A DNA stretch of 64,000 nt. Source: Isosphaera sp. GTDB lineage: Bacteria > Planctomycetota > Planctomycetia > Gemmatales > Gemmataceae. The notes under the pieces were generated by a model. The model was not told where the DNA came from and did not search any database. It was given only the letters and a program-made list of their open reading frames with translations. The stretch spans positions 1-64,000 of the forward strand of contig PNKH01000014.1 in NCBI GenBank assembly GCA_013822345.1. The letters are read 5' to 3'. Positions 1 through 64,000 of this stretch are shown in pieces. The number at the start of each line of letters is the position of its first letter. Position 1 is the stretch's first letter. The translations under genes were made by a program, and so were the position numbers.

Positions 1-70
1 AGAGGTGGGGCCGCCGACCCTCTCGAAAGCCACCCGCGCCGGGGAGGCATCGCGTGTCGCGGCGGCCGAC

Positions 71-127
71 ACCTCTCCCCCGTACTCGGGGGAGAGGTCG
101 CCGCCCCGGACTCCGTCCGGGGCGGCG
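71..127. repeat. Two adjacent perfect hairpins
   Basis: Positions 71-81 pair with 88-98 (11 bp) and 99-110 pair with 116-127 (12 bp), both perfectly. They lie just past the 3' end of the minus-strand gene that ends at 167, so they may work as its terminator. The sequence after the second hairpin (a GGGTGAGGGGGA-like run) resembles the large palindrome at 21505-21600, which suggests the same repeat family. Nothing codable is seen in 1-70. Confidence 0.6.
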
Positions 128-166
128 GGTGAGGGGGAACCACCTGCCGAGAAACCGGGGTGGCGG

Positions 167-1387
167 TCACGCGGCGGGGCGGAAGGCCGCCTGGGGCGGT
201 TCGGCGTGTGCCGCGGCGGCCGCCCCGCGGCGCGGCCACGTCACCCACACCGCGACCCCGCACAACATCAGCGCCTGGGCGTTCACCACCAGCCCGCGGA
301 CCGGCCACGGCCCCCGCACCGTCACCAGCACCGCCGCGGCCGCCGCCACCCCGAACAACAGCCCCCGCGCCCGCCACCCGCGGCGCGGGTCGGCCGACGC
401 CGCCAGCACCACCGCCGCCGGCACGCACGCCGCCACCAGGTGGTACGCCTCCAGGTACGGGCTGACGGCCGCCGGGCCGAGCACCAACAGCGACACGTCG
501 GTCAGCACCCCGGGGCCACTCCGAGTGTCGTTCCGCCGCCGGCACGCGGCCGCCCCGACCAGCCCGACCAGCACCCACGCCGCCCCGACCCCGAGCACCA
601 CCGCCCGCGCCGCGGCCGTCCCCTCGCCGGCGACGTGGGCGGCCGCCTTGCCGAGCGAGATCAGGATCGGGTGGTGGTGGATCTGCCCGGGGTCGACCGC
701 GGTGGTCAGCTCGTCGACCCACCCGGCGTACACCGGGCCGAACCCGGCCCACCCGAACGCCACCAGCGGCACCCCGAACCAGAACACCGCCGACCACGCC
801 AGGCCCCACAGGAACGCCCGCCCGCAGCGGACCCACAACAGGTACGGCAGCAGCAGAACCGGGAGGAACTTCAGGGCGACGGCGGCGGCGAACCAGAACC
901 CGGCGGCCGCGTCCCGCCCGCGGGTCAGGGCCGACGCCCCGAACAGCACCGCCGCGAGCACGATCAGGTTGCAGTTCACCGACCGCATGTCCCACTGGGC
1001 GTAGTACGCCCCGGCGGCGTAGGCGAGCGGCAGCACGACCAGCGCCCCGGGCCGGGCGGCCAGCCCGAGGGTGCGGGCGAGGGAGGCGTAGCAGGCGGCG
1101 GCGGCGAGGCCGGTGAGGGCGAGCCACCCGCCGGCGGCGGCCGGGAACGGCAGGGCGGACGTGGCGGCGTGGGCGGCGACCGCCGGCGGCGGGTACGGGT
1201 AGCCGGCCGGGTAGCGGTGGGTCTCCCACACCGCCCGGCTCTTGTCGTACATGATCCGGTAGTCGACGACCGAGTCCGGCCACGGGACCGGGCCGAACAC
1301 GGTGCGGCAGGTGAGGTCGTAGGCGAGCCACGCCGTCAGGGCGGCGACGGCGAGGAGGTCGAGGCGGCGGCCGGCCCGGGTGTCCAT
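167..1387 (-). CDS. Polytopic membrane protein, GT87 (DUF2029)-like glycosyltransferase
   Basis: This 406-residue protein is almost entirely hydrophobic, with about nine or ten predicted membrane segments. An Asp/Arg-containing loop after the first helix and a hydrophilic loop with a QIHHHP stretch recall polyprenyl-phosphate-mannose-dependent mannosyltransferases of the GT87 (DUF2029) family. Such enzymes transfer a sugar from a lipid carrier on the outer face of the inner membrane. I chose the ATG at 1387 (MDTRAGRR) because it leads straight into the first membrane helix; the frame stays open upstream to 1495, but that extension is Arg/Pro-rich and has no family counterpart. The gene is divergent from the ATPase gene at 1513. 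The family assignment rests on overall look and is moderate; the membrane topology is clear. Confidence 0.6.
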   Translation of the reverse strand: MDTRAGRRLDLLAVAALTAWLAYDLTCRTVFGPVPWPDSVVDYRIMYDKSRAVWETHRYPAGYPYPPPAVAAHAATSALPFPAAAGGWLALTGLAAAACYASLARTLGLAARPGALVVLPLAYAAGAYYAQWDMRSVNCNLIVLAAVLFGASALTRGRDAAAGFWFAAAVALKFLPVLLLPYLLWVRCGRAFLWGLAWSAVFWFGVPLVAFGWAGFGPVYAGWVDELTTAVDPGQIHHHPILISLGKAAAHVAGEGTAAARAVVLGVGAAWVLVGLVGAAACRRRNDTRSGPGVLTDVSLLVLGPAAVSPYLEAYHLVAACVPAAVVLAASADPRRGWRARGLLFGVAAAAAVLVTVRGPWPVRGLVVNAQALMLCGVAVWVTWPRRGAAAAAHAEPPQAAFRPAA

Positions 1388-1467
1388 GCGCCCTCCGTGG
1401 CGGCGGGGAGGGCGGTAGGAATACCCCGCGGCGGCCGGCCGGATCAAGCCGACCGCCGAAAGCGGGC

Positions 1468-1496
1468 GTGACAGGGTGGCGGCCGCCTGGGACAAT
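1468..1496 (+). promoter_or_regulatory. Candidate sigma70-type promoter for the ATPase-TOPRIM pair
   Basis: GTGACA at 1468-1473 and GACAAT at 1491-1496 are separated by exactly 17 bp. Transcription would begin near 1503, only about ten bases before the ATG at 1513, leaving a very short leader that still contains the GGGAGGGG ribosome binding site. It is plausible but unproven. Confidence 0.35.
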
Positions 1497-1512
1497 TCCG
1501 TGGGAGGGGCCG

Positions 1513-2622
1513 ATGATCCACCGCATCCGCATCCAGAACTTCCGCAGCCTCGCCGACGTGACCGTCGAGCTGGACCCGCTCACGGTGCTGATCGGCCGCA
1601 GCGGGACCGGGAAGAGCAACTTCGTCCACGCGATCCGCTTCCTGCGGGACTACCTCGCGTCGCGGCAGAAGGATTCCTCGACCGCCGCCTGGCGGCGGCT
1701 CGTGCACGTCGATCACCCGGACAAGCCATTGGGCTTCTCCGTGCTGTTCTCAGTTCCGGGACTTGACGACCCGTTCGAGTACCTGCTTCGGGTGCGGCCC
1801 GGCGAGATCATCGAAGAGTCCCTGCGGGCGGGGGACGTGCTTCTGTACCACCAGAGCGCCGGGAGCTGGGTCCACCCGCCACCGGGTTCCGGCCCTCACC
1901 CGAACGGCCTCACGCTCGGGGCGATCCCGGGCCTACAGGAATCCACGTTTGCGTACAACGCGCTGCGCTCCGGAATCGGCTGCTACGACTTTCCGGGCGA
2001 CGCTCTGACCGGGACCGGTCAGCAAGGTGACCCGCCGGGGCACGAGTTCGCGGACCGTGGTGACAACTACCTGGTCGTAGCCGACCGCATCTTCTCGGAC
2101 CCGAGTCGGCGGCAGAGTTGGGGCCGGGTCGAAAGGAGCACGAGGTCGGTGAACCGGGCCGTGAGCGGGTTGACACTCAGCGTGCCGGTATCAGTCCGGC
2201 TCGACGTCGGCCATCGGGTCAACGGTCGGACGCTCACCCTGGATGTCCGGCAGGAGTCGGAAGGGTTCCGCCGCTACCTCGCGCACATGCTCGCGCTGTA
2301 CCAGAACCCGTCGAAGCAGACGTTGCTGTTCGAGCACCCGGAGGTCGGGCTGCACCCCGGGGCGCTCGCGTCGCTCGCCGAGGAACTCAAGGACTGCCCG
2401 GAGGACGGCCGCGGGCAGGTGATCCTGACCACCCACAGCCCGCAGCTGCTCGACTACTTCCCGGTCGAGTCGATCCGGGTGGTGGACATCGAGCACGGGG
2501 TCAGCACCATCGGCCGACTCGACCATGATCAGGTCGAGGTGATCAAGGACCACCTGATGCGGCCGGGGCAGTTGCTGACGGTGGACGAGGCCCGCCTCGC
2601 CGCGCCGGCCGGGGCGGGCTGA
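1513..2622 (+). CDS. AAA (RecF/OLD-like) ATPase of a two-gene module
   Basis: This 369-residue ATPase belongs to the SMC/RecF-like AAA_21 group. It starts with IRIQNFRSL, the usual beta-strand of this group, followed by a Walker A motif GRSGTGKSN near residue 30. The Walker B and D-loop region reads FEHPEVGLHP near residue 275, and TTHSPQLLDYF gives the switch histidine. The Walker B segment has FEHPE where most relatives have IDEPE. The ATG at 1513 is preceded by a strong GGGAGGGG site; the earlier in-frame ATG at 1468 adds 15 residues with no family match. The next gene, a DUF4276 protein, starts 3 bp after the stop, so the two are surely co-transcribed. ATPase-TOPRIM pairs of this layout are known as phage-defence modules (OLD, Gabija, PARIS); this particular pairing is inferred to act likewise. 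Confidence 0.85.
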   Translation: MIHRIRIQNFRSLADVTVELDPLTVLIGRSGTGKSNFVHAIRFLRDYLASRQKDSSTAAWRRLVHVDHPDKPLGFSVLFSVPGLDDPFEYLLRVRPGEIIEESLRAGDVLLYHQSAGSWVHPPPGSGPHPNGLTLGAIPGLQESTFAYNALRSGIGCYDFPGDALTGTGQQGDPPGHEFADRGDNYLVVADRIFSDPSRRQSWGRVERSTRSVNRAVSGLTLSVPVSVRLDVGHRVNGRTLTLDVRQESEGFRRYLAHMLALYQNPSKQTLLFEHPEVGLHPGALASLAEELKDCPEDGRGQVILTTHSPQLLDYFPVESIRVVDIEHGVSTIGRLDHDQVEVIKDHLMRPGQLLTVDEARLAAPAGAG

Positions 2623-2625
2623 CCG

Positions 2626-3339
2626 ATGGCCTCGCCCAAGAAACTCGTGCTGTTCGTCGAAGGCCCCGCCGACCAGGCCGCCGCCCCGGTCCTCGTCCAG
2701 CGGCTGTTCGCCGGGCGGCCCGACCCGCCCTGGGGTGAGGTGGCGATCGACAGCCTTCCGCCGTTCCGGGTCGGCGGGATCAGCGGGTTGATCGCGCGGG
2801 ATGAGCAGACCGGCGGCATCGACTTCGGCCAGTGGACGAACTACCTCGAACTGGCCGCGCGCACGCGGAAGAACCTCGGAGGGGTGTTGCTGCTACTCGA
2901 CGGGGACGCCGAGCGGGTGGCCGGTCAGCCGTTCTGCCCCGGCAGCTTCGCCCGGATGCTCGCCGAGGCCGCCCGCGCGGCCGGCGGCGGGGTCGTGTTC
3001 TCGGTCGCCGTCGTGTTCCTCGTCGCGGAGTACGAGTCGCTGTTCCTGGGCAGTCACGAAACGCTCCCTCCGCTGAAGCGGAAGGCCGAGCCGGTACCAC
3101 CAGACCCGGAGCGGAAGCGCGGGGCGAAGGAATGGCTGAAGAAGAACCTGCGGGACGGGTACACCAACACCGCGGATCAGGAGCGGCTGACGCGCGCCAT
3201 CGACTTGGCGGCGGTCCGCTCCCGGATGCGGAGCGCCCGTCGATTAGAGCACGCACTCGACGAACTGGTCGCGGCGGTTCGGAGCGGCCAACACGTCGTC
3301 AGCCCCGGGCCGGCGCCACCGCCGGCCGCCGGGCCGTGA
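2626..3339 (+). CDS. DUF4276 TOPRIM-like protein, partner of the ATPase
   Basis: This 237-residue protein fits DUF4276, a TOPRIM-fold family. Visible landmarks are LFVEGPADQ near the N-terminus (acidic Glu12), the DxD-type LLLLDGDAE (Asp92 and Asp94), and EYESLFLG (Glu135 and Glu137), in the order expected of a metal-binding TOPRIM site. The C-terminal part is basic, with an RKRGAKEWLKK segment, and ends in a Pro/Ala tail. The start lies 3 bp after the ATPase stop, so translation is probably coupled. TOPRIM subunits in OLD- and PARIS-type systems are nucleases released or activated by the ATPase; that role is inferred here. The gene converges on the methyltransferase gene with a 21-bp gap. 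Confidence 0.75.
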   Translation: MASPKKLVLFVEGPADQAAAPVLVQRLFAGRPDPPWGEVAIDSLPPFRVGGISGLIARDEQTGGIDFGQWTNYLELAARTRKNLGGVLLLLDGDAERVAGQPFCPGSFARMLAEAARAAGGGVVFSVAVVFLVAEYESLFLGSHETLPPLKRKAEPVPPDPERKRGAKEWLKKNLRDGYTNTADQERLTRAIDLAAVRSRMRSARRLEHALDELVAAVRSGQHVVSPGPAPPPAAGP

Positions 3340-3360
3340 ACGAGAGCCTCCGCTGCCGGG

Positions 3361-4185
3361 TCACTTCTTGTCCTTCCCCTTCACCTCCCAGTAGTGCAGC
3401 GTGTACTCGTCCCCGTCCGCCCCGGTCACCTTCACCGTCGAGTCCGGCTTCCAGTCCCCGAGCCCGAACCGGTGCGACACCACCCGGGTGCCGGGCTTCA
3501 GCAGCTTCTGCAGCACCGGCGCCATCCGCGCCCCGAGGTCGTCCCCGATGTAGATCAGCACCACGCTCGCCTCCGCGCACACCGCCATGTCCTTCTCGCT
3601 CAGGATGTCCCCCTCCTTGATCACCACCCGCTCCGCCACCCCCTCCGCCTTCGCCTTCTCCTCCGCCGCCTTCACCATCTTCGGGTCGATGTCGATCCCG
3701 ATCCCCTTCCTCGCCCCCAGCTTCTTCACCGGCCGGATCAGCATCACCGCGTCCCCGCACCCCGGGTCGAAGATCACGTCGTCCTTCGTCACCTTCGCCA
3801 GCTCCGCCATCTTGTCCACGATGTCGTCCGGGGTGGCCACCCACCGGACCACGATCTTGTCCCGCTTCTTGTCCTCCGCCGTCAGGTCCACCTTCACCTG
3901 GTCCCCGGCCTTCACCGTCACCTCCCGCGGCCGGGTGATCTTGGTGTAGTTGTTCGGCTCGATCACCGCCTCGACCTTGAACGTGTACTCCTTCCCGGCC
4001 TCCAGGGCGGGCGTGGTGAACGTCCGCGCCTCCCCGGTCCCCTTCACCTCGGCCCCGTCGACCGTCACGACCGTGTCCTTGAACAGGCTCTTCGGGACCG
4101 TGATGGTGATGACGGCGGCCTTCTTCTCCTGCCCGCACGCCAGCCCGGCCAGGGCGACGGCGAACCCGACGCACAGCGTCCGCAT
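3361..4185 (-). CDS. Exported TIGR03000-class I methyltransferase fusion
   Basis: The 274-residue product has a hydrophobic signal sequence (residues 1-18, ending ALAGLACGQ). A planctomycete TIGR03000 domain follows (about residues 22-100, with VTVDG, FTTPALEAGKEY and KVDLT). A class I SAM-dependent methyltransferase domain completes the protein. Motif I reads VIFDPGCGDAV, motif II GIGIDIDP, and the end contains RVVSHRFGLGDWKPD, as in FAM173/DOT1-like lysine methyltransferases. The oddity is the location: a signal peptide would carry a SAM-using enzyme out of the cytoplasm. The start at 4185 directly precedes the signal peptide. It lies downstream of sat on the same strand, separated by a family A repeat pair. 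Confidence 0.75.
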   Translation of the reverse strand: MRTLCVGFAVALAGLACGQEKKAAVITITVPKSLFKDTVVTVDGAEVKGTGEARTFTTPALEAGKEYTFKVEAVIEPNNYTKITRPREVTVKAGDQVKVDLTAEDKKRDKIVVRWVATPDDIVDKMAELAKVTKDDVIFDPGCGDAVMLIRPVKKLGARKGIGIDIDPKMVKAAEEKAKAEGVAERVVIKEGDILSEKDMAVCAEASVVLIYIGDDLGARMAPVLQKLLKPGTRVVSHRFGLGDWKPDSTVKVTGADGDEYTLHYWEVKGKDKK

Positions 4186-4293
4186 GGGTGTCGTTCCTCG
4201 GGAAACACAACGGGCGGCACCCGAACGGCGCCGCCCGACTGTTCTACGCCCGCCGGCCCGAACGCCCGCGCCTTTCCCGGCGAGGTCCGTCGG

Positions 4294-4349
4294 GTGGGGC
4301 AGGCATTCCTGCCTGCCGGGCCGTGGCAGGCAGGAATGCCCGCCCCACC
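4294..4349. repeat. Family A palindromic repeat, inverted pair
   Basis: Two copies of the roughly 24-bp family A unit (core GGCAGGCAGGAATGCCTGCC) lie in opposite orientation at 4294-4317 and 4325-4349. Each is itself palindromic, and as a pair they form a longer hairpin. They fill most of the gap between sat and the methyltransferase gene. The second copy has one base changed in the core (GCCCGCC). Confidence 0.9.
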
Positions 4350-4355
4350 GGCATT

Positions 4356-5594
4356 TCACCCCTGGCTCCGGTACTTCTCCGCCAGCACCCGGGCGGTCTC
4401 CGGCCGCATCACCCCGGGGTCCGGCAGCTCGCCCCGCTTCAGCTTCTCCCGCAGCTCCGTCCCGCTGATGTTCACCGGCTTCCACCCCTTCGCCGCGTGC
4501 TCCTCCACCAGCCCCACCCGGCCCAGCTCCGCGTAGTACGCCGCGAACCCGACCTTCACCGGCCGGATCAGCAGCTCGCCCTTCAGCTCGTCGAACTTCC
4601 GCTGCGCCGCCAGGCCGTCCCAGATGTCCGTCTTGTCGTCGAACGGGGCGTCCGCGTGCTTCCGCCCGATCACGATGTCGGTGAACCCGAAGTTCTGCCG
4701 GTAGATGGCGTGCATCACCGCCTCCTTCGGCCCGGCGTAGAACATCTTGATGTCCAGCCCGATCAACAGCACGTTGTCCATGAACGCCCGGCCGACCTTC
4801 TTCCACAGCTCCTCGTCCGCGTCGCCGACCCCGAGCGCCCGGTTGTCGATCAGCGCCCGGTAGGTCCGCATCCGGGTGGCCGCGTCCACGTCGTCGGACT
4901 TGGTCTCCCCGACCAGCGGGTTCAGCACCGCCCCGGCGAAGTGGCCCTCCCGGGTGAGCCGCTCCAGCCCGACCACCAGGGCGTACTCGTGCGCCCGGTG
5001 CAGGGCGTTCCGCGTCTGGAACGCGACGACCCGCTGGAACCCCTTGCGGTCGAACAGGTCGCGCGTCTCGCGCGGCGTCAGCACCAGGTCGCCGTACTCC
5101 GGGTGGCGCGGCGGCGGCAGCACCCGCACCTCGCCGCCGACCAGGTACGTCCGCGGGTCCGACAGCGCGATGCGGGCGCCCGGGTGGTCCTCCCGCGGGG
5201 TGCCGTACACCGCCGCGTTGTACCGCTGCTTGTCCCACGGGAAGACGCTCTGCACCTCGATCTCGCCGACCACCTCGCCGCGGTCGTTCGTCAGCGGGTG
5301 CTTCGTCCCGAGGTGGAGGTGCCGGGCCTTGACCTCGTCCACCGGCAGGGCGAGCGGGATCGTCCAGGCGTACTTCTTCCCGCCGCGGACGACCACCTCC
5401 TCGTCGAGGACGCGGTTGTACTCGTCTTCCACCATCGGGCCGGTGAGCGGGGACAGCCCGCCGTCGGCGATCCGGTACAGGGTGCTGAGGTCGGCGTCGG
5501 ACACCGGGACCTGGTCGCTCGACAGCGGGTCGAGGATGGCGACCGTGCGGTTCACCGGCTCGGGGACGCCGCCGTGCGGGGGGATCAGGGGCAT
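4356..5594 (-). CDS. sat: Sulfate adenylyltransferase (ATP sulfurylase)
   Basis: This 412-residue protein makes adenosine 5'-phosphosulfate from ATP and sulfate, the first step of sulfate assimilation. It is the single-chain Sat type: an N-terminal PUA-like domain (with [11 protein letters not shown]) and a catalytic domain with the [13 protein letters not shown] motif, which supplies the QxRN and HxxH active-site residues. GRKHADAPF and [12 protein letters not shown] are also typical. The Pro usually found after QTRN is Ala here. Length is normal for the family. The ATG at 5594 is preceded by a hexamer-repeat leader rather than an obvious ribosome binding site. cysK, further down the same pathway, is at 58071. 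Confidence 0.95.
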
Positions 5595-5605
5595 GGGTGG
5601 AGTGC

Positions 5606-5633
5606 GAGTGTGAGTGTGAGTGTGAGTGTGAGT
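5606..5633. repeat. Hexamer tandem repeat (GAGTGT)n in the sat leader
   Basis: Four perfect copies of GAGTGT plus GAGT (28 bp) occupy the sat upstream region; on the sat mRNA this reads as ACACTC repeats. It ends about 12 bp before the start codon, so it covers the place where a ribosome binding site would be. A tandem repeat here could change copy number by slippage. Confidence 0.9.
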
Positions 5634-5653
5634 AAAGACCCGGGCCGGGCGGG

Positions 5654-6436
5654 TCAGGCCGGCGGGTTGGTCGGGTTCGCGGGGGGGGCGTCGTCCAGCC
5701 CGGCGGCGGTGGCGACCGCGGCCTCGGCGGGCGTCTCGCCCCGCCGGCGGTGGGACCACCACTTCCAGACCATCGGGGCGACCGACAAGAGGACCACGAC
5801 CAGGATCACCTTGTCGATGTGCCGGGCGATCTGGAACTCCGGGCCGAGCAGCTGCTTCAGCAGCGGGTCGAGCATGTACCCGAGCAGCAACATGCTCACG
5901 ATCCACCCGATCCCGCCGATCACGTTGTAGAAGAGGAACGTCCGGTACTCCATCCTCGCCGCCCCGGCGACGACCGGGACGAAGGTGCGGACGATCGGGA
6001 TGAACCGGGCGATCACGATCGTCTTGCCGCCGTGCTTCTCGTAGAAGGCCTTCGCCCGCTGCAGGTACGCCTGCTTGAAGAACCGGCTGTCCGGCCGGCG
6101 GAAGATCGCCGGCCCGGCCTTCGCCCCGATCCAGTACCCGACCGTGTCCCCGACGACCGCCGCCACCGACAGCGTGACCATGAACAGGGCGAGCGGCCAC
6201 CCGGTGATCCGGATGAAGATGCCGAGGACGACGAGCATCGAGTCCCCGGGGAGGAGGAACCCGATCAGGAGGCCGGTCTCGACGAACACGATGGCGGCGA
6301 CCGAGACCAGCGCCGGCCACTGGGCGATCGGCCCGGCCTTGGCGAGCGCCTCCGTGTACCGCTCCGGGTGGACCAGGTTCCGCGGGTCGATGAACGTGAC
6401 GACCAGGTTCCAGAACTGGGTGAAGAACTCGTCCAT
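5654..6436 (-). CDS. DedA family membrane protein
   Basis: This 260-residue integral membrane protein belongs to the DedA/SNARE-associated family of inner-membrane lipid scramblase-like transporters. Family signatures are visible: [18 protein letters not shown] near residue 50, [13 protein letters not shown] near residue 95, and [20 protein letters not shown] followed by [13 protein letters not shown] near residues 130-165. The second half holds further helices and a short Ala/Pro-rich cytoplasmic tail. The ATG at 6436 (MDEFFTQFW) fits the family N-terminus; the frame is open further upstream only through repeat DNA. It is upstream of sat on the same strand, with a 59-bp gap. Confidence 0.93.
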
Positions 6437-6524
6437 GTGGCGTCCGCGGGGGCGGGGGCGGTCACCCGGCGGCGACCGGGGGGTTAGGGTACGGGAAACC
6501 GGGCCGGGCGGGGAAGGGGAACCG

Positions 6525-6672
6525 CCTGGACCGCGGCCGTCCCGGCCGCTCTTCGGCCTGGACCGCGGCCGTCCCGGCCGCTCCCGCTCAAGGCCACGGG
6601 GGCGTCGCCGGTCCGGCAGACCCGATACCCGTCCGACCCGCGGAGCAGCGGCCGGGACGGCCGCGGTCCAGG
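6525..6672. repeat. Family B repeat cluster (three copies)
   Basis: Two direct copies of CCTGGACCGCGGCCGTCCCG plus GCCGCTC lie at 6525-6551 and 6557-6583, with an inverted copy at 6648-6672. They occupy the divergent gap between dedA and the response regulator gene. The distal end of the inverted copy (GTCCAGG) runs into AG, so that the repeat edge helps form the GGAG used as ribosome binding site at 6671-6674. Confidence 0.9.
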
Positions 6673-6682
6673 AGCCGGTACA

Positions 6683-8110
6683 ATGGTCCCCATGCCGTCC
6701 GTTCTCATCATCGACGACGAGGAGCCGATCGCCTGGGGGCTGCGGCGGGCGTTCGAGCGGGAGAAGTACCGGGTCGGGGTGGCCGCGACCGCCGAGGACG
6801 GCCTCGCCCAGGCCCGCGCCCACCCGCCCGATGTCGTCTTCCTCGACATCCGCCTCCCCGGGATGGACGGCCTCACCGCGCTGGGCGAGCTGCGGGCCGC
6901 CGCCCCGGCCGCGGCCGTCGTCGTGATCACCGCCCACGGGAACCTGGACACCGCCGTCCGGGCGGTCGCCGGCGGGGCGTTCGACTACCTGGCCAAGCCG
7001 TTCGACCTCGCCCAGGCCCTCGACGCCGCGAGGCGGGCGATCACCCGCAGCCTCGGCGAGCCGGCGGCGCCCGCCGCGGCCGGTGACATCGACCTGTCAC
7101 CGGACGCGATCGTCGGCCGCGGCCCCGGGATGCAGGCGGTGTTCAAGCGGGTCGCGCTGGTCGCCCCGACGGCCGCGTGCGTGCTGGTCACCGGGGAGAG
7201 CGGGACCGGGAAGGAGTTGGTCGCCCGGGCGGTCCACGCCCACAGCCCGCGGCGGGCGAAGGCGTTCCTCCCGGTCCACCTCGCGGCCCTGAACCCGAAC
7301 CTGGTCGAGAGCGAGCTGTTCGGCCACACGAAGGGGGCGTTCACCGGGGCGGACAAGCCACGCGACGGCCTCCTCACCCTCGCCGACGGCGGGACCGTGT
7401 TCCTGGACGAGCTCGGCGACATCCCGCTGCCGGTGCAGGCGAAGCTGCTCCGGGTGCTGGAGCGGCAGGAGGTGGTGCCGGTCGGCGGCGGGGAGGCCCG
7501 GGCGGTGGACGTGCGGGTGGTGTCGGCGACGCACGCCGACCTGTCCGCGGCGGTCCGCGACGGCACGTTCCGGCACGACCTGTTCTACCGGCTGAACGTC
7601 TACCCGATCCACCTCCCGCCGCTGCGGGACCGCGTGGACGACATCCCGGCGCTGGCCGAGCACTTCCTGCGGCGGTTCGGGGTGGCGAACCCGGGCGGGG
7701 TGCTGCCGGCGGACACGGTGGCGTTCCTGAAGGCCCGGCCGTGGCCGGGGAACGTGCGGGAGCTGCGGAACGCGCTGGAGCACGCGGCGATCGAGGCCCG
7801 CGGCGGGGCACTGCGGCCGGAGCACTTCCCGGAGCCGTCGGCGGGGGTCGGCCCGGCCGGGGTCGCGGACCGGCTGAAGTCGCTGGTCGCGGAGTGGGTG
7901 CGGGAGCGGACCGCCGGGACGGGTGAACCCGCCGACCTGCACCAGCACCTGCTCGACGTGGTCGAGCCGGCGCTGTTGGACGAGGTGCTGCGGCAGCTCG
8001 ACGGGAACCGGCTGGCGGCGGCCCGGTGGCTCGGCCTGGCCCGGGCGACGGTCCGGAAGATGATCCGCAAGCACCACCCGGCGACGGACGAGCCGGAGGG
8101 GGACGAGTGA
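6683..8110 (+). CDS. Sigma54-dependent response regulator, NtrC family
   Basis: This 475-residue protein has three domains. An N-terminal receiver carries the phosphorylatable Asp55 (VVFLDIRLPGMDG) and the YLAKPF lysine. A central AAA+ sigma54-activation domain has Walker A GESGTGKE, the loop GAFTGADKP that contacts sigma54, and a Walker B region TVFLDELGD. A C-terminal Fis-type helix-turn-helix contains RLAAARWLGLARATVRKMI. It should bind enhancer sites and drive sigma54 promoters. The first ATG (6683) has GGAG 8 bp upstream; MPSVLII at 6692 is an alternative that looks more like the family N-terminus. No histidine kinase gene is adjacent. Confidence 0.95.
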   Translation: MVPMPSVLIIDDEEPIAWGLRRAFEREKYRVGVAATAEDGLAQARAHPPDVVFLDIRLPGMDGLTALGELRAAAPAAAVVVITAHGNLDTAVRAVAGGAFDYLAKPFDLAQALDAARRAITRSLGEPAAPAAAGDIDLSPDAIVGRGPGMQAVFKRVALVAPTAACVLVTGESGTGKELVARAVHAHSPRRAKAFLPVHLAALNPNLVESELFGHTKGAFTGADKPRDGLLTLADGGTVFLDELGDIPLPVQAKLLRVLERQEVVPVGGGEARAVDVRVVSATHADLSAAVRDGTFRHDLFYRLNVYPIHLPPLRDRVDDIPALAEHFLRRFGVANPGGVLPADTVAFLKARPWPGNVRELRNALEHAAIEARGGALRPEHFPEPSAGVGPAGVADRLKSLVAEWVRERTAGTGEPADLHQHLLDVVEPALLDEVLRQLDGNRLAAARWLGLARATVRKMIRKHHPATDEPEGDE

Positions 8111-8114
8111 CGGA

Positions 8115-8312
8115 GGCAGGCAGGAATGCCTGCCCCACTGTTGAGGAGAGACGGCAGGCAGGAATGCCTACCGGTTCTGGGTGGGGCGGGCATTCCTGCC
8201 TGCCGGTGGCTCGGTACGGGCGGGCATTCCTGCCTGCCGGTGGCTCGGTACGGGCGGGCATTCCTGCCTGCCGGAGGCACTGATCTGGGTGGGGCAGGCA
8301 TTCCTGCCTGCC
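8115..8312. repeat. Family A repeat array 5' of RAYT1
   Basis: Six copies or partial copies of the GGCAGGCAGGAATGCCTGCC unit are present. Those at 8115-8138 and 8153-8170 are forward; those at 8181-8204, 8221-8238, 8255-8272 and 8289-8312 are reversed. Positions 8205-8238 and 8239-8272 are an exact 34-bp tandem duplication that includes one unit. The array runs from the stop of the response regulator gene to the ribosome binding site of the transposase gene. Confidence 0.92.
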
Positions 8313-8323
8313 GGAGGGCAACC

Positions 8324-8794
8324 ATGTCCGAACCGCGACCCCGGCCCGAACTCCGCGTCACCCGGCGACATCTCCCCCACTGGCAGCGGGAAGGCAGCAC
8401 CTACTTCGTCACCTTCCGGCTGCGGGCGGGCGCGCTGGTTGAGTCCGAACGGCGGATCGTCGGCGACCACGTCCGGGCCGGACACGGCCGGTTCTACGCC
8501 CTCTCCGCCGCCGTGGTGATGCCGGACCACGTCCACCTGATCCTGCGCCCGCTCGCCGGCTACGACCTGTCGCGCGTCATGAAGGGCGTCAAGGGCGTGT
8601 CGGCGAACCTCCTCAACCGGGCGCGCGGCTCGTCGGGGCACGTCTGGCAGGACGAGTCGTACGACCGGATCCTGCGGGACGAGGCCGAGTTCAACGAGAA
8701 GCTGGAGTACATGCTCAGCAACCCGGTGAAGGCTGGGCTGTGTCCCGTTGGCGAAGAGTACGACGGCTGGTTGTACATCCCGGATAGTGATTGA
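8324..8794 (+). CDS. REP-associated tyrosine transposase (RAYT1), Y1 HUH family
   Basis: This 156-residue protein is a single-domain HUH endonuclease of the IS200/TnpA_REP type. The motif MPDHVHLIL gives the metal-binding pair His69 and His71, and EYMLSNPVKAGL supplies the catalytic Tyr129 and the NPV signature of the REP-associated branch. These enzymes nick single-stranded DNA at the foot of palindromic repeats and are thought to spread them. The ATG at 8324 follows GGAGG at 8313-8317, which abuts the last repeat copy. No second transposon gene or terminal direct repeat is seen. Family A repeats lie on both sides (8115-8312 and 8796-8901) and elsewhere in the window, so they are its likely substrates. 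The frame appears intact. Confidence 0.92.
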   Translation: MSEPRPRPELRVTRRHLPHWQREGSTYFVTFRLRAGALVESERRIVGDHVRAGHGRFYALSAAVVMPDHVHLILRPLAGYDLSRVMKGVKGVSANLLNRARGSSGHVWQDESYDRILRDEAEFNEKLEYMLSNPVKAGLCPVGEEYDGWLYIPDSD

Positions 8795-8795
8795 C

Positions 8796-8901
8796 GGCAG
8801 GCAGGAATGCCTGCCCCACCGGACTGACCCGCGGCAGGCAGGAATGCCTGCCCCACTGGGTCCCGAGCCCACCCCCGGTGGGGCAGGCATTCCTGCCTGC
8901 C
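8796..8901. repeat. Family A repeat array 3' of RAYT1
   Basis: Three copies are present: 8796-8820 and 8833-8856 forward, and 8878-8901 reversed. The array begins one base after the RAYT1 stop codon and ends 18 bp before the peptidase start. Orientation changes from forward to reverse within the array, as on the 5' side. Confidence 0.92.
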
Positions 8902-8919
8902 GTCCTCTTGGAGTCCCCC

Positions 8920-10974
8920 ATGCGCCGACTCGTGCCCCTCGTCCTGTTCGCCCTCGCGGTCCCGGCGACCGCCCAGGACCGCACCCACGACATCACCCCT
9001 GACGACTACGCGTCGGTGAACACGATCACCGAGATCGCCGTCTCGCCGGACGGGAAGCGGGTCGCGTACTGCCTCGCCACCTGGGACAAGAAGGCCGACA
9101 ACCGCCGCACCGACCTGTGGGTCGTGGACGCCGACGGCAAGGGGAAGCCGGCGCAGCTGACCAAGGACCGGGCCAACGACCGCCACCCGAAGTGGAGCGC
9201 CGACGGCAAGGCGGTGTACGTGCTGGCGAACCGCGGCGAGGCGAAGGCCAAGGCGCAGGTGTGGAAGGTGCCGGTCGGCGGCGGCGAGCCGGAAGCCTTC
9301 ACGAAGGTGAAGGACGGCGTGGTCGCGTTCGACTACGCCCCGGCCGCCGACCTCGTGTTCTTCTCGGCCGACGCCGCCGCCATCGACGAGGACGCGTTCA
9401 CCGCCCTGCGGAAGAAGTTCCCGAAGCCGGAGTACGGCAGCGGCAAGCGGACGGTGAGCGAGGTGTTCACGGTGAAGGCGCCGGGGGCCGAGCCGGAGAA
9501 GTTGATCGCGGAGGGGCGGTACGTCCGCGAGTTCGCGGTGACGCGGGACGGGAAGCGGGTGGCGCTGGTGACGGCGGCGGACGACACGGTGATCCGGTCG
9601 GAGGGCGAGAGCCGGGTGGACGTGTGGGAGGGCGGGAAGGTCGTCACCCCGCCGACCGACGTTTACCGGGCCAAGGCCGCCAGCCCGTACGCCTGGCTCG
9701 AGCACCTGGCGTGGAACCCGGACGGGACGCGGTTCGCGTTCTGCGCCATCTTCGACGCCTACCCGGCCGAGGTCATCGTCGGCGAGTTGAGGGGCGGTAA
9801 GTGGGCGACGGTCCGGGTGCGGCGCGACGGGATTCATACCGACGGCGACCCAATGTTCCAGACCCGCGGCTACGGCTCGCCTTCGGTCTGGGAGGCGCCG
9901 GACGTCCTGCTTTCCCTGATCGAGTACCACGCCAACGTGGGCACTCTGACGACGAACCTCGCCGACCCGGATCAAGCTCGGCAGAAATACTCCTACCGGT
10001 CGGGGTTCATCTACGGCTTCGATCTCCTTGGCACCCCTGCCGCAGGCAGGGCGGCCCGGCTGGTGCGCATCCACGGGGCGTCCGAACGCTTCCCCGAACT
10101 CGTCGTCGATGGGACCGACGGGGCCAGGGAGTTGACGCTCACCGACCTCAACCCGCACACGAAGACCTGGAAACTACCGTCCGTCCGGCACGTCCTTTGG
10201 AAGGCCCCGGACGGCGCCGAGGTCGGCGGGCCGCTCGAACTCCCGTTCGGCTGGAAGAAGGGCGACAAGCCGCTCCCGCTGGTCGTCGCGATCCACGGCG
10301 GGCCGACCACCGCCAGCTACGCCGACCTCCGGTTCGACCCGCACAACGGCCGGCTGTACTTCGCCGCCAACGGGTACGCGGTGCTGTGCCCGAACTACCG
10401 CGGCTCCACCGGGTACGGCGACAGATTCACCACCGACCTCATCGGCCGCGAGAACGACGTTGAGGTGAAGGACATCATCGCCGGCATCCAACACCTCATC
10501 AAGGAAGGCGTCGCCGACCCGGAGCGCATCGGTGTGATGGGCTGGAGTAACGGCGGGTATCTCACCAACTGCCTCATCACGATGAAGGACCCGCCGGTGA
10601 AGATCAAGGCGGCGTCGAGCGGGGCCGGGATCGTGGACACGGTCGCCGAGTGGGGGTTCAACGACGAGCCGGCGTACCCGATGGTGTTCAAGAAGGGGCT
10701 GCCGTGGGAGCAGCCGGACCTCTACAAGAAGACCTCGCCGACCTACCAGCTCGGCAACGTCAAGACGCCGACCCTGATCCACGTCGGCGGGAACGACGTC
10801 CGCTGCCCGCCGGGCCACAGCCGGATGCTCCACCGGGCGCTCAAGGAGTACGTGAAGGTGCCGACGGAGCTGGTCGAGTACCCCGGCGAGCCGCACGGGC
10901 TGACGAAGCTCAGCAACCGCGTCGCCAAGATGGAGTGGGACCTGGCGTGGTTCGACAAGTACCTTCGGAAGTGA
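8920..10974 (+). CDS. Secreted S9 family prolyl oligopeptidase-like peptidase
   Basis: This 684-residue protein begins with a clear signal peptide (MRRLVPLVLFALAVPATAQ). The first two thirds form a beta-propeller with WD40-like/TolB strands (SPDGKRVAY, KWSADGKAVY). The C-terminal alpha/beta-hydrolase domain has an IHGGP oxyanion segment. The catalytic triad is Ser543 (GWSNGG), Asp626 (GGNDVRC) and His659 (GEPHGL). It probably cleaves peptides in the periplasm, as acylaminoacyl- or dipeptidyl-peptidases do. The ATG at 8920 was chosen because it begins the signal peptide; the longer open frame upstream is family A repeat sequence. Its TGA stop overlaps the first two bases of the palindrome at 10973. 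Confidence 0.95.
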   Translation: MRRLVPLVLFALAVPATAQDRTHDITPDDYASVNTITEIAVSPDGKRVAYCLATWDKKADNRRTDLWVVDADGKGKPAQLTKDRANDRHPKWSADGKAVYVLANRGEAKAKAQVWKVPVGGGEPEAFTKVKDGVVAFDYAPAADLVFFSADAAAIDEDAFTALRKKFPKPEYGSGKRTVSEVFTVKAPGAEPEKLIAEGRYVREFAVTRDGKRVALVTAADDTVIRSEGESRVDVWEGGKVVTPPTDVYRAKAASPYAWLEHLAWNPDGTRFAFCAIFDAYPAEVIVGELRGGKWATVRVRRDGIHTDGDPMFQTRGYGSPSVWEAPDVLLSLIEYHANVGTLTTNLADPDQARQKYSYRSGFIYGFDLLGTPAAGRAARLVRIHGASERFPELVVDGTDGARELTLTDLNPHTKTWKLPSVRHVLWKAPDGAEVGGPLELPFGWKKGDKPLPLVVAIHGGPTTASYADLRFDPHNGRLYFAANGYAVLCPNYRGSTGYGDRFTTDLIGRENDVEVKDIIAGIQHLIKEGVADPERIGVMGWSNGGYLTNCLITMKDPPVKIKAASSGAGIVDTVAEWGFNDEPAYPMVFKKGLPWEQPDLYKKTSPTYQLGNVKTPTLIHVGGNDVRCPPGHSRMLHRALKEYVKVPTELVEYPGEPHGLTKLSNRVAKMEWDLAWFDKYLRK

Positions 10975-11070
10975 TTTCAGATTTCAGATTTGTGATTGAC
11001 GATTTCAAGACCGCGGCCGTGGAAGCCCGGTGTCTTTCACCCGTCAATCACAAATCTGAAATCTGAAATC
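10973..11070. terminator. AT-rich perfect 29-bp inverted repeat between convergent genes
   Basis: Positions 10973-11001 pair perfectly with 11042-11070, with a 40-base loop. The arms are built from repeats of the type GATTTCAGATTTCAGATTTG and are far richer in A and T than the surroundings. The left arm begins inside the peptidase stop codon and the right arm ends at the base before the transporter stop codon, so the element fills the gap from stop to stop. A role as bidirectional terminator is inferred. Confidence 0.8.
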
Positions 11071-12465
11071 CTACATGAGTAGGCCCGCGACTGCGGCGTT
11101 CAGCAGCGTCGCCAGGAACCCGACGAACAGCGCCGTCATCCCGAGCCGGGCCAGGTCGGCCCGCCGGCCGGGGGCGATCGCCCCGATCCCGCCCAACTGG
11201 ATCCCGACCGACGCGAAGTTCGCGAACCCCGTCAGCGCGTACACCGCCAGCAGCTTCGACCGCTCCGACAGCACCACCGACCCGGTCTGGTTCCACTCCT
11301 TCAGCCTCAGGTAGGCGACGTGCTCGTTCGCCGCCAGCTTGATCCCGAGCAGGCTGCCGACCTTGTCCGTCTCGTTCGGGTCCACCCCGAGCAGGAACGC
11401 GACCGGGGCGAACAAGAAGCCGAACACCCTCTCCAGCGTCAGCCCGGTGAAGAACCCGCCGAGGATGATGTCGAACAGGGCGATGAAGGCGATGAACGCG
11501 ACCAGCATCGCGGCCACGTTCAGGGCCAGCCACAGCCCGTCCTTCACCCCGGCGGCGGCCGCGTCGACCGCGTTCACGTACGGCGTCTCGACGGTGATCG
11601 GCGTCCCGCCGGCGGTCACCGGCTTGCCCGCCTCGGGGTAGATCAGCTTGGTCAGGTACAGACTGCACGGGCAGGCCATGACGCAGGTGCAGAGGATGGC
11701 GACCGGGTCGGCCCCGTAGCTGATGTACACCGCCATCATCCCGCCGGAGATGTGGGCCATCCCGCTGGCCATCAGGGCGAGCAGTTCCGACCGGGTCATC
11801 CGCGGGACGAACGGCTTGACGATCAGCGGGGCCTCGGTCTGGCCCATGAACACGTTCGCCGACACCGACAGCGTCTCCGCCCCGCTCGTCCCCATCACGT
11901 ACCGCATCGCCTTCGCGATCACCCGGACGAACAGCTGCAGCACCCCGAGGTAGTAGAGCACGCTGAAGAACGCCGACACGAAGATGATCGGCGGGAGCGC
12001 CTTGAACGCGAACACGAACCCGGCCGGGCCGTCCGACTTGGCGAGTGACCCGAAGACGAAGTCGGCCCCCTTGTCCGACGCGGTGATGAGGGCCTTGATC
12101 CCGTCCCCCACCACCTCGAACACCCGTCGGACTTCCTTCGAGTAGATCACGGCCGCGGCCAGCGCGAACTGCAGGCCGATCCCCCACAGCAGCGTCCGCC
12201 GGCTGACCGACTGCAGGCTCTTCGAGAAGAGCGCGGCGACGCCGAGGAAGCACAAGACCCCCGCCCCGGCCTGGGCGCGGGAGGCGACGTCCGGCCGGTC
12301 GGCGAGGGCGGCGCGGAGCCCGTAGGCGGCGGCGACGACCGCCGCGACCGCGGCGGCGATCAGCAGCCGCCACCGCCACGGGGTCGGCGGGAGCGGGGCC
12401 TCCGGCGGTGGGGCCTCGGCGGCGTCCGGGGCGGGGGCGGCGGTTCCGGGGGCGGGCGAGATCAT
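11071..12465 (-). CDS. Concentrative nucleoside transporter (CNT/NupC family)
   Basis: This 464-residue inner-membrane protein should import nucleosides by Na+ or H+ symport. CNT signatures are visible: ETLSVSANVFMGQTEAPLIV (substrate and ion site near residue 200), PRMTRSELLALMASGMAHISGG, and TGFANFASVGIQLGGIGAIAPGRR near the C-terminus. About ten membrane segments follow an unusual Pro/Ala-rich N-terminal tail of about 30 residues. The ATG at 12465 is the first in the frame. The Cys-rich ILCTCVMACPCSLY segment between helices is notable. The gene lies downstream of the five-haem protein gene on the same strand, separated by a repeat pair. Confidence 0.92.
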   Translation of the reverse strand: MISPAPGTAAPAPDAAEAPPPEAPLPPTPWRWRLLIAAAVAAVVAAAYGLRAALADRPDVASRAQAGAGVLCFLGVAALFSKSLQSVSRRTLLWGIGLQFALAAAVIYSKEVRRVFEVVGDGIKALITASDKGADFVFGSLAKSDGPAGFVFAFKALPPIIFVSAFFSVLYYLGVLQLFVRVIAKAMRYVMGTSGAETLSVSANVFMGQTEAPLIVKPFVPRMTRSELLALMASGMAHISGGMMAVYISYGADPVAILCTCVMACPCSLYLTKLIYPEAGKPVTAGGTPITVETPYVNAVDAAAAGVKDGLWLALNVAAMLVAFIAFIALFDIILGGFFTGLTLERVFGFLFAPVAFLLGVDPNETDKVGSLLGIKLAANEHVAYLRLKEWNQTGSVVLSERSKLLAVYALTGFANFASVGIQLGGIGAIAPGRRADLARLGMTALFVGFLATLLNAAVAGLLM

Positions 12466-12493
12466 GGGTCGGTCCGGTACGGCATCAGAACCG

Positions 12494-12543
12494 GTGGGGC
12501 AGACATTCTTGTCTGCCGGGCAGGCAGGAATGCCTGCCCCACC
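12494..12543. repeat. Family A repeat pair with a compensated variant
   Basis: An inverted pair of family A units lies at 12494-12517 and 12519-12543. In the first copy the core reads CAGACATTCTTGTCTG instead of CAGGCATTCCTGCCTG. The G-to-A change in one half of the stem is matched by C-to-T in the other, so pairing is kept. This is direct evidence that the hairpin, not only the sequence, is maintained. Confidence 0.88.
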
Positions 12544-12552
12544 GGGTTGAGG

Positions 12553-15500
12553 TCACTTCGCGGCGGCCAGGTCCTTCACCAGCGCCGGGTCGTCCTTCAG
12601 CACCCAGGTGACGAGGTCGAACGCCCCGGCCCACGGGTCCTTGGCCGCCGGCAGCCGCAGCACCGCCGACCACCCGCCGCCGGCCCGCGGCACGAACCGC
12701 CACGCCGCCCCGGCCGGCGCCCCGGTCGCCTCCAGCACCGCCACCCGGTCGCCGTCCTGCGGCAAGACCACCCGCACCCCGGCGGCCGGCACGGCCGGGG
12801 CGTCGGCCTTCAGGTCGAGCGCCGCGCCGACGACCCGCGGGTCCTTCGCCGACTGCCCGGCGAGCAGCCACCCGGTGTACCCGGCCGGCGCTTCCAGCGT
12901 GAACGTCCGGACGAACCCGGTCGCCACCGCCGCCCGCACCGGCGCCGGCGTCTCGGCCACCTTCAACACCGCGTCCCGGTCGTTCTCGACCAACCGGTAC
13001 CGGAACATCGGCCGGCCGTCGGCGCCGAGCGAGTAACCGTCGAACCGGACGGCGGGCGGGCCGTCGACGATCCGCGCCTCGAGCGGGGCCGGGGTGCCGA
13101 ACGCCGGGTGGGTGGCGCGGCGGGCGAAGTCCGGCGGGACGTGCGGGTTGGCGGTCAGCCCCCACGGGTGGCCGGGCGGGGCGGACCACACCTTCGGCCC
13201 GAGCAGCTTCGCCGGCGCCCCGCCGCGGTTGTTCCACACCGGGGTCGCGTCCAGGAAGTTGCCGCTCCAGGCGAACGCGGTCCGGCACTGGTCGGCGGAG
13301 AACGCCACGTTCACCCCGCCGGGGTACCCGACCGCCACCGCCCGGGTGCCGGCGTCCGGCAGGAACGTCCGCAGCACCTCCGGCCGGTTCCGCACCACGA
13401 CCGTCAGCCCCTTCGGCGGCTCCAACCCGTCCGGCAGCGGGAGCGTCGGGCCGAGCGCCAGGTACCCCCACATCGCCTCCGCCTGCCCCTTCGGGTCGCC
13501 GCCGAGGACGGTCGAGAGGGTCGACTTCCCCTCGACGAACGCCTGCGGCATGCGGGTGCCGGGGGCCATCCGGAGCGGCTGGTGCAGCCACCGCTCGTAC
13601 CAGTCGTACCGCACCCGCTGGTTGATCGTCGACAGGTCCGGGCCGCGGGTCCCGGTGTTCGCCACCCCGCCGATGTCGTGACAGGAGATGCACCCGAGCC
13701 CGCCCTTGCCGACGATCTGCTGGCCGACCCCCACCCCCGCCGCCCCGACGCTCACCGCGTGGACCGCGTCGTCCGGGACGGTCCCTTCGAGCGCGGCCAG
13801 GCTCTCGGGCAGGTGGCCGACGTTCGGCTCGCCGTACTGCGGCATCCGCAGTTGCATCCACGGCCGGGCCCGCCCGCCGCCGACGAGCACCGACTTCAGC
13901 CACGACGTCCGGGCCTTGTGCCCGACGCCGGTGAGCAGCGGCGGCCGGATGTCGTCCGCGTTCTCCGCCTTCTCCAACAGCCGCATCTGGTCGGCGAGGT
14001 CGGTCGGGATGCCGCCCTCGCCGTCCCGGCTGTGGCAGTTCAGGCAGTTGAACCGCTTCAGGGCGACCCGGGCGGCGAACGCCGGGGCCGGACTGCCGGC
14101 GCCGTCGAGGCCGGTCTTCAGGAACGCGACCACGGCGTCCCGGTCCTTCGCGGCGAGGGTGTACACCGGCACCTTCGCCGGGTCCGGCTTCGGGCCGACG
14201 CACCCCTTCGCCCCGGCCTTCCGCACGTCGGCCAGGGTGGCGAACGGATGTGGCTCGGCGGCCTTCCCCGCCGGGTCGACGGAGTGGCAGTTCACGCAGC
14301 CTTTCGAGAAGAACAGCTTCGCCCCGACCGCCGCCCACTGCCCGTCGGCCGGGAGCCTGGCGACGGCGGCGTCCGGCTCGGCGAGGAGGTCGGCGGGCCT
14401 GGTCGCCGGCGCGGCGGGCATCCCCGGCTTCACCACCGGGTCGGTCGCCTGGCACAGGTGGCGGGCGAGGTCGGTCGCCTCCTGGGCGTTCAACTGCATG
14501 TGCGGCATCCGGCCGGCCGGGGCGGTCTTCAGCGGGTTCTGCAGGTACGCCGCGAGTGGCTCCGGCCGGGTCTTGCTCCCGACCGCCCCGAGGGCGTACT
14601 TCGCCGGCACGCCGAACACGAGGTCTTCCGGCTTCCGCGGCTCGCGGTCGTCCTCCTCGTTCTTCGGCTTCGGCTTCGCCTGCTCGTGGCACGCGGCGCA
14701 CCCGGTCACGGTGTACAGCACCCGGCCGCGGTCCAGACTCTGCTTCACGTCCGGCGGCACGATCGCCGGCGGCTTCGGCGCGTCGAGCGGCGCCCCGGTC
14801 AGCGAGACGAGGTAGCGGGTGACGGCGTACCGCTCGGCCTTGCCGCGGTCGTCGTCGGCGAACAGCTTCGGCATCGTGGTGTTCGGGCGGTGCTTCGCCG
14901 GGTCGGCGAGCCAGGCGTCGATCCACCCGGGGTACGCCCGCTTGCCGATCTCGCCGAGGTTCGGGCCGGGCCGGTCGGCGAGCGCCTTCGCCATCGGGTC
15001 GCGGGCATGACTGTGGCAGCGGGCGCAGGCCAGCTCCTCGAACAGGAACCGGCCGCGGTCCTCCTCGGCGTCCTTCAGGAACGTGGCCGGGCGGTCGGCG
15101 GCGAGGTGGCCGAGGAACTGGTGCGGCAGCGGCTCGCGGACGAACCCCGGCCCCTGCCAGAATAGTTCGACCCGGCACGGCGCCCCGGCGGAGGCGAACG
15201 TCGCCTCGAACCGGTGGACCCCGCCGTCGAGCTGCACCGCCTCGCCGGTCGCGTCGGCCGACGCGGTCAGCACCGGCTTCCCGCCGACCGTCACCCGCAG
15301 GGTGCCGTTCGACACGTTCGCGGAGAAGGTGTACTTCCCCGGCCGGGTGACGTTCACGTAACCGGACCAGGTCGCGCCGCCGAACGCCGGGAGCTTCGGG
15401 TGCGGGGTCTCGCCCTTGGCGAGCGCCAGGGCGACGGTCGGCTCGAGCCGGGTGAGCGGCGGCGGGGGCGGCCCCTTGTGCGGCGGCAGGTACGCGGCGA

Positions 15501-15594
15501 CGAGGCCGGGTTTCAGGTCGGCCGGCTCGACGCCGCGGGACGCGGTGGCGGCGACCAGGACCGCGGCGGCGGCCGTGAGGAGGCGGTAGGGCAT
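12553..15594 (-). CDS. Secreted five-haem PA14-cytochrome c protein
   Basis: This 1013-residue protein has a signal peptide (residues 1-20) and a PA14-like beta domain (about 70-150, with YTFSANVSNGTLRVTVGG). Five CXXCH haem sites follow at Cys190 (CARCH), Cys299 (CAACH), Cys433 (CVNCH), Cys517 (CLNCH) and Cys635 (CISCH). Candidate axial methionines lie after several sites (TTMPKLF, GRMPHM, RMPQYG, TRMPQAF), as in class I cytochromes c. The final 300 residues, with no haem site, look like a beta-rich domain. It is probably a periplasmic electron carrier or dehydrogenase subunit. The start at 15594 begins the signal peptide. No partner dehydrogenase gene is adjacent. Confidence 0.85.
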   Translation of the reverse strand: MPYRLLTAAAAVLVAATASRGVEPADLKPGLVAAYLPPHKGPPPPPLTRLEPTVALALAKGETPHPKLPAFGGATWSGYVNVTRPGKYTFSANVSNGTLRVTVGGKPVLTASADATGEAVQLDGGVHRFEATFASAGAPCRVELFWQGPGFVREPLPHQFLGHLAADRPATFLKDAEEDRGRFLFEELACARCHSHARDPMAKALADRPGPNLGEIGKRAYPGWIDAWLADPAKHRPNTTMPKLFADDDRGKAERYAVTRYLVSLTGAPLDAPKPPAIVPPDVKQSLDRGRVLYTVTGCAACHEQAKPKPKNEEDDREPRKPEDLVFGVPAKYALGAVGSKTRPEPLAAYLQNPLKTAPAGRMPHMQLNAQEATDLARHLCQATDPVVKPGMPAAPATRPADLLAEPDAAVARLPADGQWAAVGAKLFFSKGCVNCHSVDPAGKAAEPHPFATLADVRKAGAKGCVGPKPDPAKVPVYTLAAKDRDAVVAFLKTGLDGAGSPAPAFAARVALKRFNCLNCHSRDGEGGIPTDLADQMRLLEKAENADDIRPPLLTGVGHKARTSWLKSVLVGGGRARPWMQLRMPQYGEPNVGHLPESLAALEGTVPDDAVHAVSVGAAGVGVGQQIVGKGGLGCISCHDIGGVANTGTRGPDLSTINQRVRYDWYERWLHQPLRMAPGTRMPQAFVEGKSTLSTVLGGDPKGQAEAMWGYLALGPTLPLPDGLEPPKGLTVVVRNRPEVLRTFLPDAGTRAVAVGYPGGVNVAFSADQCRTAFAWSGNFLDATPVWNNRGGAPAKLLGPKVWSAPPGHPWGLTANPHVPPDFARRATHPAFGTPAPLEARIVDGPPAVRFDGYSLGADGRPMFRYRLVENDRDAVLKVAETPAPVRAAVATGFVRTFTLEAPAGYTGWLLAGQSAKDPRVVGAALDLKADAPAVPAAGVRVVLPQDGDRVAVLEATGAPAGAAWRFVPRAGGGWSAVLRLPAAKDPWAGAFDLVTWVLKDDPALVKDLAAAK

Positions 15595-15668
15595 CGGTGT
15601 GCGTGCGGCGGGAGGGAAGTGAAGGTGATTATCCCCGCCCGGCGGCGACGGGCAAGCGGGAAACGCGG

Positions 15669-15782
15669 CCTGGACCGCGGCCGTCCCGGCCGCTCCACCG
15701 ACCCGGCGCGGGGCGTCACCGGTCAACCCGGGAGCGGACGGGTCGGGACAGGTGGCAGCGGCCGGGACGGCCGCGGTCCAGG
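15669..15782. repeat. Family B inverted repeat pair
   Basis: A direct copy (15669-15695, CCTGGACCGCGGCCGTCCCG core) faces an inverted copy (15758-15782) across about 62 bp. A further half-copy (AGAGCGGCCG) follows at 15786. The element lies between the divergent cytochrome and sensor-kinase genes, directly upstream of the kinase promoter. Confidence 0.88.
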
Positions 15783-15813
15783 AGAAGAGCGGCCGTGCCA
15801 CGCGGGTCGCCGG

Positions 15814-15842
15814 TTGCCCGCGGGGGCGGGGCGAAGTACGGT
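15814..15842 (+). promoter_or_regulatory. Candidate sigma70-type promoter for the FHA-GAF kinase
   Basis: TTGCCC at 15814-15819 and TACGGT at 15837-15842 have a 17-bp spacer. The start site would be near 15849, about 20 bases before the GTG at 15870. The same TTGCCC-17-TAnnTT pattern occurs upstream of cysK. Confidence 0.5.
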
Positions 15843-15869
15843 AGGGGCGTCGCCCGGGAGGACTCCGCC

Positions 15870-17582
15870 GTGCCCCGACTGATCGTCGTCCGCGGGGTGG
15901 ACGAGGGGAAGCAGTTCGACCTGGCCGGGCGGACCGTCACCGTCGGCCGGCACTCGTCCAACGCCGTCCCGCTGCACGACACCCAGGTGTCCCGCCGCCA
16001 CCTCGAGATCCGCCCCGGCCCGGACGGGTACCACCTCCTCGACCTCGGCAGCGGCAACGGCACCCTCCTGAACGGCCGGCCGGTCCGGGAGGCCGACCTG
16101 AAGAGCGGGGACACGATCGCCGTCGGCCAGTCGGTCCTGATGTTCACCGCCGCCCGGACCGACCCGGCCGGGTCCGGGGACGACCTGACCGAGCGGGTCC
16201 GGCTGGTCGCCGGGTCCGGGGCGGTCGACTTCCCGTCGGCCGTCGTCCGGACCGTCTCCCCGGACCTCGGGAGCCAGCTCCTGGCCCGCCCGGCGCTGGC
16301 CGGGACGGACTGGCTCCGCACCCGCCTCGCCAGCCTCGCCGCCCTGTACGAGACGGCCGACGCGGTCAGCCACATCCTCGACCTGGACCAGCTCCTGGCG
16401 AAGGTGATGGAGCTGGTGCTGAAGTCGGTCGAGGCGGACCACGGGTGCTTCATGCTCCGGGCCGAGGGCGGGAGCCTCGTGCCGAAGGCGGCCCGGTACC
16501 GGGACGGGGTGAGCCGGGCGGAGGAGCTGGCGGTCAGCCGGACGATCGTCGACCAGGTGCTGCGGGAGAACCAGGGGGTGCTGGTGTCGGACGTGGCCGC
16601 GGACGACCGGTACCGGGCGGTCGAGAGCCTCGTGCGGCACAACATCCGGGAGGCCATCTGCGTCCCGATGAAGGGCCGGCGGGAGACGGTCGGGGTGCTG
16701 TTCCTGGACACCAAGTCGACGCTCCAGCAGTTCGTCAGCCGCGGCCGGGAGGAGGGGAAGTTCACCGAGGACCAGCTGACCCTGGCCAGCGCGATCGCCC
16801 ACCAGGCGGCGATCGCGGTGGAGGAGAGCCGGTACCACCAGGCGTTGGTGAACGCGGAGCGGCTGGCGGCGGTCGGGAGCACGATCGCGGCCATGTCGCA
16901 CCACGTCAAGAACATCATGCAGGGGGTGCGGTTCGGGGCGGACATGGTGCGGACCGCCTTGAAGGACGACGACAAGGACCTGCTCGGCAAGGGGTGGAAG
17001 CTGGTGGAGCGGAACCAGGCCCGGATCGACCAGCTGATCCTCGACATGCTGTCGTACTCGAAGGAGCGGGAGCCGGCGGTCGAGCCGACCGACCTGAACC
17101 AGCTGTGCGAGGACGTGCTGGACGTGGTCCGGGGGCGGGCACAGGACCGGGGGGTGACGTTGGAGTGGCACCCGGGGGTCGGGGTCGGGGCGGTCCCGTG
17201 CGACCCGGACGGGATCCACCGGGCGGTGCTGAACGTGGTGAGCAACGCGGTCGACGCGGTGGAGGACCGGCCGAGCCCGCGGGTGGCGGTGCAGGCCCTG
17301 CTGGAGCCGCCCGGGGACTGGGCCAAGGTGGTGGTGGTGGACAGCGGCCCGGGGATCCCGGCGGACCAGGTGGAGGACATCTTCCGGCCGTTCGTGAGCA
17401 CGAAGGGGAGCCGGGGGACCGGGCTGGGTCTGCCGGTCAGCCGGAAGACGCTGCGGGAGCACGGCGGGGACGTGGTGGTGCAGAGCGTGGTCGGGAAGGG
17501 GAGCAAGTTCGTGCTGCGGATCCCGACGAAGGCGGCGTTCGCCGCCGACCCGCCGGCGGCCCCGCCGTCCGAGCCGGAGTAG
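15870..17582 (+). CDS. FHA-GAF sensor histidine kinase
   Basis: The 570-residue soluble kinase starts with an FHA domain (about residues 1-95; GRHSSN, SRRHLEI and SGNGTLLNG are the phosphothreonine-binding landmarks). A GAF domain follows at about 155-320, then a HisKA-type dimerisation helix (AMSHHVKN, probable phospho-acceptor His345). The HATPase domain has an N-box around Asn459, a G1 box at Asp492 (DSGPGIP), and a G2 box GTGLGLPVS. It probably integrates Ser/Thr phosphorylation, read by FHA, with a His-Asp relay; no receiver gene is adjacent. I chose the GTG at 15870 because GGGAGG lies 8 bp upstream and the FHA domain begins immediately. Its stop lies 3 bp before a family C repeat. Confidence 0.92.
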   Translation: MPRLIVVRGVDEGKQFDLAGRTVTVGRHSSNAVPLHDTQVSRRHLEIRPGPDGYHLLDLGSGNGTLLNGRPVREADLKSGDTIAVGQSVLMFTAARTDPAGSGDDLTERVRLVAGSGAVDFPSAVVRTVSPDLGSQLLARPALAGTDWLRTRLASLAALYETADAVSHILDLDQLLAKVMELVLKSVEADHGCFMLRAEGGSLVPKAARYRDGVSRAEELAVSRTIVDQVLRENQGVLVSDVAADDRYRAVESLVRHNIREAICVPMKGRRETVGVLFLDTKSTLQQFVSRGREEGKFTEDQLTLASAIAHQAAIAVEESRYHQALVNAERLAAVGSTIAAMSHHVKNIMQGVRFGADMVRTALKDDDKDLLGKGWKLVERNQARIDQLILDMLSYSKEREPAVEPTDLNQLCEDVLDVVRGRAQDRGVTLEWHPGVGVGAVPCDPDGIHRAVLNVVSNAVDAVEDRPSPRVAVQALLEPPGDWAKVVVVDSGPGIPADQVEDIFRPFVSTKGSRGTGLGLPVSRKTLREHGGDVVVQSVVGKGSKFVLRIPTKAAFAADPPAAPPSEPE

Positions 17583-17584
17583 AA

Positions 17585-17754
17585 GTAGGGTGGGCCGAGC
17601 CGGCGCCTCGCCGGCGAGTCCCACCGCCGCTGAGGGGTGGTGGGACTCGCCGGCGAGGCGCCGGCTCGGCCCACCCTACGAGCACCGCTCGGTGGGACTA
17701 CGAGCACCGCCGGGTGGGACTCGCCGGCGAAGCGCCGGCTTCGGCCCACCCTAC
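17585..17754. repeat. Family C palindromic repeat, one full and one partial copy
   Basis: A full element runs from GTAGGGTG at 17585 to CACCCTAC at 17679 (95 bp). It has inner hairpins built on GCCGGCGCCTCGCCGGC and a central GGTGGGACTCGCC block. A partial second element ends with CACCCTAC at 17747-17754. The outer ends are the same as those of the 110-bp elements that flank RAYT2. The rest of the gap to 17971 shows no gene and nothing else recognisable. Confidence 0.9.
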
Positions 17755-17971
17755 AAGACCCGGAACATCTTGCCCCACCAGACTCGCTTCGCCGACCGGA
17801 CGCGGTTACCCCCGCGGTCCCCGCGGACCCCCCGCGGCTCCCGGATTTGTAATTTCGACTCAAGTCCGGTTCTGCCCCCGCGTCCCCCCACGGACAATGC
17901 ACACACTGACCCGGGGGTCGGGCGCGTCGCACCGGTCGTTCGGCCGCCCCCCCCGGACCGCGAGGTCCGTC

Positions 17972-18787
17972 ATGAGCCGCCACCCCCCCGCCCGCCGCCC
18001 GCGCCGGCTCCCCGGCCTCCGCGCCGCCGCGGCCGCCCTCGCCCTCGGCGCCGCCGGGGCGGCCGGGGCCGCCGACCCGGCCGCGGCGCCGCCCGCCGAG
18101 GTGAGGGTGTCGGACGTGGTCCTCGCCCGGGCGGCGCTGGCCGCCCTCGACGCCGACCCGGACCTGGCCGGGGTGACGGTGGTGGTCAGCGTGGTCGACC
18201 GGGTGGCGGTGGTCGGCGGGCCGGTCGCGACGGCCCGGCAGGCCCGGCGGGCGGAGGAGGTGGTGCGGGCGGTGCCGGGCGTCGCGGGGGTGCGGAACGC
18301 CTGCTTCGTCACCCCCGGCCCGGACCCGCTGCTCCGGGCGGTGGCCGGCCAACTGACGACCGTCCTCCCGCCCCGGCCGGTGATGTTCGACCTCCCCGGG
18401 CCGCTGACCGGCGCCCTCCCGACGCCGCTCCCGGCGCCGATGGCGGTCGACCCCGGGGCGAAGACGACGGTCGCCCTCCGCCCGGCGGGCGAGCCGGGGG
18501 TGCTCGGGGCGCCGGTCGGGCCGGGCGGCCCGCGCCGCCCGGGCGACCCGGCCCCGGCGGTCGCCCCCGGGGTGCTGACCGCGGCCGGGGACGGGGTGCC
18601 GGCGGCGGTCGCCGAGGTGCGGCGGGCGGACCCGCGGTTCGCCCGGCTGACGGCCGAGTTCCGGGACGGGACGGTGGTGGTCGGCGGGTCGGCCCCGGCC
18701 GCGGCCGACGCCTGGGACTTCGCCGCCAAGCTGCGGACGATCCCCGGGGTGACCCGGGTCGCGGTCGGGGTGGTGAACGGGAAGTGA
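17972..18787 (+). CDS. Secreted protein with two BON-like domains
   Basis: This 271-residue protein has an Arg-rich N-terminus followed by a hydrophobic signal segment (LRAAAAALALGAAGAAGAADP). Two BON-like modules, about residues 45-105 and 205-270, show the small alpha/beta pattern with VVVVSVVDRVAVVGGPV and GTVVVGGSAP plus closing AVPGV and TIPGVTRV segments. BON domains bind membranes or lipids. A Pro/Gly-rich linker joins them. The ATG at 17972 is the first before the signal region. It is likely periplasmic; the precise role is unknown. The BON assignment is moderate. Confidence 0.7.
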   Translation: MSRHPPARRPRRLPGLRAAAAALALGAAGAAGAADPAAAPPAEVRVSDVVLARAALAALDADPDLAGVTVVVSVVDRVAVVGGPVATARQARRAEEVVRAVPGVAGVRNACFVTPGPDPLLRAVAGQLTTVLPPRPVMFDLPGPLTGALPTPLPAPMAVDPGAKTTVALRPAGEPGVLGAPVGPGGPRRPGDPAPAVAPGVLTAAGDGVPAAVAEVRRADPRFARLTAEFRDGTVVVGGSAPAAADAWDFAAKLRTIPGVTRVAVGVVNGK

Positions 18788-18810
18788 CGCGGGGGTCGGG
18801 TCCGGGCGGG

Positions 18811-18832
18811 CGGCCGGGGTTATCCCCGGCCG
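18811..18832. terminator. GC hairpin between convergent genes
   Basis: CGGCCGGGG at 18811-18819 pairs perfectly with 18824-18832 around a TTAT loop. It sits in the 140-bp gap between two convergent genes and could end transcription from either side. No T tract follows. It is smaller than the other convergent-gap palindromes and not obviously related to them. Confidence 0.5.
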
Positions 18833-18927
18833 TCTCGCGTTGGTCGACCGGTCGGCGGCGCCCGGGCCGGCACTCGTGCCCCGCCGGACCGCCGGGGAGG
18901 GTGGAGACCCGAGCCGCGCGGTGGATG

Positions 18928-20271
18928 TTACCGCCCCACCGCCGCCCGCACGGCCGCCTCCAGCTCCGCCCGCTTCGCCACCGGGTGGCCGGACCACAGC
19001 ACCGCCCCGTCCGGGCCGAGCAGCACCGCCGTCGGGTACGACTCCACCCCGAACCTGTCCCGCACCGCCCCGGGCCGCGAACCCGGCTCGACGTACACCG
19101 CGTAGTTCACGTCGTTCGCCCGGGCGTACGCCTTCGCCCCCTCCACCCGCGCCTTCAGCGGGGCCTCGTCGCACAGCACCGCCACCACCTGAAGACCGCC
19201 GGCCGCGTGCCGGGCCTGCAGGTCCTTCAGCACCCCGACCGCCGGCCGGCAGTGCGGGCAGGCGGTGGTGACGAACTCCAGCAGCACCACCGAACCGGAC
19301 CGGCCGGTCGCGAAGTCCCAGTCCCGCTCCAGGCCGTCGACGAGCCGGAAGTTCGCCCCGGGGCGGACCCGCGGCGGCGGCGGGGACGGCGGGGGCTTCG
19401 GGAACGGCGGGGGGATGTTGACCGGCGGCGGCTGCCACGGCGGCTTCGGGCCGTCGGCCACGTTCTCCGGCCGTACCACCGGGAGGGCGGGGACGGCCGG
19501 GACGGCCAGGTCGGACGGGTCCGGGGGCGGGAGCGACCCGCCGGGCTTCGCCGGCGGCGGGGCCCCGCCGATCGTCGCCGGGACCTGGTTGGTCACCCCG
19601 CCGCCGGGCGCGAACGCGCCGTCGGCCGGCCGACGGATCGGGGGCGGGGTCGGGCCGAGGCCGGCGGCCGGGATGCGGTCGCCGTCGGCCGGGGCGGGCG
19701 GCGGGGGGAACCCGTCGCCCCCGGCCGGGGCGTCGGGGGCGTCCCGGAGGACGATGGTCAGGCCCGTGTTCGGAACCCGGGTCTGGACGGTGCCGGCCAG
19801 CCGCCGCCCGTCCCGGGTGGCCTCGGCCGTCAGGTTGTACGTCACCCCGGGCTCCAACCCGCTGGCCAGGAAGTACCCGCCGTCCTTGGTGAAGATGCCG
19901 AGCTGGGCCCCGGGTCTGGGGGCCGCCCCGACCGGCTCGACCCGGATGAACACGTCCTTCGCCGGCCGGCCGGCGGGGTCGACGACCCGCCCGCCGAGGG
20001 CGTCCTGGGCGGCCGCCTTGGCGTCGAAGTTCGGGTCCTTCGGGTCGGCCGGCCCGCCCCCGCCCTTCGGGACCGAGGTGCCGACCCCGGGGAACTTCGC
20101 CGTCGGGTCGAGCCAGGTCGGCCCCTTCGCGTCCTTATCTTTGTCCTTCCCCTTGGGGCGGCCGGCGGGCGTCCCGGCCGGGTCCCGGTCGGTCGGCTTC
20201 GACCCGGACGGGGTCTTGCACCCGGCCAGGGCCAGCACGGCCGCGATCAGTCCCGCCCCGCCCCGCCGCAT
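18928..20271 (-). CDS. Thioredoxin-like (TlpA type) lipoprotein with proline-rich linker
   Basis: This 447-residue protein begins with a lipoprotein signal (AAVLALAGCKT, lipidated Cys18). A charged segment and a beta-sandwich domain of the carboxypeptidase-regulatory type (about 90-180, LGGRVVDPAGRPAKD) follow. A long Pro/Gly-rich linker (about 180-310) leads to a C-terminal thioredoxin fold. The active-site motif is CPHC in FVTTACPHCRPAV, and the cis-proline region reads SYPTAVLL. It is probably a membrane-anchored thiol-disulfide oxidoreductase reaching across the periplasm. The ATG at 20271 begins the lipoprotein signal. It is divergent from lspA, whose product would process this very class of protein. 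Confidence 0.88.
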   Translation of the reverse strand: MRRGGAGLIAAVLALAGCKTPSGSKPTDRDPAGTPAGRPKGKDKDKDAKGPTWLDPTAKFPGVGTSVPKGGGGPADPKDPNFDAKAAAQDALGGRVVDPAGRPAKDVFIRVEPVGAAPRPGAQLGIFTKDGGYFLASGLEPGVTYNLTAEATRDGRRLAGTVQTRVPNTGLTIVLRDAPDAPAGGDGFPPPPAPADGDRIPAAGLGPTPPPIRRPADGAFAPGGGVTNQVPATIGGAPPPAKPGGSLPPPDPSDLAVPAVPALPVVRPENVADGPKPPWQPPPVNIPPPFPKPPPSPPPPRVRPGANFRLVDGLERDWDFATGRSGSVVLLEFVTTACPHCRPAVGVLKDLQARHAAGGLQVVAVLCDEAPLKARVEGAKAYARANDVNYAVYVEPGSRPGAVRDRFGVESYPTAVLLGPDGAVLWSGHPVAKRAELEAAVRAAVGR

Positions 20272-20459
20272 GGCACGACCCTCGCCCCCGGCCCCACCCC
20301 GGCGACCGGCAGAATCCGGACGGCAATCCGTGCGTGAGAGCGACTCCTCGGGGCATCATTCCGCCGCGGCCGGGGGCGGTCAAGGCCACGTCCGGCGGGG
20401 CGGCGGCGGGTTCGGGTTGAGGCTCGGGGTCCGGGGGGTTATAGCGCCGGCCCGGTCGC

Positions 20460-20488
20460 TTGACTCCCCCCGACAGCGGGTCTAAGGT
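20460..20488 (+). promoter_or_regulatory. Candidate sigma70-type promoter for lspA
   Basis: TTGACT at 20460-20465 and TAAGGT at 20483-20488 are 17 bp apart, a near-consensus arrangement. The start site would be near 20495, 28 bases before the lspA ATG. The rest of the 20272-20522 gap is GC-rich without visible genes. Confidence 0.55.
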
Positions 20489-20522
20489 GACCCTGCCTTC
20501 CCCCACCCCGGACGCCGACCCG

Positions 20523-21149
20523 ATGCCCGCCCGCACCCACCGCTGGCTGCTGATCACCCTGGCGGTCCTGGGGCTGACGGCCGACCAGGTGACGAAGTAC
20601 CGGGTGTTCCGGTGGCTGTACGCGGACGGCCGGCTGGCCGAGGGGACGGGGAACTCGCACGACGTGGCCCCCGGGTGGTTCAAGCTGATCGCCCAGTTCG
20701 ACCCGGCGACCCCGGTCGGGGACGGGGCGCTCAAGTCGCTGCGGACGTGGAGCGCCCCGGTCATGCCGCGGGTGAACCACGGGGCCCTGTTCGGGATGGG
20801 CGGGGAGCACAAGGGGCAGGCGAACGGGGTGTTCGCGGCGGTGAGCGTGGCGGCGGCGGTGGCGATCCTGGTGTGGGGGCTGCAGCGGAAGACGGCCCGG
20901 GAGCGGTGGCTGGTGGTGGCCCTCGGGCTGATCCTCGGCGGGACGGTCGGGAACCTGTACGACCGGCTGGTGTTCGGCGGGGTGCGCGACTTCCTGTACT
21001 TCTACTACATCGAGTGGCCGGTGTTCAACGTGGCCGACTGCTGCCTGGTGGTCGGGGCCGGGCTCCTGCTGCTGCAGGCGCTGTTCGTCACCCCGCCGGC
21101 CGAGGAGAAGAAGTCGGAGGACGCCGCGGCCGAGCCGGCGAAGGCTTGA
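20523..21149 (+). CDS. lspA: Lipoprotein signal peptidase (signal peptidase II)
   Basis: This 208-residue inner-membrane aspartyl protease cleaves prolipoprotein signal peptides after lipidation. The two catalytic aspartates are Asp147 (GTVGNLYDRL) and Asp172 (VFNVADCCL). The DQVTK motif in the first loop and NHGALFGM before helix 2 are family hallmarks, and there are four membrane helices. It has a longer first periplasmic loop than E. coli LspA and a charged C-terminal tail. I chose the ATG at 20523 because it leads directly into helix 1; the in-frame upstream ATG at 20460 overlaps the promoter. Confidence 0.95.
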   Translation: MPARTHRWLLITLAVLGLTADQVTKYRVFRWLYADGRLAEGTGNSHDVAPGWFKLIAQFDPATPVGDGALKSLRTWSAPVMPRVNHGALFGMGGEHKGQANGVFAAVSVAAAVAILVWGLQRKTARERWLVVALGLILGGTVGNLYDRLVFGGVRDFLYFYYIEWPVFNVADCCLVVGAGLLLLQALFVTPPAEEKKSEDAAAEPAKA

Positions 21150-21283
21150 CCGGTGGCGCGGGGCGGGTAGGTTGTGGGGGTTCGGGCGCCGGCCCAGCTC
21201 GCCGCCCTGCGGCAGGACGATGTTGCGTCGTCCGAGAGCATGCCTCGCCGTGCGGCCCGGGGAGGGCTGTTCCAGCACCGCTA

Positions 21284-21370
21284 CCGGACCGGTCACCTCT
21301 TAAGTGGGGACGGTCTGGTTCAACCCCGCCGGTCGCGGTTCCGTCCCCACTTAAGAGGTGACCGGTCCGG
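21284..21370. repeat. Perfect 30-bp inverted repeat
   Basis: Positions 21284-21313 are perfectly complementary to 21341-21370, with a 27-base loop. The arm contains CACCTCTTAAGTGGGGACGG. It lies in the 497-bp convergent gap (21150-21646) after lspA. Apart from this and the next palindrome, I see no gene in that gap. Confidence 0.9.
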
Positions 21371-21504
21371 CGGTGCCGTGAGCCCTCCGCGCCCCAGGTC
21401 TCGAAGTGGGTCGGCGCCGAACGCGAACGCCCCGGGGTGACCCGGGGCGTTCGGCATTTCCCCCGGCCTGTGGCGACGCACCCGGGCGACCGTGTCGGTG
21501 GCTG

Positions 21505-21600
21505 CCCCTCACCCGGCTCGGCCCTGACGGGCCTCGCCGCCCTCTCCCCCTGTCGGGGGCGAGGGCGGCGAGGCCCGTCAGGGCCGAGCCGGGTGAGGGG
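21505..21600. repeat. Perfect 40-bp inverted repeat
   Basis: Positions 21505-21544 are perfectly complementary to 21561-21600 around a 16-base loop that can itself fold (CCCCTGTCGGGGG). The right end (GGGTGAGGGGGAGAGG) resembles the hairpins at 71-127. It ends about 50 bp before the stop of the convergent spermidine-synthase-like gene. Confidence 0.9.
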
Positions 21601-21646
21601 GAGAGGCGTCGGCGGACGACCCGGTGCGCCCCCACCGCCGCCCGCG

Positions 21647-23977
21647 TCAGTGCCCGTCCTTCCGCCACGCCCCGAGGGTGTCGGCGAAGTCGTCCCGCCA
21701 CACCGGCCCGGCGGTCACCCGCACCGGGTCCCAGTACGGGTCCCACGCCACCGGCCCCAGCGCCGCGTCGTCCCGGGCCAGGATCATCCACTCGCTCTCG
21801 TCCTTCCCCTCCGCCCGCAGCGCGTCGGTCGGCTGGTCGTGGCGGTACCGGACCGACAGCGGGGGGTCGAACGCCGCCGCCGCCCGGGCCACCAGCGGCG
21901 GCAGGTCGAGGTGCCGGTTGGTCACGTTGACCGCCAGGACGCCGTTCGGGGCCAGCTTCCGGACGTACACCTCCAGCGCCTCCCGGGTCAGCAGGTGGAC
22001 CGGCCGGGACCCGGAGCAGAACCCGTCGAGGATGATCAGGTCGAAGCCCGCGTCCGGGCGGCGGGCGAGCTGCCGGCGGGCGTCCCCGAGGACGACCTCG
22101 TACTCCGCCTTGCAGGTGCTCAGGAACCGGAACCAGGCCGGGTTCTGGGCCGCCCGGACGACCGCCGGGTCGAGTTCAAAAAACGTCCAGTGCTGGCCCG
22201 GCTCGGCGTAGTGGGCGACCGACCCGATCCCCAGCCCGACCACCCCGACCCGGGTCACCGGGACCGGCCGCACCCACAGGTCCTTCGGGGCGGCCCGGTC
22301 GGCCAGGTTCTCGAACAGGTGCCCGACCGGGCCGCGCTTGTAGTAGTAGGTCATCGGCTGGGGCGGCCCGGCCTCGTCCGCCCGCTGCATCCCGTCCACC
22401 GACTTCCCGTGCAAGAGCCGGACGAACTTCCCGTCCGGGGACCGGGCGACCCGGAGCACCCCGTAGAAGTTCCGCTCGGTGTGCAGCGTCTCCCCGTGCC
22501 GGCCGGCGTCGAACGCCCCGGCCACGAACAGGGCCCCGAGCGACAGGGCGAACCGGGCCGGGCGGCGGACCAGCGCCGCGACCGCGGCCGCCGGCAGCCC
22601 GAACATCAGCCCGCCGCGGAGCGCCTTCACCTCCCACGGCTCGTCCGCGTCCGACACCCCGGGGGCGACGACGTACCGCGGGACGAGCAGCACCAGCCCG
22701 ACCGTCACGGCCAGCAGCCCGAGGACCAGGAGCACGTCGGCGGCCCGCAGCGGCGGCTCCTTGTCCACGTCCCCGCGCGGCCGGACGGCCGCCGCCAGCA
22801 CCAGCGCCAGCGGGTACTCGACCATCCCGAGGCGGCCGAACACGACCGGGGCGGCCAGGGCGTTGAACGCCCCGCCGAGGACCCCGCCGACCGACAGCCA
22901 GAAGTAGAACGCGGTCAGGTGCTCGGGCGGCGGCCGGTCCTTGGCGAGTTCCCCGTGGCAGACCAGGCAGACGCCGGTGAACGCCCCGAGGTGCAGCGCG
23001 AGCACCAGCCCGAACGGCTCGGACAGGTCGAGCAGCAGCGACAAGGCGGTGAACAGCAGCAGCACCGGGGTGACCCGGCCGACGGCCTGGTGGAGCCGGT
23101 CCGGCCAGCGGGCGAACACCAGGATGAAGCTGACGAGGTACAGGGCGAGGGGGACGGCCCACAGCAGCGGGATCGGGTTCAGGGTGGTCGAGACGTGGGT
23201 GGTGACCCCGAGCAGCAGGCTCGACGGCATGGCCGACAGGAACACCCACCGGGCGACGCGCGGAGTGCGGAGTGCGGAATGCGGAGTGCGGAGTGCGGAA
23301 CCCGGACCGCCGTCGGCAGCCGGCTCTTCAGTTTTCCCATTCCGCGTTCCGCACTCCGCGTTCCGCATTACGACAAAGGCGCACACCACCACGAGGCCGA
23401 GGTAGGCGGCGACGGCCCCGGCGAAAACCCACTGCTGCTGGGCGAGGGTGAGGTGGCGCTCGAGGACGAGGGGGTAGCCGAGGAGTCCGAGGAGGCAGCC
23501 GGCGTTGCCGGCGGCGGACAGGAAGTACGGGTCGCGGGCGCTGGGGTGTCCGGTGGCGGCGAACCAGCGCTGGAGGATCGGGGAGGTGGTGGACAGGACG
23601 AAGTACGGCACCCCGACGGCGACGGCGAGCAGGGCGACGAGCCCGAGGACGGGGTTGTCCTGGTCTTCGGGGAGGAGCCGCGGGAGGACGGGGATGGGGG
23701 AGCCGGTGGCGGCGACGGCGGCGTAGAGGGCGACGGCGACGGTGGCGAGGAGCAGCAGGTGGGCGGCGGCCTGGCGGCGGACGCCGAGGGAGCCGGTGGC
23801 GCGGTGGGCGTAGAGGTAGCCGGCGAGGAGGACGAGCTGGAAGAACACCATGCAGGTGTTCCAGATGTTGGGGGAGCCGCCGCCGATGGGGAGGAGGAGC
23901 TTCCCGACCAGGGGCTGGACGAGGAAGAGGGCGGCGGACCCGGCGAAGAGGGTGGCGGCGAAGAGGGCGGGGAGCAA
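21647..23977 (-). CDS. Membrane-bound spermidine synthase-like protein
   Basis: This 776-residue protein fuses a large polytopic membrane region (about residues 1-500, more than ten helices) to a C-terminal Rossmann-like domain of the spermidine synthase superfamily. In the soluble part, VGVVGLGIGSVAHY is the nucleotide-binding glycine loop and FELDPAVV the acidic strand end. YEVVLGDARRQL and FDLIILDGFCSGSRPVHLLT take the place of the polyamine synthase active site. Related proteins in bacteria are annotated as fused MFS/spermidine synthases of unknown substrate. A roughly 37-residue low-complexity insert near residues 204-240 is repeat DNA read in frame (see 23258-23370). The ATG at 23977 begins the first helix. 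Confidence 0.82.
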   Translation of the reverse strand: MLPALFAATLFAGSAALFLVQPLVGKLLLPIGGGSPNIWNTCMVFFQLVLLAGYLYAHRATGSLGVRRQAAAHLLLLATVAVALYAAVAATGSPIPVLPRLLPEDQDNPVLGLVALLAVAVGVPYFVLSTTSPILQRWFAATGHPSARDPYFLSAAGNAGCLLGLLGYPLVLERHLTLAQQQWVFAGAVAAYLGLVVVCAFVVMRNAECGTRNGKTEEPAADGGPGSALRTPHSALRTPRVARWVFLSAMPSSLLLGVTTHVSTTLNPIPLLWAVPLALYLVSFILVFARWPDRLHQAVGRVTPVLLLFTALSLLLDLSEPFGLVLALHLGAFTGVCLVCHGELAKDRPPPEHLTAFYFWLSVGGVLGGAFNALAAPVVFGRLGMVEYPLALVLAAAVRPRGDVDKEPPLRAADVLLVLGLLAVTVGLVLLVPRYVVAPGVSDADEPWEVKALRGGLMFGLPAAAVAALVRRPARFALSLGALFVAGAFDAGRHGETLHTERNFYGVLRVARSPDGKFVRLLHGKSVDGMQRADEAGPPQPMTYYYKRGPVGHLFENLADRAAPKDLWVRPVPVTRVGVVGLGIGSVAHYAEPGQHWTFFELDPAVVRAAQNPAWFRFLSTCKAEYEVVLGDARRQLARRPDAGFDLIILDGFCSGSRPVHLLTREALEVYVRKLAPNGVLAVNVTNRHLDLPPLVARAAAAFDPPLSVRYRHDQPTDALRAEGKDESEWMILARDDAALGPVAWDPYWDPVRVTAGPVWRDDFADTLGAWRKDGH
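23258..23370. repeat. Heptamer-based palindromic repeat inside a CDS
   Basis: Tandem 7-bp units GCGGAGT/GCGGAAT (six in a row, 23259-23300) face complementary units (ATTCCGC, GTTCCGC, ACTCCGC) at about 23339-23367. Together they form a long imperfect hairpin with a more AT-rich loop. The element is a multiple of three and open in the reading frame, so the host gene stays intact and gains a hydrophilic loop between membrane helices (…NAECGTRN…SALRTPHSALRTP…). Confidence 0.85.
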
Positions 23978-24215
23978 GTCGCGACCTCCGCGGGGGCGAG
24001 ACCCACCGGAGCGTAGCGGGGAGGGCTGGCCGGCGTGGGGGACGCCGGTGGGTTCAGGATGCGGACGGGGCGAGTTGGGGGCAAGGGGTTAAATCGGGCC
24101 GTTGCGCGGGCCGGCCGGCGGGTCGGCCGCACGGCCAGAAAGCATACCGGCCGGGCGCGCCGGTGGAGTAAACCCCATCCGCGCGCCCGGCCGTTACGGT
24201 GCTGTCGGCGGCCTG

Positions 24216-24650
24216 TCAGCCGATCGGACCCCCGCCGGTGCCATCGACCCCCGGGTCGGGTCGCCGACCCTGCATCCATTCCGTGACGTAGTCCGCGTCG
24301 TCCTGCACGCCCTTCCGCGGGGCGGGGACGGGCTGAATCAGATCCGGGTTCGTCTCCACACGGAGCTGACCGCGGAGCACATCGTTTTCCGCCCGCAGGT
24401 CGCGGTTCTCCGCCCGGAGTTTGGCGTTCTCGGCGGCCAACTTGTCCTTCTCCCGGACCGCCTTCTCGGTCTTCCCGGCCTCCGCCTTCGCCTTCTCGTC
24501 CGCCTTCGCGATCTGCCGGCCCTTCGCGGCCGACTCCTCCTTGGACTTCTCGAGGTTCGCCTCGAGTTCCTTCACCAGCGGGTTCTCGGTCACGCCGAGG
24601 CCGCGGCACACCACCAGCACCGGCCACAGCACGAACTGCATCACGCGCAT
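24216..24650 (-). CDS. Small coiled-coil protein of unknown function
   Basis: This 144-residue protein has a short hydrophobic N-terminus (MRVMQFVLWPVLVVC), then a charged heptad region (about residues 25-100, rich in Lys, Glu and Ala, with AENAKLRAENRDLRAENDVL), and a Gly/Pro-rich tail. It is probably a membrane-anchored or secreted coiled coil. I do not recognise a family. I chose the ATG at 24650 because GGAGGAAGG lies just upstream on this strand; an ATG six codons earlier has no such site. It is divergent from the LysR-like regulator. The 238-bp gap 23978-24215 beyond its 3' end shows nothing I can name. Confidence 0.65.
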   Translation of the reverse strand: MRVMQFVLWPVLVVCRGLGVTENPLVKELEANLEKSKEESAAKGRQIAKADEKAKAEAGKTEKAVREKDKLAAENAKLRAENRDLRAENDVLRGQLRVETNPDLIQPVPAPRKGVQDDADYVTEWMQGRRPDPGVDGTGGGPIG

Positions 24651-24808
24651 GGCCTTCCTCCCGAACAAGGGGCCGCTCCCGCGGCGGGATCAGTGCGATC
24701 GACGCTATCGACACAGGCATCGTCCCGCGCCCGTGAAGAGGTGTCAAGAAAATTTGGAAAGCTACCTGATGTTTTCGGCACCAGAACCGGGAGTGCTCTT
24801 CACGGAAC

Positions 24809-24836
24809 TTGCTTCTAACCTCTTTTCCCCTATGGT
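24809..24836 (+). promoter_or_regulatory. Candidate promoter for the LysR-like regulator
   Basis: TTGCTT at 24809-24814 and TATGGT at 24831-24836 have a 16-bp spacer within a locally AT-rich stretch (24725-24845) that stands out in this genome. The start site would be near 24843, about 22 bases before the ATG at 24865, with GGAGGAAG between. Confidence 0.45.
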
Positions 24837-24864
24837 GAAGTGAGGAGTTCGTGCGGAGGAAGTC

Positions 24865-26262
24865 ATGCCGAAAAAGGCCGACGAGCAAAACACCCCCGCC
24901 CCGCGCCGGCGGGCCCAGGGGAGCGTCGGGCTGGAGAAGTCCGAGGTCAGCAAGCCCCGCCGGAAGCCCGGCGGAGTTACACTTCCTGACATTTCCCATC
25001 TCCGAGTGTTCGTCGAGGTGGCCGCACATCTCGACCGCCAGGGCGAAGAACGGGTGTCGCTCAACGAGGCCGCGAGAAATGCGCGTGAGCCCATCTCGTC
25101 CGTGTCGTACGCCCTGTCCCGACTGGAGGAACTGTACGGCGTCGAGTTGGTGAACCGCGACAAGGAGAGGAGGGAGGCGACCCTGACCGCCGACGGGAGG
25201 CACTTCCTGAAGAAGGCCCGGGGGATCATCGAACAGTGCCTGTTGCTCGGTGACGGGGAGAAATCGACCGGGGTCGTGGAGGTCGTGATCGGGACGACTG
25301 AAACACTCCAGAGCAGGTTCTGCAGTTCGGCCGTCCTGGCCGCCCGGCTCCGGTGCCAACGGGGTTACAACCGAGTCCGTGTCGCCATCCGGGTTGAACC
25401 CTTGAACCACCCCGTCGTCCTCCGACAACTCAGGGACGGGACGTGCGACGTGGGGCTGTTGTGGGGGTTCCCGAGTCCGGGGGCACAGGACTCGTCCGCG
25501 CCCTCCGGCCGCCCGGACGAGTCGGGAGATGCGAACCCCTACCCGGACATCGAGTTCATCCCGGTGTTCGACAACCGCAAAATACCGTTTGTTCTTCTCA
25601 CGCTCCCCAGACCGCGGGATCTGGGGCTCATTCCCAACGGTTTCGCCGACCTACTGGAAGCTGTCCCGAACCGCAAGGTCGTCGAGATCGCCGAGGGGGT
25701 GGAGTTCGCGAACGCCTTCGCCGGCGTGCGGTTGGCCCTGGTCGAGACCGAACCCCACGACAAGCTTCGGGCTCGCATGCAGGAGATCACAGATGTCACT
25801 CGGACCGTCGTCGTAGGAGGTTATGAAGAAGGACTTGCAAATGTACGACAGAGTACGGCGGACGTGTGTTACGCGCCGATCTGGTACGGCTGGCGAGAGG
25901 GTGTCGAGTCCAGGCGAATCGCCATCCACGGGACCGAGTTCGGCCGCGATGTCGTCCTCTGCCGGCGAAAGGCGGGCGGCAAGGTGGAGGACTTGGACGC
26001 AGACTTACAGAATCTGAGCCCACAGGGTGCCGTGACCAAGGTCATCAGAGACTTCCTGCGGGATCATCAGGAGCGGCTCACCGGGGCCAAGAGCATCGAG
26101 AAGCCTAAGAAGGACCGGCATCCCGTTGGGGACATCCTGGAGTGGGCCACTTACTACGCCGCCGCAACCGGTTCATCGTCCGCGGCTCGGCCTGGTAGCA
26201 CCTTGGTTCGCCCCCGGCCTGCCGGGGGGCTAACCGAGACACGACCCCAGGTCCCTGGCTGA
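24865..26262 (+). CDS. LysR-like transcriptional regulator with extended ends
   Basis: This 465-residue protein has a basic Lys/Pro-rich N-terminal tail (about 40 residues), then a winged helix-turn-helix of LysR type. The HTH covers about residues 42-115: LPDISHLRVFVEVAAHL, SLNEAARNAREPISSVSYALSRLEELYGVELVNRD, LTADGRHFLKKAR. A periplasmic-binding-like effector domain follows (VEVVIGTTETL, DGTCDVGLLWGFP). The N-terminal extension and a C-terminal tail of about 70 residues are unusual for LysR proteins. The ATG at 24865 has GGAGGAAG at the right distance. Codon use looks less GC-skewed than in neighbours (many third-position A and T), which may mean recent acquisition. The regulated genes are unknown; the M19 peptidase gene follows 128 bp later. 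Confidence 0.75.
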   Translation: MPKKADEQNTPAPRRRAQGSVGLEKSEVSKPRRKPGGVTLPDISHLRVFVEVAAHLDRQGEERVSLNEAARNAREPISSVSYALSRLEELYGVELVNRDKERREATLTADGRHFLKKARGIIEQCLLLGDGEKSTGVVEVVIGTTETLQSRFCSSAVLAARLRCQRGYNRVRVAIRVEPLNHPVVLRQLRDGTCDVGLLWGFPSPGAQDSSAPSGRPDESGDANPYPDIEFIPVFDNRKIPFVLLTLPRPRDLGLIPNGFADLLEAVPNRKVVEIAEGVEFANAFAGVRLALVETEPHDKLRARMQEITDVTRTVVVGGYEEGLANVRQSTADVCYAPIWYGWREGVESRRIAIHGTEFGRDVVLCRRKAGGKVEDLDADLQNLSPQGAVTKVIRDFLRDHQERLTGAKSIEKPKKDRHPVGDILEWATYYAAATGSSSAARPGSTLVRPRPAGGLTETRPQVPG

Positions 26263-26389
26263 CGGTTCAGCGGGGTGTGGTTGCTGATCCCGTACACTTC
26301 ACTACCGCTTGCCGCCCGCGGAGCATTTTCCCCGATGCGTCCCACTTGGCCGGCTGGTACACTCCGGCGCACCCCGCCGGAGGCCCGCC

Positions 26390-27451
26390 GTGCTCGTCTT
26401 CGACGCCCACCTCGACCTCGCCTTCAACGCCGTCGACTGGAACCGCGACCTCCGCGCCGACGTCCGCGACCTCCGCGCCACCGAACAGGCCCTCCGCATG
26501 ACCAGCCCCGGCCGCGGCACCGGGACCGTCACCCTCCCCGAACTCGGCCGCGGCCAAGTCGGGCTCGGCGTCGCCACCCTCTTCGCCCGCCTCGAACCCA
26601 ACCCCGACCACCCGTTCGGCAAGACCACCCCCGAAGCCTGCTACGCCGCCGCCATGGCCCACCTCCACTACTACCGGGCCATGACCCACACCGGCTGGAT
26701 GCGACCCCTCCGCTCCCGCACCGACCTCCAGCAGCACGTCCGCGACTGCCTCGCCCAACCCGACACCACCCCGTTCGGCTACGTCCTCAGCATGGAGTGC
26801 GCCGACGCCGTCCTCGACCCGGACAACGTCCGCGAGTGGCACGCCCTCGGCCTCCGGGCCGTCGGCCTCACCCACTACGGCACCAACCGGTACGGCGGCG
26901 GCACCCGCTCCGAGGCCGGCCTCGCCGCCGACGCCCTCCCGCTCCTCCGACACCTCGAAGACCTCGGCATCGCCCTCGACCTCACCCACCTGTCCGACCC
27001 GGCGTTCCGCCAGGTCGCCGACCGGTTCGGCGGCCGCGTCCTCGCCAGCCACCAGAACGCCCGCAAGTTCTGCCCCTGGCAGCGACAGTTCTCCGACGAG
27101 CAGATCCGGTTCGTGATCGAGCGGCGCGGCGTCCTCGGCATGGCGATGGACGCGGTCATGCTCCAGCCCGGGTGGGTCCGCGGCGTCAGCAAGCCGGAGG
27201 TCACCCTCGACCGCGTCGCCGACAACATCGACCACGTGTGTCAGTTGGCCGGGAACTGCCGGCACGTCGGGATCGGCAGCGACCTCGACGGCGGGTACGG
27301 GTGCGAGCAGACGCCGGCCGACCTGGACACGGTCGCCGACCTGCAGAAGCTGCCGGAGCGGCTGGCGAAGCGCGGCTACCCGGCGGCCGATGTCGAGGCG
27401 GTGATGCACGGGAACTGGGTCCGATTCTTCTCCGAGGTGCTGCCGGCCTGA
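26390..27451 (+). CDS. Membrane dipeptidase-like M19 peptidase
   Basis: This 353-residue protein matches the amidohydrolase-fold M19 dipeptidases (renal dipeptidase family). Metal ligands appear in the expected order: FDAHLDLAF (HxD) at the N-terminus, a Glu in VLSMECADAV near residue 130, DLTHLSDPAF, and LASHQNARKF. HVGIGSDLDGGYG closes the barrel. It has no signal peptide, so it is probably cytoplasmic and acts on dipeptides. I chose the GTG at 26390 because GGAGG lies 7-11 bp upstream and the family N-terminus (VLVFDAHLD) begins right there; the ATG at 26309 would add 27 non-conserved residues. Confidence 0.9.
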   Translation: MLVFDAHLDLAFNAVDWNRDLRADVRDLRATEQALRMTSPGRGTGTVTLPELGRGQVGLGVATLFARLEPNPDHPFGKTTPEACYAAAMAHLHYYRAMTHTGWMRPLRSRTDLQQHVRDCLAQPDTTPFGYVLSMECADAVLDPDNVREWHALGLRAVGLTHYGTNRYGGGTRSEAGLAADALPLLRHLEDLGIALDLTHLSDPAFRQVADRFGGRVLASHQNARKFCPWQRQFSDEQIRFVIERRGVLGMAMDAVMLQPGWVRGVSKPEVTLDRVADNIDHVCQLAGNCRHVGIGSDLDGGYGCEQTPADLDTVADLQKLPERLAKRGYPAADVEAVMHGNWVRFFSEVLPA

Positions 27452-27455
27452 TCCT

Positions 27456-27637
27456 CCTGGACCGCGGCCGTCCCGGCCGCAGCTTCGCGGGTCGGAGGGC
27501 TACCACTCCGCCGGACCGGCGACGCCCCCCGCGCCCCGGAGCGGGAGCGGCCGGGACGGCCGCGCTCCAGGCAGACGCCGCGGCCGTCCCGGCCGCGGTC
27601 CCAGCAGAAGAGCGGCCGGGACGGCCGCGGTCCCAGG
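27456..27637. repeat. Family B repeat cluster (four copies)
   Basis: Copies lie at 27456-27480 (direct), 27545-27571 (inverted), 27577-27600 (direct) and 27610-27637 (inverted), all with the GGCCGTCCCGGCC core. Variants differ at the outer GGACCGC/GGTCCCA ends. The cluster fills the gap between the dipeptidase stop and the MFS transporter start. Confidence 0.9.
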
Positions 27638-27646
27638 ACACCCGAC

Positions 27647-28990
27647 ATGCCCGACCGCCCCACGAACGTCCGGTACCTCGTCCTCTCGGTCACCGCCGCC
27701 GCCGCGGTGTTCATGTACGTCGACCGCGTCTGCATCGCCCAGGTCTCCCCGGACATCACCGCCGAGTTCAAGGCCGAGCTCCTCCGAGCCGACCCCACCC
27801 TGGATGACGCCGAGGCGTCCGCCCGGGCCGCCGCCCGGATGGACTGGGTGAAGAGCGCGTTCTTCTGGTCGTACGCCCTCGCCCAGGTGCCGGCCGGCGC
27901 CCTCGGGATGCGGTTCGGGTACCGCCAGGTCCTGGCCGCGTACCTGTTCCTGTGGTCGTTCTTCACCGCCGTCAGCGGGCTGGCCGGCGGGTTCGCGGCC
28001 CTGGTCGGGGCCCGGCTCGCCGTCGGGGTGACCGAGGCCGGGGCGTACCCGACCGCCGCCGCCCTGGTGAAGGGGTGGTTCCCGCTCCCGTCCCGTGGGG
28101 TCGCGAACAGCGTCGTCGCCCTCGGCGGGCGGCTCGGCGGGGCCCTCGGCCAACTCCTCACCCCCGGCCTCGTCGTCGCCCTGTCCGGGGTGGTGTTGGT
28201 CGCCGGCGAGCCGGCCGCCGGGTGGCGCGTCACCCTTGTCTTGTACGGGCTGCTCGGCATCCTCTGGGCGGGGGTGTTCTGGTGGGTGGTCCGCGACCGC
28301 CCGGCCGCCCACCCGCGGGCGAACCCGGCCGAGGTCGCCCACGCCGGCCCGGCCCCGTCCGCCGCCCCGTCCGCCCGCCCGCCGGTCCTGCTGTTCCTCG
28401 CCAGCCGGAACCTGTGGGCGTTCAGCCTCGTCCAGTTCTTCAACAACCTCGGGTGGGCGTTCCTCATCACCCACTTCCCCGACTACCTCGAACAGGTCCA
28501 CGGGGTGAGGGGGGCCGAGAAGGGGTTCGTGTCGTCGCTCCCCGGGTTCGTCGGGTGCGCCGGGATGTTCCTCGGCGGGTTCCTGACCGACCGGCTGGTC
28601 CGCCGGCTCGGGGTGCGGCGCGGCCGGCTGGTCCCGATCCTGTGCGGGACGGCCGGGGCGGCCGCCGCGTACCTGTTCTGCGCCACCGCCGACTCGATGT
28701 GGGCGGTGGTGGCGGCGATGTGCGCGCTGACGGTGGCGACCGACCTGGCCATCCCGGCGGTGTGGGCGGTCGCCCAGGACATCGGCGGGAAGCGGGTCGG
28801 GCCGGTCCTCGGGTGGGCGAACATGTGGGGGAACTTCGGGGCCGCGTGCTGCCCGCTGGTACTCGGGCTGGTGCAGCGGCAGTACGGGTGGCCGGCGGTG
28901 TTCTGGACCGGGGCCGCCGCGTACGCCGCCTCGACGTGCCTGGCCCTGGCGGTGAACGCGTCCAAGCCGGTGGACGCCGACGACGCCTGA
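27647..28990 (+). CDS. MFS transporter, anion:cation symporter type
   Basis: This 447-residue protein has about 12 membrane helices. The first helix ends in YVDRVCIAQVSPDI, resembling the Y(x)DR(x)N(x)S start of the anion:cation symporter family, which takes up sugar acids such as hexuronates and glucarate. Between helices 2 and 4 the motif WSYALAQVPAGALGMRFGYR matches the conserved MFS loop. RLAVGVTEAGAYPTAAALVKGWFP is also typical. GGFLTDRLVRRLGVRRGR forms the second-half loop motif. The ATG at 27647 is 9 bp after a family B repeat; no strong ribosome binding site is visible. The actual substrate cannot be read from the sequence. Confidence 0.9.
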   Translation: MPDRPTNVRYLVLSVTAAAAVFMYVDRVCIAQVSPDITAEFKAELLRADPTLDDAEASARAAARMDWVKSAFFWSYALAQVPAGALGMRFGYRQVLAAYLFLWSFFTAVSGLAGGFAALVGARLAVGVTEAGAYPTAAALVKGWFPLPSRGVANSVVALGGRLGGALGQLLTPGLVVALSGVVLVAGEPAAGWRVTLVLYGLLGILWAGVFWWVVRDRPAAHPRANPAEVAHAGPAPSAAPSARPPVLLFLASRNLWAFSLVQFFNNLGWAFLITHFPDYLEQVHGVRGAEKGFVSSLPGFVGCAGMFLGGFLTDRLVRRLGVRRGRLVPILCGTAGAAAAYLFCATADSMWAVVAAMCALTVATDLAIPAVWAVAQDIGGKRVGPVLGWANMWGNFGAACCPLVLGLVQRQYGWPAVFWTGAAAYAASTCLALAVNASKPVDADDA

Positions 28991-29034
28991 CGGCGGGGCG
29001 CCAACGCGTCCCGCCACAACCCGTTGGAACGTCG

Positions 29035-29063
29035 TTGCGGCCGCCGGCCCCGTCCGCTAGGCT
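29035..29063 (+). promoter_or_regulatory. Candidate promoter for the zinc-ribbon propeller gene
   Basis: TTGCGG at 29035-29040 and TAGGCT at 29058-29063 are 17 bp apart. The predicted start near 29070 leaves a leader of about 100 bases before the ATG at 29171. Confidence 0.4.
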
Positions 29064-29170
29064 AGCGGGTGGTTTCCGTCCATCCCGGACCGGGGTCGCG
29101 CCGTCGTTCTTCCGTCCCTCCGCACCCCGTCCCCGCCCCCACCGCCGCGGGCCGACCCGCCGAGGACCCC

Positions 29171-32100
29171 ATGCCCGTCCCGACCACCTGTCCCGGCTGC
29201 CGGGCCGCGTTCGAGGTGCCCGACGCCCTCGCCGGCAAGACCATCCGCTGCACCTCGTGCAAGACCCAGCTGACCGTCCCGGCCGCGGCCGCCCTGGCCG
29301 CCACCCCGGCCGGCACCAAGAAGCCGTTCGGGTGGTCCAACGCGAAGCCCGCCCCGGAACCCCTCCCCGCGGCCGACGAGCCGGCCGCCGAGGCGGAGGA
29401 GGACGAAGCCCCCGCCCCGGCCCGGAAGAAGGCCGTCGCCGCCGCGAAGGCCGCCCCGGCCGCCAAGCGGCGCCGGGATGACGACGACGACGATGATGAC
29501 GACGACACCCCGCGGCGGAAGAAGCGGGACACCGGCGGGGCCGGCGGGGCGATGTGGCTCTTGATCGGCGGCGGGGCGCTGGTCCTGGCGGCGGTCGTCG
29601 GGGTGAGCATCTGGCTGCTGACCGGGGACAAGAAGCCCGACACGGCCAAGAACACCGACACCACCCCGCCGGCGGCCAAGCCCGACCCGAAGCCGGACGA
29701 CGGCGCGGACCCGGGGCCCGCGGCCGGGCGGCCGGGCGGCGGCCGGCCGGGCGGCGGCCGGCCGAACCCCGGGGGCGGAGACCTGACCCCGATCGGCGGC
29801 CAGCCGCCGGCCGGCGGCCAGCTCGGCGGGTTCGGCGGACTCGCGATCGGGGACCGGATCGGGACCGACGGGCCGTGGGCCCGGTTCGAGGGCAACGGCT
29901 TCTCGGCCGAGTTCCCCGGAACGCCCGACGCGAAGACCGAGACGGACGGGCCGGTGACTACGACGATCTGCGGCGTCGGCCAGCGCGAGGGGAACGCCGT
30001 CCTGGCGGTCACCGTCCAACTGCCGGACGCCGCCCAGGCCGGGGCAATGCTCACGGCCCTCACCGGCAACCTCACCGGCAAACCGGGGGTGACCGTCAGG
30101 GCGAGTTCGGTCGACGGCCGACCGGCCACCGAGGTCGACCTCACCGAGGGTGACGGGACAGGCACGTTCCGCCTCGTCGCGATCAAGGACCGGGTCTACA
30201 TGTTCGTGGCCGGGGGGACGACCAAGGGCGGGAAGCCGGGCCTGCCGCGGGCGTCGGTCCTCCGGTTCCTGAACTCGGTCCGGATCACCTCCGGTGGGTC
30301 CTCTCCTGCGGGCCCGCCGCCCGCGCCGTCGAAGCTGATGGCCCTGGTCGCCGCGGCGGAGGACAAGAGCCTCGGCACCGCGGGGGAGTGGGCCAGGTTC
30401 GCCGACGACGACCAGGGGTTCGCCGCCGAGTTCCCCGGGGCCGCCACGTCCGAGGAGGTCTCGGCCGACGGGCTCACCGGCCGGGCCACCGGCATCCACC
30501 AGAAGGACGGCAACACCACCGCCCTCCTGTACGCCCAGTTCCCGTCGGCCGCCGAGGCCGCCCGGGAGGCGCTCCAGTTGACCAACTTCTTCTCCAAGTT
30601 GGGCGGGCCGGGACGGTCGGTCACCGTCGGCCGGCACAGCTGGCGGGAGTTCGCGCTGAAGACCGGCGCCGGGTCCGGGGTCGTCCGGACCACCACGGTC
30701 AAGGACCGGGTGTACGTGCTCGTGGCCGGGTCGGAGGTTAAGCCCGGGCAGCCGCCGCTGCCGAAGGCGGACATCGACCGGTTCCTGGCCTCGGTCACGA
30801 TCACCTACGGGGAGTCGGCCGCCCCGAAGCCGCCGGACCGCCCGCCGGTCGGCACGCCGGTGTCGCCGGCCGACGGCCGGGAGATCGTCGCCAAGCTGGC
30901 CCACAAGGTCAGCCCGTTCCTGGCCGGGGCGTTCGACACCGAGAAGAAGGAGTTCGTGGCCGTCGCCGGGCGGGCGGACAAGGGGTTCACCCGCGGGGCG
31001 ATCCAGCTGTACACCCTGCCGGGGTTCAAGCCGGCCAAGACCGTCCACGTCCCGAACGCCGGCACCCGGGCGGTGATCGACGCGAAGAAGGGGCTGCTGT
31101 ACGTCGCCACCGCCGGCGCCACCCCGGCGGCCACCGCCGCCCTCGACCGGGACAAGTTCGACCGCGGGGCCCACGCCGGGAACGTGGACGTGTACGACCT
31201 CGCCGCGGTCCGCAAGGCCGAGGAGAAGTCGGACGTCAAGCCGGTGGCCACCGTCCCCTTCGGCCGGGTGATCCGCGACCTGGTGCTGTCGGACGACGGG
31301 AAGAGCCTGTACGTCCTGTCCACCGCGGTGCAGGGGCCGGGGGCCAAGGGGCACCCGAAGGCCCAGGTGGCGGTGGTCGACACGGCCGAGCGGAAGGTGC
31401 CGGCCGGGAAGACCAAGGACCTGCCGGACCCGGCGTGGCAGATGTTCCGGGCGGCCGACGGGAAGCTGTACGTCACCGGGCTGCCGGTCGGGGACGCCCC
31501 GCCGTCGCTGACCCTGGTCGACCCGGCCACCCTGGCCCTGGCCCCGAGCGTGCCGCTGCCGAAGAGCGGGGTGTGGAACGCGGCCCCGGCCAAGGACGGG
31601 CGGATCGTGCTGACGGTGCCGGGGGCGAACAACTCCCCGTACGGGCTGGAGGTGGTCGAGCCGAGCGGGCAGATCAACCCGGCGGTGAAGGCGACGGTCA
31701 ACCCGGTGTCGAACAACGGGTACGTCGGGGTCACCCCGGACGGGAAGTACCTGGTGGTGTCGTCTCACCACCCGGCCGCGAACGGCGGGCAGCCCGGGGT
31801 GGACGTGTACGAGACGACCGACTCGTCGATGGGCGAGCGGAAGGTGGCGTCGTTCAAGAAGGCCGGGGCGGAGTTCGTCGGCGGGACGTTCCTCCTCGCC
31901 CCGGACGGGCACTGGGTGGTGTTCCACAAGGGCGAGGTGGTGAACCTCGACGACCTCGGGAGCACCCCGGCGGCCGGCGGCCCGCCGGTGCCGCCGGGCG
32001 GCGGGATCGTGCCCCCGGGCGGAGGGATCGTGCCGCCGGGCGGCGGGATCGGGGTGCCGGGGGACCCGGGCGGGGGCGTCGACCCGGCCAAGCCGGGCGG

Positions 32101-32272
32101 CCGACCCAACCCCGGCGGACGCCCGAACCCGGGCGGCCTGCCGGGCATCGACCCGGTGCCCGGGGGCGGGGGCGGGATCGGGGTTCCGCCGGCTCCGGCC
32201 CCGGGGCGGCTGCCGGGCCGCCCGCCGGCGGGCGGCCCCGGCGGCGGGGTCGTCCCGCTGCCGGGCGGGTGA
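29171..32272 (+). CDS. Membrane-anchored zinc-ribbon protein with PsbP-like and beta-propeller parts
   Basis: This 1033-residue protein opens with an MJ0042-type zinc ribbon (CPGCRAAF…CTSCK, residues 7-36). An acidic and basic low-complexity segment including ten consecutive Asp leads to one transmembrane helix (about residues 130-150). Two similar modules of about 150 residues follow (each with RF…FSAEFPG or GFAAEFPG and KDRVYMFVAG or KDRVYVLVAG). A beta-propeller region follows (about 560-930, with LSDDGKSLYVLS and VTPDGKYLVVSSH). The tail is Pro/Gly-rich with repeated PPGGGIV. This architecture is common in Gemmataceae; function is unknown. I chose the ATG at 29171 since the zinc ribbon starts there. 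Confidence 0.8.
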   Translation: MPVPTTCPGCRAAFEVPDALAGKTIRCTSCKTQLTVPAAAALAATPAGTKKPFGWSNAKPAPEPLPAADEPAAEAEEDEAPAPARKKAVAAAKAAPAAKRRRDDDDDDDDDDTPRRKKRDTGGAGGAMWLLIGGGALVLAAVVGVSIWLLTGDKKPDTAKNTDTTPPAAKPDPKPDDGADPGPAAGRPGGGRPGGGRPNPGGGDLTPIGGQPPAGGQLGGFGGLAIGDRIGTDGPWARFEGNGFSAEFPGTPDAKTETDGPVTTTICGVGQREGNAVLAVTVQLPDAAQAGAMLTALTGNLTGKPGVTVRASSVDGRPATEVDLTEGDGTGTFRLVAIKDRVYMFVAGGTTKGGKPGLPRASVLRFLNSVRITSGGSSPAGPPPAPSKLMALVAAAEDKSLGTAGEWARFADDDQGFAAEFPGAATSEEVSADGLTGRATGIHQKDGNTTALLYAQFPSAAEAAREALQLTNFFSKLGGPGRSVTVGRHSWREFALKTGAGSGVVRTTTVKDRVYVLVAGSEVKPGQPPLPKADIDRFLASVTITYGESAAPKPPDRPPVGTPVSPADGREIVAKLAHKVSPFLAGAFDTEKKEFVAVAGRADKGFTRGAIQLYTLPGFKPAKTVHVPNAGTRAVIDAKKGLLYVATAGATPAATAALDRDKFDRGAHAGNVDVYDLAAVRKAEEKSDVKPVATVPFGRVIRDLVLSDDGKSLYVLSTAVQGPGAKGHPKAQVAVVDTAERKVPAGKTKDLPDPAWQMFRAADGKLYVTGLPVGDAPPSLTLVDPATLALAPSVPLPKSGVWNAAPAKDGRIVLTVPGANNSPYGLEVVEPSGQINPAVKATVNPVSNNGYVGVTPDGKYLVVSSHHPAANGGQPGVDVYETTDSSMGERKVASFKKAGAEFVGGTFLLAPDGHWVVFHKGEVVNLDDLGSTPAAGGPPVPPGGGIVPPGGGIVPPGGGIGVPGDPGGGVDPAKPGGRPNPGGRPNPGGLPGIDPVPGGGGGIGVPPAPAPGRLPGRPPAGGPGGGVVPLPGG

Positions 32273-32284
32273 CCCGGTTCGGTT

Positions 32285-32334
32285 CGCCGCTTGCGGCGTT
32301 GCGGGCGGGCCCGCCCGCAACGCCGCAAGCGGCG
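32285..32334. repeat. Family F perfect 50-bp palindrome
   Basis: Positions 32285-32309 and 32310-32334 are exact reverse complements with no loop (CGCCGCTTGCGGCGTTGCGG start). It lies between two convergent genes, 12 bp after one stop codon and 29 bp before the other. Two related copies are at 59066-59113 and 63371-63415. Confidence 0.92.
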
Positions 32335-32363
32335 GACGCCACACCGACCCGCAACCCGCCCCG

Positions 32364-33074
32364 TCACTTCGCCTCGGGCTTGTCCTCGCGGAACCGATAC
32401 CCGACGCCGCGGACCGTCTCGATCAGGTCGCCGGACCCGCCGGCCTGCGCCAGCTTTTGCCGCAGCGTCTTGATGTGCACGTCGATCGTCCGCTCCAGGA
32501 CGATCGACCCCTCCCCGATCGCCGAGTCCATCAGCTGGTGCCGGCTGAACGCCCGCCCCGGCTGCCGCACCAGCGTCTCCAGCAGCCGGAACTCGGTCGG
32601 GGTCAGGTCCAGGGCGGTGCCGTCGAGCGTCACCCGGTGCCGCACCCGGTCGATCTTCACCCCCAGGTACTCGGCCACGTCCCCCGGGTCGGCCCGGCCC
32701 TCGACCCGCCGGAGCAGGGCCTTCACCTTGTGCAGCAGCACCTTGTTCGAGAACGGCTTCGGGACGTAGTCGTCGGCCCCGAGCGAGTACCCGACCACCT
32801 GGTCGGTCTCCTCGCTCTTGGCGGTGATCATGATGATCGGGATCTCGCGGGTGCGGTCGCCGGCCCGCAGCTCCCGGCACACGTCCAGCCCGCTCATCCC
32901 CGGGAGCATGATGTCGAGCAGGACCACGTCCGGGAGGACGGACTGGGCCTTCCGCAGCCCGTCCTGGCCGTCCCGGGCGACGTGCGTCTCGAACCCCTCC
33001 CGGTTGAAGTACCAGGACAGGGACTGGGTCAGCCCGGCCTCGTCCTCGACGATCAGGATGCGCGGCCGGAGCAT
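32364..33074 (-). CDS. OmpR/PhoB family response regulator
   Basis: This 236-residue regulator has a receiver domain with an acidic pocket (VEDE), phospho-acceptor Asp54 (VVLLDIMLPGMSG) and YVPKPF lysine. A winged-helix DNA-binding domain follows (DLTPTEFRLLETL, HQLMDSAIGEG, ERTIDVHIKTLRQKL, IETVRGVGYRF). The sequence most resembles PhoB, which fits the adjacent upstream pstB gene on the same strand. The ATG at 33074 has GGGAGG seven bases upstream. The cognate histidine kinase (PhoR) is not next to it. It probably responds to phosphate limitation; that is inferred from context. Confidence 0.92.
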   Translation of the reverse strand: MLRPRILIVEDEAGLTQSLSWYFNREGFETHVARDGQDGLRKAQSVLPDVVLLDIMLPGMSGLDVCRELRAGDRTREIPIIMITAKSEETDQVVGYSLGADDYVPKPFSNKVLLHKVKALLRRVEGRADPGDVAEYLGVKIDRVRHRVTLDGTALDLTPTEFRLLETLVRQPGRAFSRHQLMDSAIGEGSIVLERTIDVHIKTLRQKLAQAGGSGDLIETVRGVGYRFREDKPEAK

Positions 33075-33161
33075 CGGGGCCTCCCTCGGGGCGGCGCGGG
33101 GGGTGGGGTGAACGTCCGGGAGCGTCGGCGACACGGGGGCCCTCGGGTGGTGGGGTCGGGG

Positions 33162-33935
33162 TCAGCCGAACCGGCCGGTGATGTAGTCTTCGGTCTGCTT
33201 GTGGGCCGGGCGTGAGAACACCTGCTCGGTCGCCCCGGACTCGACCAGCCGCCCCTCGAAGAAGAACGCCGTCCGGTCGGACACCCGGGCCGCCTGCTGC
33301 ATGTTGTGGGTGACGATCACGATCGTGTAGTCCCGCTTCAGCCGGCCGATCAACTCCTCGACCGCCTGGGTGCTCTTCGGGTCGAGGGCGCTGCACGGCT
33401 CGTCCATCAGCAGCACCTCCGGGCCGGTGGCCAGCGCCCGGGCGATGCACAGCCGCTGCTGCTGCCCGCCGGACAGCTCCAGGGCGCTGGCGTGGAGCCG
33501 GTCCCTCACCTCGTCCCACAGGGCCGCCTGGCGGAGGCACCGCTCGGCCGTGTCGGCCAGCCGGGCGCGGTCCGACACCCCGGCCGCCCGCGGGCCGTAG
33601 GCGACGTTCTCGAAGACCGACTTGGGGAACGGGTTGGACTTCTGGAACACCATCCCGACCCGGCGGCGGAGGTCGACGAGGCTGGCCCCCGCGGCGTAGA
33701 TGTCCCGCCCGTCGAGGGTGACCTTGCCGGTCATCCGGGTGCCGTCGATCAGGTCGTTCATCCGGTTCAGGAGGCGGAGCAGGGTCGACTTGCCGCACCC
33801 GCTCGGGCCGATCAGGGCGGTGACCGCCCGGGCCGGGACGGCCAGGCTGACGTCGAACAGGGCCTGCTTCGGGCCGTACCAGAAGTCGACGCGGGAGGCG
33901 AGGAGCTTGTCGGCCGGCGCGGGGGTGGTGGTCAC
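33162..33935 (-). CDS. pstB: Phosphate ABC transporter ATP-binding protein
   Basis: This 257-residue ABC ATPase energises phosphate uptake by the PstSCAB importer. Landmarks are Walker [11 protein letters not shown]-loop [16 protein letters not shown] (diagnostic for PstB), signature [15 protein letters not shown], Walker [14 protein letters not shown] and the H-loop [13 protein letters not shown]. The family's RMND motif also appears (LNRMNDL). The likely start is the GTG at 33935, which gives the usual family length; no ATG lies at that point. It is 87 bp upstream of the PhoB-like gene on the same strand. The genes pstS, pstC and pstA are not in the neighbourhood. Confidence 0.93.
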
Positions 33936-34030
33936 GGGGCGGGCTCCGGGTCGCGGGGCGGCCGGCCGGGTACCGTGAGTTGTAGTCGCGGAGTGTGTAG
34001 ATTTCGGGAAGGGCGCCGGCCGGGCCGCAC

Positions 34031-34849
34031 TCACGCCCCGTCGGACGGGTCCGACCGCCCCCCGGCGGGCGGTGCCCCGGCCGGGGGGGAGGCCCGCCCC
34101 GCCCGCCCGGCGACCCACAGCAGTTGCCGCGCCAGCCCGTGCAGCATCCGCACCTCGGCCGGCGTCGGCCCGGCCCGCCCGACCAGCTGTCGGACCGCGT
34201 GCATCAGCGTGTCCTGCCGCCCGCCGAACAGAAAGCCCACCGCCCGCAGCCCGTCCCGCAGGTGGTCGAACATCCGCTCCTGGTCGGCGTGCGGGGCGAC
34301 CGCCGGCCCGGCCGCCGGCTCCCGTCGTTCGTCGTTCACCCGCGCCGACCACGCCTTCCGCAGCTCGTACAGGCAGACCACCGCCGCCTGGGCCAGGTTC
34401 AGCGCCGGGTAGTCGGGGTCGACCGGGATGTGGACCAGCCCGTGGCACCGGCCGATCTCGTCGTTGGTCAGCCCGTGCGGCTCCGGGCCGAACACCAGCG
34501 CGACCGGACCGCCGTCGGCCGCCGCGACGAGCCGCGGCATCAGCCCGGCCGGGGTGCCGGTCATGCCGCGCCGCACGACCCCCGCCGTGAGCGCCGAGGT
34601 CGCGAGGGTGAGGACGCAGTCGGCGAGGGCGGCGCCGAGGTCGGGTACGACCCGGGCGGCGTCGAGGATCGGTTCGCCGTGCGTGGCGAGGCGGCGGGCC
34701 TCGGGGTTGTCCGGGGACGTGTACGGGGCGACGAGGACGAGGTCGGCCAGGCCGAAGTTCCGCATCGCCCGGGCGACCGACCCGAGGTTCCCGGCGAAGT
34801 GCGGGCGGACCAGGACGACGCGGCAGCGGGTGAGGGTGGGGTCCGGCAT
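34031..34849 (-). CDS. TrmJ-like tRNA/rRNA 2'-O-methyltransferase
   Basis: This 272-residue protein belongs to the SPOUT class and resembles TrmJ, which methylates ribose at position 32 of certain tRNAs. The N-terminal [23 protein letters not shown] binds RNA. The knotted SAM site is formed by [17 protein letters not shown] and [25 protein letters not shown]-terminal helical extension (about 175-245, [13 protein letters not shown] and [20 protein letters not shown]) matches the TrmJ tail. The ATG at 34849 fits the family start. It is divergent from the WD40 gene and upstream of pstB on the same strand. Confidence 0.88.
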
Positions 34850-34967
34850 GCCGCCATCATACCGGGTATCGGCCCGGCCGATGGCGGCCCGTGGCACCGC
34901 CGCTGCGAACCCGGGGCCGTCGCTCGTCTGACGGGGTGACGCCCATCCTCCTCTCCCGGAGCCGACC

Positions 34968-36032
34968 GTGCCGACGCCACTCCCCGACCGCCGACAGTTC
35001 GCCCTCGCCGCCGCGGCGGCCGCCCTCGGCTCGCGGGCCGCCGCCGTGCCCGACGACCACGCGGCCAAGGCCCGCAGGTCGGTCCGGCTGGTGCCGCCCG
35101 GCAACCTCGACTGCGCGGACGAGGTGGCCTTCTCGGCCGACGCCGCGGTGGTCGCCGTGTTCCAGTCGGACGACACCGTGACGGTGTTCGAGACGGCCAC
35201 CGGGAAGCACCTGAACACGCTCGCCGGGCCCGGGTTCGAGGACCCCTACCTGTTCGCCGCGGCGGACGGCGGGCGGGCGGTGGTGGCGTGGGGCGGGAGG
35301 AAAGGGGCGTGCGTCGCCTGGGACGTGAAGACGGGCAAGGCCCGCACCCTGTTCGAGAAGGCGTTCGGCGGGGACCGCCCCGAGCGGGACGCCCGCGGGG
35401 CCGTGTCCGCCGACGGCAAGCGGGTCGCCACCCTCCACGACGGCGGCGGGTGCCCGACGCTCGTCCGGGTGTGGGACGCGGGCACCGGCAAGCAACTCTG
35501 GGAGCTGAACTACGCCGGCGGGCAGTCGGACGTGTACGGCCTCGCCTTTTCGCCCGACGGGAAGCGACTCGCGGCCGGCACCCAGGACCGGGCGGTGACC
35601 GTGTACGACGCCGACACCGGGAAGCCGGCCGCGGAGCTGCGCGGCGACGGCCGCGGGGCGGTGCGGGCGGTCGGCTGGTCGGCGGACGGGAAGCGGCTGC
35701 TCGCCCTGCACGACGGGCCGACGGCGCGGGCCGCGGTGTGGGACGTGGCGACCGGGAAGCCGGCCGGGGAGGTCACCGGCCTCCCGAAGAGCCTCCCGCT
35801 CGGGCCGGTCCTGTCCCCGGACGGGACCCGGGTCGCCGCCGTCACCACCGACCGCGGGCTGGCGGTGTGGGACGTGCCGTCCGAGGAGCCGCTGACCGTC
35901 CCGGTCGTGGTGGCCGGCCGGCGGGGCCTCGCCTGGTCGGCGGACGGGAAGGCCCTGCTGTTCCTCCGCGAGTACTCCGAGGTGCACGAACTCCTCACGT
36001 TCCACGTCGAGGACGTCCGGCGGAAGAAGTGA
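34968..36032 (+). CDS. Secreted WD40-repeat protein
   Basis: This 354-residue protein begins with a signal region containing twin arginines (DRRQFALAAAAAALGSRAAA), suggestive of Tat export. About seven WD40-like blades follow, recognisable as VFETATGKHL, AWDVKTGKA, VWDAGTGKQLWEL, LAFSPDGKRLAAGTQDRAVTVYD and VGWSADGKRLLAL. No catalytic domain is present. The start is the GTG at 34968 with GGAG about 7 bp before it. Such propellers usually serve as protein-binding scaffolds; the partner is unknown. The gene converges on the acyltransferase/synthetase gene through a 37-bp-arm palindrome. Confidence 0.82.
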   Translation: MPTPLPDRRQFALAAAAAALGSRAAAVPDDHAAKARRSVRLVPPGNLDCADEVAFSADAAVVAVFQSDDTVTVFETATGKHLNTLAGPGFEDPYLFAAADGGRAVVAWGGRKGACVAWDVKTGKARTLFEKAFGGDRPERDARGAVSADGKRVATLHDGGGCPTLVRVWDAGTGKQLWELNYAGGQSDVYGLAFSPDGKRLAAGTQDRAVTVYDADTGKPAAELRGDGRGAVRAVGWSADGKRLLALHDGPTARAAVWDVATGKPAGEVTGLPKSLPLGPVLSPDGTRVAAVTTDRGLAVWDVPSEEPLTVPVVVAGRRGLAWSADGKALLFLREYSEVHELLTFHVEDVRRKK

Positions 36033-36040
36033 GCCGCGGC

Positions 36041-36124
36041 GTTTAGCCGCGACGCGGAGTCTTCGGAGCGGAGCGCGAGCGACACGCCGCGCTCCGCTCC
36101 GAAGACTCCGCGTCGCGGCTAAAC
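36041..36124. repeat. Perfect 37-bp inverted repeat that carries a stop codon
   Basis: Positions 36041-36077 are an exact reverse complement of 36088-36124, with a 10-base loop. The element sits between convergent genes, and the TAG stop codon of the minus-strand acyltransferase gene (36119-36121) lies within the right arm. It probably serves as a terminator for both genes. Confidence 0.92.
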
Positions 36125-38422
36125 GGTGGCCCCCGCCACCTCCCGGGCCACGTCCCCGAGCTTCTTCAGGTCGAGCTTCCCGCTCCCGAGGACCGGCATC
36201 GCGTCGACCGGGTGGCAGTCCCGCCGGTCCGGCACCCAGAGGTTCGGCAGCCCGCGCCCGGGCAGCGCCTTCAGCGCCTCCCCGAGCCGGTCGGCGACGC
36301 CCGGCAGGTGCAGCACCACCACCCGCTCGCCGCGCTTCTCGTCCGGCACCGCGGCCACCGCCAGCACCCGGTCCCCGCCGGTCCCGAGCACGTCGTGCAG
36401 CTCCTCGTCCAGCCGCTCCAGCGGCACCATCTCGCCGGCGATCTTCGCGAACCGCGACACCCGCCCGGTGATCCGCACGAACCCGTCCGGCTCCACCCGC
36501 CCGACATCCCCGGTGAAGTACCACCCGTCGCGGACCGCGTCGGCCGTCTTCTCCGGGGCGTGCAGGTATCCGGCCATCACGTTCGGCCCCTTCACGCACA
36601 GCACGCCCTCCGCGCCGACCGGCAGCGGCTCGCGCGGCTCGCCGGCGGCGAACGCCCTCACGCACACCCCGAAGATCGGCTGGCCGACGGTCCCGCGGTG
36701 GTTCCGGTCCTGCGCCGCCCCGTCGGCCGAGACGTCGGGCAGGTTGGTCGACACGACCGGGGACAGCTCGGTGCAGCCGTACCCTTCGAGCGGGAGGACG
36801 CCGAACCGGTCGCGGAACTCGTCCTGGAGCTTGACCGGCAGCTTCTCCGCCCCGCACACCAGGATGCGGACGGTGCGGAAGTCGTCCGGCCCGCACCGGC
36901 GGATGTAGAACCTCAGGAAGGTGGCGGTCGCGACCAGCAGGGTGACCCGGTGGGCGCGGGCCAGGTCTCCGACCTCCTTCGCCGCCCGCGGGTCCGGGTA
37001 CAGCACCGCCGCGCACTCGGCGACGTACGGCGCCCACAGGCAGACGGTGTACCCGAAGCTGTGGAAGAACGGCAGGATGCCGAACAGCCGGTCGTCCCGC
37101 TCGATCCCGATCGTCTGCACCGAGGAGAGGGCGTTGTGGGCGACGTTCCGGTGGGTCAGCACCACCCCCTTCGGCTCCCCGGTGCTGCCGCTCGAGAAGA
37201 CGATGGTGAGCGGGTCGTCGAGCCGGTGCCGGTGCAAGGCGAGCCACCACTCGATCACCCGACCGGGGAGCAGCAGCACCGCGAGGAAGGTGCGGAGCCG
37301 CTGCCACTTCCCGACCGCTTCGAGCACGTCCTCAAGGTGGATCGCGGTGACCTCCTCGGGCAGGTCGAGCGGGGCGCGGATCAGGAACCGCCGCGACGTG
37401 AGGACGACGCGGACCCCCGCCTGCCGCAGCGCCGACCGCACCGGGCCGGCCCCGGCGGTGTAGTTCAGGTTCACCGACGTCTTGCCGAGGAACGCGACGG
37501 CGAGGTTCGCGAGCGCCCCGCCGAGGCTCGTCGGCAGCCACACCCCGACGTTCCGGGCGTCGCCGACCCGGGTGCGGAGGTAGTTCGTGACGCACAGGGC
37601 GGCGACCAGCGTCTTGCCCCACGACAGGGTGCGTGTCGGGCCGGAGTTGTCGATCACGCACGGGCGGAAGACGTTCCGCAGCTTCGCCGCGTTCCGGACG
37701 AACGCCCGGTGGACGGGTAGGATGTGGTCGCTCATCCGCACCGCCAGGTCGGACGTCGCCTCCTGCACCGCGAGGCGGTAGTCGGCGGCCTTCCGGCCCT
37801 TCTTCAGCGGCTCCCCGAACAGCACCCCGACCCGCGGCCGGAACGCCCGCGGCCACTTCCGCAGGACCGGCCCACCGCCGTGGGAGAAGAACCCGCCCCA
37901 CAGCCCGCCGACGCACGCCGGCACCACCGGCACGTCGGTGGTGGTGAGCCGCAGGACGCGCTCGATGCCGCGGCCGAACGGGTACATGTTCCCGGACCGG
38001 GTCAGCCGACCTTCGGGGAAGATCAGCACCAACTTTCCCGCGTCGAGGGCGGCGGCGATCTGCCGCAGGCCGGCGTCGACGGCGTGCGGGCGGGCGGTGC
38101 GGTCGTCGATGCGGATGGTGTTCCGCCGGGCCCACGACAGGAAGAACCGCAGTACCGGGTTGCGGTAGTACCCGCCCCACAGGACGAAGGTGACCGGCCG
38201 GGGGGACGCGACCCACAGCAGGAGCCAGTCGACGTAGCTGACGTGGTTCGAGACGACGAGCACGCCGCCGGTGCGCGGGACGCGGTCGGCGTGGTGGGTG
38301 CGGAGGCGGTACAGGCTGCGGGCGAGGAGCCACAGCGCCGGCCGGAGGAGCGGGGGGTGGACCCACGCCAGGGCGGCGTACAGGGCGACGGCGGCGGGGA
38401 CGAGGGCGAGGGCTTCGGGCAT
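36119..38422 (-). CDS. Acyltransferase-acyl-CoA synthetase fusion (Aas-like)
   Basis: This 767-residue protein joins a membrane-anchored 1-acylglycerophosphate acyltransferase (residues 1-220) to an AMP-forming acyl-CoA/acyl-ACP synthetase (about 265-767). The acyltransferase has the NHVSYVD motif (His60, Asp65) and FPEG at 135-138. The synthetase has the ATP loop VFSSGSTGEPKGVVLTHRN, YGCTELSP and GWYFTGDVGRVEPDGFVRITGR. E. coli Aas, which re-acylates lysophospholipids, has the same layout. No major-facilitator domain is fused. I chose the ATG at 38422 as it starts the first helix. Its stop codon lies in the palindrome at 36041-36124. Confidence 0.9.
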   Translation of the reverse strand: MPEALALVPAAVALYAALAWVHPPLLRPALWLLARSLYRLRTHHADRVPRTGGVLVVSNHVSYVDWLLLWVASPRPVTFVLWGGYYRNPVLRFFLSWARRNTIRIDDRTARPHAVDAGLRQIAAALDAGKLVLIFPEGRLTRSGNMYPFGRGIERVLRLTTTDVPVVPACVGGLWGGFFSHGGGPVLRKWPRAFRPRVGVLFGEPLKKGRKAADYRLAVQEATSDLAVRMSDHILPVHRAFVRNAAKLRNVFRPCVIDNSGPTRTLSWGKTLVAALCVTNYLRTRVGDARNVGVWLPTSLGGALANLAVAFLGKTSVNLNYTAGAGPVRSALRQAGVRVVLTSRRFLIRAPLDLPEEVTAIHLEDVLEAVGKWQRLRTFLAVLLLPGRVIEWWLALHRHRLDDPLTIVFSSGSTGEPKGVVLTHRNVAHNALSSVQTIGIERDDRLFGILPFFHSFGYTVCLWAPYVAECAAVLYPDPRAAKEVGDLARAHRVTLLVATATFLRFYIRRCGPDDFRTVRILVCGAEKLPVKLQDEFRDRFGVLPLEGYGCTELSPVVSTNLPDVSADGAAQDRNHRGTVGQPIFGVCVRAFAAGEPREPLPVGAEGVLCVKGPNVMAGYLHAPEKTADAVRDGWYFTGDVGRVEPDGFVRITGRVSRFAKIAGEMVPLERLDEELHDVLGTGGDRVLAVAAVPDEKRGERVVVLHLPGVADRLGEALKALPGRGLPNLWVPDRRDCHPVDAMPVLGSGKLDLKKLGDVAREVAGATV

Positions 38423-38497
38423 GGGGGGGCGTCCGGTGGGGCGTGGCCCACAGGTTACTGGACGCGGACCGGCCCGCCAACCGCATCCGGGGCGCGG

Positions 38498-38525
38498 TTG
38501 CCGCCGGCGGGACGGCCGGTACAAT
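38498..38525 (+). promoter_or_regulatory. Candidate promoter for rpmA
   Basis: TTGCCG at 38498-38503 and TACAAT at 38520-38525 have a 16-bp spacer; the -10 box is one base from consensus. Transcription would start near 38532, about 35 bases before the GTG of rpmA. Confidence 0.5.
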
Positions 38526-38566
38526 ACGGAATCTTCCGCGAACGGTCACACGGTGGGGGTTGCGTC

Positions 38567-38836
38567 GTGGCACACAAGAAGGGTCAGGGGTCGGTCAAGA
38601 ACGGTCGGGACTCGCTGCCGAAGCGGCGGGGGATCAAGGCGTACGCCGGGCAGTACGTGACGACCGGGAGCATCCTGGTGACGCAGTGCGGGACCCGGTA
38701 CGCCCCCGGCCGGTACGTCCGCCGGGCGAAGAACGACAGCCTGTTCGCGCTGACCGACGGGACGGTGTACTTCGACCAGGCCGGGAAGCGGATGAACCTG
38801 ACCCCGGCCGAGGCCGGGGACACCAAGATCGGGTGA
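38567..38836 (+). CDS. rpmA: 50S ribosomal protein L27
   Basis: This 89-residue protein of the large ribosomal subunit is identified by its N-terminal AHKKGQGSVKNGRDS and by RRGIKAYAGQYV, GSILVTQCGT and LFALTDGTVYF. The N-terminal tail of L27 reaches the peptidyl transferase centre. The GTG at 38567 is the start that gives the mature AHKKG end. In most bacteria rpmA follows rplU (L21) in an operon; here it is alone, with its own likely promoter, facing a broken DUF1963 gene. Confidence 0.96.
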   Translation: MAHKKGQGSVKNGRDSLPKRRGIKAYAGQYVTTGSILVTQCGTRYAPGRYVRRAKNDSLFALTDGTVYFDQAGKRMNLTPAEAGDTKIG

Positions 38837-38847
38837 GCCTCCGGGCG

Positions 38848-38908
38848 AGCGTCGGGCCGTAAGGCCGACGTGGCTTGCTCCCCCACGTCGGCCTTACGGC
38901 CCGACGCT
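38848..38908. terminator. Perfect 26-bp inverted repeat after rpmA
   Basis: Positions 38848-38873 pair exactly with 38883-38908 around a 9-base loop (arm begins AGCGTCGGGCCGTAAGGCC). It starts 11 bp after the rpmA stop and ends 6 bp before the 3' end of the broken DUF1963 gene on the other strand. It is a likely bidirectional terminator. Confidence 0.85.
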
Positions 38909-38914
38909 AGCCGT

Positions 38915-39891
38915 TCAGCAGCACTGCATGTCGAACCGGACGCGGTCGAACCGACCGGCCCTCAAGTCCTCCTCGCGGATCGTGAAGTACAGCAAGCCGG
39001 CGTCACTCCACATCCAACCCGGGCCGTCGTCCGAGTCGAGAGTCAGGAGATGACGCACGTCCGTGCGGCGATGAACGTCGTTCTAGAGGTGGTGGGCGTA
39101 ACCGAGGACGCGGTGCCCCAACCCGTGTTCCTCCGCCAACTGCCGACAAACTTCAACGCCACCGGCGAAAGCGAGTTCGTCCGCCCAAGGTGTATCTGGC
39201 TTCGGAAGGGTCAACGTTTCTGTGAACGCGAGGCGGCAGGGCGAGAACTGACACCCGGACATGTTCGGTGGAGGATGACGGCGGGCGAGTTCTGCGGGGT
39301 CAGGGAAATGAAGCACCCGCCAACCCCCTTCGTCCGAGCTGTCGTAGACGTTTCCTTCCGCCCAGTAGAAGACGGATAGTACCCCGGAACTGGGCAGTTC
39401 GCGGCAGGCCACGCTCGCGGATAGTACGGCCAAGTCGAACTGCGCGAGAAAGTCGAGAGGAATGCCCCGGTACACCGGCCACTCTTCCGTGGGCAGGTCC
39501 GGACAACCGCCGAACTTACTCGCGCCGACGGGCAGTTCCGTGTCCGGCGCTTTCGCCGACGCGAACGTCAGTGCAGGCCGGGCGAGGCGGAGGAACGTGT
39601 CCGCCCGCCCGGATAGGGCAAGGTGGACGCGAAGCAATGTCATGAGGGTGAGGCCGACCAAGTCGCACCACGGCTTCGGCACCTCGCCGACGGGTGGCAA
39701 CTCCGTCCCGGCCCGGAACGCGGCGACGGAGTCGCGGAGGAGCCGGCCGCGCGGGTCGTCGCGCTCGTCCAGCCAGTCGCGTAGACGAGCTTCGCGGTGT
39801 CGTCGGACAGGTCGGCGACGACCGCGGCGAGCAGGTCGGCCTCCCCGGGCAGAACGGCGGCCGGGTGCGGGAACGTCGGCTTCGGCGGCAT
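38915..39891 (-). pseudogene. Broken TIGR02996-DUF1963 (YwqG-like) gene
   Basis: The reading begins at the ATG at 39891 (MPPKPTFPHP) with a TIGR02996 repeat-companion domain (DLLAAVVADLSDDTAKLVYA). It loses its frame near 39780: restoring one missing base would give the standard VYADWLDERDDPRG. The next frame continues through a DUF1963-type region (ASKFGGCPDLPTEEWP, PLDFLAQFDLAVL, LSVFYWAEGN) to an in-frame TAG at 39083. Beyond it the same frame goes on with the typical DUF1963 end (LLTLDSDDGPGWMWSDAG, RFDMQCC) to TGA at 38915-38917. A frameshift plus a premature stop indicate a decayed gene. Confidence 0.82.
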
Positions 39892-39930
39892 CGGCACCTC
39901 TCCGGGTCTGACCAGGGGGCGCGCGGGTCG

Positions 39931-40080
39931 CCCGCCGGGGGTTGCGCTGCGCTCCACCCCCGGCTACACTCGGTCGCCGCTCCGCGGCTACAAACCCGGG
40001 GTGTAGTCCCGGAGGGACGGCCGCGTGTAGCCAGGGGTGGAGCGACGGCCCGCAGGACCGGAGCGCAACCCCTGGCGGGC
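39931..40080. repeat. Family E palindromic repeat, copy 1
   Basis: A roughly 150-bp element begins CGCCGGGGGTTGCGCTGCGC and ends GCGCAACCCCTGGCGGG. It has internal hairpins (CGCTCCGCGG, GTCCCGGAGGGAC) and CCCCCGGCTACAC facing GTGTAGCCAGGGG. The arms are imperfectly complementary. It lies between the decayed DUF1963 gene and the phosphoglycerate mutase gene. Related copies are at 45306-45452 and 54666-54860. Confidence 0.85.
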
Positions 40081-40101
40081 GAACAGGACATTCCGGGAGC
40101 G

Positions 40102-41307
40102 CTACGCCCCGTACTTCCCCAGCCGGCCGGCGTGCGCCATCGCCAGCAGCATCAGGTGCTTCGCCTCGAACTGCCCCAACCCGCCGCGCAGACAGCTCCG
40201 CTCCCCGAACTCCGCCACCTCGTCCGGCCGGGCCAGGTCCGACACCAAGAGCGTCGGCACCGGGTGCCACGAGTGCGACTTCATCTTGCTCGGCGTGCTG
40301 TGGTCCCCGGTCACGATCAGCACGTCCGGGTTCAGCGCCCGGATCTGGGGAATGACGGCGTCGAACGCCTCGATCATCTGCACCTTCGCCGGGAAGTTCC
40401 CGTCCTCGCCGGTCGAGTCCGTGTACTTGTAGTGCAGGAAGAAGAAGTCGTAGTCGGCCCACACCCGCTTCAGCGTGTCGACCTGGCCCTGGAGCGTCGC
40501 CCCGGGGTCGAGGATGTCCATCCCGACCAGCCGGGCCAGCCCCTTGTACATCGGGTAGACGGCGATCGCGGCGGCCTTCAGCCCGTACACGTCCGCGAAC
40601 GCCGCGATCTTCGGGTAGGTGGCGAACCCGCGGAGCGTCACCCCGCTCACCGCCCCCTCCGTCGCCAACACCTTCGTCGCCTCCGCCACGAACCGGTTCA
40701 CCACGTCCGCCGTCCGCGCCCCCGCCGCGTCCTCCCCGGCGGCCGCCAGCGGGCGCACCCCGACCGCCTGCGGGTCGGTGTCGTTCACCCGGTCGCCCAG
40801 CCCGTCACCCCGGATGACGAGCACGAACCGGTGCTCCTTCACCGGCTCCACGAACAGCTCCACCCCGGGAACCCGGATGGTCCGCAGCCGCTCCACCGCC
40901 GCCTTGTTCGCCTCGTTCGTCGGCCGACCCGCCCGCCGGTCGGCGATCGTGCCGTCGGCCGACAGGGTGCAGAAGTTCCCCCGGATGGCCACGTCCTGTG
41001 CGCCGACCGGAAAGTTGATCCCGAGGGCTTCGAGGATGCCGCGGCCGATCCGGTACTCCAGCGGGTCGTACCCGAACAGGCCGAGGTGGCCAGGCCCGCT
41101 GCCGGGCGTGATCCCGGGAAGGACCGGCGTGCTCAGGCCGCAGACGCCGTCCCGGGCGGCGGCGTCGAGATTCGGCGTCGCGGCGGTCTCAAGTTCCGTC
41201 CGCCCGCCGGGTTGCAGCGGCAGCCCGCCGAGGCCGTCGGCCACCAGCAGGACGATCTTGGTGGCGGCTGGCTCGCGCAGTTCGCGGACGAGTTCGTGGG
41301 TGTTCAT
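40102..41307 (-). CDS. Cofactor-independent phosphoglycerate mutase, archaeal (ApgM) type
   Basis: This 401-residue enzyme interconverts 3- and 2-phosphoglycerate in glycolysis without 2,3-bisphosphoglycerate. It is of the alkaline-phosphatase-fold aPGM branch. KIVLLVADGLGG carries the first metal-binding Asp, TPGSGPGHLGLFGYDPLEY contains the active-site Ser, and DFFFLHYKYTDSTGEDG and VLIVTGDHSTP hold the remaining Asp and His ligands. Length is normal. The ATG at 41307 matches the family start. It is divergent from pgi with 110 bp between the two starts, so the two glycolytic genes may share regulation. Confidence 0.92.
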   Translation of the reverse strand: MNTHELVRELREPAATKIVLLVADGLGGLPLQPGGRTELETAATPNLDAAARDGVCGLSTPVLPGITPGSGPGHLGLFGYDPLEYRIGRGILEALGINFPVGAQDVAIRGNFCTLSADGTIADRRAGRPTNEANKAAVERLRTIRVPGVELFVEPVKEHRFVLVIRGDGLGDRVNDTDPQAVGVRPLAAAGEDAAGARTADVVNRFVAEATKVLATEGAVSGVTLRGFATYPKIAAFADVYGLKAAAIAVYPMYKGLARLVGMDILDPGATLQGQVDTLKRVWADYDFFFLHYKYTDSTGEDGNFPAKVQMIEAFDAVIPQIRALNPDVLIVTGDHSTPSKMKSHSWHPVPTLLVSDLARPDEVAEFGERSCLRGGLGQFEAKHLMLLAMAHAGRLGKYGA

Positions 41308-41417
41308 GCGGGTGAGTTTACGCCCCGGGGGAAAAATGACGTACAGTTGCGGCGAACTGTTCGCCCCCGGCCCGGCGTCGCGACCGCACCCGCCGGGCAC
41401 GGGACTAGGGACTCGCC

Positions 41418-42917
41418 ATGCAGCTGCCCGACGAGAACCTCGAGTACCACTACCACCGGCTGCTCGCCCCGGCGGCGGAGGCGTGGACCCCGCTGGCCGA
41501 ACTCCAGGCCAAACACCTCCTCCCGCCGGACCGGCTGGAGGCGGCCAAGCGGGCGGCGGTCGAGGCCCGCGGCCAGGTCGGGGCCGAGCGCGAGCTGCAG
41601 AACCCGCCGCCGAAGCTCCGCCCGCTCCAGCCCGGGTTCATCGACCTGCCGCAGAAGCTCCTCGACGGGTTCAAGCGGAAGCAGGACGCGAGCGAGCTGG
41701 GCAAGGTGATCCGGGCCGCGAACCGGCTCCGCGAGTCGGTCGACCGGGTCGTCCTGCTCGGGGCCGGGGGCAGCCACCTCGGCGCCCGCGCCCTGTTCGA
41801 CGCCCTGTGCCACACCCACCACAACGAGATGCCGGCCAAGCTCCGGCTCGGCAAGCCGCGGTTCTACTTCGCCGGCCACGACCTCGACAACGACGCCCTC
41901 CAGGACCTGTTCGAGCTGCTGGAGACGACCTGCGTCGACCCGGAGCTGGCCGAGGAGCGGTGGGGCGTCGTCGTCGTCAGCAAGTCCGGCGGGACGGTCG
42001 AGACGGCGGCCGCGTACCGGGCGGTCCGGGCCGAGGCGGCGAAGTTCTACGGTCCGAAGTCGGACCTGCTCCGGCGGGTGATCGTCCCGGTCACCGGCCC
42101 GGGCGGGAAGCTCCGCGACCTGTGCCGGGCGGACGGGCTGGACGACGTCCTGACCATCCCGGACGACGTGGGCGGGCGGTACGCGGTGTTCACCCCGGCC
42201 GGGTTGCTGCCGGCGGCGGTGATGGGGCTGGACGTGCGGGCCATGCTGCTCGGGGCGGCGACCATGACCCGGCGGTTCCTGGAGGAGCCGTTCGAGCGGA
42301 ACCCGGTGCTCCAGTTCGCCGCCGTCAACCACCTGGCGGCCGAGGAGTGCGGGAAGCCGACCCGGGTGTTCGCGGCGTGGTCGCGGAAGCTGGAGGCGGT
42401 CGGGTGGTGGTACGACCACCTGCTGAGCGAGTCGCTCGGGAAGACCGGGCGCGGGCCGACCCCGCTGACGGTGGTCCACCCGCGGGACCTGCACACCCGC
42501 GGGCAGCAGTTCCAGGACGGCCCGCGGGACAAGGTGGTGAACAACGTGGTGGTGCGGGCCGCCAGGCACCCGGCGGTGACGCTGGGGATGGCGGACCGGA
42601 ACGAGGACGACCTGAACCAGTTCAGCCGGAAGGGGTTCCCGGACCTGCTCGACGCGGCCCACAAGGGGGCGACCGACGCCTACGCCGAGGCGGCCCGGCC
42701 GTCGGCCGACCTGGTCCTGCCGGCGCTGACCGAGCACACGGTCGGGCAGCTCTTGCAGATGCTGATGCTGGCGACGGTGGTGGAGGGCCGGCTGATGGGG
42801 ATCAACCCGTACGGCCAGCCGGGGCTGGAGTCGTACAAGGCCGGGCTGCTGCGGCACCTGAAGGCGACCCCGAACCTGCCGAAGGGCGAGGTCCGGGACG
42901 CCGCCAAGGGGGTGTGA
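41418..42917 (+). CDS. pgi: Glucose-6-phosphate isomerase
   Basis: This 499-residue SIS-fold enzyme interconverts glucose 6-phosphate and fructose 6-phosphate. The sugar-phosphate site is seen in VVLLGAGGSHLGARAL and in VVVSKSGGTVETAAAYRAV. GGRYAVFTPAGLLPAAVMGLD and the QQFQDGPRDKVVNNVVV region follow. The C-terminal GINPYGQPGLESYK supplies the conserved GxxxFDQxGVExxK-type lysine, with Tyr and Gly at two usual positions. The sequence is divergent from E. coli Pgi but complete. The ATG at 41418 starts the protein. Its 3' end is 7 bp from the convergent small secreted-protein gene. Confidence 0.92.
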   Translation: MQLPDENLEYHYHRLLAPAAEAWTPLAELQAKHLLPPDRLEAAKRAAVEARGQVGAERELQNPPPKLRPLQPGFIDLPQKLLDGFKRKQDASELGKVIRAANRLRESVDRVVLLGAGGSHLGARALFDALCHTHHNEMPAKLRLGKPRFYFAGHDLDNDALQDLFELLETTCVDPELAEERWGVVVVSKSGGTVETAAAYRAVRAEAAKFYGPKSDLLRRVIVPVTGPGGKLRDLCRADGLDDVLTIPDDVGGRYAVFTPAGLLPAAVMGLDVRAMLLGAATMTRRFLEEPFERNPVLQFAAVNHLAAEECGKPTRVFAAWSRKLEAVGWWYDHLLSESLGKTGRGPTPLTVVHPRDLHTRGQQFQDGPRDKVVNNVVVRAARHPAVTLGMADRNEDDLNQFSRKGFPDLLDAAHKGATDAYAEAARPSADLVLPALTEHTVGQLLQMLMLATVVEGRLMGINPYGQPGLESYKAGLLRHLKATPNLPKGEVRDAAKGV

Positions 42918-42924
42918 CCGACGG

Positions 42925-43455
42925 TCAGCGGTCCCGCTCGTCGAACCGGGTCTGGAGGTAGTCGCACCGCTTCAGGACCCGCAGGGTGTACCCGTTCTTC
43001 TCCGTCGAGGTGAGCTCCTTCGGGCGGGCGGCGTACTCCCCGGTCTTGTTCCACTCGCACCACCCGTCGTCGGTGACCCACACCAGGGCGTCGCCGTCGA
43101 GGCGGAAGATCCCGGGCTTGACGACCACCCGGCCGCTGTCCGACTTGTCGAACACGTCCAGCCGCCACGGGACGACGGCGGTGTTCGCCTCCGCCTTCCA
43201 GTACGGCCCGAGCGACAGCCCGGCGTCCCAGGTCTCCGCCGCCTTCGGGTCGAGCTTCCAGCCCCAGCCGTACCCGGGCACCGGCTTCCCGGCCTCCTTC
43301 CCGCCCTCGACCTCGACCCAGGAGCCGTACACCTTCGCGTCCAGCTCCGCCTCGGTCAGCGGCGGGGGCGGCTTCGGGACCGGGGCGGCCACGACCGACC
43401 CGAGGGCGAGGGCCGCCGCCACCCCGGCGGCGCGGGCCGTGTTCCTGAGACGCAT
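42925..43455 (-). CDS. Small secreted protein, possibly TIGR03067-like
   Basis: This 176-residue protein has a clear signal peptide (AAGVAAALALGSVVAAP). A lipocalin-like beta-rich region follows (KVYGSWVEVEGGKEAG, WRLDVFD, GRVVVKPGIFRLDGDALVWV). The pattern resembles the planctomycete TIGR03067 domain, in which short GxW strands and a GxxxLxGDxL turn recur, but the match is by eye only. It has two cysteines near the C-terminus. The ATG at 43455 is the natural start. Function is unknown. Confidence 0.55.
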   Translation of the reverse strand: MRLRNTARAAGVAAALALGSVVAAPVPKPPPPLTEAELDAKVYGSWVEVEGGKEAGKPVPGYGWGWKLDPKAAETWDAGLSLGPYWKAEANTAVVPWRLDVFDKSDSGRVVVKPGIFRLDGDALVWVTDDGWCEWNKTGEYAARPKELTSTEKNGYTLRVLKRCDYLQTRFDERDR

Positions 43456-43636
43456 GCTTCCGCCCCCCGTGACATCGCCGGCCGGCGCGAGCCCACCCCA
43501 CCGTTATATCACCCGGCGGGCCGGCCCTTGACATCCCGCTCCGGCCCGGGGACACTGACCGCGCATCCCCATCTGTACGACACCGCCCGGTCGGGCGGAC
43601 CGGCGTCCCTTCAGCCCTTCCCTGAAGAGGTGGCGC

Positions 43637-45259
43637 GTGGCGACGAGAACGGTCGTGATCGAGGGCGGGCCGGACGGCCTGCACCTGGCACTCGCCGGCG
43701 AGACCCTGTCGGTCGGCGGCGCCCCGGGGCGGGTCGAGGGCGTGTTCCGCGACCTCCGGGTGGTCCGCGTCCGGTGCGAGGTCGAGGTCGACGAGGACCG
43801 GCCGGGGCTGCCGGTCGAGGAGCCGGGGGTGATCGCCCCGCGGGTGCTCGAGCCCGGCCCCGGCCTGCCGCTCGGCCACCTCGTCCTCTCGCTCACGTCG
43901 GCCACCCCGACCGCCGCCCCGTCCGCCCCGGTCGCCCCGCCGCCGGCCCCGGTGCCGGGCCCCGCGGCCGCGGCCCGGCGGCTGAAGGTGACCGACGGCG
44001 GCGACCAGGGGCGGTCGTTCCGCCTCCCGGACAGCGGCACCCTGACCGTCGGGAAGACCGGCGGGCACGCCGATGTCGGCCTCCACGACCTGTACGTCTC
44101 GCGCATCCACTGCATGCTGCAGATCACCCCGGACGCGGTCACCGTCGTCCACGTCGAGGGGGCGAACGGCACCCTGGTCGACGGCCGGAAGATTTCCGGG
44201 CCGCACGCCCTGGCGGTCGGCGGGGTGCTGCGGGTCGGGAACTCGCACCTCCGGTTGGAGGCCGGCCCGTTCCCGGACGAGGACGTGCCGCCGCCGCCGA
44301 AGCCGGTGTCGGTCCGCGGCCCGGGCAGCGCGGTGATGCGGGCGGTCGCGGCCGACACCCCGGCCCCGTCCCCGAAGCCGCCGAAGGGCGACCCGATCGA
44401 GACCCTGGAAGGCTCGACGTTCGGCCCGTACCGGGTCGGCAAGCTCCTCGGCCGGGGGTTCGTCGGGGCGGTGTACCAGGCGGCGAACGCCGCCACCGGG
44501 CAGGCGATCGCCCTGAAGGTGCTGGCGGCCGAGTTCCCGGCGTCGCAGGTCGAGCTGGAGCAGTTCGCGGAGGAGCTGCAGGCGGCGCAGGGGGTCCGCC
44601 ACCCGCACCTCGTCGCCCTGTTCGGGGCCGGCCGGACCGGGCCGCACTGCTGGGTCGCCCGGGAGTACGTCGAGGGGGAGTCGGCGGCCGCGGTGGTGGC
44701 CCGGATCGCCGGCGGGGAGAAGCCGAGCTGGACCCGGGCGGCCCGGGTCGCGGTCCACCTCGCCCGGGCCCTCGACTTCCTCCACGGGCAGCGGCTGGTG
44801 CACGCCAACATCACCCCGAAGAACGTCCTGATCCAGGCCGGCGACCACGTCACCCGGCTGACCGACCTGGGCCTCGGGGAGGTGTTGCGCGGCAGCCGGC
44901 TGCAGAAGGCGGTGCAGGAGAAGAAGCTGCTGGCGGAGTTGCCGTACCTCGCCCCGGAGCAGGCCGAGCCGGGGGCGTTCGTGGACAACCTGGCCGACCT
45001 GTACGCGGTCGGGGCGCTGGCCTACGCCCTGACCACCGGCCGGCCGCCGGCGGCCGGGGCGACGGCGGCCGAGGTGCTGGAGCAGGTGAAGGCCGGGCGG
45101 GTGCCGAAGCCGAGCCTGATCTACAAGAAGTGCCCGGCCACGTTCGACGCGATCGTGATGAAGCTGTTGGCCCGGCGGCAGGAGGACCGGTACCAGACGG
45201 CCGGCCGGCTGCTCGCCGACCTGGAGCCGCTGGCCGCCGGGCACGACGTGAAGGTGTGA
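43637..45259 (+). CDS. FHA domain protein fused to a probable pseudokinase
   Basis: This 540-residue protein has an N-terminal beta region (1-90) and a Pro-rich linker. An FHA domain follows (about 115-210, GKTGGHADVGLHDLYVSRIH and GANGTLVDG), then a Hanks-type kinase fold (about 263-535). The ATP loop reads LGRGFVGAVYQA and the binding Lys294 is present (IALKVL). The catalytic HRD motif is replaced by His389-Ala390-Asn391 (VHANITPKNVL), so the proton-accepting Asp is missing. DFG appears as Asp410-Leu-Gly. The activation-loop end reads LPYLAPEQ, as in active kinases. It is therefore probably a pseudokinase or weak kinase that signals through FHA. The GTG at 43637 begins at a clean N-terminus (MATRTVVIEGG). 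Confidence 0.85.
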   Translation: MATRTVVIEGGPDGLHLALAGETLSVGGAPGRVEGVFRDLRVVRVRCEVEVDEDRPGLPVEEPGVIAPRVLEPGPGLPLGHLVLSLTSATPTAAPSAPVAPPPAPVPGPAAAARRLKVTDGGDQGRSFRLPDSGTLTVGKTGGHADVGLHDLYVSRIHCMLQITPDAVTVVHVEGANGTLVDGRKISGPHALAVGGVLRVGNSHLRLEAGPFPDEDVPPPPKPVSVRGPGSAVMRAVAADTPAPSPKPPKGDPIETLEGSTFGPYRVGKLLGRGFVGAVYQAANAATGQAIALKVLAAEFPASQVELEQFAEELQAAQGVRHPHLVALFGAGRTGPHCWVAREYVEGESAAAVVARIAGGEKPSWTRAARVAVHLARALDFLHGQRLVHANITPKNVLIQAGDHVTRLTDLGLGEVLRGSRLQKAVQEKKLLAELPYLAPEQAEPGAFVDNLADLYAVGALAYALTTGRPPAAGATAAEVLEQVKAGRVPKPSLIYKKCPATFDAIVMKLLARRQEDRYQTAGRLLADLEPLAAGHDVKV

Positions 45260-45305
45260 CGGCGGGGGCCGCGTGCCTGGGGTCGCGGCCGGCCCTCCGC
45301 GGACG

Positions 45306-45452
45306 CCCGCCAGGGGTTGCGCTGCGCTCCACCCCTGGCTACACTCGGCCGCCGCTCCGCGGCTACAGGGTTTGTAGTCCCGGAGGGACGTCGGAGTGTA
45401 GCCAGGGGTGGAGGTCCCGCCCGCGGCGGGCGGGGCTGGAACCCCTGGCGGC
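45306..45452. repeat. Family E palindromic repeat, copy 2
   Basis: CGCCAGGGGTTGCGCTGCGC on the left faces GGAACCCCTGGCGG on the right. CCCCTGGCTACAC pairs with GTGTAGCCAGGGG, and inner GCTCCGCGGC and TCCCGGAGGGA hairpins are present. It occupies the middle of the 350-bp gap 45260-45609; the remainder of that gap holds the promoter at 45535-45565 and nothing else I can name. Confidence 0.85.
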
Positions 45453-45534
45453 CGACGGCGGAGCGCCGGGGCGCCACCCCCGGCGGGCGTGCGCGACCGG
45501 CCGACGCGCAACCTCCGCCGTCAACCGCCCCGGC

Positions 45535-45565
45535 TTCACTTCCCCGCGCCGGCCGGGTAAACTAC
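45535..45565 (+). promoter_or_regulatory. Promoter with the CGGGTAAACTAC motif, shared with the DUF1501 gene
   Basis: TTCACT at 45535-45540 and TAAACT at 45558-45563 have a 17-bp spacer. The -10 region is embedded in CGGGTAAACTAC (45554-45565). The same 12 bases occur at 50868-50879, and each copy ends exactly 45 bases before an ATG. This links the expression of the two proteins. Confidence 0.55.
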
Positions 45566-45609
45566 TCGGACACCCGCCTGTCCCACCCCTCCGCGCCGAG
45601 GCCCACCCG

Positions 45610-48600
45610 ATGCCGCTCCCCACCCGCCTCCTGGCGGCCGCCGCGGCCGTCGCCGCGCTCGCCCTCGCGCCGGGTTCCGCCCAGCCGCCGAAGGTCGACC
45701 CGGACCACGCCGCGAAGATGGCGAAGGGGACCGACCTGTTCAAGACCTCGGTCCGGGCGACGCTCCAGGCGAAGTGCGTGAAGTGCCACAGCGGGGAGCG
45801 GGTCGAGGGCGAGTTCGACATGGGCACCCGGGAGGCGATGCTCAAGGGCGGCGGCCGCGGCCCGGCCGTCGTCCCCGGCGACCACAAGAAGAGCCTCCTC
45901 TGGCAGATGACGGCCCACCAGAAGGAGCCGGGGATGCCGTTCGAGCGGCCGAAGCTCGCCGACGCCGACATCGCCAGGATCGCCGACTGGATCGACCTCG
46001 GGGCCCCGTTCGACAAGCCGTTCGTCGAGCAGACCGACGCCTGGACCAAGAAGGTGATCGCCCCGGAGCTGAAGAGGCACTGGGCGTACCGGGCGCTCGC
46101 CGCCGCGAAGCCGCCGGCCGCCGGCCACCCGGTCGACGCCTTCCTCCGCGCCAAGCTCGACGCGGCGAAGCTGACGCCGAACCCGCCGGCCGACAAGCGG
46201 ACACTCCTCCGCCGGGCGTACCTCGACCTGATCGGTTTGCCGCCGACCCCGGAGCAACTCGACGCCTTCCTGAAGGACGAGTCGCCCGAGGCGTTCGACA
46301 AGGTGGTCGACGGCCTGCTCGCGTCGCTGCACTTCGGGGAGAAGCAGGCCCGGCCGTGGCTCGACCTGGTGCGCTTCGCCGAGAGCCACGGGTTCGAGCA
46401 CGACTACGACCGCCCGACCGCGTACCACTACCGCGACTTCGTCATCAAGGCGCTGAACCAGGACCTGCCGTTCGACACGTTCGCGAGGTGGCAGATCGCC
46501 GGCGACGAGCTCGCCCCGACCGACCCGCTGGCGATGATGGCGACCGGGTACCTCGCGGCCGGCGTCCACTCGACGCAGATCACCAAGAACGAGGTCGAGA
46601 AGCACCGGTACGACGAGCTGGACGACATCGTCGGGAACATCGGGACGACGTTCCTCGGGCTGACCGTCGGCTGCGCCCGCTGCCACGACCACAAGTACGA
46701 CGCGTTCCCGGCCCGGGACTACTACCGGATGGTGTCGGCGTTCACCACCGTCGTCCGGACCGACGTGGACCTCGACCTCGACCCGGCCGGGTACGCCAAG
46801 GCGAAGTCGGCGTTCGACGCCGACCACCAGGCGTTCGCCGACGCGGTGGCGAAGTACGAGGCGGAGGAGCTGCCGGCGAAGTTCGCGGCGTGGGAGAAGG
46901 CGCAGGGCGGCAAGCCGGTCGCCCCCGACTGGGTCGCCCCGGTGCTGGTCTCGTCGAAGTCCGGCGGCGGGGCGAAGTTCACCCCCCAGCCGGACGGCTC
47001 CGTCCTGCTGTCCGGCAAGAACCCGACGACCGAGAAGCTGACGCTGGAGTTCGCCACGGACCTGGAGGGCGTCCGGTCGTTCCGCCTGGAGGCGCTGGCC
47101 GACCCGTCGCTGGTGAAGGGCGGGCCGGGCCGGGCGACGAACGGGAACTTCGCCCTCTCGGACCTGCGGGTCACCGCCCGCCCGAAGGCCGACGCGAACG
47201 CCGCCCCGAAGCCGGTCGCGCTGCGGAACCCGCGGGCCACGTTCGAGCAGAAGGGGCTGCCGGCCGCCGCCGCGATCGACCCCGACCCGACCACGTCGGC
47301 GTGGGCGATCGACCCGCAGTTCGGCAAGGACCACGCCGCCGCGTTCGACCTGGCCGAGCCGGTGGGGTTCCCGGGCGGGACGGTGTTCACCGTCACCCTG
47401 GCGTTCAACAACAACACCGGGCACGGGATCGGCCGGCCGCGGGTGTCGGTGTCGGCGGCGGCGAAGCCGGACCTTTCCGCCGCCCCGGTGACGGACGCGG
47501 TGCGGGCCGCCCTGGCGACCCCGGCCGAGGAGCGGACGGCCGAGCAGACCGCGGCCGCGGTGAAGTGGTTCGGCGGCCAGGACGCGGGATATCAGAAGGT
47601 GCGGAAGGCGGAGCGGGAGCACCTGGCGAAGGGGCCGAAGCCGAGCGTGGTGAAGGCGCTGGCGTCGAGCGAGGGGCTGCCGCCGATCCGGCTCCACTCG
47701 CAGGGCGACGACTTCCTGAAGGAGACGCACTTCCTCCGCCGCGGCGACCCGGCCCAGAAGGAGGGCGTCGCCCCGGTCGGGTTCCTGCAGGTGCTGATGC
47801 CGGACGCCGAGGCGCAGACGAGGTGGGTGAAGCCGGCCCCGGCCGGGAGCCGGACGAGCTTCCGCCGGGCGGCGTTCGCGAACTGGCTGACCGACGCCGA
47901 CGGCGGGGCCGGGCACCTCGTCGCCCGGGTGGTGGTGAACCGGCTCTGGCACGGGCACTTCGGCCGGGGGATCGTGTCGACGGTGAGCGACTTCGGGGTC
48001 CGCGGCGACCCGCCGACGCACCCGGAGCTGCTCGACTTCCTGGCCGGCGAGTTGATCCGCGGCGGGTGGAAGCTGAAGCCGATCCACAAGCTGATCATGA
48101 CGAGCGCCGCGTACCGGCAGAGTTCGGCGCGGGACGAGGCGAAGGCGAAGGCGGACCCGGAGAACAAGCTGGTGTGGCGGCAGCCGGTGCGGCGGCTCTC
48201 GGCGGAGGTGATCCGCGATTCGATCCTGGCGGTCGGCGGGCGGCTGAACACGACGATGTACGGCCCGGGGCTTTTGACCGAGGAGAGCCCGCGGCGGAGC
48301 ATCTACTTCACGATGAAGCGGAGCAAGCTGATCCCGGCGCTGGTGGTGTTCGACGCCCCGGACGGGACGGTCGGGGTGGGCGACCGGCCGAGCACGACGG
48401 TCGCCCCGCAGGCGCTGCACCTGATGAACAACCCGCACGTCCGCGGGGCGGCGCACGGGTTCGCCCGGCGGGTGCTCGGGGACGGGAAGATCGGCGACGA
48501 GGACGCGATGAAGCGGGCGTACAAGACGGCGCTGTGCCGCGAGCCGACGGCGGACGAGTTGGCGGAGGCGGTGGCGTTCGTGAAGGGGAAGACCGGGGAC

Positions 48601-48672
48601 GCCCGGCAGACGGCGCTGGCTGACTTCTGCCAGGTGCTGTTCTGCCTGAACGAGTTCCTGTACGCCGAGTGA
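45610..48672 (+). CDS. PSCyt1-DUF1549-DUF1553 cytochrome-like protein
   Basis: This 1020-residue secreted protein has a signal peptide (residues 1-24). A planctomycete PSCyt1 haem domain follows with CVKCH at residues 56-60, LWQMTAHQ and MPFERPKL. Then comes DUF1549 (LLRRAYLDLIGLPPTPEQLDAF, WLDLVRFAESHGFE, a second CXXCH in CARCHDHKYD), a beta-sandwich insert, and DUF1553 near the end (RVVVNRLWHGHFGRGIV, RQPVRRLSAEVIRDSIL). Such proteins pair with DUF1501 proteins and are thought to be extracytoplasmic polymer- or electron-handling enzymes. The partner is at 50924, and two opposite-strand genes intervene, which is unusual. The ATG at 45610 starts the signal peptide. Confidence 0.93.
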   Translation: MPLPTRLLAAAAAVAALALAPGSAQPPKVDPDHAAKMAKGTDLFKTSVRATLQAKCVKCHSGERVEGEFDMGTREAMLKGGGRGPAVVPGDHKKSLLWQMTAHQKEPGMPFERPKLADADIARIADWIDLGAPFDKPFVEQTDAWTKKVIAPELKRHWAYRALAAAKPPAAGHPVDAFLRAKLDAAKLTPNPPADKRTLLRRAYLDLIGLPPTPEQLDAFLKDESPEAFDKVVDGLLASLHFGEKQARPWLDLVRFAESHGFEHDYDRPTAYHYRDFVIKALNQDLPFDTFARWQIAGDELAPTDPLAMMATGYLAAGVHSTQITKNEVEKHRYDELDDIVGNIGTTFLGLTVGCARCHDHKYDAFPARDYYRMVSAFTTVVRTDVDLDLDPAGYAKAKSAFDADHQAFADAVAKYEAEELPAKFAAWEKAQGGKPVAPDWVAPVLVSSKSGGGAKFTPQPDGSVLLSGKNPTTEKLTLEFATDLEGVRSFRLEALADPSLVKGGPGRATNGNFALSDLRVTARPKADANAAPKPVALRNPRATFEQKGLPAAAAIDPDPTTSAWAIDPQFGKDHAAAFDLAEPVGFPGGTVFTVTLAFNNNTGHGIGRPRVSVSAAAKPDLSAAPVTDAVRAALATPAEERTAEQTAAAVKWFGGQDAGYQKVRKAEREHLAKGPKPSVVKALASSEGLPPIRLHSQGDDFLKETHFLRRGDPAQKEGVAPVGFLQVLMPDAEAQTRWVKPAPAGSRTSFRRAAFANWLTDADGGAGHLVARVVVNRLWHGHFGRGIVSTVSDFGVRGDPPTHPELLDFLAGELIRGGWKLKPIHKLIMTSAAYRQSSARDEAKAKADPENKLVWRQPVRRLSAEVIRDSILAVGGRLNTTMYGPGLLTEESPRRSIYFTMKRSKLIPALVVFDAPDGTVGVGDRPSTTVAPQALHLMNNPHVRGAAHGFARRVLGDGKIGDEDAMKRAYKTALCREPTADELAEAVAFVKGKTGDARQTALADFCQVLFCLNEFLYAE

Positions 48673-48692
48673 CCGCAGCGGGGACGGGCGAG

Positions 48693-49739
48693 CTACCGGG
48701 TGACTGTGCAGTTCGGCAGCGCCTCCCGCAGTTTCTTCACCCCCGCGTCGGTCACGCCGCGGCACCCGGTCAGGTCCAGCGCCGCGAGCTTCTTGAGCGC
48801 GGCCAGCTCGCCCAACCCGGCGTCCGTCACCGGGGCGTCGACCAGCCGGAGCGCGGCGAGGCTCTTGAATGCCGTGAGGTGCTTGAGCCCGCCGTCGGTC
48901 AGCCGCCGGCAGAGGCTCAGGTCGAGCGAGGTGAGGCCGGCCAGCGGGGCGAGTTCCTTCAGGCCCGCGTCCGTCACGCCGGTGGCCCCGAGGCCGAGGG
49001 CGGTCAGCCCGGTCAACTTGGCAACGTCTTTCAGCTCCGCGTCGCCCGCCTCCGACGCGCCGAGGTCCAGCCCGGTGAGGCTTTTGACGCCGGCGAGCTT
49101 CCGCAGGTTTGCCGGGGTCACGAACCCGGTGTCGGAGGTCGCGATCCCGTACCGCAGGGTGACCGAGGTGGGCCCCCGCAGGGCGCTCAACTCCTTCAGC
49201 CACCCGTCGCCGAAGTCGCCGGTCAGGGTGAGGGTGGCGAGGCGGTCGAGCTTGGCGAGCCCCTTCAGGTCGGCGGCGGTCAGCGGGCTGCCGGTCAGGT
49301 CCAGCGAGGCGAGGCGCGACAGCTTGGTGAGTTCCTTCAAACCGGCCGCACTCACCCCAGTGCCGGCGAGGTCGAGGGTGGTCAGGTTCTTGAACCCGGC
49401 CAGTTCCCGGAGCCCCGCCTCGGTCACCTCGGCCTCGGTCAGGTGAAGGGTGGTCAGCCGGGTGAGCGGGGCGAGCCGCTTCACGTCCGCGTCCCTGACG
49501 CCCGACAGGCGGACCGCCACGACGGGCTTGCCGGGCTGCTTCTCGTCCCGCCCGACCGTGCCCCCGCGGGCGACGACGAACTTGGCGGCCTTCTCCTCCT
49601 CGGCCGGGTCCGGCGGCGGGCCCGGGTCGGCGTCGTCCCGGCCCGGCTTCAGCGGGTCGGCGGGCGCCGCCGAGTCCGCCGGCCGAGAGCAACCGCCGAC
49701 CGCCAGTGCCAGCACGAGACCTGCGACGACCGGCGGCAT
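48693..49739 (-). CDS. Leucine-rich-repeat lipoprotein
   Basis: The 348-residue product starts with a lipoprotein signal (VVAGLVLALAVGGCSR, Cys17). A charged, Pro-rich spacer is followed by about ten leucine-rich repeats of the 23-25-residue internalin/planctomycete type (such as LAGFKNLTTLDLAGTGVSAAGL and LTDGGLKHLTAFKSLAALRL). LRRs bind proteins; a surface or periplasmic adhesion role is possible. The ATG at 49739 has GGGAGG upstream at the right spacing; the earlier ATG at 49766 does not. It lies between the two partner genes of the PSCyt1/DUF1501 pair, on the opposite strand. Confidence 0.85.
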   Translation of the reverse strand: MPPVVAGLVLALAVGGCSRPADSAAPADPLKPGRDDADPGPPPDPAEEEKAAKFVVARGGTVGRDEKQPGKPVVAVRLSGVRDADVKRLAPLTRLTTLHLTEAEVTEAGLRELAGFKNLTTLDLAGTGVSAAGLKELTKLSRLASLDLTGSPLTAADLKGLAKLDRLATLTLTGDFGDGWLKELSALRGPTSVTLRYGIATSDTGFVTPANLRKLAGVKSLTGLDLGASEAGDAELKDVAKLTGLTALGLGATGVTDAGLKELAPLAGLTSLDLSLCRRLTDGGLKHLTAFKSLAALRLVDAPVTDAGLGELAALKKLAALDLTGCRGVTDAGVKKLREALPNCTVTR

Positions 49740-49811
49740 GGCCGGACCTCCCGGGACGGACCTCACCGGACACCCGTCGATGGTACGCCGGCCCCGCGGG
49801 GCCGGCCACCG

Positions 49812-50795
49812 CTACTGCTCGAACGCCTTCTTCTGGGCCGCCTCCCGCATCGGGTCGTGCAGCTGCGAGAAGTAGTAGAAGAAGTTGCTCGCCGTCTTCT
49901 CCCCGAGGACGAAGTCGAAGTACACCCGCTGCCCGCCGCGCGGCCACTCCACCCCGTCGGCCAGCAGCGCGTCGACCGTCCCGATCAGGCTCTCGCCCGC
50001 CTTCAGCTTCACCGGCTGCGCCGCCTTCGCCCGGCCGCACCCGACCAGCAGGTGCGGCCGGTCCTTCACCATCACGAACAGGCTGTCGGCCCAGAAGATC
50101 GTCTTCCCGTCGGTCAGCAGCGCCGGCACCTCCACGTCCTTGTCCGACGTGTTCCTCAGCGTCACCTTGAACTTCCCGTCCCCGTACATGTCGTTCTTGA
50201 ACTTCTGCGGGTTCTCGGCCGGCACCTGCTCGACCGTGAACTCGACCGCGTCCCCGACGAGCAGCGCCGGCCGGCCGCACTTCGAACACTCCGGCCCCTT
50301 CGGCTTCGCCGCCCCCTCCGGCCACGCCCGGACCCGCAGCCCGGCCCACGGCGACACCGGCTTGCCGCCCTCGACCGTCCAGCCGACCGGCAGCGCCAAC
50401 AGCGCCTTCGCCTTTTCCACCGACTCCTTCTCCGCCGGCCCGATGTACGACACCACCCAGTTCTTGTCCTGCAGCTTCACCGCCACCAGGAACGACTGGT
50501 CGGCCGGGAACGTCGGGGCGTTCTGCTGCCGGACCTGGTAGCGGAACGCGGCCACGTCCTTCGGGGCCTTCCCGCGGAGCGACTCGGCCGCCTCGAACGT
50601 CAGCGTGTAGGAGCGGAGCGGCGGGTCGCTCAGCCCGACCGGCCCGGCCTGCGCCTTCGTCACCTTCCCGACGAACACCCACTGGCCGGTCGCGACCGGG
50701 GCGACCGGGTCCGGGTCGGCGGCCGGGGCCTGCGCCCACGAGACGGCCGTCACCACGGCCGCGCACCACGAGCGGAAGTCGTTCGACCCGAGCAT
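49812..50795 (-). CDS. Secreted protein of unknown function
   Basis: This 327-residue protein has a short N-terminal hydrophobic stretch (WCAAVVTAVSWAQAPA) suggestive of a signal peptide. The remainder is beta-rich: GQWVFVGKVTKAQAG and DQSFLVAVKLQDKNWVV resemble an OB- or metalloproteinase-inhibitor-like module, and VEFTVEQVPAENPQKF and FKVTLRNTSDKDVEVPALL look like an Ig-like domain. A CSKCG motif at about residues 170-174 could bind metal. I do not recognise a family. The ATG at 50795 was chosen because it precedes the signal-like segment; an ATG at 50897 would overlap the DUF1501 promoter. Confidence 0.65.
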   Translation of the reverse strand: MLGSNDFRSWCAAVVTAVSWAQAPAADPDPVAPVATGQWVFVGKVTKAQAGPVGLSDPPLRSYTLTFEAAESLRGKAPKDVAAFRYQVRQQNAPTFPADQSFLVAVKLQDKNWVVSYIGPAEKESVEKAKALLALPVGWTVEGGKPVSPWAGLRVRAWPEGAAKPKGPECSKCGRPALLVGDAVEFTVEQVPAENPQKFKNDMYGDGKFKVTLRNTSDKDVEVPALLTDGKTIFWADSLFVMVKDRPHLLVGCGRAKAAQPVKLKAGESLIGTVDALLADGVEWPRGGQRVYFDFVLGEKTASNFFYYFSQLHDPMREAAQKKAFEQ

Positions 50796-50848
50796 CGGCG
50801 GTCTCCGGATGAGGGGGAGGGATGTGCAGAGGGTACCGGGCCGGGCGG

Positions 50849-50879
50849 TTGGCCACAACTCCCGAGTCGGGTAAACTAC
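50849..50879 (+). promoter_or_regulatory. Promoter of the DUF1501 gene with CGGGTAAACTAC motif
   Basis: TTGGCC at 50849-50854 and TAAACT at 50872-50877 are 17 bp apart. The 12-bp CGGGTAAACTAC (50868-50879) is identical to that at 45554-45565, and the distance from its last base to the ATG is also 45. Confidence 0.55.
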
Positions 50880-50923
50880 AATCCTCCGGTCGCTCACGCC
50901 CCCGGCTCGCCAGGGCCCCCGCC

Positions 50924-52396
50924 ATGACGCACGTCCCCCGCCTGTTCGCCTCTCCAGAGGCCGCGTACCGCTCGCGCCGCGAGTTCCTCGCCAAGGCCGG
51001 CGGCGGGTTCGGCATGCTCGCCCTCGCCGACCTCCTCCGGGCGGAGGACAAGACGGCCGGGGTAAACCCGGCCGCTCGCCCGGCCGGGCCGCTCGCCCCG
51101 CGGGCGCCGCACTTCCCGGCCAAGGCGAAGCGCGTCATCTGGCTGTTCATGAACGGCGGGCCGAGCCACGTCGACACCTGGGACCACAAGCCGGAGCTGG
51201 ACAAGCAGGACGGGAAGGAGCTGAAGGGGTTCGACCCGAACACCGGGTTCTTCAACGCCCAGGTCGGGCCGCTGATGAAGTCGCCGTTCAGGTTCGCCAA
51301 GTATGGGCAGTGCGGGAAGATGGTCAGCGACCTCTTCCCGCACATGGCGAAGCACGTCGACAAGATGGCGTTCGTCCACTCGCTCTGGAGCGACTCGAAC
51401 AACCACTCCCCGGCCCTGTTCAAGATGAACACCGGGATGAGCCGGATGGGGTTCCCGTGCGCCGGCTCATGGGTGACCTACGGCCTCGGCAGCGAGAGCC
51501 AGAGCCTGCCGGCGTTCTGCGTCATGTACGACACCCTCGGCCGGGGCGTCCCGAAGGGCCACTCGCTGAACTGGGGGGCGGGGTTCCTGCCGACTGTGTA
51601 CCAGGGGACGGCGTTCAAGCCGCAGGGCGAGCCGATCGACAACCTCACCCGCCCGTCGGACCTCACCGCCGACGGCCAGCGGGCGCAGCTCGACCTCCTC
51701 GCGAAGCTCAACAAAAAGGGGATGGAGAAGCTGCCGCCCGACCCGGACCTGACCGCCCGGGTCGAGACGTTCGAGCTGGCGTACCGGATGCAGATGGCCG
51801 CCCCGGACGCCCTCGACCTGTCGAAGGAGACGGCGGAGACGCAGAAGCTGTACGGGCTGGACAACCCGAAGGCGACCCACTTCGCGAAGCAGTGCCTGAC
51901 CGCCCGCCGGCTCGTCGAGCGCGGGGTCCGGTTCGTGCAGATCTACAGCGGCGGGATGGAGAACGACCTCTCCTGGGACGGGCACAACAACATCGTGAAG
52001 AACCACACCGGGTTCGCCGCCGAGACCGACCAGCCGATCGCCGGCTTACTCGAAGACCTCGACCGCCGCGGGCTGCTGGCGGACACGCTCGTGATCTGGG
52101 GCGGGGAGTTCGGCCGGCTGCCGATCGTGCAGAAGGGGAACGCCGGGCGGGACCACAACCCGCACGCGATCACGTACTGGCTCGCCGGCGGCGGGGTGAA
52201 GGGCGGGGTCAGCTACGGGGCGAGCGACGAGATCGGGTTCAAGGCGGCCGAGAACCGGGTGAGCATCAACGACTTCCACGCCACTGTCCTGCACCTCATG
52301 GGGATGGACCACAAGAAGCTGACGTACCGGCACAACGGCCGGGACTTCCGGCTGACGGACGTGGCCGGGACGGTGGTGAAGGAGGTCCTCTCGTAG
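50924..52396 (+). CDS. DUF1501 family protein, Tat-exported
   Basis: This 490-residue protein has a Tat-type signal (SRREFLAKAGGGFGMLALADLL) and an alkaline-phosphatase-like fold typical of DUF1501. RVIWLFMNGGPSHVDTWDHKP carries the first metal ligand region, NNHSPALFKMNTG the second. The end contains LVIWGGEFGRLPIVQ, GRDHNPHAITYWLAGGGVKGG and SINDFHATVLHLMGMD with further His/Asp ligands. It should work with the PSCyt1/PSD1 protein at 45610. The ATG at 50924 is the first after the promoter. Its TAG stop (52394-52396) lies within the first bases of the repeat at 52393. Confidence 0.93.
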   Translation: MTHVPRLFASPEAAYRSRREFLAKAGGGFGMLALADLLRAEDKTAGVNPAARPAGPLAPRAPHFPAKAKRVIWLFMNGGPSHVDTWDHKPELDKQDGKELKGFDPNTGFFNAQVGPLMKSPFRFAKYGQCGKMVSDLFPHMAKHVDKMAFVHSLWSDSNNHSPALFKMNTGMSRMGFPCAGSWVTYGLGSESQSLPAFCVMYDTLGRGVPKGHSLNWGAGFLPTVYQGTAFKPQGEPIDNLTRPSDLTADGQRAQLDLLAKLNKKGMEKLPPDPDLTARVETFELAYRMQMAAPDALDLSKETAETQKLYGLDNPKATHFAKQCLTARRLVERGVRFVQIYSGGMENDLSWDGHNNIVKNHTGFAAETDQPIAGLLEDLDRRGLLADTLVIWGGEFGRLPIVQKGNAGRDHNPHAITYWLAGGGVKGGVSYGASDEIGFKAAENRVSINDFHATVLHLMGMDHKKLTYRHNGRDFRLTDVAGTVVKEVLS

Positions 52397-52502
52397 GGTG
52401 CGGTCGAGGCCGCGCTTCGCGGCCGATGACGCACCACGACCGCGCGGGCGTGAAGACGGTGCGTCGTCGCCGGGCGAGGCGCCCGGCTCGACCGCACCCT
52501 AC
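52393..52502. repeat. Family D 110-bp palindromic element, left of RAYT2
   Basis: The element runs from GTAGGGTGCGGTCGAG to its complement CTCGACCGCACCCTAC. Inner hairpins are GGCCGCGCTTCGCGGCC and GCCGGGCGAGGCGCCCGGC, and GACGCACC faces GGTGCGTC. Its first bases supply the TAG stop of the DUF1501 gene. An element of the same length and design lies at 53079-53188. Confidence 0.92.
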
Positions 52503-52522
52503 GGCCCCGGCCGGAGCCGGCG

Positions 52523-53073
52523 ATGCCCACCTACCGCCGCAACTACGTCCCGGGCGGCACCTACTTCTTCACGGTTGTGACGCACGGCCGGGCCCCGATC
52601 CTGACGACCCTCTCGGTCGTCGGTGCCTCCGGTCGGCGTTCGAGGCCGAGCGTGAGGTTCGGCCGTTCGACCTCGTCGCGTTCGTCCTGCTCCCGGAACA
52701 CCTGCACACGGTCTGGGTACTCCCCGAGGGCGACTCGAACTACTCGACCCGGTGGCGGCGGATCAAGGGGCGGTTCACCGAAGTGTTTCTGGAGGCCGGC
52801 GGGGGCGAGGGTGAGACGAGCCGGTCGCGGGCGGTGCGGTCGGAGCGGGGCGTCTGGCAGCGGCGGTTCTGGGAGCACACCGTCCGGGACGAGGACGACC
52901 TGGAGCGGTGCCTGAATTACACCCACTACAACCCGGTCGAGCACGGCCGGGTCGCGGCCGTCGCCGACTACCCGTGGTCGTCCTTCCACCGGTACGCGGC
53001 GTCGGGCGACTACCCGCCGGACTGGGGGTCGGTGGGTGACCCCGGGGACATCCCGGGCGCCGAGTGGGAGTGA
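52523..53073 (+). pseudogene. Frameshifted second RAYT transposase (RAYT2)
   Basis: A REP-associated Y1 transposase begins at the ATG at 52523 (MPTYRRNYVPGGTYFFTVVT). It shifts frame near 52610, after ILTT: one added base would restore the family reading PLGRRCLRSAFEAE. In the second frame it continues with VLLPEHLHTVWVLP (HUH pair), VWQRRFWEH and LNYTHYNPVEHGRV, which has the catalytic Tyr and NPV motif, to a stop at 53073. It belongs to a different RAYT subgroup from RAYT1. It is bracketed by two 110-bp palindromes of its own type. No slippery heptamer is seen at the shift, so it looks inactivated rather than programmed. Confidence 0.88.
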
Positions 53074-53078
53074 CGACC

Positions 53079-53188
53079 GTAGGGTGCGGTCGAGCCGGGC
53101 GCTTCGCCCGGCGACGACGCACCGCGCCGCCGACCGCGCGGTCGTGGTGCGTCGTCGGCCGCGAGGCGCGGCCTCGACCGCACCCTAC
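53079..53188. repeat. Family D 110-bp palindromic element, right of RAYT2
   Basis: Again GTAGGGTGCGGTCGAG on the left and CTCGACCGCACCCTAC on the right, with GCCGGGCGCTTCGCCCGGC and GGCCGCGAGGCGCGGCC as inner hairpins. It is exactly as long as the left copy. The TAG stop of the minus-strand desaturase gene (53185-53187) lies inside its right end. Confidence 0.92.
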
Positions 53189-54075
53189 GAGGCCATGTTC
53201 TTCCCCAGTGCCCGCTCCGTCGGCTCGCGCACGTCCCACACCAGGCCCACCGCCGCCAGCGCCCGGATCGCGTAGTAGCTCGCGTCCACCTCCCACCACC
53301 GGAACCCCTGCCGGGCGCAGCTCGGGTAGTGGTGGTGGTTGTTGTGCCACCCCTCCCCGAGCGTCAGCACCGCCGCCCACCAGCAGTTCTTGCTCGCGTC
53401 CGCCGTCGCGTACCGCCGCGTCCCGAACAGGTGGCACGCCGAGTTCACCAGGAACGTCCCGTGGTACAAGAGCACGGTGCTCACCAGGAACCCCCACACC
53501 ACCCCGCTCCACCCGTCGACCAGGTAGCACAGCCCCGCCAGCGCCAGCCCCGGCACCCAGGTGAAGAACGTGTCCAGGAGCCGCAGCTCCGGGTACCGGG
53601 CGAAGTCCTTCAGCCCCGGGGCGTCCCGGAACCGGCCGGAGATCACCCACCCGACGTGCGCCCACCACACGGTGCGGATCACCGGCGAGTGCGGGTCGTC
53701 CTCCTGGTCGGAGTGCTTGTGGTGGTGGCGGTGGTGCCCGGCCCACCACAGCGGCCCCTTCTGCATCGCCGAGCACCCGACCCACGCCAGCACGAACTGG
53801 AACCACCGGCTCGTCTTGTACGCCCGGTGGGCGAAGTACCGGTGGTACACCGCGGTGATGCCGAACATCCGCACGACGTAGAACAGCGCGCACAGCCCGA
53901 CCGCGGTCCACGTCACCGGGACCAGGAACGGGGTGACCACGGCCGCGACGTGGAGCAGCACGAACGGCCCGGCCCGCAGCCGGGCGTACCAGCCGACGTC
54001 GGGGCGCGGGAGTCTGAGGGCGGGGAGCGACGGGAGGGCGGGCAGGACGCCCGACGGCGGCGCGGCGGTGGGAAT
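53185..54075 (-). CDS. Acyl-CoA (delta-9-type) fatty acid desaturase, start uncertain
   Basis: The membrane di-iron desaturase has the three histidine boxes HRYFAHR, HRHHHKHSD and HNNHHHYP, with four hydrophobic spans between. It introduces a cis double bond into saturated acyl chains to adjust membrane fluidity. The family-like sequence begins near the segment PALRLPRPDVGWYARL. No in-frame ATG, GTG or TTG exists between that point and the ATG at 54405, which lies inside the divergent neighbouring gene. I tentatively use the ATT at 54075; a CTG a few codons later is an alternative. Its stop codon is supplied by the family D palindrome. Confidence 0.85.
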   Translation of the reverse strand: MPTAAPPSGVLPALPSLPALRLPRPDVGWYARLRAGPFVLLHVAAVVTPFLVPVTWTAVGLCALFYVVRMFGITAVYHRYFAHRAYKTSRWFQFVLAWVGCSAMQKGPLWWAGHHRHHHKHSDQEDDPHSPVIRTVWWAHVGWVISGRFRDAPGLKDFARYPELRLLDTFFTWVPGLALAGLCYLVDGWSGVVWGFLVSTVLLYHGTFLVNSACHLFGTRRYATADASKNCWWAAVLTLGEGWHNNHHHYPSCARQGFRWWEVDASYYAIRALAAVGLVWDVREPTERALGKNMAS

Positions 54076-54201
54076 GGCGGCTCTCGTGCGCGGGGTCGGG
54101 GCGAGCCCGGATAAGATAGGACGCCGGGCCGCGGGATGCTCGCACGAAATCCCGAACCGGTCAACACCTATAATGCCGCGGACCCGCCCCCGGAGCGCCC
54201 G

Positions 54202-54648
54202 ATGAGCCAGTTCCAAGGCGAGAAGACGTTCCCCCTGCCGGTCGCCGAGGTGGCGGCCGGGCTGTCCGACGCCGCCTTCCTGGCCGGGTGCCTGCCGGAC
54301 GCCGAGGTGTCCGAGGCGACCCCGGAGCGGGCCGTCTGGAAGCAGCGGCCGAAGCTCTCGTTCCTGACCGGCAGTCTGACCACGGAACTCACCCGCACCG
54401 CCCACGACCCGGGGAAGTCGGTCAGCTTCGGGGTGGTGGCGAAGGCGATCGGGGCGAGCAGCACGGTCGGCACCGCCCTGACCTTCGCCCCGGCCGACGG
54501 CGGGACGGTGGTCCGGTGGGCGGCCGAGATCACCCAGGTGACCGGCCTCTTGAAGATGGTCCCCGGCGGGCTGATCCGCGGGGCCGCCGAGAAGGTGATC
54601 GCGGACGTGTGGGAGGCGGTGGCGGCGAAGTTGGCGGCGGGGTCGTGA
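54202..54648 (+). CDS. SRPBCC/CoxG-like small protein
   Basis: This 148-residue protein matches the CoxG (carbon monoxide dehydrogenase subunit G-like) branch of the SRPBCC lipid-binding fold. LPVAEVAAGLSDAAFLAGCLPDAE is the typical N-terminal helix with a CLPG-like turn. The strands AVWKQRPKLSFLTGSLTTEL and GTALTFAPADGGTVVRWAAEI follow, and the long C-terminal helix holds LKMVPGGLIRGAAEKVIADVW. No CO dehydrogenase genes are nearby, so a general ligand-binding role is more likely. The ATG at 54202 has GGAG 6-10 bases upstream. A TATAAT box lies at 54169-54174, without a good -35. Confidence 0.82.
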   Translation: MSQFQGEKTFPLPVAEVAAGLSDAAFLAGCLPDAEVSEATPERAVWKQRPKLSFLTGSLTTELTRTAHDPGKSVSFGVVAKAIGASSTVGTALTFAPADGGTVVRWAAEITQVTGLLKMVPGGLIRGAAEKVIADVWEAVAAKLAAGS

Positions 54649-54665
54649 GACCCTGGGCCCGCGCT

Positions 54666-54860
54666 CCGGGAGTTCCGCCGACGCCGCCAGGGGTTGCGCT
54701 CCGGCCCTCCGGGCCGTCGCTCCACCCCTGGCTACCGTCCGACGCCCCTGCCGGGGCTAAAACCATGTAGCCGCGGAGCGGCGACCGAGGGTAGCCAGGG
54801 GTGGAGCGACGGCCCGGAGGGCCGGAGCGCAACCCCTGGCGGCGTCGGCGGAACTCCCGG
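54666..54860. repeat. Family E palindrome with perfect 70-bp arms
   Basis: Positions 54666-54735 are an exact reverse complement of 54791-54860, over 70 bases without mismatch, with a 55-base spacer. The arms contain the family E core CGCCAGGGGTTGCGCTCCGG. The right arm ends at the base before the stop codon of the convergent gene (54861). It is the longest perfect inverted repeat in the window. Confidence 0.95.
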
Positions 54861-55466
54861 TCACTTCACCGCCTCGTACCGCAGCTCCTGCACCACCTTC
54901 GCGAGGCGGTCCGTCGTGGCTTGGTCCGGGGTGCCGTTCACCTTCATCCGGAGCCGGCCGGCGGCGTCGAACACGAGCAGGTTCGGCTCCCCGGCGGCCT
55001 GGCCGAACATCCCCTTCAGGGTGTCGGCGAAGTCGAGCCAGACGACCGCGTCCGGGGACGCCTTGGCGACCTGCCCGCGGATCAGCCCGCGGACCGGCCC
55101 CGGCACCTTCCCGCAGCACGCCACCGGCACCACCACCACGTCCGGCGACGTCTGCCCGGGCTTCAGGTTGTCGAGCGGCACGACCGCGGCGGTCCGGGCC
55201 TTGGCCGGCGGCTGGCCCTTGGCGTCCGGGTGCCAGCGGACGTGCAGCGCCTCCCCGACCGCCCGGCACGGGTCGGTCGCCTTCCGGTCCCCGTAGACGA
55301 CGACCACCACCCGCCCGCGGAGGTCGGCGAGGTCGGCCTTCCGGTCGAACTGGTCTTCCAGCACCAGGTCGACCGGCGCCGCGGCCGGCGGCTGGGCGGC
55401 GGCCGGCGCGGCCAGCAGGGCGAGGGCCAGAGCGCTCCGCTTCGCGGCGCGGGTCGATGTCGTCAT
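54861..55466 (-). CDS. Secreted thioredoxin-fold protein without the CXXC motif
   Basis: This 201-residue protein has a signal peptide (RSALALALLAAPAAAQ). A redoxin-like fold follows: VDLVLEDQFDRKADLADLRGRVVVVVYGDRKATD in the usual place of the first strand and active site, then PDAVVWLDFADTL, and NLLVFDAAGRLRMKVNG near the cis-proline end. The thioredoxin CXXC is replaced by DRKATDPC, so ordinary disulfide exchange is unlikely; a CC pair occurs in VPVACCGKV. It may resemble YtfJ-type proteins. The ATG at 55466 starts the signal peptide. Its 3' end touches the 70-bp-arm palindrome. Confidence 0.65.
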   Translation of the reverse strand: MTTSTRAAKRSALALALLAAPAAAQPPAAAPVDLVLEDQFDRKADLADLRGRVVVVVYGDRKATDPCRAVGEALHVRWHPDAKGQPPAKARTAAVVPLDNLKPGQTSPDVVVVPVACCGKVPGPVRGLIRGQVAKASPDAVVWLDFADTLKGMFGQAAGEPNLLVFDAAGRLRMKVNGTPDQATTDRLAKVVQELRYEAVK

Positions 55467-55505
55467 CGCGGTACCCCTTACATGCGACCCCGGAACGGAC
55501 CGCCG

Positions 55506-55573
55506 GGCGAACCGCGACCGTCAGGGAGCGGGTGGCGGGGGTCGCACCCGCTCCCTGACGGTCGCGGTTCGCC
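55506..55573. repeat. Family G palindrome, copy 1
   Basis: Positions 55506-55534 are the exact reverse complement of 55545-55573 (29 bp, GCGAACCGCGACCGTCAGGG core) with a 10-base loop. The arms are identical to those at 60295-60365, but the loop differs. It lies between the redoxin-like gene and the upstream ABC permease gene. Confidence 0.93.
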
Positions 55574-55578
55574 GGTGC

Positions 55579-56763
55579 TCACACGTCGCCGGCGCGGAGC
55601 CGCCGCTCGCCGGCCTTCAGCCGCCACGCCGCCAGCGCGAAGAACGCCGCCGCGAACCCGGCCACGGCCAGCACGCTCGGCAGCACCGCCGCCAGCCCCA
55701 ACCCCTCCCACGTCACCCCGCCGAGCCCGCGCATCGCCCACGCCGTCGGGAGTGACAGCGCGACGTCACGCACCCACCCCGGCAGCAAGAACGCCGGCAC
55801 CCACAGCCCGCCGACCATCGACACCGTCAGGATCACGAGGACGCTGACGCTCCGGGCCCGGGCCTCCGTCCCGCCGACCGCCGCGACCAGCAGCCCGGTC
55901 GCCGCCGCCAGCCCGCACGCGGCCGCCGCCAGGAGCACGAACCCGGTCACCGAACCGGTCACCGCCACCCCGAACGCCAGGTAGCCGAACCCGAACGTGA
56001 CCAGCACCTGCACCAGGGCGACGGCGGCGGTCGCCAGGGCCTTGCCGGCGAGCACGCACCCGACCGGGACCGGGGCCGCCCGCGTCCGCGCCCACACCCC
56101 GCGCTCCCGCTCCCGGAGGAACAACAGCCCGCTCTCCATCCCCCAGAACAGGAGGTACTGCAGCGTCATCCCGCAGAAGCTGTGCGAGTACGCGTTGAAC
56201 CTCGCCCCGCCGGCCGACACCGCCGCCGCGTCCACCCGGAACGGGGCCGCCAGCACCTCCTCGCCCTTCCCGTGCAGGAACCCGCCGAACTTCTCCCGGG
56301 CGAGCCGCCGCATCACCACCTCGGTCACCACCCCCTCGGCCCACTGCCGCTCCGCCGCGGCCGCCGGGTGGTGCAGCAGCCGCAGTTCCGGCCGCTCCCC
56401 CGACACGCCCGGCTGCCAGTCCTTCAGCCGCTCGAACCCGGCCGGCAGGACCACCGCGACGGCCGGCCGCCGTTCGGCGACGGCGGCTTCGGCCTCGGCG
56501 CGGGTGACGGACTTGGCGTCGAGCCGCGGCGACGCGAGGAGGTCGGCGGCGACGCGGGCGGTGAGCGGGCCGTCGTCCTCGACCACGACGAGCACGGGCA
56601 AGGTGTTCGGGGTCGCGTCCGGGGTCGGGCGGTGGAAGATCATGCCGAACGCGGACGCCAGCACGACCGGGACGGCCAGGCACAACAGCGCCGCCCGCCG
56701 GTCGGCCCAGAATAGCCGCCAGTCCTTGCCGGCCAGCGCCAGGATCAGGCTGAGTCGCGCCAT
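55579..56763 (-). CDS. ABC-2 type transporter permease
   Basis: This 394-residue membrane protein is of the ABC-2 (YhgE/NodJ-like) class. It has one N-terminal helix, a large extracytoplasmic domain (about residues 45-175) and five or six C-terminal helices, with the conserved ERERGVWARTRAAPV motif before the second helix. It is the downstream gene of a pair with an ATPase gene at 56888; the 124-bp gap between them is almost filled by a family C repeat. Together they should form an exporter, perhaps for a lipid, drug or peptide; the substrate is not evident. The ATG at 56763 is the first before the N-terminal helix. Confidence 0.88.
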   Translation of the reverse strand: MARLSLILALAGKDWRLFWADRRAALLCLAVPVVLASAFGMIFHRPTPDATPNTLPVLVVVEDDGPLTARVAADLLASPRLDAKSVTRAEAEAAVAERRPAVAVVLPAGFERLKDWQPGVSGERPELRLLHHPAAAAERQWAEGVVTEVVMRRLAREKFGGFLHGKGEEVLAAPFRVDAAAVSAGGARFNAYSHSFCGMTLQYLLFWGMESGLLFLRERERGVWARTRAAPVPVGCVLAGKALATAAVALVQVLVTFGFGYLAFGVAVTGSVTGFVLLAAAACGLAAATGLLVAAVGGTEARARSVSVLVILTVSMVGGLWVPAFLLPGWVRDVALSLPTAWAMRGLGGVTWEGLGLAAVLPSVLAVAGFAAAFFALAAWRLKAGERRLRAGDV

Positions 56764-56792
56764 CCGTATCGGTCCCGTGGTCTCATCGGTTC

Positions 56793-56891
56793 GTAGGGTG
56801 GGCCGAGCCCGGCGCTTCGCCGGGCTCGGCCCACCGGGCGTCGGCGATGGTGGGACTCGCCCGGCGAAGCGCCGGGCTCGGCCCACCCTAC
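56793..56891. repeat. Family C palindromic repeat, second locus
   Basis: The element extends from GTAGGGTG at 56793 to CACCCTAC at 56884-56891. It has hairpins built on GAGCCCGGCGCTTCGCCGGG and its complement, and a central GGTGGGACTCGCC block. It lies inside a two-gene ABC operon. The TAG stop of the ATPase gene is in its right end (56888-56890). Confidence 0.92.
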
Positions 56892-57814
56892 ACAGGGTCT
56901 TCCGCGCCCCGCCCCAGCGTCCCGGCCGGGGTGCGGTAGGTGTCCAGCTCCAGCCCCTCGGCCAGCACCGCCGCCAGCGCCGCCCCCAGGTCCGCGGCGG
57001 TCGCCGCCCCGAGCCGCAGCCGCCGGCCGGTCACCTCCAGCTCGACGCCCGGGCCGAGCCGCCGCCGCAGCGCCCGCTGGAGGAACTTCGGCGGCCGGGC
57101 CCGCAGGTGGCCGTACAGCACCGCCCGCCCGGCCCCGCGGCGGAGCACCTCGCCCGGCGGCCCACACGCCACAAGCCGCCCGCCGTCCAGCACCGCCACC
57201 CGGTCGCACCCGGCGTCCGCCTCGTCCAGGTGGTGGGTCGAGAACAGCACCGCGTGCCCGTCGTCCCGCAGCCGGGTCAGGTCGGCGAACAGGGCGTCCC
57301 GGCCGGCCGGGTCGAGGGCGGCGGTCGGCTCGTCGAGGAGCAGCACCGGCGGGTCGTGGGTGAGGGCCGCGGCCAGGTTCAGCCGCTGCCTCATCCCGCC
57401 GGAGAAGGTCGAGACGCGATGGCCGGCGCGGTCCGTCAGCCCGACCCGGGCGAGCACCCGGACCACCCGCCGCCGGAGGTCGTGCCCGCCCAGCCCGTAC
57501 AACCGGCCGAAGTAGGTGAGGTTGTCGGCCGCGGTCAGCTCGTCGTACAGCCCGCCGCCCTGCGGCACGAACCCGACCCGGCGGGCGAACCCGGCCGGGT
57601 CCGCGGCCCGGGTCACCCCCTCGACCGCGACCGTCCCGCCGGCCGGGTCGTGGACGCCGGCGGCGACCGCCAGGGTGGTGCTCTTCCCCGACCCGTTCGG
57701 GCCGACGAGGCCGACGACCTCGCCGCGCCGCACCTCCAGCGACAACCCGTCCACGGCCACCCGGCCGCCGTACCGGGCGCGGACATCGACCAGGCTCAGG
57801 GCCGGCGGCGGCAT
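56888..57814 (-). CDS. ABC transporter ATP-binding protein
   Basis: This 308-residue ATPase has Walker [10 protein letters not shown], the Q-loop [16 protein letters not shown], signature [15 protein letters not shown], Walker [14 protein letters not shown] and H-loop [12 protein letters not shown]-terminal extension of about 90 residues (from residue 215) follows, as in the ABC-2 exporters of the NatA/DrrA type. It pairs with the permease gene downstream. The ATG at 57814 begins a short lead-in ([17 protein letters not shown]); the frame upstream is repeat DNA. Its stop codon is supplied by the family C repeat at its 3' end. Confidence 0.92.
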
Positions 57815-57888
57815 GGGACGCGAACCCGAGGGCGGGGACGGATGTGCGGCACATACCGGCGGGTCGGGGCGGGTGCAAGGCGAACGCT

Positions 57889-58004
57889 CCTGGACCGCGG
57901 CCGTCCCGGCCGCTGCCACCGACCCCGACCCGGCCGCGACACGGAAGAACGTTGACGCCCCCCAAGCAGACCGCGTGGTGCGGCCGGGACGGCCGCGCTC
58001 CAGG
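57889..58004. repeat. Family B inverted repeat pair
   Basis: A direct copy at 57889-57914 (CCTGGACCGCGGCCGTCCCG core) and an inverted copy at 57980-58004 flank about 65 bp. They lie in the divergent gap between the ABC ATPase gene and cysK. The cysK promoter starts 11 bp after the second copy. Confidence 0.9.
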
Positions 58005-58014
58005 ACCGCCGCCC

Positions 58015-58043
58015 TTGCCCGTTCCCCGCACCGCGGTTACATT
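58015..58043 (+). promoter_or_regulatory. Candidate promoter for cysK
   Basis: TTGCCC at 58015-58020 and TACATT at 58038-58043 have a 17-bp spacer. The start would be near 58050, followed by GGAGGTGA as ribosome binding site. Confidence 0.55.
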
Positions 58044-58070
58044 GCCGAGCAACTTCCGGAGGTGACGGCG

Positions 58071-59060
58071 ATGGCTGAAGACAGCACCTTCCGCGGCCAC
58101 GTCTACGACGACATCACCCAGTGCGTCGGGCACACCCCGCTGGTCCGCCTCCGCCGGGTCGCCGGGGACGCCAAGGCCACCCTGGTCGCCAAGCTGGAGA
58201 ACTTCAATCCGCTCTGGTCGGTCAAGGACCGGATCGGGGTGGCGATGATCGACGCGGCCGAGAAGGCCGGGAAGATCAAGCCGGACACCATGATCGTCGA
58301 GCCGACCAGCGGGAACACCGGGATCGGCCTGGCGTTCTGCTGCGCCGCCCGCGGGTACAAGCTCACCGTCACCATGCCGGACAGCATGTCGCTGGAGCGG
58401 CAGCGGCTCCTCAAGGCGTTCGGGGCGACGCTGGTGCTCACCCCGCGCGAGTACGGGATGCGCGGGGCGGTGAACGAGGCGGCGAAGATCGTGGCCGACC
58501 TCGGCGGGGAGCCGAAGGCGTTCATGCCGCAGCAGTTCAAGAACCCGGCCAACCCGGAGGTCCACCGGAAGACGACCGCCGAGGAGATCTGGCGGGCGAC
58601 CGGCGGGAACGTCGACATCCTCGTCTCCGGGGTCGGGACCGGCGGGACGATCACCGGGTGCGGCGAGGTGCTGAAGACCCGCAAGCCGTCGGTCAAGTGC
58701 GTCGCGGTCGAGCCGGCCGCCAGCCCGGTGCTGACGCAGCACGTCGTGCAGGGGGTGCCGAAGGACCAGGTGAAGCCGGGGCCGCACAAGATCCAGGGGA
58801 TCGGGGCCGGGTTCGTCCCGGACGTGCTGAACACCGCGGTCATCGACGAGGTGGTGCAGGTGACCGACGACGAGTCGTTCGAGATGGCCCGCCGGCTGGC
58901 CAAGGAAGAAGGGATGCTGTGCGGCATCTCGTGCGGGGCGGCGGCGGCGGCGGCGGTGAAGGTGGCGAAGCGGCCGGAGAACACCGGCAAGCTGGTCGTG
59001 GTGGTGCTGCCCGACCTCGGCGAGCGGTACCTGAGCACCGCCCTGTACCCGCAGGACTGA
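58071..59060 (+). CDS. cysK: Cysteine synthase (O-acetylserine sulfhydrylase)
   Basis: This 329-residue PLP enzyme forms cysteine from O-acetylserine and sulfide. The PLP-binding lysine is in [11 protein letters not shown], the substrate loop reads [11 protein letters not shown], and the phosphate-binding loop reads [21 protein letters not shown] near the C-terminus matches the family's SSGAA-type serine position. The ATG at 58071 follows a perfect GGAGGTGA. Together with sat at 4356 it covers both ends of assimilatory sulfate use, though the intermediate genes are not in the window. Confidence 0.95.
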
Positions 59061-59065
59061 CGCGC

Positions 59066-59113
59066 CGCCGCTTGCGGCGTTGCGTGGCACCGCCCGCAAC
59101 GCCGCAAGCGGCG
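59066..59113. repeat. Family F palindrome
   Basis: CGCCGCTTGCGGCGTTGCG at 59066-59084 faces its exact complement at 59095-59113, with a 10-base loop that differs from the other copies. It starts 5 bp after the cysK stop and probably acts as its terminator. Confidence 0.9.
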
Positions 59114-59273
59114 AACCGCGCCCCGGGTCGGGCGGACGTGAAGACTCCGAGAAACTCCGGCGAAAGATCACCTCCCCCCATTCTCCCCGACTCCGCCCCG
59201 CGGCGAGAATACGTCCTCACTCACTCCGAGTGGCGGCCGGGCCGCGTCCTCTTCCTCGTCGCCGGGGGTCGTG

Positions 59274-60290
59274 ATGAAGCGCCGCGGGTTCACCCTGATC
59301 GAGCTCCTGGTCGTGATCGCGATCATCGCCGTCCTGATCGGTCTGCTGCTGCCGGCCGTCCAGAAGGTGCGGGAGGCGGCCGCCCGGACCACCTGCCAGA
59401 ACAACCTGAAGCAGATCGGCCTGGCCTGCCACAACTACGAGTCGACGTACCAGATCTTCCCGCCGGCGTTCTACGTCGAGATCCAGCTCCAGGGGGGCAC
59501 GCCGGTCCGGCGGGTGGCGTACAACTGGGGGACCGCGGTCCTGCCGTACATCGAGCAGGAGGGGCTGTCCAAGACGTACAACTACGACACGTACTTCTGG
59601 AACCCGGTGAACGCGGCCGCGGCCGGGCAGCGGGTCAAGATCATGGAGTGCCCGTCCTCCCCGGTCGGGACCCGCACCTACACCCGCAACGTGACCTTCG
59701 CCAACGAACTCAACCTGCCGGCCGCGCTGGCCCCGGTGGTCAACCCGCTGGCCCCGGCGAACACCCTGACGTTCGCGGTCAGCGACTACGCCTGCGCGAC
59801 CGACGTGGGGGCGTCCGTGGCCGCCCTCCGGCCGGCCGGGTCCGGGGCGTACACCGGGTCGATCATGCAGGGCCAGGTGGACCTGTCGGGTCTGCTCGCG
59901 ACCGCCCTGCCGATCCTCTCGTCCGGGAACGGGCGGGTGGTGGTCGGGCGGGCGTACAAGATGACCGCGATCCTGGACGGGACCGCGAACAGCATCCTGC
60001 TGACCGAGGACGCCGGCCGGCCGGACAACTGGGTGGCCGGGCAGCGGGTCGCCGGGACGAACAACGACGCCGGGTGGGCCGACCCGCAGAGCAGCTACTC
60101 GGTCGACACGATCTGCAACGGGAACCAGGTGGTGAACTGCAAGAACGACAACGAGCTGTACTCGTTCCACACCGGCGGGGCGAACGTCGTGATGGGCGAC
60201 GGGAGCGTCCGGTTCCTCCGGGCCCAGACCCCGGGCGGGGTCGTCGCCGGCCTCGTCACCGCGGCCGCCGGCGAGGTTACCCCGGACTGA
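59274..60290 (+). CDS. DUF1559 type II secretion-like pseudopilin
   Basis: This 338-residue protein begins with a prepilin N-terminus ([20 protein letters not shown]), which a prepilin peptidase would cut after Gly5. The planctomycete DUF1559 (SBP_bac_10) domain follows, with its marker [27 protein letters not shown] and a C-terminal [19 protein letters not shown]. These proteins are numerous in planctomycetes; they are probably surface or secretion-apparatus pseudopilins. The ATG at 59274 follows a GTG at 59271; the ATG matches the family. Its 3' end lies 5 bp from the family G repeat. Confidence 0.95.
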
Positions 60291-60294
60291 CCCC

Positions 60295-60365
60295 GGGCGA
60301 ACCGCGACCGTCAGGGAGCGGGTGTTCCTCGGCGGCACCCGCTCCCTGACGGTCGCGGTTCGCCC
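60295..60365. repeat. Family G palindrome, copy 2
   Basis: Positions 60295-60324 are the exact complement of 60336-60365 (30 bp). The arms equal those at 55506-55573, while the 11-base loop is unrelated. It lies between the convergent pseudopilin and zinc-ribbon genes. Confidence 0.93.
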
Positions 60366-60369
60366 GCGG

Positions 60370-61164
60370 TCACTTCTTCCGGAACGTCGGCAGCTTGCCC
60401 GGGGCCGGCTCGAACCGGTCGAGCAGCGGGTGGACCACGCCGCCGCCGTCGGCGAGCAGGACCAGGTCCCCCTTCAGCCCCGGCTTCGACACCACCCCCC
60501 ACTCCACCGTCACCTGCGTCGTCGGCCGGTCCGCGGCCGCGCCCTTCGGGTTCGGGACGCGGCGCGGGTTGGAGAGCGTCCACCGCCCGGTGAGCGTCGC
60601 CGGGGCGTCGCCCGGGCGGGCGGCGGTGTACCGGAACGTCCCGGTCGCGTCGTACACCACGGTGTACACCTCGTCCCCGGCCCGGTACTCCCACTCCCCG
60701 GCCAGGGCGGCCCGCGCCGCCTCGGCCGCCGGGTCCGGCCTCGGGTTCAGGTTCCCGCCCTTGCCGACCTCGACGATCTCGCCGGTCTTCCCCCCGGGCT
60801 TGCGGTCGTCCGCCACGGGCCCGCGGGTCGGGTCCGCCGGCGCCGGGTCGCCCCGCTCCGCCTCCCGGTCGCGCTGGATCTTCTGGTACCACATGTACAG
60901 GAGGACACCGAGGACGACCAGCAACACCCCCAGGACCGCGAACCGCACCCACGAGGTCCGGTACGACCACCCGCCGTCGTCCGCGGCCGCCTTCTTCTTT
61001 TTCTTCTTCGGCTTCTTCGCCCCGCCGCCCGCGTCGGCCGCCGCGTCCCCGGGGACGAACCGGGTCTCGCACTCCGGGCAGTTGATGGCCCGGCCGGGCC
61101 GCATCACCGCGGGGAGTTTGACGTCGGCCCCGCACTCGGGGCACTCGGCGGTGGTCGGGGTCAC
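60370..61164 (-). CDS. Zinc-ribbon membrane protein with C-terminal beta domain
   Basis: This 264-residue protein has an MJ0042-type zinc ribbon (CPECGADV…CPECETRF, residues 8-35) and a Lys-rich stretch. One transmembrane helix ([21 protein letters not shown], about 73-93) leads to an external domain. That domain (about 155-260) contains [26 protein letters not shown] and LTGRWTLSN, a lipocalin-like pattern seen in planctomycete secreted proteins. Probably the ribbon is cytoplasmic and the beta domain periplasmic. The start is the GTG at 61164, immediately before the zinc ribbon. Function is unknown. Confidence 0.75.
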
Positions 61165-61211
61165 GGGGAGACTCCGTGCGGGGCGGACGACGTGCGGGTC
61201 AGTCTACCCGG

Positions 61212-62330
61212 TCACTTCTTCTCGGCCAGCGACCACAGCTGGACGACGCCCTCCGGGTCGTCGGCGACGGCCAGCAGGTTGCCGTCCGGGGAGAAGGCCA
61301 GGGCGGACACCCGGTCGATGTCGGTGGCGTACACGGCCAGCACCCGCGGGGTCGCAGCGGCGAGGTCGGCGACGGTCACCTTCACCTTCCGCCCGTCCTC
61401 CGGCGGGGAGGCGAACGCCACCCGCCCGTTCGGCCCGGCGGCGGCGGCGAACGCGACCGACCCGGCCAGCACCTTCGGGTCCCCCTCGACCACCTGGCTG
61501 CCCGGCACCCGCCAGTACATCAGGTCCTCCCCGTTGCAGGCGACCAAGAACTTCCCGTCCGGGGCGAACCCGACCGACGGCTGGCGGCCGGCGACCGGTC
61601 CGCGGACCGCCCCGCGGCCGACCACCCGGGCGTCGCCGAGCCCGAGGAACGCGACCGCCGGCTCCGCCTTCTCACCGCCCCGGGTGTACCCGTAGACCGC
61701 GACCAGGCCGCTGTCCGGGTCGGCGACCGCGTCGACGGCGAGCGGGACGAACCCGCCGCGCAGTTCGTCGGTGGTGTCCGCCGCCCCGCGGTTCGGCAGC
61801 GCCCGCGACCCGACGGCGATCCGCGACCCCTCCGTCCCGGACAGCCACACCCGCCGCCCGTCCCCGGCCACCACCCCGAACTTGTTCGCGTCCGTCCCGA
61901 GCCCGTCCTCGAACACCACCGGGATCGGCCGCGGCCCCTCCGGCTCCTTCTTCGCGTCCTTCGGGTCTTTGGGGTCCTTCGGGTCGCGCTTCGGCGGCGG
62001 GGTCAGGTCCCACACCACGACCGCGTTTCGGGACGACGCGCCGACCAGGTTGCCGTCGGCCGAGAATCCGAGGTGGGCGATCCGCCCGCCGCTCGACTTC
62101 TGCGGGTCGAGCCGGGCCAGCAGGTCGCCGGTCTTCGCCTCCCACAGCCGGACCACCCCGTTTCCGGCACCGGTGGCCAGTAGGGACACCTTCGGGCTGA
62201 ACGCCAGGGCCGACACCCCGCCCTTGTGCCCCTCCAGCCGGGCGACCACGTCCGGCTTGCGGTCCTGGGCCGGGGCCGCCTCGCCGGCGACCGGGACGGC
62301 GACCGCTGCGAACCAGACCGCGAGGCGCAT
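61212..62330 (-). CDS. Secreted WD40-repeat protein
   Basis: This 372-residue protein begins with a signal peptide (LAVWFAAVAVPVAGEAAPAQ). It consists of WD40 blades (LEGHKGGVSALAFSPKVSLLATGAGNGVVRLWEAKTGDL, IAHLGFSADGNLVGASS, SALAFSPDGNLLAVADDPEGVVQLW). The middle (about 115-150) has a Lys/Asp/Pro-rich insert. The ATG at 62330 was chosen because the signal peptide starts there and GGAGA precedes it. It lies 47 bp downstream of nothing on its own strand and shares orientation with the zinc-ribbon gene, which follows it by 47 bp, so the two may be one transcript. Confidence 0.8.
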   Translation of the reverse strand: MRLAVWFAAVAVPVAGEAAPAQDRKPDVVARLEGHKGGVSALAFSPKVSLLATGAGNGVVRLWEAKTGDLLARLDPQKSSGGRIAHLGFSADGNLVGASSRNAVVVWDLTPPPKRDPKDPKDPKDAKKEPEGPRPIPVVFEDGLGTDANKFGVVAGDGRRVWLSGTEGSRIAVGSRALPNRGAADTTDELRGGFVPLAVDAVADPDSGLVAVYGYTRGGEKAEPAVAFLGLGDARVVGRGAVRGPVAGRQPSVGFAPDGKFLVACNGEDLMYWRVPGSQVVEGDPKVLAGSVAFAAAAGPNGRVAFASPPEDGRKVKVTVADLAAATPRVLAVYATDIDRVSALAFSPDGNLLAVADDPEGVVQLWSLAEKK

Positions 62331-62473
62331 GGGAGTCTCCGCCGGGGTGCGAGGGTGGGTCATCACGCAGGCTAACCCGGCCGTGGGCGGCCCGCAAGGA
62401 CGCCGGACGATTGTGAGAACTGGGACCGCCGGCGGCCGCCGCTGCGGGCCGGACGACTGGCACGGCTCTTGCG

Positions 62474-62485
62474 GAACAAATGTTC
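62474..62485. promoter_or_regulatory. Dyad GAAC-N4-GTTC upstream of DUF3072 gene
   Basis: GAACAAATGTTC lies 31 bp before the ATG at 62517. Its arms match the Gram-positive type LexA box (GAAC-N4-GTTC). Such a short dyad can arise by chance, and the LexA motif of this lineage is not known to me. Confidence 0.25.
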
Positions 62486-62516
62486 ACGTCGCCCGGACGT
62501 GACCGGAGGACCAGCA

Positions 62517-62810
62517 ATGGCCGCACGCAAGCCGCAGACCGCCCCGACCCCCCAGGGCCCGCCCCCGGCCGACGACCCGTCGGCGGTCAAGGACCCGTCC
62601 GAGTGGGTGACCGGCGGCGAGCCGATGACCGGGGCCCAGGAGTCGTACCTGAAGACGCTCGGCCGGGAGGCCGGGGAGACGGTGGCCGAGGACATGACCA
62701 AGGCCGAGGCGTCGGAGAAGATCGAGGAGCTGCGGGAGAAGACGGGCCGCGGCCGGGCGAAAACGTCGGCCGCGAAGAAGCCGGCCGCCGGGCGGGCGAA
62801 GAAGAAGTGA
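62517..62810 (+). CDS. DUF3072 family small protein
   Basis: This 97-residue protein holds the DUF3072 core DPSEWVTGGEPMTGAQESYLKTLGREAGE followed by MTKAEASEKIEELREKTGR, near residues 26-77. A Pro-rich N-terminus and a Lys/Ala-rich basic tail (AAKKPAAGRAKKK), reminiscent of histone-like tails, flank it. The GEPMTGAQxxYL helix and TKAEAS turn suggest a small SAP- or helix-bundle DNA-interacting fold, but the function is unknown. The ATG at 62517 has GGAGGA 7-12 bases upstream. Confidence 0.85.
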   Translation: MAARKPQTAPTPQGPPPADDPSAVKDPSEWVTGGEPMTGAQESYLKTLGREAGETVAEDMTKAEASEKIEELREKTGRGRAKTSAAKKPAAGRAKKK

Positions 62811-62901
62811 CGGCGGCCGCGAAAAGCCGTCGCTGAGACTGGCGTCCGACCCCGCCGGCGGATACCGTGGGTGGGGTTCGTTGCCGGCCCGGAGGTGGGC
62901 G

Positions 62902-63360
62902 ATGGCCAACAAGTACGCGCTGCCCCCGTACCACCCGCTGGTCCTGGTCAGCTACGGCGTCGTGGCGGCCGGGGTCCTGCTGTTCCTCAGCAACTTCTTC
63001 CTCGGCCCAGAAGTCGGCCAGTCGCACGAGGAGTTCCGGCGCGGGATGGACTCGGGGTTGGCGCGGGCGCTCGGCGGGATGGGCCTGATCGTCCTCGGCG
63101 TGGTGATGCGGGGCGTGGTCGAGTGGGCGTGGAACAACAGTCAGCCGGTGGTGTCGGTCCCCGCCCGGGTCGTGTTGAAGTGGACGACCACGTCCGGCGG
63201 GGGGAAGTCCGCGACCACCACGCACTACCACGCCCGCTTCCAGACGGCCGCCGGGGAGGTGCTGGAGTTCAGACTCTACCTGGACATGTACAAGCGGTTC
63301 GCCGAGCGCGACGCCGGGACGCTGACCTACCAGGGGTCCCGGGTCCTCAACTTCGGCTGA
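62902..63360 (+). CDS. DUF2500-like membrane protein
   Basis: This 152-residue protein has two membrane helices (about 15-35 and 58-80) and a C-terminal beta domain. The end resembles DUF2500: VSVPARVVLKWTTTSGGGKSATTTHYHARFQTAAGEVLEFRLYLDMYKRFAERDAGTLTYQGSRVL carries the VPA…K, Y-aromatic-x-F, EF and DxGxLxYQG pattern (given here as landmarks across residues 86-150). Function is unknown. The ATG at 62902 was chosen over that at 62881 because GGAGGTGGG lies just before it. It converges on rplC. Confidence 0.72.
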   Translation: MANKYALPPYHPLVLVSYGVVAAGVLLFLSNFFLGPEVGQSHEEFRRGMDSGLARALGGMGLIVLGVVMRGVVEWAWNNSQPVVSVPARVVLKWTTTSGGGKSATTTHYHARFQTAAGEVLEFRLYLDMYKRFAERDAGTLTYQGSRVLNFG

Positions 63361-63370
63361 GAACGTGTCC

Positions 63371-63415
63371 GCCGCTTGCGGCGTTGCGGGCCCCGCCCGC
63401 AACGCCGCAAGCGGC
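63371..63415. terminator. Family F palindrome after rplC
   Basis: GCCGCTTGCGGCGTTGCGGG at 63371-63390 is the exact complement of 63396-63415, with a 5-base loop. It fills most of the 60-bp convergent gap between the DUF2500 gene and rplC. Confidence 0.9.
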
Positions 63416-63420
63416 AACCC

Positions 63421-64000
63421 TCACTTCTTCTTCCCGACGGACGCGACGACCTTGGTCTTGGCCTTCGGCGACCCGGGGCCGACCTTGTTCGTCGGGCGGA
63501 CCATCACCAGCGCCCCGGGGAACCCCGGCACCCCGCCGCGGACCAGCAGCAGGTTGTTCTCGGCGTCGACCTTCACCACCGCCAGGTTGCGGATCGTGAT
63601 CCGCTCGTTCCCGTACCGCCCGGCCCGCTTCAGCCCCTTCTTCGGCCGGCCGCTCCCGCGGTTCGAGGCGAGCGACGAGGTCGACCCGGCCTGCCGGTGG
63701 ACCTTCTTCGCCCCGTGGGCGGCCGGCAGCCCGGCGAAGTTGTGCCGCTTCATGACGCCCTGCGTCCCGCGGCCCTTCGACATCCCGATCACGTCCACCG
63801 CCAGCACGTCCTTGAACACGTCGGTCACCGTCAGCTTCTGCCCGACCTTCAGGGTCAGCTCCTCGGCGTAGGCGGCGAACGGCTGCTTGACATCCCCGGT
63901 CGGCTTGATCCGCTCGACCGTCAGCTTCGCCTCGCCCATGCCGCACTCGGCCTTGGTGACGAACCCGGCCCCGCGGTCGAGCCGGAACTCCCGGACGTGC
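63421..64000 (-). CDS. rplC: 50S ribosomal protein L3, 5' end outside the window
   Basis: The visible 193 residues are the C-terminal part of L3, an early assembly protein of the large subunit. Landmarks are KVGQKLTVTDVFKDVLAVDVIGMSKGRGTQGVMKRHNFAGLPAAHGAKKVHRQAGS (residue-level landmarks such as SKGRGTQGVMKRHNF), the glutamine-methylation-type segment, and RYGNERITIRNLAVVKVD. It has a short basic tail (KTKVVASVGKKK). In most bacteria rplD and rplW follow rplC; here the gene ends against a palindrome and an unrelated convergent gene, so the S10 order is broken on this side. Confidence 0.93.
   Translation of the reverse strand, partial: HVREFRLDRGAGFVTKAECGMGEAKLTVERIKPTGDVKQPFAAYAEELTLKVGQKLTVTDVFKDVLAVDVIGMSKGRGTQGVMKRHNFAGLPAAHGAKKVHRQAGSTSSLASNRGSGRPKKGLKRAGRYGNERITIRNLAVVKVDAENNLLLVRGGVPGFPGALVMVRPTNKVGPGSPKAKTKVVASVGKKK

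What the first reader, a model, noticed from the sequence alone, without database searches (positions are those of the whole stretch)
8115..8901. Intact RAYT1 bracketed by arrays of one palindromic repeat
The single-domain HUH transposase gene has six family A copies immediately upstream and three immediately downstream. Forward copies switch to reversed copies on each side. More inverted pairs occur at 4294-4349 and 12494-12543. This is the layout expected for a RAYT and its REP-like substrate. A 34-bp exact tandem duplication (8205-8272) points to recent local amplification.
Basis: partly seen in the sequence, partly recalled or inferred. Interest (0 to 1): 0.62.

Follow-up and report, generated by a model that had tools for sequence, protein, structure and literature searches.

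The report
Transposase gene with its hairpin repeats
A planctomycete bacterium carries a small single-strand DNA transposase gene lying inside copies of the short hairpin repeat that it most likely spreads around the genome; this is a known kind of partnership, here in a lineage where the gene and its repeats seem to be gained and lost together.

Summary
Window 8324-8794 is an intact REP-associated tyrosine transposase (RAYT/TnpAREP) with nine copies of one 20-bp palindrome around it, six upstream and three downstream. The core occurs 131 times exactly in the 7.47-Mb genome (reversed control 0) and forms 53 close perfect inverted pairs with GTGG feet outward: a REP/REPIN family. Of 94 other genomes of the host family, two hold one copy and 92 none. 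Related RAYTs there sit beside different palindromes of the same format; for the four patterns counted, genomes with the matching RAYT hold 746 of 793 copies. REP sequence follows the RAYT tree, also between phyla. The RAYT-REP block is absent between the same two genes in 11 relatives, and this RAYT branches with proteins of Ignavibacteriota, Bacteroidota, Acidobacteriota and Myxococcota rather than with the other RAYTs of its host family, which suggests horizontal gain. Best reading: a canonical REPtron whose transposase spreads REPINs by single-strand cleavage; cleavage and movement are inferred, not shown. New member of a known kind. Less usual: turnover of the block within a genus, frozen arms around drifting spacers, and DUF1501 genes as frequent neighbours of such transposases.

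The parts
8324..8794 (+). RAYT1 gene, 156 aa, HUH motif His69-Val-His71, candidate catalytic Tyr129
   Evidence: NF047646 87.9 bits, cut-off 80; Y1_Tnp; 4er8 best by sequence and fold; catalytic residues invariant in 33 proteins
8115..8138 (-). REP with GTGG foot
8153..8172 (-). REP core, 1 mismatch, no GT[AG]G foot
8181..8204 (+). REP with GTGG foot, 1 mismatch in core
8219..8238 (+). REP core of tandem array, 1 mismatch, no GT[AG]G foot
8253..8272 (+). REP core of tandem array, 1 mismatch, no GT[AG]G foot
8289..8312 (+). REP with GTGG foot, exact; its stem ends 11 nt before the ATG of RAYT1
8796..8819 (-). REP with GTGG foot, exact, just after the RAYT1 stop codon
8833..8856 (-). REP with GTGG foot, exact
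8878..8901 (+). REP with GTGG foot, exact
8184..8278 (.). tandem array, period 34, 2.8 copies
4294..4348 (.). REPIN: inverted REP pair, one arm with 1 mismatch
   Evidence: folds as one long hairpin, z -7.6
12494..12542 (.). REPIN: inverted REP pair, one arm with 3 mismatches
6683..8110 (+). flanking gene: sigma-54 dependent response regulator
   Evidence: Pfam; direct neighbour of the peptidase gene in 11 relatives
8920..10974 (+). flanking gene: prolyl-oligopeptidase (S9) family
   Evidence: Pfam

Best explanation
This is a REPtron: a RAYT gene inside inverted copies of its own REP hairpin. The protein is predicted to fold as a HUH-Y1 single-strand endonuclease (model, and best match to the E. 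coli RAYT). It most likely binds the single-stranded hairpin GTGG-GGCAGGCA-TTCC-TGCCTGCC, reading foot, stem and loop, cuts beside it with Tyr129 and rejoins the ends (inferred from published work on the E. coli, Stenotrophomonas and Marinomonas enzymes). Repeated action has spread inverted REP pairs (REPINs) through the intergenic space of this genome; 53 perfect pairs are counted, the process that made them is inferred. The block was probably gained horizontally by this lineage (inferred from tree and empty sites).
For: RAYT model over cut-off, IS200 model far below. Fold: 4er8 first, E 1.9e-7. Catalytic residues invariant in 33 proteins. 131 exact cores against 0 for the reversed control; 53 perfect inverted pairs; 41 of 42 exact-core sites read have a GTGG foot. 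20 of 20 site clusters between genes by a crude gene caller. Matching RAYT genomes hold 746 of 793 copies of four patterns in 95 genomes. 12 of 13 full-length family RAYTs are flanked by a repeated palindrome, each with its own sequence; the exception has lost one HUH histidine and the tyrosine. RAYT and REP distances correlate over 39 loci (r 0.27, p 0.0008; different phyla only r 0.24, p 0.005). G025 with RAYT 239 copies, G013 with the empty site 7. The other Y1 genes of the genome have no copy of this core within 1.5 kb.
Against: No cleavage, excision or new insertion was observed; no strain pair shows an empty site for a plain REPIN (searches failed to give one with both flanks). Copies exist in some genomes without a RAYT1-type hit at 1e-10: G062 13, G066 10, G018 3, G024 2, G053 2. 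A footed repeated hairpin was found at only 41 of 60 RAYT loci. In G037 (5 of 5) and G027 (8 of 12) the copies are at the RAYT locus itself, not genome-wide. Four of the 12 REP types found beside family RAYTs were not counted genome-wide.
Confidence: 0.9

Rival explanations
1. The repeats are host elements (terminators, mRNA 3' stabilisers or protein binding sites) kept for their own use, and the RAYT is incidental.
For: Sites lie between genes; 16 of the 18 clusters that have a gene 3' end on one side are within 40 nt of it (read). The window pair 4294-4348 folds into a very stable hairpin (z -7.6).
Against: Family members have almost none of this repeat, and each RAYT comes with its own repeat type. 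A host function would not predict this. A secondary host use is not excluded.
Confidence: 0.05
2. RAYT plus nearest inverted REPs is an autonomous insertion sequence of the IS200/IS605 kind, and dispersed REPs are its non-autonomous derivatives.
For: The gene lies inside inverted REPs; in 25 of 31 loci with REPs on both sides the nearest two are opposite. The block is present or absent between fixed neighbours at two sites of the genus.
Against: IS200 model 24.8 bits, cut-off 55. One copy of this RAYT type in the genome: the only other hit at 1e-10 is 39% over part of the protein.
Confidence: 0.05

Closest known systems
RAYT/TnpAREP REPtrons of group 3 (subclass 2.5), e.g. Stenotrophomonas REPtron Sm (PMC8266576, PMC6006769; passages and sections read)
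   Same: Y1 HUH protein; short perfect palindrome with an 8-bp stem directly after a GT[AG]G foot; inverted REPs around the gene; W and Q kept, E100 replaced by D, R104 kept.
   Different: Host phylum, GTGG rather than GTAG foot, 4-nt TTCC loop, and presence or absence of the block within a genus.
REPINs (Bertels and Rainey 2011, PMC3116915; passages read)
   Same: Inverted REP doublets able to form a hairpin, dispersed between genes, with a RAYT beside a cluster of them.
   Different: Short spacer (mode 11 nt); spacers all different among the 50 pairs listed.
GTAG-tagged REP dimers (PMC3733652; passages read)
   Same: Foot-tagged palindromes in dimers, reported for Planctomycetes at phylum level; variable spacers of some dimers are reported there.
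   Different: This family and its host genus were not named in the passages seen.
IS200/IS605 transposons
   Same: Y1 HUH fold and hairpin substrates.
   Different: Below the IS200 model's cut-off; one gene copy; repeats dispersed without the gene.

Membership tests
RAYT / TnpAREP | Single-domain Y1 HUH protein matching the RAYT family | tested here: met
   87.9 bits, cut-off 80; HUH and Tyr invariant; 4er8 first by fold
RAYT / TnpAREP | Gene flanked by REPs in inverted orientation | tested here: met
   + at 8289-8312 and - at 8796-8819 are nearest
RAYT / TnpAREP | REP with GT[AG]G foot and hairpin, many dispersed copies outside genes | tested here: met
   131 exact cores; GTGG in 41 of 42 sites; 20 of 20 clusters intergenic by a crude caller
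RAYT / TnpAREP | REP type goes with RAYT type | tested here: met
   746 of 793 copies in matching genomes; Mantel p 0.0008; with the exceptions listed under evidence against
RAYT / TnpAREP | Stable gene, kept in place (reported tendency) | tested here: inconclusive
   RAYT1 site empty in 11 relatives; another RAYT kept at one site in 4 and missing there in 10
RAYT / TnpAREP | Strand-specific cleavage of REP | not testable with these tools
   needs purified protein
RAYT group 3 / subclass 2.5 | Short perfect palindrome, foot plus stem 10-13 nt; D for E100 | tested here: inconclusive
   4 + 8 = 12 nt and Asp114 at the E100 place; subclass 2.7 shares the residue and no subclass tree was made
REPIN | Two REPs as a close inverted pair that recurs in the genome | tested here: met
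   53 perfect pairs; 8 of 8 copies in 400 kb are paired
IS200/IS605 | IS200 transposase model over cut-off | tested here: not met
   24.8 bits, cut-off 55

The most novel reading that the evidence does not exclude
In this family the RAYT together with its flanking REPs is an exchangeable cassette: acquired across phyla, placed between (or lost from) fixed gene pairs, seeding the genome with its own REPIN type and later lost, leaving relics; DUF1501 genes are a favoured neighbourhood. This would contrast with the published statement that there is no evidence of tnpAREP mobility (passage), although lateral transfer of RAYTs has been reported before.
Probability: 0.35. Interest if true: 0.6.

Novelty: new member of a known kind. 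Interest (0 to 1): 0.38.

Why it matters
It extends a well-defined transposase-repeat partnership to a planctomycete genus in which several RAYT lineages, empty sites and relic repeat families lie side by side. That natural series (RAYT gained, kept, lost) lets the spread and decay of REPINs be measured, and makes the open question of whether RAYT genes themselves move testable.

Tried and rejected
CRISPR, integron attC or a plain minisatellite: rejected, because copies are dispersed over many contigs, mostly in inverted pairs with a shared GTGG foot.

Target-captured spacers: I first took the 50 different spacers (50 of 53 pairs listed) as possible target DNA. In G011 (14 pairs), G026 (13) and G025 (7), chosen from the listed pairs, spacers are also all different, but mostly of one length and many are visibly related, so the pair is more likely copied as a unit and the spacer drifts. 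In G000 a residual consensus exists: 11 of 50 have GAGC at an end, 0.56 expected.

Translational control by the REP before the start codon: the fold is not unusual (z -0.94 and -1.19) and the gap varies between loci, so not claimed.

Empty site at 12494-12542: G022 synteny stops before it. Empty site for the two REPINs of L030: only one flank is conserved in 6 relatives.

Cut site: the two bases at -3/-2 before GTGG are CC in 18 of 41 sites (13% background, p 1e-6, sites not independent). This fits the change from GTAG to GTGG giving cleavage at CC in a Marinomonas substrate but could be just the outer end of the element.

Rows left out: one search used 13 of the 30 family RAYT loci given for and 47 of the 80 named loci (the rest partial or weaker). 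L100 and L107 were dropped from the tree for stops, L080 from the Mantel test as a near copy. Four REP types beside family RAYTs (G028, G057, G091 and the second RAYT of G025) were not counted genome-wide. The DUF1501 test used four DUF1501 proteins taken from RAYT neighbours as queries, which favours finding those loci; its background is from G000 only.

Literature: searches listed no paper on REPs or RAYTs in Gemmata. I saw passages of PMC3733652, PMC6006769 (and its section 12), PMC8266576 (and its section 21), PMC2817692 and PMC3116915; other papers only in listings.

Full report
Protein. The window holds an intact ORF at 8324-8794 coding for 156 aa. It scores 87.9 bits on NCBIfam's REP-associated tyrosine transposase model (cut-off 80) and 24.8 bits on the IS200 transposase model (cut-off 55). 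Pfam gives Y1_Tnp. A sequence search of the PDB gives the E. coli RAYT 4er8 first (E 1.1e-5). An AlphaFold2 model made from the window protein and 32 named relatives has mean pLDDT 87.5; Foldseek puts 4er8, a RAYT bound to a REP hairpin, first (E 1.9e-7, TM 0.63-0.67), followed by IS200-type transposases. His69, His71, Trp108, Asp114, Arg118 and Tyr129 are invariant in those 33 proteins.

Repeat. Thirteen matches with at most 3 mismatches lie in the window, none in 100 shuffles. The unit is GTGG followed by an 8-bp perfect stem with a TTCC loop. In the whole genome (7,468,024 bases, 226 contigs) the 20-bp core occurs 131 times exactly, 64 and 67 on the two strands, against 0 for the pattern read backwards. 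The 24-mer with foot occurs 187 times with up to 3 mismatches; the 100 places listed are all exact. Fifty-three perfect inverted pairs lie within 30 bp, feet outward, up to 106 of the 131 cores. In 400 kb taken at fixed places I found 8 copies at up to 4 mismatches, all in pairs, 7 exact and 1 with one mismatch. A crude gene caller of mine put 20 of 20 distinct site clusters between genes (13 between genes of one direction, 5 convergent, 2 divergent); 16 of the 18 with a gene 3' end on a side lie within 40 nt of it.

Arms and spacers. The 50 listed spacers (of 53 pairs) are all different, 47 of them 6 to 12 nt long excluding the single 6-mer, with a mode of 11 nt (19 of 50); 11 have GAGC at an end where shuffles give 0.56, and 11-nt spacers resemble one another more than shuffled ones. 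In genomes with other REP types, spacers of pairs chosen from the lists are likewise different but of nearly fixed length: 14 of 14 distinct in G011 (12 of them 16 nt), 13 of 13 in G026 (10 of them 10 nt), 7 of 7 in G025 (17-21 nt), 3 distinct among 6 in G032 (all 2 nt). These pairs were found by exact arms, but the fixed-place sample above shows that near-identity of arms is real in G000. The pair is therefore most likely the copied unit, with a drifting spacer and fixed arms. That is expected if only elements with intact arms are recognised and recopied; homogenisation would look alike.

Relatives. In 95 genomes of the host family, the core is present in G000 (131), G022 (1) and G042 (1). 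Hits to RAYT1 at E 1e-10 occur in 26 of 95 genomes, G000 included. Around 12 of 13 full-length ones a palindrome is repeated, of different sequence but the same format: GT[AG]G foot, stem kept by changes on both sides, mostly pyrimidine loop. The exception, L042 (G046), has HVP in place of HVH and a serine in place of the tyrosine. Three further patterns were counted in the same 95 genomes: CACAGACATTCCTGTCTGTG gives G025 239, G011 91, G062 13, G066 10, G013 7, G024 2, G091 1; CACAGGCTTTCYAGCCTGTG gives G020 42, G026 38, G037 5, G025 5, G013 2, G053 2; GCSRGRCACTCTTGYCYSGC gives G032 188, G027 12, G018 3. Genomes with the matching RAYT hold 746 of 793 copies. Against the simple picture: G018, G024, G053, G062 and G066 hold some copies without a RAYT1-type hit, and in G037 (5 of 5) and G027 (8 of 12) the copies lie at the RAYT locus.

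RAYT and REP together. With named genomes I examined 60 loci: 13 of the family and 47 of 80 named ones. A repeated, footed hairpin was detected at 41 of 60, and at the other 19 not (some are at contig ends or may have been missed by the detector). Where both sides had one (31 loci) the nearest two were opposite in 25: 19 plus/minus and 6 minus/plus (one-sided p 0.0004, not corrected for relatedness). A maximum-likelihood tree of 58 proteins puts RAYT1 in a clade (100/98) with proteins from MAGs of Ignavibacteriota, Bacteroidota, Myxococcota, Acidobacteriota, Calditrichota and Zixiibacteriota, apart from the main clade of its host family; the family's 13 RAYTs need 7 changes on the tree, at least 5 forced by well-supported branches. 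RAYT1 is sister to the other seven members of its clade, so the direction of transfer is open, and MAG labels can err. Over 39 loci, RAYT distance and REP distance correlate (r 0.27, p 0.0008), also for pairs of different phyla only (r 0.24, p 0.005). The host family is inferred as Gemmataceae: L080, a named Gemmataceae record, has the same RAYT as G025 (branch length 0), and G025 is in the genus of G000.

Sites. The genes beside RAYT1, a sigma-54 response regulator and a prolyl-oligopeptidase, are direct neighbours with 66 to 275 bp between them (stop codon included) in 11 genus members (G009, G010, G011, G012, G016, G017, G019, G021, G023, G024, G025), against 812 bp in G000. No RAYT is found in these stretches, and a footed hairpin in one of the 11 gaps only (G019). 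In G022 the genes lie apart; in the 6 other genus members the hits were on different contigs or 32 kb apart and were not fetched. A second, different RAYT sits after a DUF1501 gene in G011, G020, G025 and G026, with a WD40-like gene (named by eye) on the other side in three of them (not seen in the G020 stretch). The same pair of genes has no RAYT between them in G000, G009, G010, G012, G013, G014, G016, G017, G018 and G019; G015 and G024 could not be judged. G013 and G025, whose DUF1501 proteins are 96-97% identical, make a natural pair: 7 copies of the repeat without the RAYT, 239 with it.

Mechanism. Published work, read in passages and two sections, reports that TnpAREP of E. coli, Stenotrophomonas and Marinomonas cut single-stranded REP beside the hairpin with the tyrosine and depend on the foot (PMC8266576); that RAYTs are flanked by inverted REPs and coevolve with them (PMC2817692); and that REP doublets behave as replicating units (PMC3116915). 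Foot plus stem of 12 nt and Asp at the place of E100 fit subclass 2.5 (group 3), though 2.7 shares the residue (PMC6006769). The anatomical features are met here; cutting and movement are inferred. The excess of CC just before the GTGG foot (18 of 41) is a testable guess at the cut site.

Verdict. The thing is a new member of a known kind. What lifts it above routine is that the RAYT block looks foreign to its family and is positionally variable within the genus, against published statements that tnpAREP genes behave like housekeeping genes with no evidence of mobility (passages), and that DUF1501 genes are over-represented beside Y1 genes of the family (9 of 27 locus groups against 7 of 120 background tiles, p 0.0003; with the query bias told under Tried and rejected).

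Noticed in passing
L031-L060, L009, L011, L012, L013 (1.5-kb flanks); window 50822-52396: A DUF1501 gene (PF07394) lies within 1.5 kb of RAYT/Y1-type genes in 16 of 34 loci of the family (9 of 27 after merging orthologous loci), against 7 of 120 tiles of the own genome, 2 of 19 REPIN loci and 1 of 21 window tiles. Reason unknown; queries came from RAYT neighbours, which favours some hits.
   Followed up: partly
52393-53188: A second RAYT (140 bits on the RAYT model) is split over two frames near 52618, so it is frameshifted or misassembled; it lies between two inverted pairs of an exact GTAG-footed 16-mer (52393+/52487-, 53079+/53173-).
   Followed up: partly
L013 and L014 (G000 contig C40, about 57,900-58,270): Another Y1 gene of the own genome, matched in two pieces, is surrounded by many copies of a long GC-rich palindrome of its own.
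   Followed up: no
L185, L187, L188, L190, L193 (gap between regulator and peptidase): Where the RAYT block is absent, several relatives have long imperfect inverted repeats in the same gap, unlike REPs and different in each genome (seen by eye).
   Followed up: no
L231, about 4030-4095 (G000 contig C9): At the second RAYT site of the genus, empty in G000, a REPIN of the window's own family lies just after the WD40-like gene.
   Followed up: no
5600-5633: A run of 5.7 copies of the hexamer GAGTGT.
   Followed up: no
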